Positions 1 to 36,119 of a stretch of DNA of 36,119 nucleotides are shown piece after piece. Origin of the DNA: a virus. The translations under genes and the position numbers were made by a program. Every line of letters starts with the position of its first letter. Position 1 is the stretch's first letter. The stretch lies in IMG/VR virus record IMGVR_UViG_3300037156_000035, positions 1-36,119 of that record; one strand, given 5' to 3'. A model generated the notes under the pieces. It did no database searches. It saw only the letters and a program-made list of their open reading frames with translations, and was not told the origin of the DNA.

Positions 1-126
1 CCATTTGTCGTTCCTTTAATATATACAATGTTATTTGAGGCAGTCGTCAATTGAAGCGCATTTAGAGATCCTGTGCCCGATAATGTCATTGCTCCAAATG
101 TAGGAGTGCTAGATGTTGCTATTGAT
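1..126. repeat. 126-bp terminal direct repeat (circular overlap), left copy
   Basis: The first 126 bases are identical to the last 126 bases of the window (35994..36119). The repeat lies in the middle of a tail-fibre coding frame, not at a gene boundary, and the frame continues correctly when the ends are joined. This is what an assembler leaves when it closes a circular or circularly permuted genome, and it gives a true length of 35,993 bp. A genuine short terminal repeat is possible but less likely inside a coding frame. Confidence 0.93.
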
Positions 127-1871
127 TGAGGCAAACTTAATGTAACAGCTCCAGTAGGGGCGCTTGCTATAACCTGATTAGCAGTCCCAGTAATACTGGA
201 AACCGTACCAGCTGTAGTTGCCAATGTACCACTTGTTGGGAATGTCACATTAGTCGCACCAGTCATAGTAAATACAGAGGCAAACGCACCAGACGTTGCC
301 AGTGTTCCGGCTAAGGTCAAGGTATTAGAGCCGTTATTTACCCCGGTTCCACCCAATACAGGGGAAACAATTCCTGATAAATTTACAGTTATTGAACCAC
401 TACCATTCGCGACTGTAATGTTTGTACCTGAATTAATTGCAGCAGCAACGGGCGCTCCAGATGTAGTGCCTACTAATATCTGCCCAGCAATTAATGGTAC
501 CCATGCAGGAAGTCCCGATCCATCGGTAGTCAATACGCCTTGGTTGGCAATCGTTAAGCCGCTTAATGTGGTTCCAGCAGCTGCATAATAAGCAATTTGA
601 TTTATCAAACCCGGATTAACTATACCGGAGGCACCAGAGGTAAAGGCCACAGTTCCATCGGCATCAGGAAAGGTTACAGTTCGGCTGGTTGCAGTATTTG
701 CAAAGGCAAATGTAGTTGAATGTTGAGCCGATGTACCGCTTTCAATTATCAGTGGGGATGTATTTTGTGATACAAAAATATGTTGGCCAGTAAGTTGCGC
801 ACGATAAAGCATGCCTATATTGGTATCTGTTCCTAATGCGCCAATTTCTACGGGATTTCCTGTAGGGCTGTTATTCACCGCCATGTAATTTACAGCACTT
901 GGATTAAGATTCATTTGGAATATAACATTACCATTGGAATCAAAAATTGTTCCTGCTGTAAGGTTCAAGGTATTGAATGTCACGTTACTCGTTGGCGCAA
1001 TATCTTGTGGTGTTGACAGGATAATATCCGTACCTGTAACAGGAGTTCCTGAAGTACCATTTACTAAAACCTGACTAGGAGTTCCTTGAAGACTCAATAC
1101 TGTGCCATTTGTATAAGCAACAATACCATCCGTGTCTTGCCAAGTAGCTGTTCGGTTAGCTGTAAGGGTTGGGATGCTAAAATTTAATCTAAAGATATTA
1201 GAAATAACATTAGGTTCCATGTAGAAAGGAATGGAACTTGTTTGACTTTGAACAGCTACTGCACCAGAACCTTTGCCAGTGATCGTTAAATCAATATTTG
1301 TTCCAACTCCAGCAGACGAGATTATAGGAGCGCCCGGATCAATGGATGAAGTCAGTACAATATAATTGTTTGCAGTAATCCCAGCTGTATCAAATCCAAC
1401 TACGATATTACCATTAATATCTTTCACGCCAGCGGGTGATTGGAAATATCCAGTAAAGCCCGGTCCATAATAATCGGTGCCATTGACAGCTATATCGAGC
1501 GTCGCAACGCCTAAAGTTATGGTTTGCTTCAGTATGCCGTTTGCCAAAGCACCTAAGTTTTGCGCATCAGGTAAGCTTGAGTCAGCCGTGTAGGTTACAA
1601 ATGGGCCTTGAGTGAATGCACTCTCTTGCAACTGAGTCCATTGACCTAGAATCGCATCGTAATACTCATAGAGCTGATCGTCTGTATTAAATCTCAGGCG
1701 ATAGTTTATGGCCGACGATGGTGCGGGTCGGTCTGCTGTAGAACCGGGAGGTAAAAAAGTCCAAGGATTGTTAAATAGCACGTTTGCGCCGCTTAATAAT
1801 CCCGGTACTTTGTCATTGTTGGCAATGTCACCGCCAGCCGTCATCTGACTAAACTTTATAGTGTCTACCAT
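1..1871 (-). CDS. Tail fibre protein, N-terminal and central part (runs off left edge)
   Basis: Large virion protein, probably a host-binding fibre. The ATG at 1869..1871 follows an AAGGA ribosome site in the gap after the preceding gene. The frame stays open to base 1 and rejoins the frame at 35399..36119 through the terminal overlap, giving 821 aa in all. The N-terminus begins MVDTIKFSQM. The sequence is rich in G, T, S and N and carries the low-complexity repeats usual in phage fibres, including two copies of a PQ(D/S)IA...TF element near residues 290 and 580. The product is likely a trimeric beta-rich fibre at the tail tip; the receptor cannot be told. The fibre call rests on composition, repeats and position after the ejection genes, where P22 has its tailspike. 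Confidence 0.8.
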   Translation of the reverse strand, partial: MVDTIKFSQMTAGGDIANNDKVPGLLSGANVLFNNPWTFLPPGSTADRPAPSSAINYRLRFNTDDQLYEYYDAILGQWTQLQESAFTQGPFVTYTADSSLPDAQNLGALANGILKQTITLGVATLDIAVNGTDYYGPGFTGYFQSPAGVKDINGNIVVGFDTAGITANNYIVLTSSIDPGAPIISSAGVGTNIDLTITGKGSGAVAVQSQTSSIPFYMEPNVISNIFRLNFSIPTLTANRTATWQDTDGIVAYTNGTVLSLQGTPSQVLVNGTSGTPVTGTDIILSTPQDIAPTSNVTFNTLNLTAGTIFDSNGNVIFQMNLNPSAVNYMAVNNSPTGNPVEIGALGTDTNIGMLYRAQLTGQHIFVSQNTSPLIIESGTSAQHSTTFAFANTATSRTVTFPDADGTVAFTSGASGIVNPGLINQIAYYAAAGTTLSGLTIANQGVLTTDGSGLPAWVPLIAGQILVGTTSGAPVAAAINSGTNITVANGSGSITVNLSGIVSPVLGGTGVNNGSNTLTLAGTLATSGAFASVFTMTGATNVTFPTSGTLATTAGTVSSITGTANQVIASAPTGAVTLSLPQSIATSSTPTFGAMTLSGTGSLNALQLTTASNNIVYIKGTTN

Positions 1872-1895
1872 CACGAATCCTTGTGATTATGGATG

Positions 1896-2231
1896 TTATC
1901 CTTGAAGTTGTCTTAATGAAACTCCGATATAAGCGATAGCATCTGGTGTAATAAAGTGTAACACATCACCGCCTCGAACATATCTTTTATGAGGTTTGAA
2001 CTCGTTGTATTGCTGAGTACCAACACTCCCGCCAGCAGGAACAACAGGTGTCGCATTCTTACAAACATAGACATTTGATTCAGAAGCATACTCAAATAGT
2101 GCTTGGAATTGCTGTAGTTCTGTTCCGGGAATTGTCCATGTTTGTTCAGAATTCACAGTACAGGCAACTTGAGCGCATGTATCACTGAATGGTTGTGTAT
2201 CTAGGTAATTCGCATTATATGCAATAGTCAT
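1896..2231 (-). CDS. Hypothetical protein between two tail-fibre genes (111 aa)
   Basis: I do not recognise the family. It starts MTIAYNANYL after an AAGGA site, has no signal peptide or membrane segment and contains three cysteines. It lies 16 bases after the 549-aa fibre gene and 24 bases before the 821-aa fibre gene, all in one orientation. Position suggests a small virion or fibre-associated protein, such as an adaptor or chaperone, but this is inference from neighbours only. Confidence 0.72.
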   Translation of the reverse strand: MTIAYNANYLDTQPFSDTCAQVACTVNSEQTWTIPGTELQQFQALFEYASESNVYVCKNATPVVPAGGSVGTQQYNEFKPHKRYVRGGDVLHFITPDAIAYIGVSLRQLQG

Positions 2232-2247
2232 TTTCTATCCTTAGTTA

Positions 2248-3894
2248 TTATTCAAATCTGATACATTTTGACATAAACATGGTCAACTGAGTTATGTTGA
2301 ATGGCGTTCCGCTGCCAGTCGATGTCGTTGTAGTTGGCCCGTTAGAGGCAATGACAATTGGATTTGGCCCGGCTATGACAGAAGCACTTCCTAGTCCAAG
2401 GGCCACACTATGCGTATGTCCTACTAATTCACCTGATTGCATGGTATGCGTTGCTTCGCCCGTCACCCCTCCGATACCACTATTGGTCACAGTTACGATT
2501 CCTGCGCCTCCAGCACCTGCAACCACATAATCACGTTGATCATAAACATTGAATGTAGTCGAACCATCTCCGTTTGGAGCTGCAAAGAATCGGACTACTG
2601 ATGCTCCAGAAATAGTGGCTGCAGCTGACATAGTGATTGTTGTGCCACTGATGCCTGAAATTGTTGTTGATGAAGGTATGCCATTCCCTTCCAATGGCAT
2701 GCCTATGCGATATTGGGCGGATGATGCAACTGTAAATGTAGTCATGGTGCTTGTTAATGTTACTGTTTCCGTCTTGGTCATTGCTTGAAATAACAAATTA
2801 AATGCAGATCTGCTATAAGCCGTCCCATCACATAATAAATAATGCGCTGGCGTTCCAAACCCACCATATTCAATTACAGTACCTACGGGCACTATGGGAT
2901 AAGCTGTATTATAGGTTTGATCAATTTGACGGTTAATTGAGTCTTGAATAAAACTTTGTTCAACCGGCATGTCTTCGACTATCAATTGTATTGATGTAAC
3001 ATAAATATCTATGTTGCTTGGTATCGAGAGCTCATAATCGATGTATGCAGCAGGCGGTAAATCTGTATTGGTTGATTCAGGCAATAGACCAACGCCTGTG
3101 TATTCATTTAGGCTTGTATTTAAGCGAACAACGTTTAATACGTTTGCCAAAAGCGAACCATTTGAATCAAATAAATTGGCATTAATGGGCCCTATAGAAA
3201 CTGAATCAGATCCAATTTCAGCGGTGAGTGTTGACGATACATATTTGTTAGCCCATAGCATTCCATTCTGAACGAATCTCTGCCTTAAAAAGGCCGATCC
3301 AGACGTCCAGCCACTTAACTGCAATCGCAGTGCATACGGCGCATTAGAGGTATTTAGCTCAAGATCATTAAATGGAACTTGGGTTATCGTTGCGGTTCCT
3401 GTTCCTGACAATTCCAAGAACCAACCGGGCCCAATTTGTATTGGATCGGGATCAGTGCCAGTAAATGTATATGTAGGAGCAGCAGTTGTACCAAAATCAA
3501 TTAGCGCAAACTGAGGATTGGTGATTTGATTGCTTGATGCAAACGCTACTGTATCCACAGGTGTTGATCCACCATCTCCGGCCACATAATTCTCAACTAA
3601 ATATATCAATGGATCACTTTGTGATGGCTCACCTAGACCGATATGCTGGCGAAACTCTAAGCGATAAACCACTCCTGATTCGAAGTATACATTGTTTGGA
3701 AGGGTCCCATTTCCTAAGAACTGAATAGGGTTAGTCCATGGGGTTTCTAAGTCTGGATCTTGATAGACAGTTAACGGGATATAAGGGATAACATTGCTCA
3801 ATACCCACAGGTAATAGGTATCGTCAAAGATGCGACCAGCTAGGTTGAACTCCGCCCAAATGGGGTTGCTTCCCCTGATTCCCAAACTAGCCAT
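2248..3894 (-). CDS. Tail fibre/tip protein with a tail-collar-type C-terminal domain
   Basis: A 548-aa virion protein. Two Met codons stand together; the second (3894) is chosen because AAGGAG lies six bases before it but only three before the first. Residues 1-320 form a beta-rich body. From about residue 335 the sequence resembles the phage tail collar domain: a GTVIEYGG stretch, LLCDGTAYSRSAFNLLF, then GDGSTTFNVYDQRDYV, and a GHTHSV motif near 493. The collar domain is split at the loop before GDGSTTF by an insert of about 63 residues (376-438). That insert is related to segments in the 156-aa and gp4-like proteins of the same phage. The protein probably sits at the tail tip or as a side fibre. 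Confidence 0.8.
   Translation of the reverse strand: MASLGIRGSNPIWAEFNLAGRIFDDTYYLWVLSNVIPYIPLTVYQDPDLETPWTNPIQFLGNGTLPNNVYFESGVVYRLEFRQHIGLGEPSQSDPLIYLVENYVAGDGGSTPVDTVAFASSNQITNPQFALIDFGTTAAPTYTFTGTDPDPIQIGPGWFLELSGTGTATITQVPFNDLELNTSNAPYALRLQLSGWTSGSAFLRQRFVQNGMLWANKYVSSTLTAEIGSDSVSIGPINANLFDSNGSLLANVLNVVRLNTSLNEYTGVGLLPESTNTDLPPAAYIDYELSIPSNIDIYVTSIQLIVEDMPVEQSFIQDSINRQIDQTYNTAYPIVPVGTVIEYGGFGTPAHYLLCDGTAYSRSAFNLLFQAMTKTETVTLTSTMTTFTVASSAQYRIGMPLEGNGIPSSTTISGISGTTITMSAAATISGASVVRFFAAPNGDGSTTFNVYDQRDYVVAGAGGAGIVTVTNSGIGGVTGEATHTMQSGELVGHTHSVALGLGSASVIAGPNPIVIASNGPTTTTSTGSGTPFNITQLTMFMSKCIRFE
2584..2772 (-). repeat. Recurrent 63-aa beta domain, copy A (inside collar domain)
   Basis: Residues 376-438 of the fibre protein follow the pattern TETVTLTS..TFTV...Y..G...GNGIP..T.I..I...TI....ATISG.SV..F. 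The same pattern recurs at 7716..7901 and 10351..10536. Protein similarity is clear over the whole length, and short DNA stretches such as the ACATTAAC encoding part of VTLT are also shared. Confidence 0.85.
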
Positions 3895-3914
3895 CATTAA
3901 CTCCTTTTAAATGC

Positions 3915-3943
3915 TTCCAATTTGCTCAACCTTGAGCTATAAT
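3915..3943 (+). promoter_or_regulatory. Putative sigma70 promoter for the small plus-strand gene
   Basis: A perfect TATAAT at 3938..3943 stands 17 bases after TTCCAA (3915..3920), a weak -35. It lies in the only gap where a plus-strand gene begins inside the late operon, and an AGGAGG site follows at 3954. The leader would be very short. Confidence 0.5.
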
Positions 3944-3966
3944 GCCCTTTTTTAGGAGGGTTTGTT

Positions 3967-4140
3967 ATGTTATGGTTAATACCTATGTTATTTTTTATTG
4001 GTTCTATTCGTATCTATAATAATTTAACTTGTACAGAAGGTTGGTACAAAGAAAACTGGTCAACATTCTTCAAAAGAGTGATATTCGGTAAGTTGCATTG
4101 TAAAGAATTTAACATCACCGATGACCGCCAACAAGATTAA
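3967..4140 (+). CDS. Small plus-strand membrane protein inside the late operon (57 aa, moron-like)
   Basis: This 57-codon frame starts at ATG 3967 after a consensus AGGAGG site (3954..3959) and ends in TAA at 4140. It overlaps the 3' end of the converging 596-aa gene by 26 bases. Residues 1-17 (MLWLIPMLFFIGSIRIY) form one hydrophobic segment, followed by a soluble part with two cysteines and several aromatics. The frame, the ribosome site and the TATAAT promoter all point against the surrounding late transcription. That is the layout of a moron, a small gene expressed on its own. A role in superinfection exclusion or envelope modification would fit but is not shown. Confidence 0.65.
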   Translation: MLWLIPMLFFIGSIRIYNNLTCTEGWYKENWSTFFKRVIFGKLHCKEFNITDDRQQD

Positions 4141-5905
4141 GTTCTAAGGGTTTTTTGTCCTGTTCTCCTGCTGCTTGGGAAACCCCCTTTGTTAAAGCCG
4201 TTAAGAAGGCAACAAGCTTCAGATGTTTTCCAGATATTTTATTAATATCCTGAAGCTGTTTTTGCCAATCTTTACTGGTAATGAACTCAATTGCTTTCTT
4301 GTCATTTTTTCCTCCAGTAAAAATATGTTCGAATGCATTTTCTAAAAATTTTCCTGAAGATCTGGATTGATTCATACCGTATTCTTCTTTCCCCTTGGCT
4401 GTTTTTATAGTTCTCTCTCCGAGAAGCTCTTTAAAAACTAACCGCATATCCTTCAAGTTTTGAACCGCTTCAGGCGCATTTTTTAAGCGACCTAACACTT
4501 CATCAAATTTCTTTTGTGATGCAAGAGCTTGATAAAAGTTAGTTCCATTTATTGCTTTCCGGTCAAAAACCTTTTCCAGTCCTTCACGAACGATTTTTCG
4601 CTCATATAGTGCTCTTGCATTGGCATATTCTGGGAAAGCAGCGTCCATTTGATCACGCATATCTCTCCGAGTATTGGATATGATTCGTGCTTCATTATTA
4701 TTGCCTGCACGTTCAGCTTTGTTGACCATGTCATCCATTGCCCGCTTCACATGATCCCAATAGACAAGACTAGTGGCTTGCGGATCGGCCTGACCTTTTT
4801 TCAATTTAACATTTTTAGGCATCAATGCTTTTAAGCTTTCCTTATAAGCAGGCGTGTTCTCAACGGCGTTTTTAGCCTCTTTAATTATCTCATTATCTTT
4901 GTATTGCAATGGGAAGTCTTGAGGCAAATTCACCTCATTGATACTTTTATATGCTTCCTCAACTTGTTTATCCATCTTTTCGGGTGAATATATTTTATTT
5001 AATGTTGCCTCAATGGCGCGACGTTCACTTTCTTCTCGTCCCTTCAATTTCTGATGAAGAATTTGCTCACCTTCTTCTGTTTTACCAAGCCCCCCTTGTC
5101 GTGATGCGGCAATGCGACTTTCACTTGCTTCGGCAGGTGTTAAATAGTCAAGGCCTAAACGATTTGCGGCAGCCATTTTTTCAGTTGCAAGCGGGGTATT
5201 TGCATGCTTGGCCAGCTCATTAAATCTGTCTTTATCACTTTTCATGCCTCTCCCGCCCAATATGGCGGAGGCTAGACCCACGACTTCAGATCCCGTTTCA
5301 CCCAATCCCAACCCTTTTGCAACATGATGGCCCACAAGACCAAAAGCACCGCCGCCCAGAATTTTAGCAGCAATTCTAGCCTTAGGATTGGTGCTTCCCA
5401 TTAACTGAGTCAAAATACTAAACGGTACTTGAGTGGCTCCTGCCTCAGCTCCTGCTTTGGCTTGATCTTGAGGGGCTTGCGCAGCAGCATACCCAGCTTG
5501 CGGAATAGCCTCAGATATAGCCTTAGATAATAATTTACCTACTCTGGGGATCTTGGTGATAGCTTGACCTGCACGACCCAGTCCAACGCCTGGAAGGGCC
5601 ATTGATGGGCCGTATTGGGTTAACATCTGAACTAATTTATCACCAGAGTCTGGTTTTTCAACTCCAAATAACTTGCTAAAATCATAATCAGATGGCGAGC
5701 CTTCTGGAATACGACCACCTGAAATCTTGTGGGGAAGGTTAGCAAATTCACGACCAGCATTTAAAATACCTATAGCTGGGTCTTTAAGTCCATAGCGGAC
5801 TACCTTATGAAGCAAATTTTCATTGTCTTCAGGTTCAGCTGATTGTCTTCTGGCTATTTCTCGGCGTGCAAGTTCTGCTCGGGCTTGAGATGCTGATGTA
5901 GCCAT
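4115..5905 (-). CDS. DNA ejection protein, P22 gp16-like position (596 aa)
   Basis: Probably an internal virion protein released into the host envelope with the DNA. It starts with TAATG overlap to the preceding stop and has GGAGG six bases upstream. The N-terminus is Ala/Arg-rich. Residues 95-230 are rich in Gly/Ala with several hydrophobic stretches, such as GPSMALPGVGLG and AKILGGGAFGLVG, as expected for a protein that enters membranes. From 240 on it is long, charged and helical with coiled-coil character. Length is close to P22 gp16 (about 600 aa) and it is third in the set of three, the gp7-gp20-gp16 order of P22. The assignment rests on order, size and composition, not on a clear motif. 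Confidence 0.68.
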   Translation of the reverse strand: MATSASQARAELARREIARRQSAEPEDNENLLHKVVRYGLKDPAIGILNAGREFANLPHKISGGRIPEGSPSDYDFSKLFGVEKPDSGDKLVQMLTQYGPSMALPGVGLGRAGQAITKIPRVGKLLSKAISEAIPQAGYAAAQAPQDQAKAGAEAGATQVPFSILTQLMGSTNPKARIAAKILGGGAFGLVGHHVAKGLGLGETGSEVVGLASAILGGRGMKSDKDRFNELAKHANTPLATEKMAAANRLGLDYLTPAEASESRIAASRQGGLGKTEEGEQILHQKLKGREESERRAIEATLNKIYSPEKMDKQVEEAYKSINEVNLPQDFPLQYKDNEIIKEAKNAVENTPAYKESLKALMPKNVKLKKGQADPQATSLVYWDHVKRAMDDMVNKAERAGNNNEARIISNTRRDMRDQMDAAFPEYANARALYERKIVREGLEKVFDRKAINGTNFYQALASQKKFDEVLGRLKNAPEAVQNLKDMRLVFKELLGERTIKTAKGKEEYGMNQSRSSGKFLENAFEHIFTGGKNDKKAIEFITSKDWQKQLQDINKISGKHLKLVAFLTALTKGVSQAAGEQDKKPLELNLVGGHR

Positions 5906-7002
5906 TAACCACCTCCGGCAATTTTATGTAATTCTTCTTCAGTCATTTTTGTGTAGTCTTCAGGAGCCGTAGCTGTTGCTGTGATATTGCCACCATGCAA
6001 TTTAGCCTTAGCATCCTCTTGTCTATTTACAATTTGCTTGCGAATAGTTTGCAATCTTGTTATATAATTTGAATCAGATTCACCTGACTTTCTCAACACC
6101 TTATCCTCAGCTTTTTCGGTTCCAGAATCTGTATTAGGAATGGTATATGCATTGCGAATACCGTCCAGCAACGTGGATACTTCTCCTTTATATGTCGCTT
6201 GCTTATCTCTTTTAAATAGCGCACCGATAGCTTGTCCCGGAACATTCCCTTTTTTAGTCATCTCAATAATATTATCAATAATTGGAAGGGCCGTAGTGGC
6301 ACCTCCAACGACTGCTTGATACTTGGATTTTGTTTTATCGGTTAAAACTTCCCCGGTACCTGATTTATTTTGTTTTTTAATTGCTTCTTTTTTATTGAAT
6401 AAATCAAGTGCAGTTGCTTCTTTTTGCGCAGGAGTTTGCGCAGCAGGTGCAAAAGGATCATATCCCAATTTATGCTTCAAAAAACCCCGAACCAAAGGAT
6501 TGTTCATTAGTGCATCGGGTTGGCTCCCATTATCAGCTGGGGCACTTTCTTGTTGTTGAGCCTCAATTGCTTTTTGTCCAGCAGATATGGGTTGGCCTAA
6601 TGCCATATCATCACCATTATTGGGAGGCACATAGGTATTAGGGGAATCACCACCGTTGACATTTTCACCAGTGCTCTCAACGCCGGTACTAGTATCATTA
6701 GATGCAGGCGGTTGTCCTCCACCTGTTAACATATCCTGTAATGCTTTATATTCAAACATTGGGTCGTTTTTGTGTTTAAGACCTAGCAATTGCTCTTCAA
6801 GAATCTGTCTATTGATTCCAGAGTTAGCACCTAGACGAGACTCTTGTTGCTGTTTAAATGCCATTTCTTGGGCGAACTGATCGGCCTTTTGTTTCAAGAA
6901 TTCTTTCTGGAGCATTTTTTTTAATAAATTGTCAGAAGTATGATGGAATCCTTTAGCAAAGATATCCATTCCACTGCCAACATTAGGAATATTGAGCGCC
7001 AT
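5905..7002 (-). CDS. DNA ejection protein, P22 gp20-like position (365 aa)
   Basis: Probable internal virion protein. It starts at ATG 7002, nine bases after GGAGG, just after the stop of the 192-aa gene, and its own stop overlaps the next ATG. Residues 15-80 are strongly helical and Gln/Lys-rich. Residues 95-180 are Pro/Asn/Gly/Ser-rich and look disordered. Residues 215-350 are helical again and contain a TKSKYQAVVGG stretch. No enzyme motif is visible. Translational coupling with both neighbours and the P22-like order suggest that it is co-assembled and ejected with them. Confidence 0.62.
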   Translation of the reverse strand: MALNIPNVGSGMDIFAKGFHHTSDNLLKKMLQKEFLKQKADQFAQEMAFKQQQESRLGANSGINRQILEEQLLGLKHKNDPMFEYKALQDMLTGGGQPPASNDTSTGVESTGENVNGGDSPNTYVPPNNGDDMALGQPISAGQKAIEAQQQESAPADNGSQPDALMNNPLVRGFLKHKLGYDPFAPAAQTPAQKEATALDLFNKKEAIKKQNKSGTGEVLTDKTKSKYQAVVGGATTALPIIDNIIEMTKKGNVPGQAIGALFKRDKQATYKGEVSTLLDGIRNAYTIPNTDSGTEKAEDKVLRKSGESDSNYITRLQTIRKQIVNRQEDAKAKLHGGNITATATAPEDYTKMTEEELHKIAGGG

Positions 7003-7004
7003 GA

Positions 7005-7583
7005 TTATTTACCTCCAGACAAATAATTTCTTATCAAGTCCTGAATCATAGATGCACCTTGACCAAATACTGTACCGGGAGCGTTTGTTTGGTTGTATTG
7101 TAACTGTGCTGTATTCTGACCCATATTCATATTGTTATTGCTTTGAGTCGTCGCAGCGCCAGCACCAGTGTTGTATACTCCTGAACTTAATCCAGCGCCT
7201 GTTTTGTATTTTTCCATCAAATCATTTAAATACTGTTGTCTATCCTGATTCCCAATTTGAGAGGTTCCTGCCTGAATAGCATTTAATGCAGTATTTGAAC
7301 CACCAAGCCCCATTGAACTGGCAGCATTAAGACCATGTTCTTGAGCCATGGTTTCATTTTGCTTGGCAGCCTCTGATTCATGATAATTTTTAATCCACTC
7401 ATCCTGTAATTTCTCAGGGTGCATTAAATTATCAATGTAAGATTGCAGATTTTTATATTGATCTTGCCCGTTTTGATTATAAGGCTGTACATTGGCCTGC
7501 GCCTTATCGTAATATTCCTTTAGTTTTGCAGCAGCATCTTTATAGCCTTTCTCAGGATGCAAAAAACTGGATAACATACTCAT
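7005..7583 (-). CDS. DNA transfer/ejection protein, P22 gp7-like position (192 aa)
   Basis: It begins MSMLSSFLHPEKGY, a hydrophobic head followed by a helical Lys/Gln/Tyr-rich body. The second half (residues 85-175) is Gly/Ala/Asn/Gln-rich with SSMGLGG and GAGLSSG segments. Small ejection proteins of podoviruses commonly look like this. AAGGAG lies eight bases before the start. It is the first of three tightly packed genes, where P22 places gp7. The function is by position and composition only. Confidence 0.62.
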   Translation of the reverse strand: MSMLSSFLHPEKGYKDAAAKLKEYYDKAQANVQPYNQNGQDQYKNLQSYIDNLMHPEKLQDEWIKNYHESEAAKQNETMAQEHGLNAASSMGLGGSNTALNAIQAGTSQIGNQDRQQYLNDLMEKYKTGAGLSSGVYNTGAGAATTQSNNNMNMGQNTAQLQYNQTNAPGTVFGQGASMIQDLIRNYLSGGK

Positions 7584-7595
7584 GATCTCATCTCC

Positions 7596-8066
7596 TTATG
7601 GATAGGCTGTAGTCGTAAATTGCACTAAAGCCCCGTTTTGCATCCCTACATAAACATTTGTTGTTGTGTCATACAACACAATACCATTGGTGACGCCTAC
7701 CCCATTCGTTGGGATAAATACTAAAACTGATGATCCAGTTATTGTAGCATTAGAATCTAGCGTTATTGTATTAAGTGTGATGGATAAAATATTAGTATTG
7801 TCAGGAATGCCATTTCCTATGACATTGTCCCCAACATTATAAAGAGAACCATCTACGACCGTAAATGTAGGCAAACCAGACGTTAATGTTACTGTCTCAG
7901 TTAGCATGGCATAACCCGGAGCCGTTAAATAATTAAAGGCATTCTGCACATCACCTATCGTTTCATTCAACGTATCAATCAATACCCAAAGCCATTGTAA
8001 AAACTGAGGGTCAAAATCTCCACTAACAATAGGCGCTGAGTCAATTCTATCTAAGAATAAAGACAT
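7596..8066 (-). CDS. Tail-associated virion protein with recurrent beta domain (156 aa)
   Basis: It lies between the gp10-like gene (TGATG overlap at its start) and the ejection genes, where P22 carries the tail needle gp26 and gp14. Residues 1-50 are helical, with the stretch WVLIDTLNETIGDVQNAFNYL interrupted only briefly. Residues 56-117 are a copy of the beta domain also found in the fibre and gp4-like proteins. The last 35 residues (from GIVLYDTT) form a short beta tail. It could be a needle or plug component, but no triple coiled coil long enough for a P22-type needle is visible. A GGAGGGG ribosome site precedes the start. Confidence 0.7.
   Translation of the reverse strand: MSLFLDRIDSAPIVSGDFDPQFLQWLWVLIDTLNETIGDVQNAFNYLTAPGYAMLTETVTLTSGLPTFTVVDGSLYNVGDNVIGNGIPDNTNILSITLNTITLDSNATITGSSVLVFIPTNGVGVTNGIVLYDTTTNVYVGMQNGALVQFTTTAYP
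7716..7901 (-). repeat. Recurrent 62-aa beta domain, copy B
   Basis: Residues 56-117 of the 156-aa protein match copies A and C in the pattern ETVTLT...TFTVVDGSLY.VG..V.GNGIP..T.I.SI...TI..NATI.GSSVL.F. Here the domain makes up about 40 percent of the protein. Confidence 0.85.
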
Positions 8067-9847
8067 CAGTTAGCCCCTCCACTGACACGTCGGGTGTTGC
8101 GCACAGCCCCCAATATAACAATGGGCGCAGAACTCACACACACAAGCTTGTAGCAACGATTTCTACTACACCCTAACTCATACCAGCGCATACGCCAACG
8201 GTATTGCCCAAGGGGGCTAAACTCGCGTAAATCAGCCGTTAGGAATGTTTCGCCGCCATCATCAGAATAATAAAGCTCAATGTGAGGTTTAAATAAAGCG
8301 TTATAATGATTGTCATCAAAAGTGGGTGTGTTTGAACCTTCGGCAATAACGAATTTATCATCTTCAGAGACAACATAAACCGGCGAAATATCAGTAGAAC
8401 TCTCACTAACAACAAAAACGGTATTAAGAAAAGGAGCATTGCTCTTATAAAAAGTCTTGTTACCAAATACAAAATCGATTTCAACATATTCATCTAAGAA
8501 CTCCGCGTAACCATCGATTGATATCTGTTGCGTAACCAGTTCATAACGCATCGGGAACTTTAAGAACGCATCATCTGCCTGATCACTTTCTCTATCAGGA
8601 TTTAATAGTTCATTGTGATAGATGTTTCCTGCCATCTGATAAATAGCGGCATCATTCAAAACAATCACTAAATGCGCATTATTGAAATACACGTGTTTTT
8701 GTATGCGTGAACGCTCACCATTCAGCTCAATGCATCGTCCCCATTTTTTTGTGTCAAAATTATATTCTATTGAGTTTGAGTTATCGACTATATCCAAATC
8801 GCCAAAACTCACAAACTGACCAGCACTTGCCCGATAGAAAATAGTATTCTCATACTGATACAAGAATCCATCCACCTCATTCGTTAGAAATGGACTCAAT
8901 TCATTATCATGCGTTGAATTTTCTAACAGAACGTTAATGGCCTGAGAAGATATCACACTAGGTTTCTGTCCACCACTCATCATGAATGTGACAAGTCCCG
9001 TGGAGTTCTTAGCTAACCATACCATCATGCCAAAATCTACTGATAAACTGTTTGGATCAGCAATTCCATAATCGAAATTGTATGAACTATTGATTTTCCA
9101 AGGAAACTCACGTGTAACTCCCCCAACTGTGATCTGGGTGATAATATTTGCCCATACATCCGTGGTGAAATCGCACATAATGTACAATTGATTTTGTAAT
9201 ACTGCAAATTGACCGATGATGCCTGATGCTCTGTTATTTAGTGCTGCACCTAAGCTTGGATCGGTAAAATAAGTACCCGCATTTCCTGATAGATTGATTT
9301 GCGTTAAATAATAATCAGGGGTATCAGCCACACTCACTACAAAGCGGTTACCGAACGCTGCAACATAGAGAGGTTTACCTCCGGTAGTGGAGCCACCGGG
9401 GGCGTTTGGATCGGTAACCACCTCGGATGTAGTCACAGAGCCATTCTCTGTAATTACAAATATATTTTGTCCATCCGTTAACATATTGTAGACGATAGTT
9501 CCTACTGCCAACGTTGCCCACCACAAAGGGCCACCGAGAGCAACAGATATAGACAATGTTTTTTGATTGTAGAACCTATCGTATTGATAAACCGTGGTTC
9601 CATCGACTACATAAAAATAATTGATTGATTTAAATTCTGCCCGTGGTTGAGCTGAAAATATTAAACGGTTCACATTTAAAAACCGTACATGCTCACGTCC
9701 CATGGTTGGGTATAAGGCAATGGCTTTTTTGCCAGATTCACACGTTATCATATACCAGTTGGCGCAATCCTGAGCACCAAATTGTTTAAACCGTTGTTGG
9801 TCATACCATGTAAAAATCTGCAATTGCTCTATTTTAGCCTGAGCCAT
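8066..9847 (-). CDS. P22 gp10-like tail hub / packaged-DNA stabilisation protein
   Basis: A 593-aa protein that likely closes the portal channel after packaging, stacked on the gp4-like adaptor. The ATG at 9847 is chosen because it overlaps the preceding stop (TAATG) with CAGG upstream; the GTG eight codons earlier has weak support. The body is beta-rich and propeller-like, with aromatic repeats and motifs common in this family: NWY near 30, VDGTTVYQ, PLYVAAFGNRFVVS, and a C-terminal HIELYYSDDGGETF followed by YRWRMRWYELG. It is longer than P22 gp10 (472 aa). Gene order coat, gp4-like, gp10-like is as in P22, and the stop overlaps the next start. Confidence 0.82.
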   Translation of the reverse strand: MAQAKIEQLQIFTWYDQQRFKQFGAQDCANWYMITCESGKKAIALYPTMGREHVRFLNVNRLIFSAQPRAEFKSINYFYVVDGTTVYQYDRFYNQKTLSISVALGGPLWWATLAVGTIVYNMLTDGQNIFVITENGSVTTSEVVTDPNAPGGSTTGGKPLYVAAFGNRFVVSVADTPDYYLTQINLSGNAGTYFTDPSLGAALNNRASGIIGQFAVLQNQLYIMCDFTTDVWANIITQITVGGVTREFPWKINSSYNFDYGIADPNSLSVDFGMMVWLAKNSTGLVTFMMSGGQKPSVISSQAINVLLENSTHDNELSPFLTNEVDGFLYQYENTIFYRASAGQFVSFGDLDIVDNSNSIEYNFDTKKWGRCIELNGERSRIQKHVYFNNAHLVIVLNDAAIYQMAGNIYHNELLNPDRESDQADDAFLKFPMRYELVTQQISIDGYAEFLDEYVEIDFVFGNKTFYKSNAPFLNTVFVVSESSTDISPVYVVSEDDKFVIAEGSNTPTFDDNHYNALFKPHIELYYSDDGGETFLTADLREFSPLGQYRWRMRWYELGCSRNRCYKLVCVSSAPIVILGAVRNTRRVSGGAN

Positions 9848-10776
9848 TAGATACCTGCCCGGACGCGCCACGCCCCGTTAAGCAATGATTGCTCATCGCC
9901 CATGATGGATAGATTGACCTCGCTAGCAGATTCCATATTGTCCTTCAGTTCACGGTATTCTGCTTCTAAATCAGGTGTCCATGCAGAACCGCGTCCTTTA
10001 AACTTTGATACATACTTGGCTACTGCATATAAAAAATACATGTGCCAGTACTCAGGAACCATGCTTAAGTCATCATCAACGGTAAGCGCGGGTAATTGAA
10101 ATTTACCTCGACAGAAAAACTCAAAAAACTGACTTGGCGCAGGATATAAACGCAAACTTACATAATTAGTATTCGGGAATGTAATTGCAAATCGTGGCAA
10201 ACCCTTGAGAGGATCGTATTTCCATGCCGATAAATAATCATCACGGGATTTTTCAATCAAGGGATAAGTGACACCGCTCAATACAAGCCATGCATTATCA
10301 AGATTTGCTAGGCGACCCTTCTTAATGTAAACGGTATCTGTTTCCGCAGCAAAAGTCAGAACTGAAGTGCCAGAAATAGTGGAATTACTGGAGATTGTTA
10401 TCAGTTGGTCTTGAATAGAAAATATCGTGGTTTGAGGCGGTATACCATTCCCGGTAACAAGGGAGCCTACTGCATAAATGGATCCATCAACCACCGTGAA
10501 CACGTCCGATCCTAATGTTAATGTCACAGACTCAGTCTGCGTGTTAGTCGGATAGGACGGATCACAAAATATAATGTCTCTAATCCCATTGTTAACAGGA
10601 GCAGAGACAGTTTGAGCTATTGTTAACATAAGTCCAGAGCTTGCATACGATTGCATAATTTGATTCAACACACGTACGGCCAGATTCTCGTCATCCCCAT
10701 GCAATGGAATTGTGGGGTTCGATGCGCTGATTAATCGATACATTTGTAGAACAAATTCTCGGACAGTTAAGAACAT
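9847..10776 (-). CDS. P22 gp4-like head-completion (tail adaptor) protein with inserted domain
   Basis: A 309-aa protein expected to form the ring under the portal. Residues 1-75 are helical (TVREFVLQMYRLISA, NLAVRVLNQIMQSYASSGLML). Residues 145-309 contain PLIEKSRDDYLS, a typical RLYPAPS segment near 210, and a helical end with YAVAKYVSKFKGRGSAW. Residues 81-142 interrupt the fold with a copy of the beta domain also present in two other virion proteins, which explains why it is much longer than P22 gp4 (166 aa). The start overlaps the preceding stop (TAATG) and its stop overlaps the gp10-like ATG. Confidence 0.8.
   Translation of the reverse strand: MFLTVREFVLQMYRLISASNPTIPLHGDDENLAVRVLNQIMQSYASSGLMLTIAQTVSAPVNNGIRDIIFCDPSYPTNTQTESVTLTLGSDVFTVVDGSIYAVGSLVTGNGIPPQTTIFSIQDQLITISSNSTISGTSVLTFAAETDTVYIKKGRLANLDNAWLVLSGVTYPLIEKSRDDYLSAWKYDPLKGLPRFAITFPNTNYVSLRLYPAPSQFFEFFCRGKFQLPALTVDDDLSMVPEYWHMYFLYAVAKYVSKFKGRGSAWTPDLEAEYRELKDNMESASEVNLSIMGDEQSLLNGAWRVRAGI
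10351..10536 (-). repeat. Recurrent 62-aa beta domain, copy C (inside gp4-like protein)
   Basis: Residues 81-142 read TESVTLTLGSDVFTVVDGSIY then VG..VTGNGIP..TTI.SI, closely like copy B (FTVVDGS shared exactly). It is bounded by CDPSYPTNTQ on one side and TDTVYIKKGR on the other, which look like two parts of one adaptor fold. Confidence 0.85.
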
Positions 10777-11120
10777 TATTTGCTCGCTTTAGGTAGAAAA
10801 TCATCTCCAGTAACTTCGAAGGCTGCATCTTCAGACACCGAATCAATCTCTTCATCCTCATCAACAGCGTCTTCAAACTCTACTGGAACATCAATTTTTT
10901 TAGCTTTAGGTTGTCTGGTCTTGGGCTTTGGTTTATCAATGACCGCAACACTGGCAGCTGCATCTTCTTTGGTTGCAAACCATAAACCTGATTCCATCTT
11001 TGACTCAAAATCAGCCCATGATTCAACCAATATCTGGCCACCATCTGGAGCATATATAAACGCCCTAAATTTTTCTTTTGATACTAAACGACCAAGGTAA
11101 TTAGCTGGAGCACCTTTCAT
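10776..11120 (-). CDS. Small protein downstream of the coat gene (114 aa)
   Basis: Not recognised. Residues 1-60 look folded (NYLGRLVSKEKFRAFIYAPDGG form broken by a GQILVESWADF segment). Residues 60-75 are basic (KPKPKTRQPKAKK) and 78-105 very acidic (EFEDAVDEDEEIDSV). It lies between coat and gp4-like genes, coupled by TAATG to the latter, with AAGGA upstream. Phages often place a head decoration or head-completion protein here; the split basic/acidic tail gives no direct clue. Confidence 0.72.
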   Translation of the reverse strand: MKGAPANYLGRLVSKEKFRAFIYAPDGGQILVESWADFESKMESGLWFATKEDAAASVAVIDKPKPKTRQPKAKKIDVPVEFEDAVDEDEEIDSVSEDAAFEVTGDDFLPKASK

Positions 11121-11140
11121 AAGACTATCCTTGTAAAGCT

Positions 11141-11164
11141 GGTACCCTCACGAATGAGGGCACC
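11141..11164 (-). terminator. UUCG-capped hairpin after the coat gene
   Basis: On the minus strand GGTGCCCTCA pairs with TGAGGGTACC across a TTCG loop: ten pairs with one G-T wobble. It starts eight bases after the coat stop. No T-run follows, so it is more likely a 3'-end stabiliser or partial terminator that raises coat mRNA relative to downstream genes. Confidence 0.6.
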
Positions 11165-11171
11165 ATTAAGA

Positions 11172-12410
11172 TTAAGACATGATTCGAATAGCGAACTCTG
11201 GATTGATTGCAACGCCACATATCACGTCGATACGATCTAACTGTTCGTAGTTTCGGATGTCCGCACCCAATGAGTAGGTCATCGCTAACTTGTATAAATC
11301 AGAATAACGGGTCACAGCCTCTACACCACCACGCAATTCCTTAATAGGAGGCGCTGCGAATACAACCGCTTGAGTGTGGTAAGCCAACGACACATTATGA
11401 GATTGATACATAACCATCTGAGCACCATTTGGAATAGCCGCAGAGATGTTTTGACGTGCGCCGTCGATAACGATAGTGGGATTAACAGGAATGTCTGCAG
11501 TACCACCGCTAGACGCAATTACAGTCGCTGTTACGACAAACTGAGCAGGCTGTTCAAGTGCATCGTATGTCAATGGGTTCACCATGAACACACCAGCATC
11601 AGGAGAAACCTCAAGGATGTCACCGATGTTAAATGCGACAACTGAAGGGATTAAGCCTGTTACGGAGATAGTGTTACCACCTACGATAGGCCCGTTGGTT
11701 ACAGTACCAGCCAATTGTTTACCAGCTCCGGGGGTTCCACCAGCCTGACCAGCACCAGCTATTTGACGGCTCAGGAAATTAGTCTTGAAGAAGTCAAAGC
11801 CTGACAAGTGACCCACGAATCCATCAATCAATGCACCTGTATTTACAGTGTTATTGAAAGTGGTATACAGATCATTCGACAAGTTGGCAGCAATACGTGG
11901 GCCAATACCCGAGTAGCGCTTTCCATCTTCAGGAATAGCCAATTCTGTCATATACGCATCAGCGGTTAATATGGTATTGAAATCAACAGGAACGCCCGGT
12001 GTACCGACTGCTTGGTAAGTCTGTGTTTGGAACTCAGATGCAATAAACTTTTCTACCAAGTTAGCTAGACGTTTAGCCCGTGGAGCATTCGCCATTTCCA
12101 AATAGGGTTCATCACGAGCTCGATCGAATGTCAGGTTAAAACCTGTGTACTCAATCATGGTTCGGAATTGTTTGGTAATTGATAATGGGCGGATAATTTG
12201 AACGCGTGCTTCAGCTGTAGCAGTAGCACCTTCACCAGCGAGATATCTTTCCTCTAAACGGTAATCAAGTGTTTGACCAGTGGCGAAGCGTAAATTTTTG
12301 AAGTCACCTTCAAGGTTTCTGTTTGCAGTGCGTGCGAATGATAAACTATTCCAGAAGCGTACAAAGACGTCATCCAGAACGTACTGGGTTTCTCTAAAAA
12401 CGTTAGCCAT
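11172..12410 (-). CDS. Major coat protein, P22 gp5-like
   Basis: A 412-aa major capsid protein. The ATG at 12410 is chosen because AGGGAG stands six bases before it; the longer frame begins at a TTG upstream and reads through the ribosome site. Residues such as MANVFRETQYVLDDVFVRF at the start, an N-terminal long helix, an NRPLSITKQFRTMIEYTGF-like P-loop region near 90-110, and a variable Gly/Ala/Thr-rich middle (230-320) resemble the P22 coat family with its inserted domain. It follows the scaffold in the operon and is flanked by its own promoter-like leader and a stable 3' hairpin, as suits the most abundant product. Confidence 0.86.
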   Translation of the reverse strand: MANVFRETQYVLDDVFVRFWNSLSFARTANRNLEGDFKNLRFATGQTLDYRLEERYLAGEGATATAEARVQIIRPLSITKQFRTMIEYTGFNLTFDRARDEPYLEMANAPRAKRLANLVEKFIASEFQTQTYQAVGTPGVPVDFNTILTADAYMTELAIPEDGKRYSGIGPRIAANLSNDLYTTFNNTVNTGALIDGFVGHLSGFDFFKTNFLSRQIAGAGQAGGTPGAGKQLAGTVTNGPIVGGNTISVTGLIPSVVAFNIGDILEVSPDAGVFMVNPLTYDALEQPAQFVVTATVIASSGGTADIPVNPTIVIDGARQNISAAIPNGAQMVMYQSHNVSLAYHTQAVVFAAPPIKELRGGVEAVTRYSDLYKLAMTYSLGADIRNYEQLDRIDVICGVAINPEFAIRIMS

Positions 12411-12543
12411 TATGTTCTCCCTGAACAAATGTATAATAAATACCCAAAATGGGTTCCTATTTCATTTGTCCGACGGTCGACAATAAATAACTACGCGTCT
12501 AATCTACTGCATGGGTGATGGAGTCCCTTACTCATCAATTTGA

Positions 12544-12573
12544 ATATTAGACCCCATCACACATTTTTGTCAA
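12544..12573 (-). promoter_or_regulatory. Putative sigma70 promoter upstream of the coat gene
   Basis: On the minus strand a perfect TTGACA (12568..12573) is followed after 18 bases by TAATAT (12544..12549). It sits in a 179-bp gap before the coat gene. That gap also holds inverted arms (12515..12521 with 12554..12560) and a small ACCCA/TGGGT hairpin (12442..12454). It could boost coat expression, with a leader of about 125 bases. Confidence 0.45.
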
Positions 12574-12589
12574 ATACCAACCGCTTGGG

Positions 12590-12775
12590 TTAGTAGGAAA
12601 TCAATCTAATCAATGTTTCTTGAGCAATAGGATGTAATTTATCCATTTTTGCCTTCAATTCAAATATCAAATCAAGTCCATGCTTGAGATCACCTAACGG
12701 ATCGCGTTGATAGCGTTCATCAGCAACCGCTTCATTTTGTAAACCTGTTGTCATTGCGTAATGTAAAATACTCAT
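12590..12775 (-). CDS. Small hypothetical protein (61 aa) before the coat gene
   Basis: Starts MSILHYAMTT, with TAATG overlap to the preceding stop and a GAGGAGG site in the end of that gene. Residues 28-60 form an amphipathic helix (LKHGLDLIFELKAKMDKLH). No family recognised. Position between scaffold and coat and tight coupling suggest an assembly role, without direct evidence. Confidence 0.65.
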   Translation of the reverse strand: MSILHYAMTTGLQNEAVADERYQRDPLGDLKHGLDLIFELKAKMDKLHPIAQETLIRLISY

Positions 12776-13278
12776 TATTCCTCCTCATCTGATTGTTTTT
12801 TCTGTTTCGTAGGTACACCTATGATTTCCTTCAATGACATGCGCTTGACACTAGCATCATGGGAATCAAATGCATTATCTGCAAGTGCATTATCTGCAAG
12901 AAATTTAAAGGCTTCAAACAGTTTATCAAGCCGCTTTTCAATGCGATTAAACTCTTTGTAAATTTTGCTTTGATTGTCCAACGAGATACCACTGATTGGA
13001 TCGTAACAACCCTTCTTGATCGCCACTAATGTTTCACAGGCTATCCCAAATGAATCCATGATTTGATGGTCAGGATATTTGCGCTTCAGAAACATCTTGA
13101 TTTTTTTAAGCTCATCAATCCCCGGTTGTTGATTGTAATTGCCATCATTTTGTTTTTGTCGCCATTCTGATTTGGGGACATGTGCATTGACGGCGCTGGG
13201 TTTCCAGTTGTCAATCGTTGTTTCCTCAACATCACTACCATCTACGGTACACGGATCGAACTCGTAACTTGCAGCCAT
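12775..13278 (-). CDS. Hypothetical protein between scaffold and coat genes (167 aa)
   Basis: Not recognised. The start overlaps the scaffold stop (TAATG). Residues 1-55 look disordered, 55-130 helical and Lys-rich (IKMFLKRKYPDHQ, KIYKEFNRIEKRLDKLFEAF), and the tail is charged (TKQKKQSDEEE). A perfect tandem duplication of 15 bases at 12871..12900 encodes LADNA twice. Its place next to scaffold and coat suggests a minor head or assembly protein. Confidence 0.7.
   Translation of the reverse strand: MAASYEFDPCTVDGSDVEETTIDNWKPSAVNAHVPKSEWRQKQNDGNYNQQPGIDELKKIKMFLKRKYPDHQIMDSFGIACETLVAIKKGCYDPISGISLDNQSKIYKEFNRIEKRLDKLFEAFKFLADNALADNAFDSHDASVKRMSLKEIIGVPTKQKKQSDEEE
12871..12900. repeat. Tandem 15-bp repeat, two perfect copies
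   Basis: The unit TGCATTATCTGCAAG occurs twice back to back (12871..12885 and 12886..12900) in the 167-aa gene. It keeps frame and duplicates five residues; likely a recent slippage duplication. Confidence 0.9.
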
Positions 13279-14204
13279 TATCTATTGCCTCTCAATCTAG
13301 TTTTAACAGTGGCCAATCGTTTTGCATCAGCTTTCGCCAGTAAGTCGTCACCTGACTGGTCAACCTTCTTTTTAGGTGCTTTGACGGTCGCATCCTCTGG
13401 CAAACGTCCTAATGGGCGCGGTGCTTTTGTTGTCGGTTTATTTCTGCGCATACGTTCCTCTAGTTTGCCCATTTCTGTCATTTGAGCGTAAGGATCGCGT
13501 ATTTTTGAGATACGTTCCAAATCAGCTGGATTGCGCTTAGCGGCTGCATACAAAAATGCTGCGGGGTTTTCCATACCACGCGTCGCCAATGTCATTGGAT
13601 CGGTTATTTGAAATGGCAATGACGAGATAACATCAGAAAAATCATTGAAATTATCCATTCCTGAACGAAACTTTGTTTCAAACTCAGCTTGAGCTTTAGC
13701 TTCTTGTTGCCGTGTTTTTCCTTCCTCTTGCTCTCTCGTCATAGACTGCACAGTCTGCTTAACAAAGGACGCCAGCTGTTGTTGCCAGTCCCCCTTAGCA
13801 TCAGGATCATACTCAAAACTCTCAGCAGCCTTTTGAACATCTTGGCTTGCACCCTGCTGAGCGAGTCGTGCCCGCAACTCATTAATCTCAGCCTCATGTT
13901 TACGAGCCTGTCTTGCTAGCCTATCGCGGATAACCTCGTTTTCTTTTTCGTTTCCGTACTCATCAAGCTCAGGTTCTTTCTTTTTAATTTTAGGTTTAGG
14001 CTCGTCGGGTTCGTCATCATAGTCCTCGTCATCCGGCGCGTCGTCGTCATCGGATTCAGATTCGTCAGAATAATCAGCATCAGCATCGATATCATCGTCC
14101 ATCTCCTCAATGGGTTCAGGTTCATCTTGATACTCAGGTGCATCTGGTTGTTGCGTATTACCGCCTCCACCCATCAATAGTTCATCAATACTACTTATAG
14201 CCAT
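13278..14204 (-). CDS. Scaffolding protein, P22 gp8-like position (308 aa)
   Basis: Directs procapsid assembly inside the head and leaves before maturation. Residues 20-80 are extremely acidic (runs of D/E such as SESDDDDAPDDEDYDDEPDE), then a helical coiled-coil region (RLARQARKHEAEINELRARL, 105-125), then a basic C-terminal tail (RRNKPTTKAPRP, KKKVDQ, RLATVKTRLRGNR) of the kind that binds coat protein. Length matches P22 gp8 (303 aa). GAGGGA precedes the ATG; the gene follows the portal gene and is coupled to the next. Confidence 0.82.
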   Translation of the reverse strand: MAISSIDELLMGGGGNTQQPDAPEYQDEPEPIEEMDDDIDADADYSDESESDDDDAPDDEDYDDEPDEPKPKIKKKEPELDEYGNEKENEVIRDRLARQARKHEAEINELRARLAQQGASQDVQKAAESFEYDPDAKGDWQQQLASFVKQTVQSMTREQEEGKTRQQEAKAQAEFETKFRSGMDNFNDFSDVISSLPFQITDPMTLATRGMENPAAFLYAAAKRNPADLERISKIRDPYAQMTEMGKLEERMRRNKPTTKAPRPLGRLPEDATVKAPKKKVDQSGDDLLAKADAKRLATVKTRLRGNR

Positions 14205-14239
14205 AGTTCCCTCTCTCTTTTTTAGTTAAATCCTTAAAA

Positions 14240-16594
14240 CTAACCAATCTTATGGGTTAAAATCTTGACCATATTATTGGCATGAGCAATGGATGTATCA
14301 GCCTCAGTGCGTCCTGTTTCTGCCAAATAACGCAGCTTTGCATCCTCAACTTTTCCAGACAATTCAATCTGAGCAATCTCAAGCTTCATCTTTTCAATAG
14401 CAATTTCAGACTCCGCTTCACGCTCTTTAATAGCCAGCTCTTGTTTCTTGATAGCCAGTTCTTCCTGTTTAAATTGAGCCTCCATCTGCATTTGCTGTTG
14501 TTGCATTTGCATCTGCATTTGGGCGGCTTGCTCTTCAGGAGAGGGCGGCTGATCTTTCGGCATCTGACCTGTCTTGCCCGCCTCAACAATAGCAGGAGAC
14601 ACTCGCGTTTTAAGCCTGTTTTTAATCTCAATGGTGTTAGCCAATGGGAGATTTTCAGCATACAAATCAGCAATCAGATTAAATGCAGTTGGATCGGCGG
14701 CCAATACATCACGCAACGACGCAAGCGCCTGTTCTTTCTGACCTTCAAACGAGGGCCCCGGTTTCAGGCGAACCTGATAAGTACCTTTGCGAATATCATT
14801 TTCAATATGCTCACCATATTCATCACCTTGCTTATTGATGGTAATATTTTTCATGCCCTCATCAGGCATCATCAATGACATGACCCGTTCAGTATCATAA
14901 ACGCGCGGTATCATCTCGTTAACAATCTCACCACCTACACCAATGGCCCGGTTAATCGAGTTGAAAAACACATACGTCGTATAGCTACCTTGGCGCGTTC
15001 GAGCGTCAATGGCCTTGCCGCTGGCTTCGTCGCCGTTATTCCCCATGCGAGCAGGATAGAGACCAGTAGATGTGTACAAGTCCTCAATCGCCAGTTGGTA
15101 CTGCTGAAAGAGTGACATGGACAATTCTGGAGGTCTGATTTGTTCAGGTTTAGCACCTGATGCTGATTCATCATACGTTAACATGCCTTGTATTGCGGTT
15201 GGATCGCGCCAGTTTCTCTGGGTATCCAAGGAAGCCACATTCTTCTTACTACCTATCCATTGATCATAACGGCTAACCTTAAGGATATAAGCTGACTGTG
15301 TGCGTAAATAATTAATATAGCGCTGAGTATCACGACAATCTCCAAAGAATGAGCGTGTGATTTGCTTGCCTGATTTATCGTAATAACTATTGTTGTCAAC
15401 AAACACCAACGGCAATTGTTCTGATGGGAATTCGGTTTGATCTAAAACATAATTACCTGCTATCCGATAATGAATGATTTTGTGTTTCTTGCTCGGACGT
15501 TTATCTTCAATCCGCACCATCTCGCCTTCATCCCATAGCGTCATGGTTTCAAACACATCTTCTTCAGTCTCTACAGCAAGAGCTGGAGACTTGTTGTAAC
15601 GATCAACATCCATGCCATTTTCTTGCGGCAATATATCATGATCTCCTGTCACACCAAATCCATCAGGTGATTGCGGCATCTCACCCATTTGAGGCTGACC
15701 ACCCGCTTGCTCCATACCCATTTGCTGTGGTGGTTGACCACCCATCAGCATTTGTTCAAGCTCCATCGTTTGATTGCGCCTGTTGGTTTCCCGTGAGCTT
15801 TCAATCAACTCGTCCATCTCTTCCTGATTTAAAACATTACCATTTGATAGTTTATACAACGTATCTTTCTCAAACTTGCGGACGAAGTGATCAATAATAG
15901 TAACCGATTCATCATCAGACCACGTGAATGGATCGTCCGCCTCATCAGGTTGAACTGCCAGCGCTATCTCTTCTTGTGTTTGTGTAATGCTGGTGGTTTT
16001 AAGGATGTTTTCCTCAACCTCCTTGCCATACGTTTCACGAAACTTAATGCGAGTCATCCGGGATATATAACCACACAATGTGCCATCTGTTTTGTTGATT
16101 GATTCAGCACCCACGTCCCAATAACAACGCGTAGCATCTTTGAAATGTATAAATTTAATGTCGAGATCAAATGATTTTGCATGGATGTAATCAGTCATAA
16201 CGCAAAAGGCACCAAAGCTACCAATGGCAGCCTGACCTGCTGCTACCTGATAACAGGTGGTTGCATTGCCTGAAAATACGATGTCTTTGGTGATAATTTC
16301 TCGCAGGTGTGCAACCTCTTGATCACAACCTGTCATCGGTACGACTTGTAACTGAGGAGTATTTTGCTGCTGCTCACCAAGCAATGAGTTTGACATGGTG
16401 CCAAGCTTGTTTGATGTCAGAGGTACCTTTCGATACGTCTTAATCATATCGTCCTCTTCTTCATCAGACCATTGCTGACCGAGAACGAAATTGTGCATTA
16501 AGTGATATAAATCTATATTTTGGTGGAAATATTCGCGCCACTTTTCGCACGCTATACGAGCTTGACGAGATATCTTCTCATTCATTCTGGCCAT
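14240..16594 (-). CDS. Portal protein, P22 gp1-like (784 aa)
   Basis: Forms the dodecameric portal through which DNA is packaged. Length is close to P22 gp1 (725 aa). Residues 1-30 start with a helical arm (EKISRQARIACEKWREYFHQ), then LGQQWSDEEE and a LTSNKLGTMSNSLLGEQQQN segment typical of the family. Residues 265-310 hold a Gln/Gly/Met-rich, probably disordered loop. GLYPARMGNNGDEASGKAID (near 515) is a well-kept portal stretch. The C-terminal 100 residues are a long Gln/Met/Glu-rich helix that would form the portal barrel. AAGGGA lies six bases before the ATG. It stands between large terminase and scaffold, as in P22. Confidence 0.9.
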   Translation of the reverse strand: MARMNEKISRQARIACEKWREYFHQNIDLYHLMHNFVLGQQWSDEEEDDMIKTYRKVPLTSNKLGTMSNSLLGEQQQNTPQLQVVPMTGCDQEVAHLREIITKDIVFSGNATTCYQVAAGQAAIGSFGAFCVMTDYIHAKSFDLDIKFIHFKDATRCYWDVGAESINKTDGTLCGYISRMTRIKFRETYGKEVEENILKTTSITQTQEEIALAVQPDEADDPFTWSDDESVTIIDHFVRKFEKDTLYKLSNGNVLNQEEMDELIESSRETNRRNQTMELEQMLMGGQPPQQMGMEQAGGQPQMGEMPQSPDGFGVTGDHDILPQENGMDVDRYNKSPALAVETEEDVFETMTLWDEGEMVRIEDKRPSKKHKIIHYRIAGNYVLDQTEFPSEQLPLVFVDNNSYYDKSGKQITRSFFGDCRDTQRYINYLRTQSAYILKVSRYDQWIGSKKNVASLDTQRNWRDPTAIQGMLTYDESASGAKPEQIRPPELSMSLFQQYQLAIEDLYTSTGLYPARMGNNGDEASGKAIDARTRQGSYTTYVFFNSINRAIGVGGEIVNEMIPRVYDTERVMSLMMPDEGMKNITINKQGDEYGEHIENDIRKGTYQVRLKPGPSFEGQKEQALASLRDVLAADPTAFNLIADLYAENLPLANTIEIKNRLKTRVSPAIVEAGKTGQMPKDQPPSPEEQAAQMQMQMQQQQMQMEAQFKQEELAIKKQELAIKEREAESEIAIEKMKLEIAQIELSGKVEDAKLRYLAETGRTEADTSIAHANNMVKILTHKIG

Positions 16595-16639
16595 GGTCAG
16601 TCCCTTGTTATGTGTTTATAAGCAATCCGTACTTACAAT

Positions 16640-18163
16640 TTAAATCAGCATACCCGCAGTACGCTCTGGAATTCGGTTAACCTCATAACCACCATCCACT
16701 ACATATTCTCCACCAAAAAAAGTTAACATCAATGCATCTGACGTATCAGGTGACAGCATGCCACGTTTTTTGGCATCTTCTTTGCTCTCAATCTGCAATC
16801 TGTCGCTTGAATCATATTTGTAACCAAGACCACATAAGTCAGTCTGAAGCTCATCACTATCTGGTATTTCAACCGGCATATCCTGTATCAGCCACGCGCG
16901 CATGTGATCCCAAAGCTCAGCACGCGTATTTTTATAAACAGCAGGTTCTTCAGCCTTGGTTGCTACGTTAACACCAATCACAATGTCAGTGTAACCTAAC
17001 TCATGAAGTCTATCGACAACGCCCGCACCAATACCAATGCAATCAATACAAACACGTTTGGGATGCTCTTTATCAATTGTACGCTTGATAATACCCGCAA
17101 GTTCCATGGTGTCAATATTATAATGCGTCTCCAATCCATAAGCCCTACGCCCACGCCTGCGAATGATTGCCGTTCTGTCATCGCCCTTGCGTGCAGGATC
17201 GACACCAATAACCAAAATGGATTGACTCTCAACCTTGGTTACGCGCGCCTTCATGACATGCTCAACGTGAATAAATGTATCAGTAATGGATGATATAAAC
17301 GCCTCATCATCAGTAAACGGATATTCCTGCCTGAACTTTCTACACTTTTGTTCGTAGTCACCCTTAAAATCTTGCAGCTTAATGCGACGCCAGTTCAAAT
17401 GACCAGCCCTCAAACCATTAGCACCAAACCGTTCAAGCCACTCAATCTCCTCATCATGAGGGACAAAAGACGCATCTTCAATACAATATTCATCTTGCCA
17501 ATACCAAGGCACAAATATAGCCTGATAACGGGACTGACCATTCTTTGCAGCCTGCCAATCAGCATAAAAATCATTGGATTGACCATTGGCGGTAGACTCT
17601 TTGATAATCTCGGTATCATTCATCTCAGCAACGGTTTGCAAGAGACCAAGACTGATGCGTGCTGCGTCCTTGTAAAATGCATATTCTGACAAATGCAAAT
17701 ACTGATTAGTCATCGAGCGACCAATCTCAGCACTACCAGCAGTTCCAACCCTGTAACCAGAGCCAAGACTATCATAGGCCAATGTATTGTCATTGTTTTT
17801 AGAGGGCTGGGGAAATAAATCGTTATCAAGGCTGTCGGCAAAATGTTTGGTCATGCCAAACAAGCTGCGTGTAGCATCAGAGAGGTGCGTAAGAATGAAT
17901 GTCTTTTTACCGCGTTTTGTCACAGTATATTTAAAGTATCTAGCCTGCACATAAGTTGAACAGCCTTGTTGCCTACCTTTTAAAATCAAAGCGCGAACCT
18001 TACCGGTCGCTAACCGCTGCGCCTCAAGCCTTTCATCAATGTATGTTTGAGCACGGTTAAGTATCAAAGGCACTTCAGCCCCTGATTTGTCATGGATAAT
18101 AAGGAAATTTTTAGCGAAAAGAGATAATGATTTTAATATACGAATTAGTTTAGCCTCTGACAT
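16640..18163 (-). CDS. Terminase large subunit (507 aa)
   Basis: ATPase and nuclease that drives headful packaging and cuts the concatemer. The ATPase half has a Walker A variant GRQQGCST (63-70), a Walker B region YLHLSE (155-160) and a coupling motif KESTANG (188-194). The RNase H-like nuclease half shows the acidic residues expected: GVDPARKGDD with Asp322, CIDCIG with Asp374, and SPDTSDAL near 471-478. Walker A in this group often lacks the strict GKT signature. It follows the small terminase by 14 bases and precedes the portal. The P22-type neighbourhood argues for circularly permuted, headful-packaged DNA. Confidence 0.92.
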   Translation of the reverse strand: MSEAKLIRILKSLSLFAKNFLIIHDKSGAEVPLILNRAQTYIDERLEAQRLATGKVRALILKGRQQGCSTYVQARYFKYTVTKRGKKTFILTHLSDATRSLFGMTKHFADSLDNDLFPQPSKNNDNTLAYDSLGSGYRVGTAGSAEIGRSMTNQYLHLSEYAFYKDAARISLGLLQTVAEMNDTEIIKESTANGQSNDFYADWQAAKNGQSRYQAIFVPWYWQDEYCIEDASFVPHDEEIEWLERFGANGLRAGHLNWRRIKLQDFKGDYEQKCRKFRQEYPFTDDEAFISSITDTFIHVEHVMKARVTKVESQSILVIGVDPARKGDDRTAIIRRRGRRAYGLETHYNIDTMELAGIIKRTIDKEHPKRVCIDCIGIGAGVVDRLHELGYTDIVIGVNVATKAEEPAVYKNTRAELWDHMRAWLIQDMPVEIPDSDELQTDLCGLGYKYDSSDRLQIESKEDAKKRGMLSPDTSDALMLTFFGGEYVVDGGYEVNRIPERTAGMLI

Positions 18164-18177
18164 CCTCTCACGTCCTG

Positions 18178-18525
18178 TTATTCAACCAGCTTGTCAATAA
18201 GCATCTCGACCAGCTTCTTGTTGGTCACACCCTCTTCATCTTTCTCGCGCCATTTAGCGCGTGTTTTTAACCAGAAAATCATAGCTGATAGGTCATCGCC
18301 CTCTGTAGCCTTACGAAATAGTTTAGCCGCTACCTTGGCATTTGCACGCACAACACTATTGTCCAGTTCATCTCGGTAATGAATTCGAAGTGTCTCGGAG
18401 TGAATTTCCAAATGATCAGCTATTTGTTCCTGTGTATTACCAAAACTAACAAGCGCACCAACCTCCGCCCGTGTTTTGTCAGTCGGTTGATGAGGTTTTG
18501 TTTTGCCAGACTTAGGAGTTGCCAT
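18178..18525 (-). CDS. Terminase small subunit-like, helix-turn-helix protein (115 aa)
   Basis: Likely recognises the packaging site and recruits the large subunit. Two adjacent ATGs exist; the second (18525) is preferred because GAGAGG lies six bases before it. Residues 18-55 form a helix-turn-helix (TRAEVGALVSFGNTQEQIA then DHLEIHSETLRIHYRDEL). Residues 60-95 are helical with FWLKTRAKWREKDE, a stretch common in small-terminase-like proteins next to large terminases. It overlaps the end of the methyltransferase gene. The alternative is a general DNA-binding regulator. Confidence 0.78.
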   Translation of the reverse strand: MATPKSGKTKPHQPTDKTRAEVGALVSFGNTQEQIADHLEIHSETLRIHYRDELDNSVVRANAKVAAKLFRKATEGDDLSAMIFWLKTRAKWREKDEEGVTNKKLVEMLIDKLVE

Positions 18526-19738
18526 CATTAGCCTCTCTTACGGCCTGTTTGCCGCTGTATGTTTCGTAACGCTGAATAATAACATCGCAATATTTGGTGT
18601 CTAGCTCCATCATCAACGCACGACGTTTCGTCTTCTCACACGCTATCATCAATGTGCCTGAACCCGCAAACGGATCGTAAACATACTCACCGGGGTTTGT
18701 ATGATGCTCTATAGAGCGGATATATAAACCAACAGGTTTTTGTGTAGGGTGCTCTGTCTTGTCATCTTTGGTCTTTTCACCAGCCGAGGCGTTAGGTGGC
18801 TTTTCATCCCAAACAGTGGTCTGCTTACGATCGCCCTTCCAGTTAGCCGTTGAACCTTTCTTTACCGCATACCAGCAAGGTTCATGCTTCCAGTGATAAT
18901 GAGATCGACCCATAACCAGCGACGGCTTGTTCCAAATGATTTGTTGTTTAACGTCAAATCCCGCGTCGCGTAAGTTAGCCATCACCACATCTGTGAATGC
19001 ACTAGCGTGCCATACATAGGCAATAGACCCAGGGAAAAGTACATAGGTGTCATACCAGTCGGCACGGTCGTCGTTTTTAACGACGTTGGCGTTATTCTTG
19101 CCACCTGTTCTTGCCTTATCACGCCATGACATATCAAGTTTTACGCCATACGGCGGGTCTGTGACCATAGTATTAGGTGCCTGACCGGCTAGCAGGCGTT
19201 CAACATCAGTTGCGACAGTAGAGTCCCCACATAGAAGGCGGTGGTCACCCAAAAGCCAAACATCACCAACCTGACATCGCGTCTGCGCATCCAACGGCAA
19301 ATCGTCTTCACCGCAAAACACCTCTGCAACCGGCTCTGGAAATATCTCAGATAGCTCTTCAAGATCAAACCCCGTTAATGTCAAGTCAAAATCAAACTGC
19401 TTCAAAAAATCAAACTGGCTGACCAGTATTTCATTATCCCAACCAGCATCCAACGCTATCTTGTTGTCCGCTATAACCAAGGCCGCTTTTTGAGCATCAC
19501 TTAAATCAGGCAATACAATACACGGTAATTCGGAAAGACCCATATATAACGCCGCAGCCAAACGACCGTGACCCGCAATGATGGTATTGCGTTCATCAAT
19601 AAGTAACGGATTGGTAAAACCAAACTCATTAATTGATCGTACAATTTTAGCTATTTGTTCATCAGAATGAGTGCGTGAGTTAGCTGAATATTTGGCCAAC
19701 TCACCCACTAAAACACTTTTATAATCGCGGAGAGTCAT
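18512..19738 (-). CDS. ParB-like domain fused to a beta-class DNA methyltransferase (408 aa)
   Basis: Residues 8-90 are a ParB/Sulfiredoxin-type domain (YSANSRTHSDEQI, then IIAGHGRLAAALYMG at 53-67, and LVIADNKIALDAGW). Residues 150-395 are an N6-adenine or N4-cytosine methyltransferase: catalytic DPPYG at 194-198, HPTQKP at 330-335, and the AdoMet-binding DPFAGSGT at 355-362. DPPY before FAGSG marks the beta class. Such fusions are common in phages and probably mark phage DNA against host restriction, or act in regulation. Target sequence cannot be read. It has no clear ribosome site and starts five bases after the small upstream ORF, so it is probably coupled. Confidence 0.9.
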   Translation of the reverse strand: MTLRDYKSVLVGELAKYSANSRTHSDEQIAKIVRSINEFGFTNPLLIDERNTIIAGHGRLAAALYMGLSELPCIVLPDLSDAQKAALVIADNKIALDAGWDNEILVSQFDFLKQFDFDLTLTGFDLEELSEIFPEPVAEVFCGEDDLPLDAQTRCQVGDVWLLGDHRLLCGDSTVATDVERLLAGQAPNTMVTDPPYGVKLDMSWRDKARTGGKNNANVVKNDDRADWYDTYVLFPGSIAYVWHASAFTDVVMANLRDAGFDVKQQIIWNKPSLVMGRSHYHWKHEPCWYAVKKGSTANWKGDRKQTTVWDEKPPNASAGEKTKDDKTEHPTQKPVGLYIRSIEHHTNPGEYVYDPFAGSGTLMIACEKTKRRALMMELDTKYCDVIIQRYETYSGKQAVREANDGNS

Positions 19739-19743
19739 ATAGA

Positions 19744-19926
19744 TTATGGCCCAGCTTGTTCATTTCGTTTCTCACCACGTAAATCACCACCTGCTTCACC
19801 GGGTTCGCAATACTTAGGTTGCATCTTATTTTGCTGCTCAACGCGACGGCCATACTCGCTGGGCACGCCTTGGTAATGGGTGTTACCCATGTCACCGTCT
19901 GATGATGTGTAGTCTTTAACTTCCAT
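19744..19926 (-). CDS. Small hydrophilic protein at the head of the late operon (60 aa)
   Basis: This frame was preferred over an overlapping 84-aa one because AGGGAG stands six bases before its ATG. It starts MEVKDYTSSDGDMG and is charged, Gly- and Gln-rich with no hydrophobic segment. It ends five bases before the methyltransferase ATG, so it may serve to deliver ribosomes to that gene. Function unknown. Confidence 0.6.
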   Translation of the reverse strand: MEVKDYTSSDGDMGNTHYQGVPSEYGRRVEQQNKMQPKYCEPGEAGGDLRGEKRNEQAGP

Positions 19927-19948
19927 TTTATACTCCCTGTAATTGTCA

Positions 19949-19966
19949 TTAATAATCGATTATTAA
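19949..19966. promoter_or_regulatory. Perfect 18-bp palindrome (candidate operator)
   Basis: TTAATAATCGATTATTAA is its own reverse complement. It lies 23 bases upstream of the first gene of the late operon, in the divergent control region, where a dimeric regulator could act on late transcription. AT-rich palindromes also occur by chance, hence moderate confidence. Confidence 0.5.
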
Positions 19967-20028
19967 CAGCCACCGCATGAAAGGATGAATAAAATACGGT
20001 GACGACACAACAATATCACAAACAATAT

Positions 20029-20037
20029 TTATCCACA
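20029..20037 (+). promoter_or_regulatory. Consensus DnaA box
   Basis: TTATCCACA matches the strong E. coli DnaA box exactly. It lies in the AT-rich divergent intergenic region beside direct repeats, so this is one candidate origin. A single box can be coincidence. Confidence 0.5.
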
Positions 20038-20081
20038 AAATCTGTTAGTAACAATGTGAACAAAAGCCCACACATCAAGAG

Positions 20082-20115
20082 CAGTGCAAAACCCTTGTCT
20101 ACCAGTGCAAAACCC
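20082..20115. repeat. Two 13-bp direct repeats spaced by two helical turns
   Basis: CAGTGCAAAACCC occurs at 20082..20094 and 20103..20115, start to start 21 bp. Two sites on the same DNA face, 40 bp before the promoter at 20155, suggest a protein-binding array (activator, repressor or replication initiator). Confidence 0.7.
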
Positions 20116-20154
20116 AACTAGATTAATTATTTATCATAAACTATAGCGCAAATA

Positions 20155-20182
20155 TTGACATATATTCAAATGGGTTTATAAT
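20155..20182 (+). promoter_or_regulatory. Strong sigma70 promoter for the 20208..20802 gene group
   Basis: Perfect TTGACA (20155..20160) and perfect TATAAT (20177..20182) with a 16-base spacer. The predicted transcript starts near 20189, which rules out the upstream ATG at 20181 as start of the first gene. Confidence 0.85.
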
Positions 20183-20207
20183 GGACGCATACACAAGGGG
20201 TATTAAC

Positions 20208-20429
20208 ATGAAAACAATAAACGACATGACATTGAGTGATTTAATGGCTGAAGATCTGAATATACATATGTGTCCAGAAAAATTTGGATTTGATTTAACG
20301 ATTGAGAACGACAATGGTATCTTACTAATGCATGAAACTGGCGTACATCCTGAAGCCGCCGAATCATTCGCTGATTTTTGCGTGCGTTACCTTGTAGCTT
20401 TTGAACAAGCCAAAAGGATGCCGAAATGA
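20208..20429 (+). CDS. Hypothetical protein, first of a three-gene early group (73 aa)
   Basis: The start at ATG 20208 follows AGGGG by eight bases; the longer frame from 20181 overlaps the -10 box and is rejected. The protein (MKTINDMTLSDLMAEDLNIH...) is acidic, ends in FEQAKRMPK and has no recognised motif. It overlaps the next gene by ATGA and is driven by a near-perfect promoter, so it is probably made early and strongly. Small early proteins of this kind often target host functions, but none can be named. Confidence 0.72.
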   Translation: MKTINDMTLSDLMAEDLNIHMCPEKFGFDLTIENDNGILLMHETGVHPEAAESFADFCVRYLVAFEQAKRMPK

Positions 20430-20614
20430 TAGAAAAATATAGCTTATATGAGTTTAATATATACAAAAAAGATGAGGAATTTCACTATGTGATTTACTCA
20501 GAGGGATGTATGCCGTATTTTAACGGCGATATTGATTCAGACGAATCATTTGAAACCGAACAAGAGGCACGTTTTGCCGCTATTGGACATATTACTGAAT
20601 TGGAGAATCCGTAG
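20426..20614 (+). CDS. Hypothetical acidic protein (62 aa)
   Basis: Second gene of the group, coupled at both ends (ATGA with the gene before, TAGTG with the gene after). Sequence MIEKYSLYEFNIYKK then an acidic middle DIDSDESFETEQEA. Aromatic and acidic throughout, which could mimic DNA charge, but no family is recognised. Confidence 0.68.
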   Translation: MIEKYSLYEFNIYKKDEEFHYVIYSEGCMPYFNGDIDSDESFETEQEARFAAIGHITELENP

Positions 20615-20802
20615 TGAATGAATCTGAAAGACTAACAATAACTTCTTTTTTATTAGGACGCACGCATGGGGCAATCATGAATATACTTGAAAATGATTGC
20701 CCTTTAACAATACAAGAAATGCTTAGACAGGTTGAGTTTGAACTTAGAAACGACATCCAAAAACTGTTTTACTCTATTCGTGACCCATCTTCAATTGAGT
20801 AG
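20614..20802 (+). CDS. Hypothetical protein (62 aa), GTG start
   Basis: Third gene of the group. The GTG at 20614 overlaps the previous stop (TAGTG); the nearby ATG is out of frame. Mostly helical ([36 protein letters not shown]). Its end overlaps the converging cold-shock gene by 29 bases with no terminator visible between them. Function unknown. Confidence 0.62.
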
Positions 20803-20977
20803 CTATTGGCCCCTTGGGTGATGTGGATGCATCAAACCTGACCTTGTCACCCTCTTTCAAGCTCTTGTAACCGTCAACCAAAATTTCTTTGAAGTGAATA
20901 AAATAATCCTTGTCGCCTGACTGAATAAATCCAAAGCCTTTTTCACTGCTAAACCACTTCACTACGCCATTTATCAT
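20774..20977 (-). CDS. Cold-shock domain protein (67 aa)
   Basis: A complete small nucleic-acid-binding OB fold that can open RNA or ssDNA structure. It starts [20 protein letters not shown], with the RNP1 motif KGFGFI (13-18) and RNP2 as YFIHF (25-29, usually VFVHF), then [10 protein letters not shown] and GPIATQL. Length equals bacterial CspA. It is the last gene of the operon that begins with the Cro-like gene. Phage-borne copies may act as transcription antiterminators or RNA chaperones; which applies here is not visible. Confidence 0.93.
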
Positions 20978-21023
20978 TTTGTCATCCGTAACCTGGTTAA
21001 TAAATCAAAACCTACCCGGTAAA

Positions 21024-21302
21024 TCATCGATCGTCGCCATCTTTTCCCATACCCCGGTACCTTTGCATAGGAAGACCATCCTTTGGCCTGTATGGCGCTG
21101 TATGACCGTTAGCATAATCCGGCATCCCTGCCTCCATCCAGCACTTAACCGAAGTTTCTAGTGCCTCATCCGGGATTAACCCGTTTAACATATCCTGTTT
21201 ATCGTCATTACTCAAGAGGCGCGTTGCGATCAGATTTGGGCTAACCCCTAGTTTTATGCCAAGGCTGAATAGTTTACGTTGGCATTGTTCCTTGGTTAGC
21301 AT
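21024..21302 (-). CDS. Hypothetical protein after the O-like gene (92 aa)
   Basis: Its ATG overlaps the last codons of the O-like gene, so it is coupled to it. Residues 1-70 are helical (LTKEQCQRKLFSLGIKLG, LIATRLLSNDDKQDML), and the tail is Gly/Arg/Pro-rich. In lambda the helicase loader P sits directly behind O; this protein is far too short for a P homologue and shows no match, so only the position is shared. Confidence 0.65.
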   Translation of the reverse strand: MLTKEQCQRKLFSLGIKLGVSPNLIATRLLSNDDKQDMLNGLIPDEALETSVKCWMEAGMPDYANGHTAPYRPKDGLPMQRYRGMGKDGDDR

Positions 21303-22297
21303 TGAGTGAGAGAGCTATTTTCTGGAAGTCCTATTTTTTTAAACAATTTTCTGGTGGTTTTGATGTTTTTTTTAAGGGTCGATTCTGGATAAACAGGTTT
21401 ATATGTTGTCTGTTCTTTGTTTTTCCCAATTTTAGCCATTATTTCTTTTAAATTTTCATCGCGTCCTTTGGCATTTGTTAAGATGGGAGCATGGTTGCGC
21501 ATGTTTTTATCCTGAAGTTCTTTTTTTGCATCGCCTATTTGACTATTACGCAGGCGTCTTAAGCTTAAAGACCATTCAGCAGGTTCGTCAAATTCTCCTT
21601 TTTTTATCAAACCACAAATTCCATGGGTTCTTTGCATTTCCGTAACAATATTTTTATCACGCTCATCAATTGAAAAATAAGCGGCCGAAAGAAAATCTCC
21701 CTCACACATAATGTTTCCTTTCAAAATTGGATTGTTTCGATAGGCTGTTAATAACTTATCTGTGATTCCTTCTCGGATAGGATAGCTTGGGTTTTTGGGG
21801 TTGGGGTTTGAAGGGGAAGTTGAAGTTACTACTACGGGTTTTGGGGGTTCGGTCTGTAGTAGTAATCTTTGATCATTATCTTTTACTTCAATAGTACTAA
21901 GGCGGACATTAAGATCCTCCCCCCCAGGATCGGAAGATCCCCCCCCCCGGACATTAAGATCCTCCCCCTTGCAAACGAGATCCGGGGTGCATTTTAGATC
22001 CGGGTCAATCATATTTAGCCCGCGGCGCTTAGTAACCAGAACACGAGTTCGGTTAATTTCCAAACGTTCAATATAAGACTTTGTTTCAAGTTTTGATAAA
22101 CTGCCACGAATAGTGCGAGAATCAACGTCTAAAGTTTCAGCAAACCATTTATTACTAGCGAAACATTCACGGTGTGAGTCCATGAATGAACGAATAATCA
22201 TATAAACTTTCATGTCATTGAGGGTGAGGGAATTATCAAAAAATATTGATTCAGGAATAGTGTATATAAATTCTCTATTAAGTTCAGGCTTATTCAT
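21296..22297 (-). CDS. O-like replication initiator with helix-turn-helix domain (333 aa)
   Basis: The ATG at 22297 follows AAAGGA by seven bases; an earlier Met lacks a ribosome site. Residues 1-100 form a winged helix domain: FFDNSLTLNDMKVYMIIRSF, then FASNKWFAETLDVDSRTIRG and SLSKLETKSYIERLEI, typical of phage replication or RepA-type initiators. Residues 120-180 are Pro/Ser/Asn-rich linker coded by GC-rich repeats that may be the origin itself. Residues 180-333 are charged and helical. Location (two to three kb after a Cro-like gene, same strand) matches lambda O. DnaD-like or transcription regulator are other readings. Confidence 0.7.
   Translation of the reverse strand: MNKPELNREFIYTIPESIFFDNSLTLNDMKVYMIIRSFMDSHRECFASNKWFAETLDVDSRTIRGSLSKLETKSYIERLEINRTRVLVTKRRGLNMIDPDLKCTPDLVCKGEDLNVRGGGSSDPGGEDLNVRLSTIEVKDNDQRLLLQTEPPKPVVVTSTSPSNPNPKNPSYPIREGITDKLLTAYRNNPILKGNIMCEGDFLSAAYFSIDERDKNIVTEMQRTHGICGLIKKGEFDEPAEWSLSLRRLRNSQIGDAKKELQDKNMRNHAPILTNAKGRDENLKEIMAKIGKNKEQTTYKPVYPESTLKKNIKTTRKLFKKIGLPENSSLTQC
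21903..21968. repeat. Iteron-like 21-bp direct repeats with C-runs inside the O-like gene
   Basis: CGGACATTAAGATCCTCCCCC occurs perfectly at 21903..21923 and 21948..21968, 45 bp apart, encoding GEDLNVR twice. Between them are GATCCT/AGGATC inverted arms and runs of seven (21919..21925) and ten (21939..21948) C. Further GATCC(G/C) motifs continue to about 22010. In lambda, the origin iterons lie inside gene O. Confidence 0.75.
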
Positions 22298-22373
22298 GCT
22301 AAAATCCTTTTGTATTGTTGTAGGATGTTCCACCGTGTATCAGCGCGATGGGTGTGGGAAGGATCCCATTTTT

Positions 22374-22421
22374 TTAATTTATTATCATCTTATCACCCAT
22401 TGTTAGTTTTTCATTATTCAT
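22374..22421 (-). CDS. Possible 15-aa leader ORF
   Basis: Mini-frame MNNEKLTMGDKMIIN whose ATG overlaps the stop of the 12-codon frame before it (ATGA). It lies in the leader of the O-like gene. It may be a coupled leader peptide or only a chance frame. Confidence 0.25.
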   Translation of the reverse strand: MNNEKLTMGDKMIIN

Positions 22422-22456
22422 GTTATAGTTTTCTCGTTGTGATGTTGATTCTTCAT
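22418..22456 (-). CDS. Possible 12-aa leader ORF with consensus ribosome site
   Basis: Mini-frame MKNQHHNEKTIT preceded by a full AGGAGG (22462..22467) at five bases from ATG. It stands just after the 22490..22523 terminator and before the O-like gene. The very strong ribosome site is its only support; the leader could set translation or attenuation of the O-like gene, or be the residue of a lost gene. Confidence 0.35.
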   Translation of the reverse strand: MKNQHHNEKTIT

Positions 22457-22489
22457 GATAACCTCCTAAAGTTAGTAAAGCTGCTAAAC

Positions 22490-22523
22490 AAAAGCCCATA
22501 TGTGTCTCCACGTATGGGCTTTT
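22490..22523. terminator. Bidirectional rho-independent terminator
   Basis: AGCCCATATGTG pairs with CACGTATGGGCT across a TCTC loop, twelve pairs with one wobble, flanked by AAAA and TTTT so that it can act in both directions. On the minus strand it directly follows the stop of the 56-aa gene. It separates the cro-proximal genes from the O-like gene, so read-through or antitermination would decide how much initiator is made. Confidence 0.85.
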
Positions 22524-22693
22524 CAATTCTCATTACCTGCTTCTGCCAATAATTCTACAATCCACTTCTCTACAAACTGCTTATCTGCTGTTGTAAAGCA
22601 TATTGGAATGGGATTTTTTGGATCTCGATCGTATAAACTGTTGGCTAAATGGTGAAGAAGCTGCTCTGACTTCACATAAATATCTATTTGCAT
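22523..22693 (-). CDS. Small hypothetical protein ending at the terminator (56 aa)
   Basis: The ATG at 22693 follows AAAGGAG by five bases; a longer frame from a GTG at 22768 has no ribosome site and crosses the leader hairpins. MQIDIYVKSEQLLHHLANSL then a helical, acidic end (FVEKWIVELLAEAGNEN). Unknown family. A structured leader of about 150 bases precedes it, so its translation may be controlled. Confidence 0.62.
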   Translation of the reverse strand: MQIDIYVKSEQLLHHLANSLYDRDPKNPIPICFTTADKQFVEKWIVELLAEAGNEN

Positions 22694-22742
22694 TAAATCT
22701 CCTTTGCTTTTTATGGCTCCAATGGGTATTATATACGCAGTT

Positions 22743-22828
22743 GCATCGTGACCATTGAAGATTTTCACGGTGTACTGTCAGCGGCTTATGCCAGCCGAAT
22801 GTTAAAGCGGTGAACTTTGACATTCGGC
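22743..22828 (-). promoter_or_regulatory. Structured leader with three hairpins
   Basis: Between two minus-strand genes lie an inverted repeat of 14 pairs with one C-A/T-G position (22794..22807 with 22815..22828), a CGGCT/AGCCG stem (22782..22797) and a CGTGA/TCACG stem (22746..22768). No T-run follows, so a simple terminator is unlikely. It may be a cis-acting RNA or a protein-binding site controlling the 56-aa gene downstream. Confidence 0.45.
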
Positions 22829-22850
22829 CATCTTATATCAAACAAATAAA

Positions 22851-23060
22851 TTATTCTAATGTTGAGTTATCACGCATAGCCTTTTCAATATCAAATACAA
22901 GCCCGTCATTAATGTACCTATGAAGGCACCAAGCAGCCCACATGGCACGACCCTTTAAAACATGATCTTTGCCATTAAGATGGCCAAGCAATGATTCAAA
23001 AAACTTAATGTGTGCCTTGACTGACTGTTTTGCTTCATATACGTTTTCATCTTCTTTCAT
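22851..23060 (-). CDS. Hypothetical protein (69 aa)
   Basis: The start at 23060 gives ATGA overlap with the preceding gene and GGGAG five bases upstream; the frame opens four codons earlier. Helical protein (VYEAKQSVKAHIKFFESLLGHL, broken by one residue type change, then RAMWAAWCLHRYIND). Part of a run of five small coupled genes behind the Cro-like gene. Function unknown. Confidence 0.65.
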   Translation of the reverse strand: MKEDENVYEAKQSVKAHIKFFESLLGHLNGKDHVLKGRAMWAAWCLHRYINDGLVFDIEKAMRDNSTLE

Positions 23061-23326
23061 TTTGGCTCCCATGCCTCTTTTGGTGATCCACTTAAAAACC
23101 CCACTGGATATCTATCATCTTTTACCTGAGCCATCACAATGTAGGTGTCCCATGCAATGCGTTCATCCCAGCAATAATGCTCAATCGTCAAACCATCAAA
23201 TGGAATTGTCCAATAATGTTTAATGTGGGTGATAAGATGACCCATGCTTTCAATATCAGTAACGGTCGACATAGAGTCAACCAAACCACCTTTATGAAAT
23301 CTAAATTGCAGTATTTTGTTTTTCAT
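23057..23326 (-). CDS. Hypothetical protein (89 aa)
   Basis: Starts MKNKILQFRFHKGGLVDSM; aromatic and His-rich (HLITHIKHYWTIPFDG). Its ATG lies inside the end of the preceding gene, with an AAAGGAG site before it, and its stop overlaps the next ATG. The fold looks compact and mixed alpha/beta. No family recognised. Small proteins of similar type often occupy this stretch in lambdoid phages. Confidence 0.68.
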   Translation of the reverse strand: MKNKILQFRFHKGGLVDSMSTVTDIESMGHLITHIKHYWTIPFDGLTIEHYCWDERIAWDTYIVMAQVKDDRYPVGFLSGSPKEAWEPK

Positions 23327-23498
23327 CTTTCTCCTTTAGCCATCTATTTTTACAATCATCATTTGCTCTGTCATAACGCTCAACGCCAATGCGGTTAGCG
23401 TCAACAAATTTTTGAATATGGGGAGATATATCGACACCATCAAACTCATGAACAATATCACGAAGGGACTTGTATAATTTATAAAATGACTCGTTCAT
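23301..23498 (-). CDS. Hypothetical protein (65 aa)
   Basis: ATG at 23498 overlaps the preceding stop (ATGA); a GTG 15 codons upstream is less likely. Charged and helical: MNESFYKLYKSLRDIVHEFD, then RIGVERYDRANDDCKNRWLKEK. Function unknown. Confidence 0.62.
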   Translation of the reverse strand: MNESFYKLYKSLRDIVHEFDGVDISPHIQKFVDANRIGVERYDRANDDCKNRWLKEKDEKQNTAI

Positions 23499-23791
23499 TC
23501 GATATAAAACCCCATTCCTAAGCCGATTAATACGGATTCCCACCAGTTCCAGTGGATATCGAAATGATTAACAATAACTATATAAATAATATATCCACCC
23601 ACAAAACGAAATAATCGCCTCCACGGATAATCAAAAAACCAACTGGATAACCGAGGCTGCCAATGCTGCTTAAATATTTTATGTCGATTAAATCCTTGTA
23701 CTTTTGCTATATCAGAATAAAGATTCACATGAAGATCGGCGTCTCGTTGTTTCTTAAATGTAATTCCACATAAACAAATAAATTTACTCAT
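23495..23791 (-). CDS. Small membrane protein with N-terminal Cys motif (98 aa)
   Basis: Residues 6-8 are CLC and the nearby DADLHVNLYS gives a zinc-finger-like start (C-x-C then His). Residues 62-98 hold two hydrophobic stretches, FVGGYIIYIVIVNHF and WWESVLIGLGMGFYI, so it is probably membrane-anchored at its C-terminus. Arg/Trp-rich between. It follows the preceding stop closely (TAAATG). Function unknown; membrane-anchored early proteins may act in exclusion or host takeover. Confidence 0.66.
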   Translation of the reverse strand: MSKFICLCGITFKKQRDADLHVNLYSDIAKVQGFNRHKIFKQHWQPRLSSWFFDYPWRRLFRFVGGYIIYIVIVNHFDIHWNWWESVLIGLGMGFYIE

Positions 23792-24130
23792 TTAATCCCC
23801 ACAAATCATAGTTTTTAATTGTTCCTTAGCAAGACCTAGCCAATGCTGATTGGGCTTGCCGTCTACCCACATTTTATCGGCCCACTCAATATACCAATCC
23901 CCGATTTGATAACAAATGAAATTTATCTGATCAGACGTAAATGTAGACTGTGATTCAATCAGACGCTCATACCTGACTTTCAAATCAGGGCATGCCATAT
24001 CCATGGTTTTGATCGCCTGAACCCATTCATTCACCACATCCTCAATATATTCGCTATTATCAGGTGAGGCATAAGCATTATTAATCATTTTGTGTGTTGC
24101 TTTGTACCAGTTAAACAGCGCGTCGTTCAT
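23792..24130 (-). CDS. Hypothetical protein directly after the Cro-like gene (112 aa)
   Basis: The ATG at 24130 follows GGAG by five bases; an earlier ATG 12 codons upstream overlaps the Cro-like gene. Helical, acidic and Trp-rich (MNDALFNWYKATHKMINNAY, YIEWADKMWVDGKPNQHW). It is in the place of cII in lambda but has no helix-turn-helix and does not resemble CII. Function unknown. Confidence 0.65.
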   Translation of the reverse strand: MNDALFNWYKATHKMINNAYASPDNSEYIEDVVNEWVQAIKTMDMACPDLKVRYERLIESQSTFTSDQINFICYQIGDWYIEWADKMWVDGKPNQHWLGLAKEQLKTMICGD

Positions 24131-24152
24131 TTTATCTCCATCAACATCGTTA

Positions 24153-24338
24153 TTATTTTGGATCATGGGACAAATCAGCCTTCAATAGACCGTCTGTAAT
24201 TAATTCAATCTTACATTGGGCGTTTGCAGGAACATATCCCCACCTGACCCAGTTGGCCAATGTATTGGGAGCCATACCAGTCTTTAAGTAAAAATTATAG
24301 TTTGTTCCATACAAATCTTTGACCTCTTTTGGAGTCAT
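24153..24338 (-). CDS. Cro-like repressor (61 aa)
   Basis: Small DNA-binding regulator. The ATG at 24338 follows AAGG by six bases. MTPKEVKDLYGTNYNFYLKT is the first helical part; GMAPNTLANWVRWGYVPANA matches the turn and recognition helix of the lambda/P22 Cro type (xxTxxNWxxxGxVP), followed by CKIELITDGLLKADLSHD, like the end of P22 Cro. Length is normal for Cro. It is transcribed from its own divergent promoter, which overlaps the early plus-strand promoter, so it should repress both. It is the only classical repressor seen. Confidence 0.82.
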   Translation of the reverse strand: MTPKEVKDLYGTNYNFYLKTGMAPNTLANWVRWGYVPANAQCKIELITDGLLKADLSHDPK

Positions 24339-24368
24339 AAAATACCTTCGTGAAATTAATGTGAAAAT

Positions 24369-24397
24369 ATTATAACGCAATAGTTGACGTATAGCAA
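24369..24397 (-). promoter_or_regulatory. Leftward promoter of the cro operon
   Basis: Minus-strand TTGCTA (24392..24397) and TATAAT (24369..24374), spacer 17. It overlaps the rightward promoter so that the two -35 regions interlock; a repressor bound here would control both. Confidence 0.8.
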
Positions 24398-24404
24398 TCA
24401 TTGC
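24377..24404. promoter_or_regulatory. Candidate Cro operators
   Basis: A perfect 11-bp palindrome GCAATCATTGC (24394..24404) lies in the spacer of the rightward promoter. A related imperfect site GCAATAGTTGAC (24377..24388) overlaps the leftward spacer and the rightward -35 box. Spacing of 17 bp between their GCAAT halves suits neighbouring dimer sites. Confidence 0.55.
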
Positions 24405-24412
24405 AGTATAAT
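24384..24412 (+). promoter_or_regulatory. Rightward early promoter
   Basis: TTGACG (24384..24389), 17-base spacer, perfect TATAAT (24407..24412). It should drive the long plus-strand early operon from 24463 on. A CGCC/GGCG stem lies in its leader at 24422..24435. Confidence 0.85.
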
Positions 24413-24462
24413 GACCTCACGCCAATACCGGCGAAGACTATGTAAAGTAAAGAGGTATAAAA

Positions 24463-24882
24463 ATGCAAGATTTCACTGATACAGACCAACAAGAGCAATG
24501 CTTAACAGATAGCGTCAAAGAGCTTGAAAAGGTCAATAAGCAACTGGCTAAGTTGCTTGTACGCAAGGATGAATTAACCGATATCATCATTGGCGCACTT
24601 GAACATGACCACCCTGGTCAAAAAACATATGAATACGGCGTGTGGAAATTAGAGGTTAAAACCCCGTTTTCTTATTCACTCAATAAAAAGCTGTATGAAT
24701 CAGCAATCATAAAATTACCTGATGACTTCAATCCCATTAAAACATCTGTAGCCTACTCCATTGATAAGCGTCTTTGTGAACAATACATGGATAGCGCACC
24801 TAAAAAGGTTCGTGATGCATTGCGTGAACTAATTGATATTAAGCCCGGTAAAGCTGGCGTTACTATAAAAGCGAGAATGTAA
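24463..24882 (+). CDS. Early protein with N-terminal coiled coil (139 aa), upstream of the Sak4-like ATPase
   Basis: First gene of the early operon, with AGAGG upstream. Residues 10-50 form a coiled coil (CLTDSVKELEKVNKQLAKLL). Residues 62-139 resemble a widespread phage protein found with recombination genes: YGVWKLEVKTPFSYSLNKKL, LPDDFNPIKTSVAY, SAPKKVRDALRELIDIKPGK. The role is uncharacterised; a partner of the ATPase and SSB-like proteins downstream is the natural guess. It is coupled to the next gene by TAATG. Confidence 0.72.
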   Translation: MQDFTDTDQQEQCLTDSVKELEKVNKQLAKLLVRKDELTDIIIGALEHDHPGQKTYEYGVWKLEVKTPFSYSLNKKLYESAIIKLPDDFNPIKTSVAYSIDKRLCEQYMDSAPKKVRDALRELIDIKPGKAGVTIKARM

Positions 24883-25550
24883 TGATCCCACCTATTTTAA
24901 TTTTGGGAAAACCGGGGGCTGGTAAGTCAGCCTCCTTGAGGAACTTGGATCCAAAAACCACATTTTTAATCAATGTGATTGGCAAGTCGTTACCTTTTAA
25001 ATCATTCAAGAAGGACTACAAACCTTTGACTGGATGGAATGACAAAGAAGGAAACCGATACGCTTCTGATAAGATTGAGAACGTCTTAAAATGCATTTCA
25101 GTAGTCAACAAGAACAGGCCAGAGATTAAAACGCTGGTGATTGACGATTGGCAATATATTTTGTCTCACGAGTTTATGCGCCGAGCTAAAGAGCGTTCAT
25201 TTGACAAATACAATGACATGGCCTGCAATGGCTGGCAGTCTATCATGGCATTGAAAGAGCTTCGTCATGATTTGCTGTCTGTGGTCATGGCTCATAGTGA
25301 GCTGGATAATACAGGATTTGCACGCCTAAAGACCGTTGGCAAGCTGTTAAGTGAAAAAATGGACTTTGAGGGTGAGTTTGAGATGTGTTTACATGCTCGT
25401 GTTGAAGATGGAGAGTATTTGTTTCAAACCCAACAAGACAGTGAGTATATGGCGCGTACACCAATGGAGATGTTTGAAGAGTTATTAATACCGAATGATT
25501 TGTTGACCGTGATTAATGCGGTTAAATCTTACTTTTACGATGAGGAATAA
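24882..25550 (+). CDS. Sak4-like RecA-fold ATPase, single-strand annealing recombination (222 aa)
   Basis: P-loop ATPase of the phage AAA/RecA-like group often called Sak4. Walker A is GKPGAGKS (9-16). Walker B is TLVIDDW (84-90). LSVVMAHSEL near 125 fits sensor/strand 4. Length (222) is usual for this group. It lies before a DUF669 SSB-like gene and a Cas4-like nuclease, the usual company of Sak4. Together they would anneal or exchange homologous single strands during replication. It starts at the TAATG overlap. Confidence 0.82.
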   Translation: MIPPILILGKPGAGKSASLRNLDPKTTFLINVIGKSLPFKSFKKDYKPLTGWNDKEGNRYASDKIENVLKCISVVNKNRPEIKTLVIDDWQYILSHEFMRRAKERSFDKYNDMACNGWQSIMALKELRHDLLSVVMAHSELDNTGFARLKTVGKLLSEKMDFEGEFEMCLHARVEDGEYLFQTQQDSEYMARTPMEMFEELLIPNDLLTVINAVKSYFYDEE

Positions 25551-25553
25551 ATT

Positions 25554-26135
25554 ATGAGTTTTTGGGAGAGCGAGCTCGGCGAAGTTACCGGCAACGCAGC
25601 TGATGCGTTCGCTAAATCATTCACACAAATACCAGACGGCACCATGGCGCTGGCACGGATTGAATCATTCTTAAACGATGAATATCAGGGCATGAAATCG
25701 TTGGTTGTTAACTGGGTACTGACTGACGGCGATTTTAAAGGCGCTAAGGTTGCGCAAAAGCTAAAGGTTATCGATGCTGATCCTCGGGACAAAGACCCGG
25801 CCAAGACCCGTCATCGTGGCTTAAACATGATGAAATTAATGTACCAACTATTTAGTCTCAAGCCAAAGCATGCAAATGCGCCTACCGATATGGACTTGGC
25901 TGTGTTTGCCGGAAAGGAAGCGGGGATAAAAATCCGTGAAACTGAACCGAATGCTGACGGACGACAATACAATTGGGTTGCCGAGATTCATGACAAGAAA
26001 GGGTTTAAGTCTGAAACTGGTATTAGTGTGGTAGTTACTCACACAAATAAACAGCCTGCTCAAGGCACAATGGATAGCGCATTTAATCGTCAGTCCGCGC
26101 CTAGTGTTGACGAAATAGATGATATACCTTTTTAA
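25554..26135 (+). CDS. DUF669-type single-strand DNA-binding protein (193 aa)
   Basis: Begins MSFWESELGEVTGNAADAF, the typical start of DUF669 proteins, followed by a beta-rich OB-like core (ALARIESFLND, LVVNWVLTDGDFKGAKV). The extreme C-terminus reads DEIDDIPF, the acidic tip with which bacterial SSBs bind partner proteins. This makes an SSB role with the upstream ATPase likely. GAGG lies eight bases before the ATG. The gene is followed by a non-coding stretch with hairpins. Confidence 0.84.
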   Translation: MSFWESELGEVTGNAADAFAKSFTQIPDGTMALARIESFLNDEYQGMKSLVVNWVLTDGDFKGAKVAQKLKVIDADPRDKDPAKTRHRGLNMMKLMYQLFSLKPKHANAPTDMDLAVFAGKEAGIKIRETEPNADGRQYNWVAEIHDKKGFKSETGISVVVTHTNKQPAQGTMDSAFNRQSAPSVDEIDDIPF

Positions 26136-26137
26136 TT

Positions 26138-26297
26138 CCACACCTCGAGAAGGTGGGATCGTGCGTTATCAGCGCGTTAATCGAGTCAACTGATACGAGG
26201 CACCGAAAAGGGGCGATAGTTGGGGTGCATGATCGATAGATAACAACTACTACAGCGCAGGCATGTGACTATAGAAGTGTGGTGAAAGTCCACCACC
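26138..26297 (+). ncRNA. Candidate structured RNA between SSB-like and Cas4-like genes
   Basis: The 181-bp gap at 26136..26316 has no credible ORF in a region where genes otherwise touch. Read on the plus strand it offers ordered stems. These are CACCT/AGGTG (26141..26155), GTGC/GCAC enclosing TATCA/TGATA and GTT/AAC (26161..26203), TAGTTG/CAACTA (26217..26249), and GTGGTG/CACCAC with loop AAAGTC (26279..26296). No poly-T follows. It does not match tRNA or a complete group I or II intron. It may be a cis-element or a trans-acting phage RNA. Confidence 0.5.
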
Positions 26298-26316
26298 ATT
26301 AATTTCAGGATTTAAA

Positions 26317-26967
26317 ATGACAATAAACAAACTAACAAAACTGATTGAAAAATCGCAAGCAAAATCAGTTGATGAGATACGAAACTACATCGGAGCCAGT
26401 GGCATTGGTTCCGATTGTTTGCGTCAGATTTGGTATCAATATCAAGGTGTGGAGGGTGAGTCTGTTCCTGCGCGTACAAAGCGTATTTGGGCAGTAGGAA
26501 AGCGTCTTGAAGGATTGATTTTAGATTGGCTGGAAGATGCTGGTATTGAGATTGCAAGAACTTGGTGTGATTTGAAAGCCGATGGGATGCCTTATTTTCA
26601 GGGTCATGTTGATGCGGTATGGATTAAAAAAGGCATAGCATTTGCCATTATCGAAGTAAAAACCGCCAAGGCTGCCAGTTTTGGTGTATTTGTTAAAAAA
26701 GGCGCTAAGGTTTGGAACCCGCAATATTATGCGCAGATTCAGAGCTATATGGGAATGAGCGGGGTATTTAGTACATATATACTAGTACTAAATAAGGATA
26801 ATAGTGATCTTTCCGATGAATTGGTGAAGTTTGACCCTGTTTTTTATGAAGGATTGAAACAAAAGGCTTACATGATTCATAGGGCTACAGTTGAACCTCC
26901 GAGGATTCACGGTAGTCCAATGTATTTCAAATGTAAAATGTGTAAGTTTAATAAGGTGTGTCATTAA
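26317..26967 (+). CDS. Cas4-like PD-(D/E)XK exonuclease with four cysteines (216 aa)
   Basis: Probable ssDNA-producing nuclease for the annealing system. Motifs: GKRLEG with Glu65, GHVDAVW with Asp99, IIEVKT with Glu113 and Lys115, and QYYAQIQSYM (136-145) as the QxxxY element. Cys34 and the C-terminal CKMCKFNKVC (206, 209, 215) could hold a 4Fe-4S cluster as in Cas4 and AddB. AGGA stands six bases before the ATG. It takes the place of exonuclease beside the Sak4-like and SSB-like genes. No CRISPR genes are present, so a role in spacer acquisition is unlikely. Confidence 0.87.
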   Translation: MTINKLTKLIEKSQAKSVDEIRNYIGASGIGSDCLRQIWYQYQGVEGESVPARTKRIWAVGKRLEGLILDWLEDAGIEIARTWCDLKADGMPYFQGHVDAVWIKKGIAFAIIEVKTAKAASFGVFVKKGAKVWNPQYYAQIQSYMGMSGVFSTYILVLNKDNSDLSDELVKFDPVFYEGLKQKAYMIHRATVEPPRIHGSPMYFKCKMCKFNKVCH

Positions 26968-27179
26968 TGAATCCAGAGGAAAGAAAAAACCATTGTTATT
27001 TAGGAGATGGTGTTTATGCGGAAAAAACAGATTTCCATATTATATTAAGAACGGGAAGTCATCGTGATGAGGACTGCGATAATAAAATTTATCTTGAAGG
27101 GCATGTGTTAAATAATCTCAGTCAGTGCTTAGATCACTGGGAAGGAAAGGCAGTGAAAGAGAAGCACTGGAACAACTAA
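26967..27179 (+). CDS. Small conserved-type phage protein (70 aa)
   Basis: ATG at 26967 overlaps the nuclease stop (TAATG); a GTG three codons earlier is less likely. The pattern YLGDGVYAEKTDFHIILRTG followed by DNKIYLEGHVL is typical of a small protein seen in many phages and plasmids, whose function is unknown. It is acidic and likely forms a small beta fold. Confidence 0.75.
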   Translation: MNPEERKNHCYLGDGVYAEKTDFHIILRTGSHRDEDCDNKIYLEGHVLNNLSQCLDHWEGKAVKEKHWNN

Positions 27180-27200
27180 GGCAATGGAGAGAGAACTTTT

Positions 27201-27515
27201 ATGAATGATTTAAAAGCGGTAAGCGAACGAAACGAAATAACAGCACCAGAGCATGTAATTAACGCCCATCAGTTTTTGTTGGACTTCTTAGCAAAGTTTG
27301 AATCGGCTAAGCGAGGAGGCGTTCATGACTTCATAGAATTGACTTTATTTAATCTGATTAATGCGGCCATTAAAAATATTGATGATTATCTACAGGGCGG
27401 ACACAAGCAAGTTGATGCCACCCAGATAATGCATATTGTTGCCGATTCTTATCAGAAAGTTTTAGATAATATTAAGCGGAACTTGGACTCCATGAAAACG
27501 GTGCACTTTAAATGA
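27201..27515 (+). CDS. Hypothetical helical protein (104 aa)
   Basis: GGAGAGAG lies before the ATG. Mostly helical: APEHVINAHQFLLDFLAKFE, then HDFIELTLFNLINAAIKNID. No recognised domain, no membrane segment. ATGA overlap with the next gene shows it is part of the early operon. Confidence 0.68.
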   Translation: MNDLKAVSERNEITAPEHVINAHQFLLDFLAKFESAKRGGVHDFIELTLFNLINAAIKNIDDYLQGGHKQVDATQIMHIVADSYQKVLDNIKRNLDSMKTVHFK

Positions 27516-28132
27516 TTGACTACGACAAGCTTAAAGTAGCGCACACAATGATAGAGAGATACGCATTAGATAAAGAATGGGACATTAATTTATCAGCGCG
27601 CTTTGATTCTTTTGACACAAAAAGATTTGGATGGATTTTATCTGACGGTAACGGCGACCATAGATTTGGCAATATCGATGACCTAATCACAAATCTTCGC
27701 AAATTAACCCAGACAGAGCCGAAGTATAAATGCGGCGACATTATTTGGATAGTATACGAACAAAACCCATTGTGTTTTGTTGTGGAAGAGGTAAATTTTC
27801 GTTCAAACAATAAATTCATGTATCGGTTAAGCGGTGAATATCCCGGGGCGGCATTCGAAGAGAATCTTTACCCCACAAAATCCCAGCTAATCGAATCGCA
27901 GATTGAATATTGGTCAAATATGCGTGAACCACAGGACGAATACTGCAACGTATCCGGCGCAAAGCTGGGTAGGCGTGAAGAATGCAACCATGAATTAATG
28001 AGTAAATATGGTGATTGCGGAGAATGCGGATTACAAATTGAATGCGATCATGAAAGCGATTGGAATCAATTTAAAAAAGAAGATGATGGTTATAAATTTA
28101 AGTGCATTAAATGCGGAGAGTTTTACAGATGA
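27512..28132 (+). CDS. Protein with two C-terminal zinc-ribbon motifs (206 aa)
   Basis: The N-terminal 70 residues look folded and charged, with RFDSFDTKRFGWILSDGNGD. The middle holds KCGDIIWIVYEQNP, resembling a small beta barrel. The C-terminus has a first Cys pair CGECG (near 171-175) with nearby CNHE and ECDHE, and a last ribbon KFKCIKCGEFYR. These would bind zinc and perhaps nucleic acid or protein. Two small genes follow with ATGA overlaps. No specific family recognised. Confidence 0.7.
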   Translation: MIDYDKLKVAHTMIERYALDKEWDINLSARFDSFDTKRFGWILSDGNGDHRFGNIDDLITNLRKLTQTEPKYKCGDIIWIVYEQNPLCFVVEEVNFRSNNKFMYRLSGEYPGAAFEENLYPTKSQLIESQIEYWSNMREPQDEYCNVSGAKLGRREECNHELMSKYGDCGECGLQIECDHESDWNQFKKEDDGYKFKCIKCGEFYR

Positions 28133-28133
28133 A
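28109..28133 (+). repeat. Gene-boundary repeat, copy 1
   Basis: AAATGCGGAGAGTTTTACAG followed by ATGAA. It codes for the KCGEFYR end of one gene and supplies GGAGAG and ATG to the next. A copy at 31020..31044 differs at 2 of 25 positions; looser copies lie at 28362..28376 and 28673..28697. Confidence 0.7.
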
Positions 28134-28212
28134 CCATGAAGATATAGTAACAATAAGCCACGCACTAGAATGGTGCGCATTTTGGATTGCGGTAGGGATG
28201 GCGTTCAGATGA
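28129..28212 (+). CDS. Coupled 27-aa micro-ORF with one hydrophobic segment
   Basis: The ATG at 28129 overlaps the preceding stop (ATGA), GGAGAG lies eight bases upstream, and its own stop overlaps the next ATG (28209). The sequence starts MNHEDIVTISHALEW and ends in a short hydrophobic stretch (CAFWIAVGMAF). Exact coupling on both sides argues for translation, either for a tiny membrane peptide or just to pass ribosomes on. Confidence 0.5.
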   Translation: MNHEDIVTISHALEWCAFWIAVGMAFR

Positions 28213-28358
28213 TTAAATGGTTAATTTGCAAGATATGGGGCCATGAGTATTCTTCGGATAAAATATATTACAAATATTGCCTGCGTGATTTTCATTTTCA
28301 CCCCTCAAGCGACCATTTTCTTTGTAAGCGATGCAAGAAATATGTATGTATGGGATAA
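28209..28358 (+). CDS. Small Cys/His-rich zinc-ribbon-like protein (49 aa)
   Basis: ATG at 28209 overlaps the preceding stop; a longer frame from 28170 ignores this coupling. MIKWLICKIWGHEYSS then FLCKRCKKYVCMG: the W-C-GH start and final C-x2-C fit the short phage proteins that hold a single zinc. Function unknown. Confidence 0.6.
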   Translation: MIKWLICKIWGHEYSSDKIYYKYCLRDFHFHPSSDHFLCKRCKKYVCMG

Positions 28359-28371
28359 GGAAGGTTTACAG

Positions 28372-28626
28372 ATGAATGACTTCACGAAAGAAGAGTTAGA
28401 AACTTTATTGGGTGTATTAAATATATTTTATCATTCAAATAATTTTATTAATGACGAGCTTGAAGGGTATTTGCGAATAAAAATACAATCCCTAATCGAC
28501 AAATACCGTATTGATGAATTCATTGGTGAACCTTGCCGACCTATTGAAGCTAAACCTTGGATTATTTCGATATGTATTCCCGGAACATATCGAATCGATG
28601 ACAATTCAATAACAAGGATTCGATAA
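28372..28626 (+). CDS. Hypothetical protein (84 aa)
   Basis: ATG at 28372 follows AAGGAAGG by seven bases and carries the TTTACAGATGAA boundary sequence shared with other genes here. The longer frame from 28243 overlaps the zinc-ribbon gene out of frame and is rejected. MNDFTKEELETLLGVLNIFY begins a helical half; the second half is beta-like. Residues 1-50 resemble small early phage proteins of unknown role. Confidence 0.65.
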   Translation: MNDFTKEELETLLGVLNIFYHSNNFINDELEGYLRIKIQSLIDKYRIDEFIGEPCRPIEAKPWIISICIPGTYRIDDNSITRIR

Positions 28627-28699
28627 TGAGTTATGCAAGAAAGAAAAGACAATATGTTTGCTTAAATGCAGCAAATGCGGGGGGTTTTATCATGGGTGA
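28613..28699 (+). pseudogene. Zinc-ribbon coding remnant without a start
   Basis: An open stretch with no start codon encodes LCKKEKTICLLKCSKCGGFYHG then stop, read here as LCKKEKTIC and CLLKCSKCGGFYHG overlapping at one Cys. Its end resembles the KCIKCGEFYR tail of the 206-aa gene in protein and DNA. It lies out of frame with both neighbours, so it looks like the 3' stump of a lost duplicate gene. Confidence 0.4.
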
Positions 28700-28979
28700 T
28701 ATGGGTGACATGTACCGTGACTGGGACGCATTGAAAAAAGAACAAAAAAATGACAATCGAAACACTGCGCTTGAATGGTTGAAAGAAAATCAGATTGAAT
28801 TTAAATCAAAGAATTTAGGATCACATCTAATTTTAATTCTAAACCAAAAACGAATTGATTTCTGTCCGTCAACCAACAAAATAAAAGTGGGTGAATCCAT
28901 TATTGGCAATGGACTGGATTTCATTAAAAAAATTCATGAGGTAACGACAAAATCTCAAGCGTGCAGTGTTAAGGAGTAA
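28692..28979 (+). CDS. Conserved-type small phage protein (95 aa)
   Basis: The ATG at 28692 follows GGGGGG by seven bases and starts MGDMGDMYRDWDALKKEQK. A frame from 28626 is also open but would translate the zinc-ribbon remnant in the wrong frame, so the shorter start is preferred. LEWLKENQIEFKSKNLGSHL followed by a beta stretch and RIDFCPSTNKIKV matches a small family common in phages and prophages, without known function. TerminalVTT..CSVKE has no special motif. Confidence 0.72.
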   Translation: MGDMGDMYRDWDALKKEQKNDNRNTALEWLKENQIEFKSKNLGSHLILILNQKRIDFCPSTNKIKVGESIIGNGLDFIKKIHEVTTKSQACSVKE

Positions 28980-28982
28980 GTT

Positions 28983-29306
28983 ATGCCTGATTGTTATTAT
29001 CTCAATGAAGATCACACCATTCGACCCTGCTCTTTGTACGAATGGTCAGAGCAACTTGAAAAATTGCATCGGTCTGGAAATAACCATGTCGCTGAGGAAA
29101 CCATTAATGGGATGTGGATTTCCACTGTATGGATAGGATTAAACCATGGCTATGGAGAAGATGAACCACTACTATTTGAAACCATGGTATTCCCTGAGAA
29201 CAGATATGACCAAAATTATTGTGATCGTTATTCAACTTGGAGCGAAGCAGTTAATGGTCATAAAAAAGCCGCTCAATGGGTTTTGGATGGATGTAAAAGG
29301 GAATAG
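28983..29306 (+). CDS. Conserved-type phage protein (107 aa)
   Basis: AAGGAG six bases before the ATG. The sequence YYLNEDHTIRPCSLYEWSEQ, ISTVWIGLNHGYGEDEPLLF, and ETMVFPENRYD...RYSTWSEA is a pattern I know from many phage hypothetical proteins, often near replication genes. No activity has been assigned as far as I know. It overlaps the helicase start (TAGTG). Confidence 0.76.
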   Translation: MPDCYYLNEDHTIRPCSLYEWSEQLEKLHRSGNNHVAEETINGMWISTVWIGLNHGYGEDEPLLFETMVFPENRYDQNYCDRYSTWSEAVNGHKKAAQWVLDGCKRE

Positions 29307-31021
29307 TGTTGAAGACTCTTAGGCCATATCAATTAGATGCTGTAAACCAGTGCTGGAAAGCGCTCAAGCTCAATGATGAGCCGGTTCTATTAATGGCTAG
29401 TGTTGGGGCTGGTAAAAGCCTTATGCTGGCAAGTATACTCCTTACTATGCAGCAGGCCGGTAAACGTGCTTTATGCCTTGTGAATAATGCCGAATTAGTA
29501 CGCAATAACTGTGAAACCTTTAATGAACAAGGTGGTAATGCGTCCATTTATTGCGCCGCTCTTGGCGCAAAAGACGCCAGCGCATCCGTTGTGTTTGGCA
29601 CCCCTCAGTCAGTCCTTAATGGAATAAATAAAAATGAAACTATTGGAAAGATTAAATTCAACATTATCATTGTTGATGAAGCCCACGCTATTAATTATCT
29701 TAATCACCGTTCTTGCTTTATGCGTATATTGCGGCATTACAAACAAGAATATCCAGACATGCGTTTACTTGGAGCTACCGGCACCAACTTCAGATTTAAA
29801 GGAACAACAATTGTTGGACGAGATTGCCTATTCCGACTCCAAGTTGGAAACATCACAACCGAACAATTGATTGCCGATGAGTACCTTATAAACCCCTCCT
29901 TTGAAGTCGATCGCAATCTTGTGCTCGACTTCTCAAAGGTCAAAATAAAACAAAACGGCCAGTTCGATCAAAAGCAACTTGAGTCCGTTATTGAAAAGAG
30001 CGCACGCTTAACAGAGCTTATCTGTCACCAAGTGGTTCATATCATGGAAACCCAGCAACGGCGCGGGGTGTTTTTCTTTGCAACCACAAAAAAACATGCT
30101 TTTGAAATACTAAGTCACCTGCCAATTGGCGAGTCAGCCATTATTTTAGGAGAGACACCACAGCATGAACGTACTGAAATATTGGAAAAAGCCCGTGATG
30201 GTAGAATTCGCTATCTGGTCAATATCGCTATTATTAGCGTGGGGGTGGATGTCCCTGCTTACGACACTATTGCATATTTGCGGCCGACTGAATCTCTTGT
30301 CTTACTCGTGCAAACAATGGGGCGTGTATTGCGCTTATCACCTATTACTGGAAAAACCTCCGCATTGGTTCTTGACTTCGCTGGAAATATTGAGCGTCAT
30401 CGGGACTGGGATAATCCTGTGCTTCTTGAGGCAGTCAAGCAAACTATCGACAAAGATAAACCCCTAGTCATAAGCTGCCCCGCTTGCTTAACGATGAACA
30501 GCGAACATGCTAGGCGTTGCGTAGGCAAACAAACCACCGAAGGTGAAAAAGAGGAACGCTGCAAATACTATTTTGAGTTTAAAGAATGTGAATGCGGCGT
30601 TCAAAATGATATAGCTGCGCGATTTTGTCATTCGTGCAAATGTGAACTAATTGATCCAAACGCGAAGTTATCCATGTCAGGAGTTCAAAACAATACATTT
30701 CATGTCAACGTACTTGAAGCTCGTTATGGAATAACAGGAACTCAAAAAGGCTTTAGGGTTCACTGCGCATACAAATGCCAAAGCGATACAGGACGAATTG
30801 GCTCCGTCTATGAAAGCTTCTACCCATCAAGTCCAAAGGCCATGAAAGTGTTTTATGGTCAATTTGTCAAAAAACATTGTCCCGACTCAAGTAAATGGTA
30901 TATTCATCTCGCCAATCGTTCGAAGGTAGAGGAAATGCTCCAGACAGCAGGGATTCCTCTATCTCTTATGATTGCCAAAGAACAAGATGGGACACGTATT
31001 AAGAAAAAGATTTTTCAATAA
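29306..31021 (+). CDS. Superfamily 2 DEAH-box helicase with zinc-binding insert (571 aa)
   Basis: ATP-driven DNA or RNA unwinding enzyme. Start is GTG at the TAGTG overlap. Motif I ASVGAGKS (31-38), motif II DEAH (124-127), motif III GATGT (156-160), a RecA2 domain with VSVGVDVPAYD-like SVGVDVPAYD (311-320), and motif VI QTMGRVLR (336-343). The region 391-446 carries paired cysteines (CPAC, CVGK, CEC, CHSCKC) for one or two zinc ribbons, followed by a C-terminal domain of about 120 residues. It is close to the phage SSL2/UvsW-like helicases. It probably serves replication fork or recombination intermediate processing with the nuclease and annealing proteins. Confidence 0.9.
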   Translation: MLKTLRPYQLDAVNQCWKALKLNDEPVLLMASVGAGKSLMLASILLTMQQAGKRALCLVNNAELVRNNCETFNEQGGNASIYCAALGAKDASASVVFGTPQSVLNGINKNETIGKIKFNIIIVDEAHAINYLNHRSCFMRILRHYKQEYPDMRLLGATGTNFRFKGTTIVGRDCLFRLQVGNITTEQLIADEYLINPSFEVDRNLVLDFSKVKIKQNGQFDQKQLESVIEKSARLTELICHQVVHIMETQQRRGVFFFATTKKHAFEILSHLPIGESAIILGETPQHERTEILEKARDGRIRYLVNIAIISVGVDVPAYDTIAYLRPTESLVLLVQTMGRVLRLSPITGKTSALVLDFAGNIERHRDWDNPVLLEAVKQTIDKDKPLVISCPACLTMNSEHARRCVGKQTTEGEKEERCKYYFEFKECECGVQNDIAARFCHSCKCELIDPNAKLSMSGVQNNTFHVNVLEARYGITGTQKGFRVHCAYKCQSDTGRIGSVYESFYPSSPKAMKVFYGQFVKKHCPDSSKWYIHLANRSKVEEMLQTAGIPLSLMIAKEQDGTRIKKKIFQ

Positions 31022-31044
31022 ATGCGGGGAGTTTTACATATGAA
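31020..31044 (+). repeat. Gene-boundary repeat, copy 2
   Basis: AAATGCGGGGAGTTTTACAT followed by ATGAA, 23 of 25 bases identical to 28109..28133. Here it begins at the helicase stop and supplies GGGGAG and ATG to the next gene; it no longer encodes a zinc-ribbon tail. Confidence 0.7.
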
Positions 31045-31258
31045 AAATATAGCAACAATAGCATTATGTGATCATCAGTTCGCAGGCGATAATGAACATT
31101 ACAGTTTTACGTTTAGTTCATTAGAAAATGAAGCCAAGAGTTATGCCATAATGAATAATATAAATTGCAATATCCCCTATCCTGCAATTTTTATCAATAA
31201 AATCCAACTTGTGGCATTGCGAGATTGGTGTAATTCTCTTATTGTTTCTAAGGCATAA
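31040..31258 (+). CDS. Hypothetical protein (72 aa)
   Basis: ATG at 31040 with GGGGAG eight bases upstream is preferred to the ATG at 31022, which lies within the boundary repeat. MKNIATIALCDHQFAGDNEH, then helical. Two to three cysteines, no membrane segment. Unknown function. Confidence 0.65.
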   Translation: MKNIATIALCDHQFAGDNEHYSFTFSSLENEAKSYAIMNNINCNIPYPAIFINKIQLVALRDWCNSLIVSKA

Positions 31259-31297
31259 AGTAAAATTGGGTAAACGCTATTAAGAAAGGAGGCAATC

Positions 31298-31516
31298 ATG
31301 AAAAAATTAATTCGTTACTTAAAGTCGAAACCGCATACAGCTCTTGGATTGCCAGCCATACTTTGTTTTATTACGTTTATAACTAATCTTGTCATGGCAT
31401 TAAGGGATGGGAACATTGATAGCAATGAACTTCATCAACTGCTTTCTACAGCAGATGGATTTGAAGCTGTTTTCTTAGTTTTAATAATGTTGGTTTTGAA
31501 CAAAAAAAAGAAGTAA
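31298..31516 (+). CDS. Holin-like small membrane protein (72 aa)
   Basis: AAAGGAGG precedes the ATG. Two hydrophobic segments, ALGLPAILCFITFITNLVMA (15-34) and FEAVFLVLIMLVL (55-67), and a very basic end NKKKK. This is the build of a class II holin. However, it stands on the plus strand at the end of the early operon, about 900 bp from the endolysin on the other strand, so another membrane role is possible. Confidence 0.6.
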   Translation: MKKLIRYLKSKPHTALGLPAILCFITFITNLVMALRDGNIDSNELHQLLSTADGFEAVFLVLIMLVLNKKKK

Positions 31517-31544
31517 CATTGTAGACTCTTCTTAGGAGGTTATT

Positions 31545-31724
31545 ATGGAAAATAAGCCTGTTGTAGAAGTGCACACTCACACTCAATCATCAACCACGTT
31601 CAAAGCCGATGCAGGCACTAAAAAATATCATTGTGGATTTTTCTGCCAAAGGAGAACTGATCGCGATACAGTTTCACCAACAACAGAAAAAAAACTAGAC
31701 GATAAGGCACAAGCTAAAGTCTGA
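31545..31724 (+). CDS. Small Cys-containing hydrophilic protein, last of the early operon (59 aa)
   Basis: AGGAGG (31535..31540) five bases or so before ATG gives a near-ideal start. MENKPVVEVHTHTQSSTTF, then YHCGFFCQRR with two cysteines and a charged tail ending DDKAQAKV. No membrane segment, no known family. The final codons form the 5' arm of the 31717..31744 hairpin. Confidence 0.65.
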   Translation: MENKPVVEVHTHTQSSTTFKADAGTKKYHCGFFCQRRTDRDTVSPTTEKKLDDKAQAKV

Positions 31725-31744
31725 TTATGCTGATAATCAGACTT
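31717..31744. terminator. Hairpin at the end of the early operon
   Basis: AAGTCTGATTAT pairs perfectly with ATAATCAGACTT across a GCTG loop. No clean T-run follows, so it may act together with the next hairpin, or protect the 3' end of the early transcript. It lies between converging operons. Confidence 0.65.
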
Positions 31745-31774
31745 AGTGTATTCTTGGTATACAAATTCATCTAA

Positions 31775-31802
31775 AGGTACAATATATACCAATATTGTAC
31801 CT
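31775..31802. terminator. Second hairpin between converging operons
   Basis: AGGTACAATAT pairs perfectly with ATATTGTACCT across ATACCA, eleven pairs. AT-rich and without a T-tail; with the previous hairpin it probably keeps early and late transcription apart. Confidence 0.55.
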
Positions 31803-31842
31803 ATACAGTACTGTTCAAAAACACCTCAACAAATTGGTTGCG

Positions 31843-32232
31843 TTATGTACAGGAAATTTGCATAACTTTCTGACTATTTGTTATATAATCTTTCAGATAT
31901 GCTTTAATCATCTCTCGAGCAGCTTCCGTACCCCACACAAAGGCAAATTGATACCCCCTGCTGATTTTTCGTTCACCGAAGGCGATCTGTTCCTTTGTTG
32001 GTTTATTTTTTCCAACCTTAAGCTCAATCCACAATCCAGCAAACCCATTTTGAGGGAAAGCCAGAAAGAAATCTGCAACACCTTTTTTTACTCCCATACG
32101 TTTTAGTGTTCTGCCCTCTTGTACTGAGCAGCGTCTTTCATTTGCAAAATGGTGAAAATCATCGGATAGTTCGGGGAAATGATGATTGAACCAGTTCACC
32201 GTATTGATATGGTCTATTTTCTCTGCTTGCAT
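31843..32232 (-). CDS. VRR-NUC domain nuclease (129 aa)
   Basis: PD-(D/E)XK-type nuclease of the phage VRR-NUC group. The core reads GVADFF with Asp54, then GLWIELKVGKNKPTKEQ with Glu70 and Lys72, then a helix with REMIKAYL. Length is usual for stand-alone phage forms. AAGGA lies six bases before the ATG. Such proteins may resolve branched DNA before packaging. It is the last gene of the late operon, just after the endolysin, where a packaging-related nuclease is plausible. Confidence 0.86.
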   Translation of the reverse strand: MQAEKIDHINTVNWFNHHFPELSDDFHHFANERRCSVQEGRTLKRMGVKKGVADFFLAFPQNGFAGLWIELKVGKNKPTKEQIAFGERKISRGYQFAFVWGTEAAREMIKAYLKDYITNSQKVMQISCT

Positions 32233-32235
32233 CGT

Positions 32236-32634
32236 TCATCCTTGTCGAATCATCAGGGCCACATCCTTGGCACGCTGTCCTACTTGTTTCGCCCACAGGC
32301 TATCAAGAGCTTCCTGTGCAGCTAAGGTATAATTTTGAAAAGCAAGGGCTGCGATCATTTTTTTAAATCCTAGCAGTTTGTGAATGCCGAGATTAAAATT
32401 CATGTTAATTAATGCGTCTTTTACATTTTGTGACTGCATTAAATACCAGTCACATCCTTCTAATTCGTTCAGGGTGCGCTTTAAATCGTTTTGAAACATT
32501 AATTCCGCTTCGTCTTGGCTGATACCGTTGCGTAGGTTTCGTCCCCAGCCAACGGTTAAGTTTCCTGTTGTATCAATATAGGAGTCTAAATTTAATCCTT
32601 CGCATTTTTTAATCCATAGCTGTACATCTGCCAT
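32236..32634 (-). CDS. Endolysin, T4-type lysozyme of GH24 family (132 aa)
   Basis: Cleaves the peptidoglycan glycan strand at lysis. The catalytic triad of T4 lysozyme (Glu11-Asp20-Thr26) is matched with one-residue shift: CEGLNLDSYID gives Glu12 and Asp21, and GNLTVGWGR gives Thr27. No signal peptide or N-terminal anchor is seen, so it should need a holin. It is slightly shorter than T4 lysozyme (164 aa). AAGGA precedes the ATG. No spanin pair is visible next to it. Confidence 0.92.
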   Translation of the reverse strand: MADVQLWIKKCEGLNLDSYIDTTGNLTVGWGRNLRNGISQDEAELMFQNDLKRTLNELEGCDWYLMQSQNVKDALINMNFNLGIHKLLGFKKMIAALAFQNYTLAAQEALDSLWAKQVGQRAKDVALMIRQG

Positions 32635-32647
32635 TTTACAATCCTTG

Positions 32648-32671
32648 TAAAAAAGGCTCCCGAAGGAGCCT
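32648..32671 (-). terminator. Rho-independent terminator after the 283-aa gene
   Basis: On the minus strand AGGCTCC pairs with GGAGCCT across TTCG, followed by six T. It is a textbook terminator placed seven bases after the 283-aa gene and just before the endolysin, so endolysin expression would depend on read-through. Confidence 0.9.
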
Positions 32672-32677
32672 ATTAGT

Positions 32678-33529
32678 TTAAGCTGGTGTTACTACTCGGT
32701 AACGTACGTACAATGTTACTGTGCTGTCGCCTGTAGTAAACGCTGCAGTCGCATTTGATAAGAATACCGCAGTGTTTTCTACTGTAACAGGAGCGTTTAG
32801 TGTTGCAGCGCCTGATCCGTTAGCCAAGAATCCACTTGCAGACACGCCATTCAATGTGGCAGCGTCCAAAGAGGCAGAGGCTTGTGGGCCTGCACCATGA
32901 ATGGTTGCGCCGTATTGTGCTTGAACCGCGCCGCCCGCAGCATATTGCGCAGAAACAAACGCGATATCCCAAAGGATGCTGTCGATCAGGATAAGTTTTC
33001 CAGCGCCGGGAGCAGCAACTAACTGCACAGGTGTAGCATACATGCCCAAAACCTGAGCGGCCGTTAATGTCACTGTGGCAGACGCTGCAACATCGAGAGC
33101 TATTTGAGCATAGTCAACAGCATTGGCAGCAATTTTGGAGGCAGATACGGCACCCGCTTGGATTGTAGTTGCACCTGTATTGCTGATATGAACGTCTCCA
33201 GACATAGCGACAGGCGTGGCTATATTTGAAACGTTACCAACGAATATATCAGCAGAAGGAAGCGTATTGGATAGGCCGCCATTAGCTGCTACTGATACAA
33301 ATGCATCAGTTGTAGCGTCGTATGTGAACCAACCAATTAAATCGGTTGCGTAAAATATTAAAACTATATCTTCAACTTCCCATTGCCATACACCATTGTT
33401 TAACAACTCAACGGCATCGGATTGAGACGCGAAATATCCTGAGGTTGTAATTTCGGCCAAATCATCAGTGGTTGCGATACCGACGATGTTTGGAAACAGG
33501 TTAAATTCCCTTTTAATCGATGTAATCAT
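32678..33529 (-). CDS. Virion-type structural protein (283 aa)
   Basis: The N-terminal 80 residues (FPNIVGIATTDDLAEIT, VELLNNGVWQWEVEDIVL) form one domain; then NTGATTIQAGAVSASKIAAN, a low-complexity linker common in phage fibres; then a C-terminal beta domain with VLGMYATPVQLVAAPGAGK and FLSNATAAFTTGDSTVTLYV. This end is frequent in phage tail or decoration proteins. It is probably a fibre or head decoration component. It ends at a strong terminator, which suggests a highly expressed unit. Confidence 0.72.
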   Translation of the reverse strand: MITSIKREFNLFPNIVGIATTDDLAEITTSGYFASQSDAVELLNNGVWQWEVEDIVLIFYATDLIGWFTYDATTDAFVSVAANGGLSNTLPSADIFVGNVSNIATPVAMSGDVHISNTGATTIQAGAVSASKIAANAVDYAQIALDVAASATVTLTAAQVLGMYATPVQLVAAPGAGKLILIDSILWDIAFVSAQYAAGGAVQAQYGATIHGAGPQASASLDAATLNGVSASGFLANGSGAATLNAPVTVENTAVFLSNATAAFTTGDSTVTLYVRYRVVTPA

Positions 33530-33546
33530 TTTTATCTCCGTATAAT

Positions 33547-33756
33547 TTATCTGGTTTTATGTTTAAGGTTTTTACGTCTTATCCTGTCCAAATCATCAAC
33601 ACCCAAGTATCCTACGCCTTGAGATCCTGCATCGGTACGTACACCATATTTACCAGAGTCACCCGCTTTGTCTATACACTCATCGTGACCATAGTACCCT
33701 TCCTTTCTTCCCTCTCGAACCTCGATGGGTTTCCGTGGAACTTCATCATAAGCCAT
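33547..33756 (-). CDS. Small charged protein (69 aa)
   Basis: AAGGAG five bases before the ATG. MAYDEVPRKPIEVREGRKEG then a Gly/Asp/Arg-rich body ending RRKNLKHKTR. No hydrophobic core is obvious; likely flexible. It is one of a group of small Lys/Arg-rich late genes. Function unknown. Confidence 0.62.
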   Translation of the reverse strand: MAYDEVPRKPIEVREGRKEGYYGHDECIDKAGDSGKYGVRTDAGSQGVGYLGVDDLDRIRRKNLKHKTR

Positions 33757-33769
33757 GATCGCTCCTTGA

Positions 33770-33883
33770 TTATTTGCAGTCTTTTTTCATAGGCATCTTT
33801 TTCTTTTCCATCTTTTTGCCGTCTTTTTTATCCATGTTACGGATAGACTTTTCTTCCATTTTTCTTTTTTCTTTAGTAGACAT
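33770..33883 (-). CDS. Very lysine-rich miniprotein (37 aa)
   Basis: This 37-codon frame follows AAGGA by seven bases. MSTKEKRKMEEKSIRNMDKK continues with more Lys and Met and ends KKDCK. About 40 percent of residues are Lys. It may bind nucleic acid or be packaged with DNA, by composition only. It lies in a stretch of small genes with good ribosome sites. Confidence 0.55.
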   Translation of the reverse strand: MSTKEKRKMEEKSIRNMDKKDGKKMEKKKMPMKKDCK

Positions 33884-33908
33884 GATAATATCCTTATTTT
33901 TATGGGTT

Positions 33909-34160
33909 TTATGCTTTCGCCACCGCAGCGTTTCCCGCGGCTTCTACCGATGCATCTACCACAGCATTCACACCATTTAAAATTGGTGTGACAACGGCTG
34001 ATACAGCAGGTGATTTGGATGTGATAAACGATTCAAGTTTCATCACTAATAATTCCAGTTCTTTTTCAATTGCAGCTACAATTGCAGGCTCATCGGAAAT
34101 CAATGCGCTTTCAATGACTGATAATAAATGACTGCTTAACAATGTCAAAATCATATTCAT
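33909..34160 (-). CDS. Small amphipathic helical protein (83 aa)
   Basis: AGGAGG six bases before ATG. MNMILTLLSSHLLSVIESAL, then EPAIVAAIEKELELLVMKLE, then an Ala/Val-rich tail. Strongly helical and amphipathic. The start overlaps the preceding gene (ATGA). It resembles small virion-associated helical proteins but no family is recognised. Confidence 0.63.
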   Translation of the reverse strand: MNMILTLLSSHLLSVIESALISDEPAIVAAIEKELELLVMKLESFITSKSPAVSAVVTPILNGVNAVVDASVEAAGNAAVAKA

Positions 34161-34378
34161 TTTTTACCTCCTCGTTTGCCACCGTCCAATACACGATCAG
34201 CTTTTGCATCAATTTTAGCTTTTGATGATGCAGAAAGTTTTCCTTTGTTTTCCATTTCCGAAGCGCGTGCTTTGGCATTTCTTGCGTGGGCTTTGTCATT
34301 TACTGGATAGCTTCTACCCGGTCCCGCAAAATCAGACTTCGGTAATGCATTTCTTTTCTTGGCTGTCAATTTGGCCAT
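34157..34378 (-). CDS. Small basic protein (73 aa), DUF6582-like pattern
   Basis: The sequence MAKLTAKKRNALPKSDFAGP, then RSYPVNDKAHARNAKARASE, is a pattern common in small phage and bacterial proteins (PKSDFA..G..YPV.D..HARNA). The name is given from memory and not tested. It is Lys/Ala-rich and ends GGKRGGKK. Its 5' end is overlapped by the last 47 bases of the HNH gene. Confidence 0.7.
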   Translation of the reverse strand: MAKLTAKKRNALPKSDFAGPGRSYPVNDKAHARNAKARASEMENKGKLSASSKAKIDAKADRVLDGGKRGGKK

Positions 34379-34817
34379 TGCTTGCCTCCAAATATGATAT
34401 TAAATTTTTAAGCAAATCAATATCATCATAAACTAATCCTAATGTTTTATTACATCTATCACAAATCCATCCCCTGAAATGACCTTGAATATGGCAATGA
34501 TCAAAAACTGTCATTTCATTTTTATTACAAATATCACATTTATCAGCTCTAGGTCTTCCAGCTATTTCCCACATCTTAGCTTCACGCCGAATCTTAAAAT
34601 GTTCATTCCTAACCTTTTGAGCGGCAGGATCATTTTTTCTTTTTCTATCCTGTCTAATCTTGTCATTTTCCCGAATCATCTCAAGATTATTTTCCCGATA
34701 TTTTTCCTTTGCTTTTTTATTAGTCTCGGGATGTTTCTTTCTGTATCGTCTGGCCTGCTCTAATACCTTTTCAGGATTATTTTTTCGCCATTCTTTAACT
34801 TTTTCATAATTTGTCAT
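34332..34817 (-). CDS. Endonuclease VII-like HNH nuclease (161 aa)
   Basis: The C-terminal half matches the recombination endonuclease VII family: zinc pair CDIC (94-97), catalytic DHCHIQGHFRGWIC (106-119) and second pair CDRCN (119-123), then LGLVYDD. The N-terminal half is a very basic, repeated helix (KVKEWRKNNPEKVLEQARRY), likely DNA-binding. Stand-alone genes of this kind are often mobile homing-type insertions in phages. Here it overlaps the next gene by 47 bases in another frame, and its ribosome site lies in a hairpin. It could instead resolve branched phage DNA. Confidence 0.88.
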   Translation of the reverse strand: MTNYEKVKEWRKNNPEKVLEQARRYRKKHPETNKKAKEKYRENNLEMIRENDKIRQDRKRKNDPAAQKVRNEHFKIRREAKMWEIAGRPRADKCDICNKNEMTVFDHCHIQGHFRGWICDRCNKTLGLVYDDIDLLKNLISYLEASNGQIDSQEKKCITEV

Positions 34818-34820
34818 AAT

Positions 34821-34840
34821 TCCCCCTGTTTAAAGGGGGA
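34821..34840 (-). promoter_or_regulatory. Hairpin that sequesters the HNH ribosome site
   Basis: TCCCCCT pairs with AGGGGGA across a six-base loop, directly before the HNH gene. The AGGGGGA arm on the minus strand is the Shine-Dalgarno sequence four bases from the ATG. Such hairpins repress homing-type endonuclease translation from long transcripts in T4-like phages. Confidence 0.65.
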
Positions 34841-34858
34841 GTATATCACATGCCGGAT

Positions 34859-35089
34859 TTATTCGGCATCGGGTACTTGCTCTGGTTCTACTGGAGCTGT
34901 GTTTTTAGCAAGCTCCTCTAATTTTTGTTTAAGTGATTCTTCGTGGCTTTTAATCATCGTTTCAAGCGCATAAATTGCACCAACCAATTGCTGGAAATTA
35001 ACTTGTGCCTGATCACGTTGCTGGCAATACATCTGGTGTTGCTGCTTCATTTGATCTAACAGGCTTAATTCTTTCTTTGCTTCAGACAT
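34859..35089 (-). CDS. Small coiled-coil protein (76 aa)
   Basis: GGAGAG five bases before ATG. MSEAKKELSLLDQMKQQHQM and on is one continuous Gln/Lys/Glu-rich helix to residue 64, then a Pro/Glu tail VEPEQVPDAE. It resembles small phage chaperones or accessory proteins encoded near the tail fibre, but no family is recognised. Confidence 0.65.
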   Translation of the reverse strand: MSEAKKELSLLDQMKQQHQMYCQQRDQAQVNFQQLVGAIYALETMIKSHEESLKQKLEELAKNTAPVEPEQVPDAE

Positions 35090-35154
35090 CCTATCTCTCC
35101 ACGTTGTTATAAAAAATCCACATTCACTCTAGCATAACTTTATCAAGGTGTTAA

Positions 35155-35382
35155 TTATGGACAAATACAAGTAGTACAGTAGCAACCACATGAATCCGTT
35201 TTACGTGCGCAGTAACCGGAATCACGAGCTTTCCTTGCCGAAGTTTTTTTATTTACAAACTCAAGCATTAAACTACCAGCATGCGCAATTTGTCCTAATA
35301 AATATTCTTGCGTCTGCAAATCTTGACCATGCAATTCTTTTTCAATTATTGATAATACACTTTTTAATAAAATCTCTAACAT
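35155..35382 (-). CDS. Small protein with Cys-rich tail directly after the tail fibre gene (75 aa)
   Basis: ATG at 35382 follows AAGGG by five bases; a longer frame overlaps the tail fibre gene and is rejected. MLEILLKSVLSIIEKELHGQ begins an amphipathic helical part and the end, SCGCYCTTCICP, holds six cysteines in twelve residues. The tail could bind metal or form disulphides. Its location next to the fibre gene suggests a fibre chaperone or a fibre-attached peptide, unproven. Confidence 0.65.
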   Translation of the reverse strand: MLEILLKSVLSIIEKELHGQDLQTQEYLLGQIAHAGSLMLEFVNKKTSARKARDSGYCARKTDSCGCYCTTCICP

Positions 35383-35398
35383 TTCTACCCTTAACTGA

Positions 35399-36119
35399 TT
35401 AAGAAAAATAAAACCCATTGCCAGTAATTTGTGTATTATCTGCAAATGCTGAATTAGTTAATGCAGCAATCCCTGTGACACTAGTGACTGTATAAATATT
35501 GAATGCATTTGCAGTCATTATACCAATTAAATAATCTCCCACAAATGTAAGAGGATTTGCTACTCCCATGCAGAACGTTTGCGAACCTCCGCTTGCCCCA
35601 GGCCCTGGCAATGAAATCGCCGCTGTACCTGTTTGTGCGCCCTTACTTGATAATAGAATATTGAACGTAAAATAAGTAATATTACCAATTGTGGTATAGG
35701 TTCCTGTTTGAACAGCGTATGTGATTCCTGTTGATGAACCACCAAAAGAAACCGCAGGGGTCCAACTAGCAGTTGTATATGTAGATAATGTACTTCCACC
35801 AAATGTGATGCTTGGAGCTGATAATGCTCCACTAAATGTTGCAAGAGTCGAAGTCAGATTCAATACTTGTGAGCCAGCATTTCCATTATAAAAACCAAAA
35901 TTACCTGACTGATAATTATATACAGTCCAATAAGTTCCAGCAGCCCCACTTCCTGACGCATCTCCTCCAAATACTAATGAAGCTTTATCCGTACCATTTG
36001 TCGTTCCTTTAATATATACAATGTTATTTGAGGCAGTCGTCAATTGAAGCGCATTTAGAGATCCTGTGCCCGATAATGTCATTGCTCCAAATGTAGGAGT
36101 GCTAGATGTTGCTATTGAT
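35399..36119 (-). CDS. Tail fibre protein, C-terminal part (continues from left edge of window)
   Basis: This is the 3' part of the fibre gene that starts at 1871. An internal Met at 36082 matches position 89 of the window start, exactly 594 codons after the first Met, so the frame is continuous and the full protein is 821 aa. This section carries Ser/Gly/Thr-rich beta repeats and ends in a compact domain of about 130 residues finishing NGFYFS, likely the receptor-facing tip. The gene ends 17 bases before the next start at 35382. No intramolecular chaperone motif is recognised. Confidence 0.8.
   Translation of the reverse strand, partial: SIATSSTPTFGAMTLSGTGSLNALQLTTASNNIVYIKGTTNGTDKASLVFGGDASGSGAAGTYWTVYNYQSGNFGFYNGNAGSQVLNLTSTLATFSGALSAPSITFGGSTLSTYTTASWTPAVSFGGSSTGITYAVQTGTYTTIGNITYFTFNILLSSKGAQTGTAAISLPGPGASGGSQTFCMGVANPLTFVGDYLIGIMTANAFNIYTVTSVTGIAALTNSAFADNTQITGNGFYFS
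35994..36119. repeat. 126-bp terminal direct repeat (circular overlap), right copy
   Basis: Exact copy of bases 1..126. The pairing has a constant offset of 35993 (base 1 matches 35994, base 126 matches 36119). Joining the ends here restores an 821-codon tail-fibre gene. Confidence 0.93.

Follow-up and report, generated by a model that had tools for sequence, protein, structure and literature searches.

A beta domain of about 62 residues that lies within three otherwise dissimilar virion proteins of one virus is probably a promiscuous surface module that plugs into unrelated structural proteins. The window, by which we mean the whole 36,119-base virus record analyzed here, comes from a P22-like podovirus; its minus strand carries the genes for the terminase, head and tail, and a portal gene was identified (PF16510, E 7.5e-95). 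The copies, all on the minus strand, lie in a head-tail adaptor of the P22 gp4/tail tubular protein A type (309 aa, 9847..10776; domain at 10351..10536, residues 81-142), in a 156-aa protein referred to here as p156 (7596..8066; domain at 7716..7901, residues 56-117) and in a 549-aa collar-type tail fibre (2248..3897, PF07484; domain at 2584..2772, with its start at 2584 or 2587). The three host proteins align to each other essentially just over the domain, with pairwise local scores of 143-178 vs. maxima of 60-77 over 100 shuffles. Together with the translations, these scores confirm the three locations that a preliminary description of this DNA had given. The copies are 48-61% identical in pairs (61% for p156 vs. 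the adaptor and 48% for the adaptor vs. the fibre), 27 of the 65 columns in their alignment are invariant, and a search of the genome with its own domain returned exactly three places and no fourth.

In each protein, the domain separates two parts of its host. The adaptor belongs to the P22 gp4/tail tubular protein A group by both fold and gene position: the fold neighbours of its model (pLDDT 79.4) are adaptor chains of portal-tail complexes (9k09, 8zkk, 9nwi and 5mu4), hhalign paired it with the tail tubular protein A of Xanthomonas phage PBR31 at a probability of 97.4%, and a relative, PAE2_7, is annotated as pfam11650, P22 tail accessory factor. A direct Pfam match to the window's adaptor was not obtained. 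In the model, a beta region lies between a pair of N-terminal and a pair of C-terminal helices, and the insert forms six strands placed between two strands of that region. The fibre copy divides the Collar domain at position 35 of its 57-position profile. PF07484 scored 23 bits on the intact fibre and covered positions 1-35 of 57, but when the insert was removed in silico the score rose to 29.6 bits, passing the gathering cut-off of 24, and coverage extended to 1-54 of 57. These results bear out the interruption that had been proposed for the adaptor and fibre, and p156 adds a case that the earlier account did not contain. Gene order suggests that p156 is a tail-needle-like protein, since its gene, flanked by a gp10-like and a gp7-like gene, lies where a tail needle (P22 gp26) would be encoded; the gp10-like neighbour, a nozzle or head closure protein (8066..9871, minus strand; phrog_578, head closure Hc3, E 6.7e-19), carries no copy of the domain. 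In p156, the domain replaces a linker of ~15 residues between N-terminal helices and a C-terminal beta tip, and in the predicted structure only the domain is modelled with confidence (block means of 76-97, elsewhere <60).

The domain could be tied to a solved structure. PDB 8ECI, the capsid decoration protein gp7 of Arthrobacter phage Bridgette, was the best fold match of the p156 model (Foldseek E 7.2e-4, probability 1.00, rmsd 2.0) and was also matched by the adaptor model (E 6.1e-4, probability 1.00, rmsd 2.2, 34% identity), with alignments of 73-74 columns at rmsd 2.0-2.2 and 29-34% identity. Two of the three host proteins, the adaptor and p156, were modelled, and both models match this one structure. 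A sequence profile of the domain likewise ranked 8ECI first in the PDB (E 0.055-0.21), and a broad profile to which metagenomic copies had been added scored Bridgette gp7 at 32.7 bits, compared to 16.0 for the best of 2000 shuffles. The similarity to gp7 spans the domain, including the GIPxxTxI turn. Profile and fold therefore identify the same domain in gp7 and in the window, and the window's segments are homologous to that domain without being decoration proteins themselves: gp7, whose gene adjoins the major capsid gene, is a free-standing capsid decoration protein with a C-terminal part of its own, whereas the window's copies are internal to tail proteins. By sequence profile and predicted fold, the segment is a small beta-barrel that folds independently, with ~62 residues in six strands, and it belongs in one family with the N-terminal part of gp7.

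We then asked how constant the domain is among relatives, using 80 genomes fetched via the major capsid protein. With the window counted among them, 68 of 76 adaptors carry the domain and eight do not; the insert-free adaptors are ~240-250 aa long, compared to 310-320 aa with the domain, and their flanks join directly. On a tree of the adaptor flanks, the domain label changes at least four times, and the starred branches force two of these changes. One insert-free adaptor (L051), whose flanks are at most 78% identical to the window's in the best segment, sits within a 100/100 clade of carriers, indicating that loss occurs and that its own lack of the domain is probably a loss. Some of the deeper gains and losses could be recombinational replacements of whole adaptor genes. 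The domain also diverges faster than the adaptor body (mean identity of 58% vs. 70%), although its core is conserved. The domain is dispensable in nature, but its retention in 68 of 76 adaptors may mean that it matters more than the word "dispensable" suggests. As an essential ring protein whose insert-free orthologues reach 78% flank identity, the adaptor offers a well-sampled natural experiment in domain gain and loss.

Orthologues of p156 are normally ~98 aa long and lack the domain: it was present in only three of 54 (those of the window, L006 and L019) and absent from 51, with two further carriers (L086 and L087) found by the domain search. Every collar-type fibre found in the window's family carries the domain, and the fibre copy may for that reason be an integral part of the protein in this family. 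The fibres of L054, L092 and L096 have two tandem copies in the Collar loop, and the unrelated Bordetella phage PHB04 has the domain at the identical Collar position, 35 of 57. As separate observations on these families, p156 proteins have two alternative C-terminal halves on shared N-terminal helices, either the short beta tip or a domain unrelated to it that ends in TGFVIV (an alternation seen across window 7596-8066, L010, L030, L034, L036, L040, L046, L059 and L072), which from the sequences looks like a swappable needle tip. In the window's family, fibres share their N-terminal half (~320 aa) but end in one of two C-terminal halves, a Collar-type one or a longer one unrelated to it. At the left end of the window, a reading frame that resembles a fibre (window 3-1874, minus strand; at least 624 aa) continues past the edge, so the record is probably incomplete there.

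The domain is common in the virion proteins of many phages; the preliminary description had mentioned similar GNGIP-type repeats in other phage structural proteins. Among named phages, PBR31 and Manatee Spring phage cta1H496 have it in the same adaptor loop as the window (the cta1H496 match being weak, E 1.7e-4), whereas the adaptors of VvAW1, Vibrio 1.211, PAE2, P26218 and DSL-LC05 run straight through the loop without it. Other carriers are a protein of P-RSP2, the gene transfer agent (GTA) TIM-barrel-like protein of RcZahn and a Manatee Spring phage protein annotated as "phage stabilization protein", with weaker matches in many cyanophage structural proteins. As the diverse alignment (A4) was too variable for a search of contigs, we searched with a DNA pattern encoding the G(T/N)GIPAxTTI turn, which found at least 119 loci in viral contigs; a host reading frame with the domain was present at 118 of the 119 matches listed. 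Among those listed matches we sampled 59 dissimilar host proteins. Some of these match families of Collar, tail tube, sheath and nozzle proteins or of minor capsid, cement and neck terminator proteins, and the sample also covers a wide range of structural PHROGs. A scan of genome contigs yielded only three loci, too few for a reliable host assignment. No match to named phages was returned by tblastn with the whole adaptor or the whole p156, and none at E 0.1 by a generic cyanophage-style consensus. Within the stretches read, and among the matches listed, more than one host gene per contig occurred solely in the window's own family. Three copies in one genome, previously considered unusual, are nevertheless not peculiar to the window, since the contig of L086/L169 also carries all three.

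Phylogenetic grouping of the copies bears on how they came to share a genome. The copies group by host gene and not by genome (three label changes vs. a shuffled mean of 22), and the adaptor and fibre copies each track the gene that carries them and go far back in the window's family; the p156 copy alone is clade-limited. DNA identity among the window's copies is 50-58% and is lowest at third codon positions (0.32-0.40), indicating that the copies are old and ruling out recent DNA duplication. All p156 copies fall into a single clade (98/89), which lies within the adaptor copies (98/79); in identity, the window's p156 copy is nearer to its adaptor copy than the latter is to the fibre copy (61% vs. 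48%). Both observations would be expected if a duplication within the window's genome had recently produced the three copies, but the low DNA identity and the clustering by host gene make that origin highly improbable. Moreover, placing p156 outside the adaptor copies is not rejected (AU p 0.21-0.37 over 62 columns, with both tests holding the same split). The nesting favours, without proving, acquisition of the p156 copy from the adaptor gene. The proposal that the cassette "spread inside one genome" thus applies at most to the p156 copy and fails for the other two, which are old and inherited. Repeats were sought at the insert boundaries, and only the domain's own conserved ends were seen.

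The converse possibility, that each family has the segment as a built-in part and that lineages without it are independent deletions, draws on its presence in nearly all adaptors and all collar-type fibres of the window's family and on the probable loss in L051, which lies inside the carrier clade. We regard it as very unlikely: most p156 orthologues have no such segment, five other named phages have adaptors in which the aligned position is free of it, and curated PF07484 contains nothing of the kind. Presence and absence among orthologues, the changes on the adaptor flank tree and the reuse of two loops in unrelated phages support the mobile structural cassette that had been proposed. On the module reading that we prefer, the domain plugs into loops at the surface of virion proteins of many unrelated kinds; the adaptor beta region and the Collar loop carry it in unrelated phages, and it has been gained or lost while the host fold stayed intact. 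It would most likely move by short-homology or illegitimate recombination, perhaps aided by the phage's own Sak4-like ssDNA annealing protein (24882..25550, plus strand; phrog_2872, E 1e-68) and Cas4-domain exonuclease (26317..26967, plus strand; phrog_1990, E 2.9e-47). The exonuclease is likely the annealase's partner, giving the phage a recombination pair of its own, and the annealase as a means of cassette exchange is a possible, conjectural role. More tentatively, and with somewhat less than even confidence, we propose that this unnamed, widespread virion domain family is a transferable surface cassette that recombination inserts at fixed hot-spot loops in unrelated virion proteins, a core head-tail adaptor among them, and has copied from the adaptor to the needle-like protein within a genome.

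What the domain does may be approached through the surfaces to which it is added. It would extend the surface of the adaptor (presumably 12 copies), the fibres and the needle-like protein, these copy numbers being estimates. Its likeliest role would be that of a generic, non-essential outer module giving weak extra contacts, either with host-surface or environmental polymers or with neighbouring virion subunits, as a decoration protein does; by analogy with gp7, a decoration-protein-like stabilizing role is possible. A more specific docking or clamping module, extending the fibre-binding beta region of the adaptor and holding fibres or needle, would be in keeping with the location of the adaptor insert in a beta region whose position corresponds to that of the fibre dock described for the T7 gp11 adaptor (PMC6702177), as well as with the decoration function of gp7 and with the protein-protein contacts mediated by the beta-jellyroll XD domains of tailspikes (PMC8825819). 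The resemblance to the T7 dock lies in a beta domain added to the helical bundle of an adaptor; the window's insert, however, adds a further domain inside a beta region of that sort, and many homologous adaptors do not have it. In two genomes (L045 and L046), an adaptor without the domain occurs together with a fibre whose N-terminal half is of the window's type (57-58% identical), so the domain seems unneeded for fibre docking, and the suggestion that it holds partners together is weakened. In addition, 13 genomes have the adaptor copy but no fibre or p156 copy, and the domain is also found in proteins whose neighbours are quite different. A domain that is dispensable, diverges faster around a conserved core, has no common partner and is sometimes in tandem looks more like a generic outer surface than like a specific clamp; the clamp we consider unlikely. 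An obligatory link between the adaptor and fibre copies is ruled out by genomes that have one and not the other.

A further comparison is with the beta-barrel insertion domain of tailspikes, which resembles the window's domain in being a small beta-barrel that interrupts another virion-protein fold and which completes the catalytic pocket in several tailspikes (PMC10653864). Three such structures were among the weaker Foldseek matches: 8bke (KP34gp57, probability 1.00, E 0.058, rmsd 5.4), 4y9v (AP22, probability 0.97) and 4ru5 (phi297). With its six strands, the domain model may have the six-stranded barrel of KP34gp57 type; the fold matches are weak in E-value, rmsds are at least 5.4, and a sequence match was not found. 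The tailspike insertion domain is also larger (~100 residues) and completes a catalytic cleft (PMC10653864), whereas neither a beta-helix enzyme nor another enzyme domain was recognized in the three host proteins or beside any of the copies, and the adaptor is an unlikely site for primary receptor binding. We therefore think it improbable that the domain is of this type. Optional Ig-like domains (Big_1, Big_2 and FN3) on tailed-phage virion proteins, dispensable in some phages (Fraser et al. 2006, as cited in PMC8718954), offer a parallel in behaviour, being promiscuous outer domains on virion proteins. Unlike them, the window's domain has no Pfam Ig match, and no Ig structure was recognized among the listed fold matches.

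The kind of phenomenon is thus already known from optional Ig-like domains and beta-barrel tailspike insertions, and the finding in the window is a real and informative instance of it. The novelty lies in a domain family outside Pfam (no family at E ≤10), in its tie to a decoration protein of known structure and in a core adaptor having one loop that is used repeatedly; we found no published description of the domain in the open papers searched. Defining a virion domain that is common yet missing from Pfam, and connecting it to that decoration protein, makes many "virion structural proteins" annotatable and the role of the module testable. Elsewhere in the window, a 408-aa protein (18512-19738, minus strand) combines a ParB-like nuclease part with a DNA methyltransferase part (phrog_498, E 7.3e-134).
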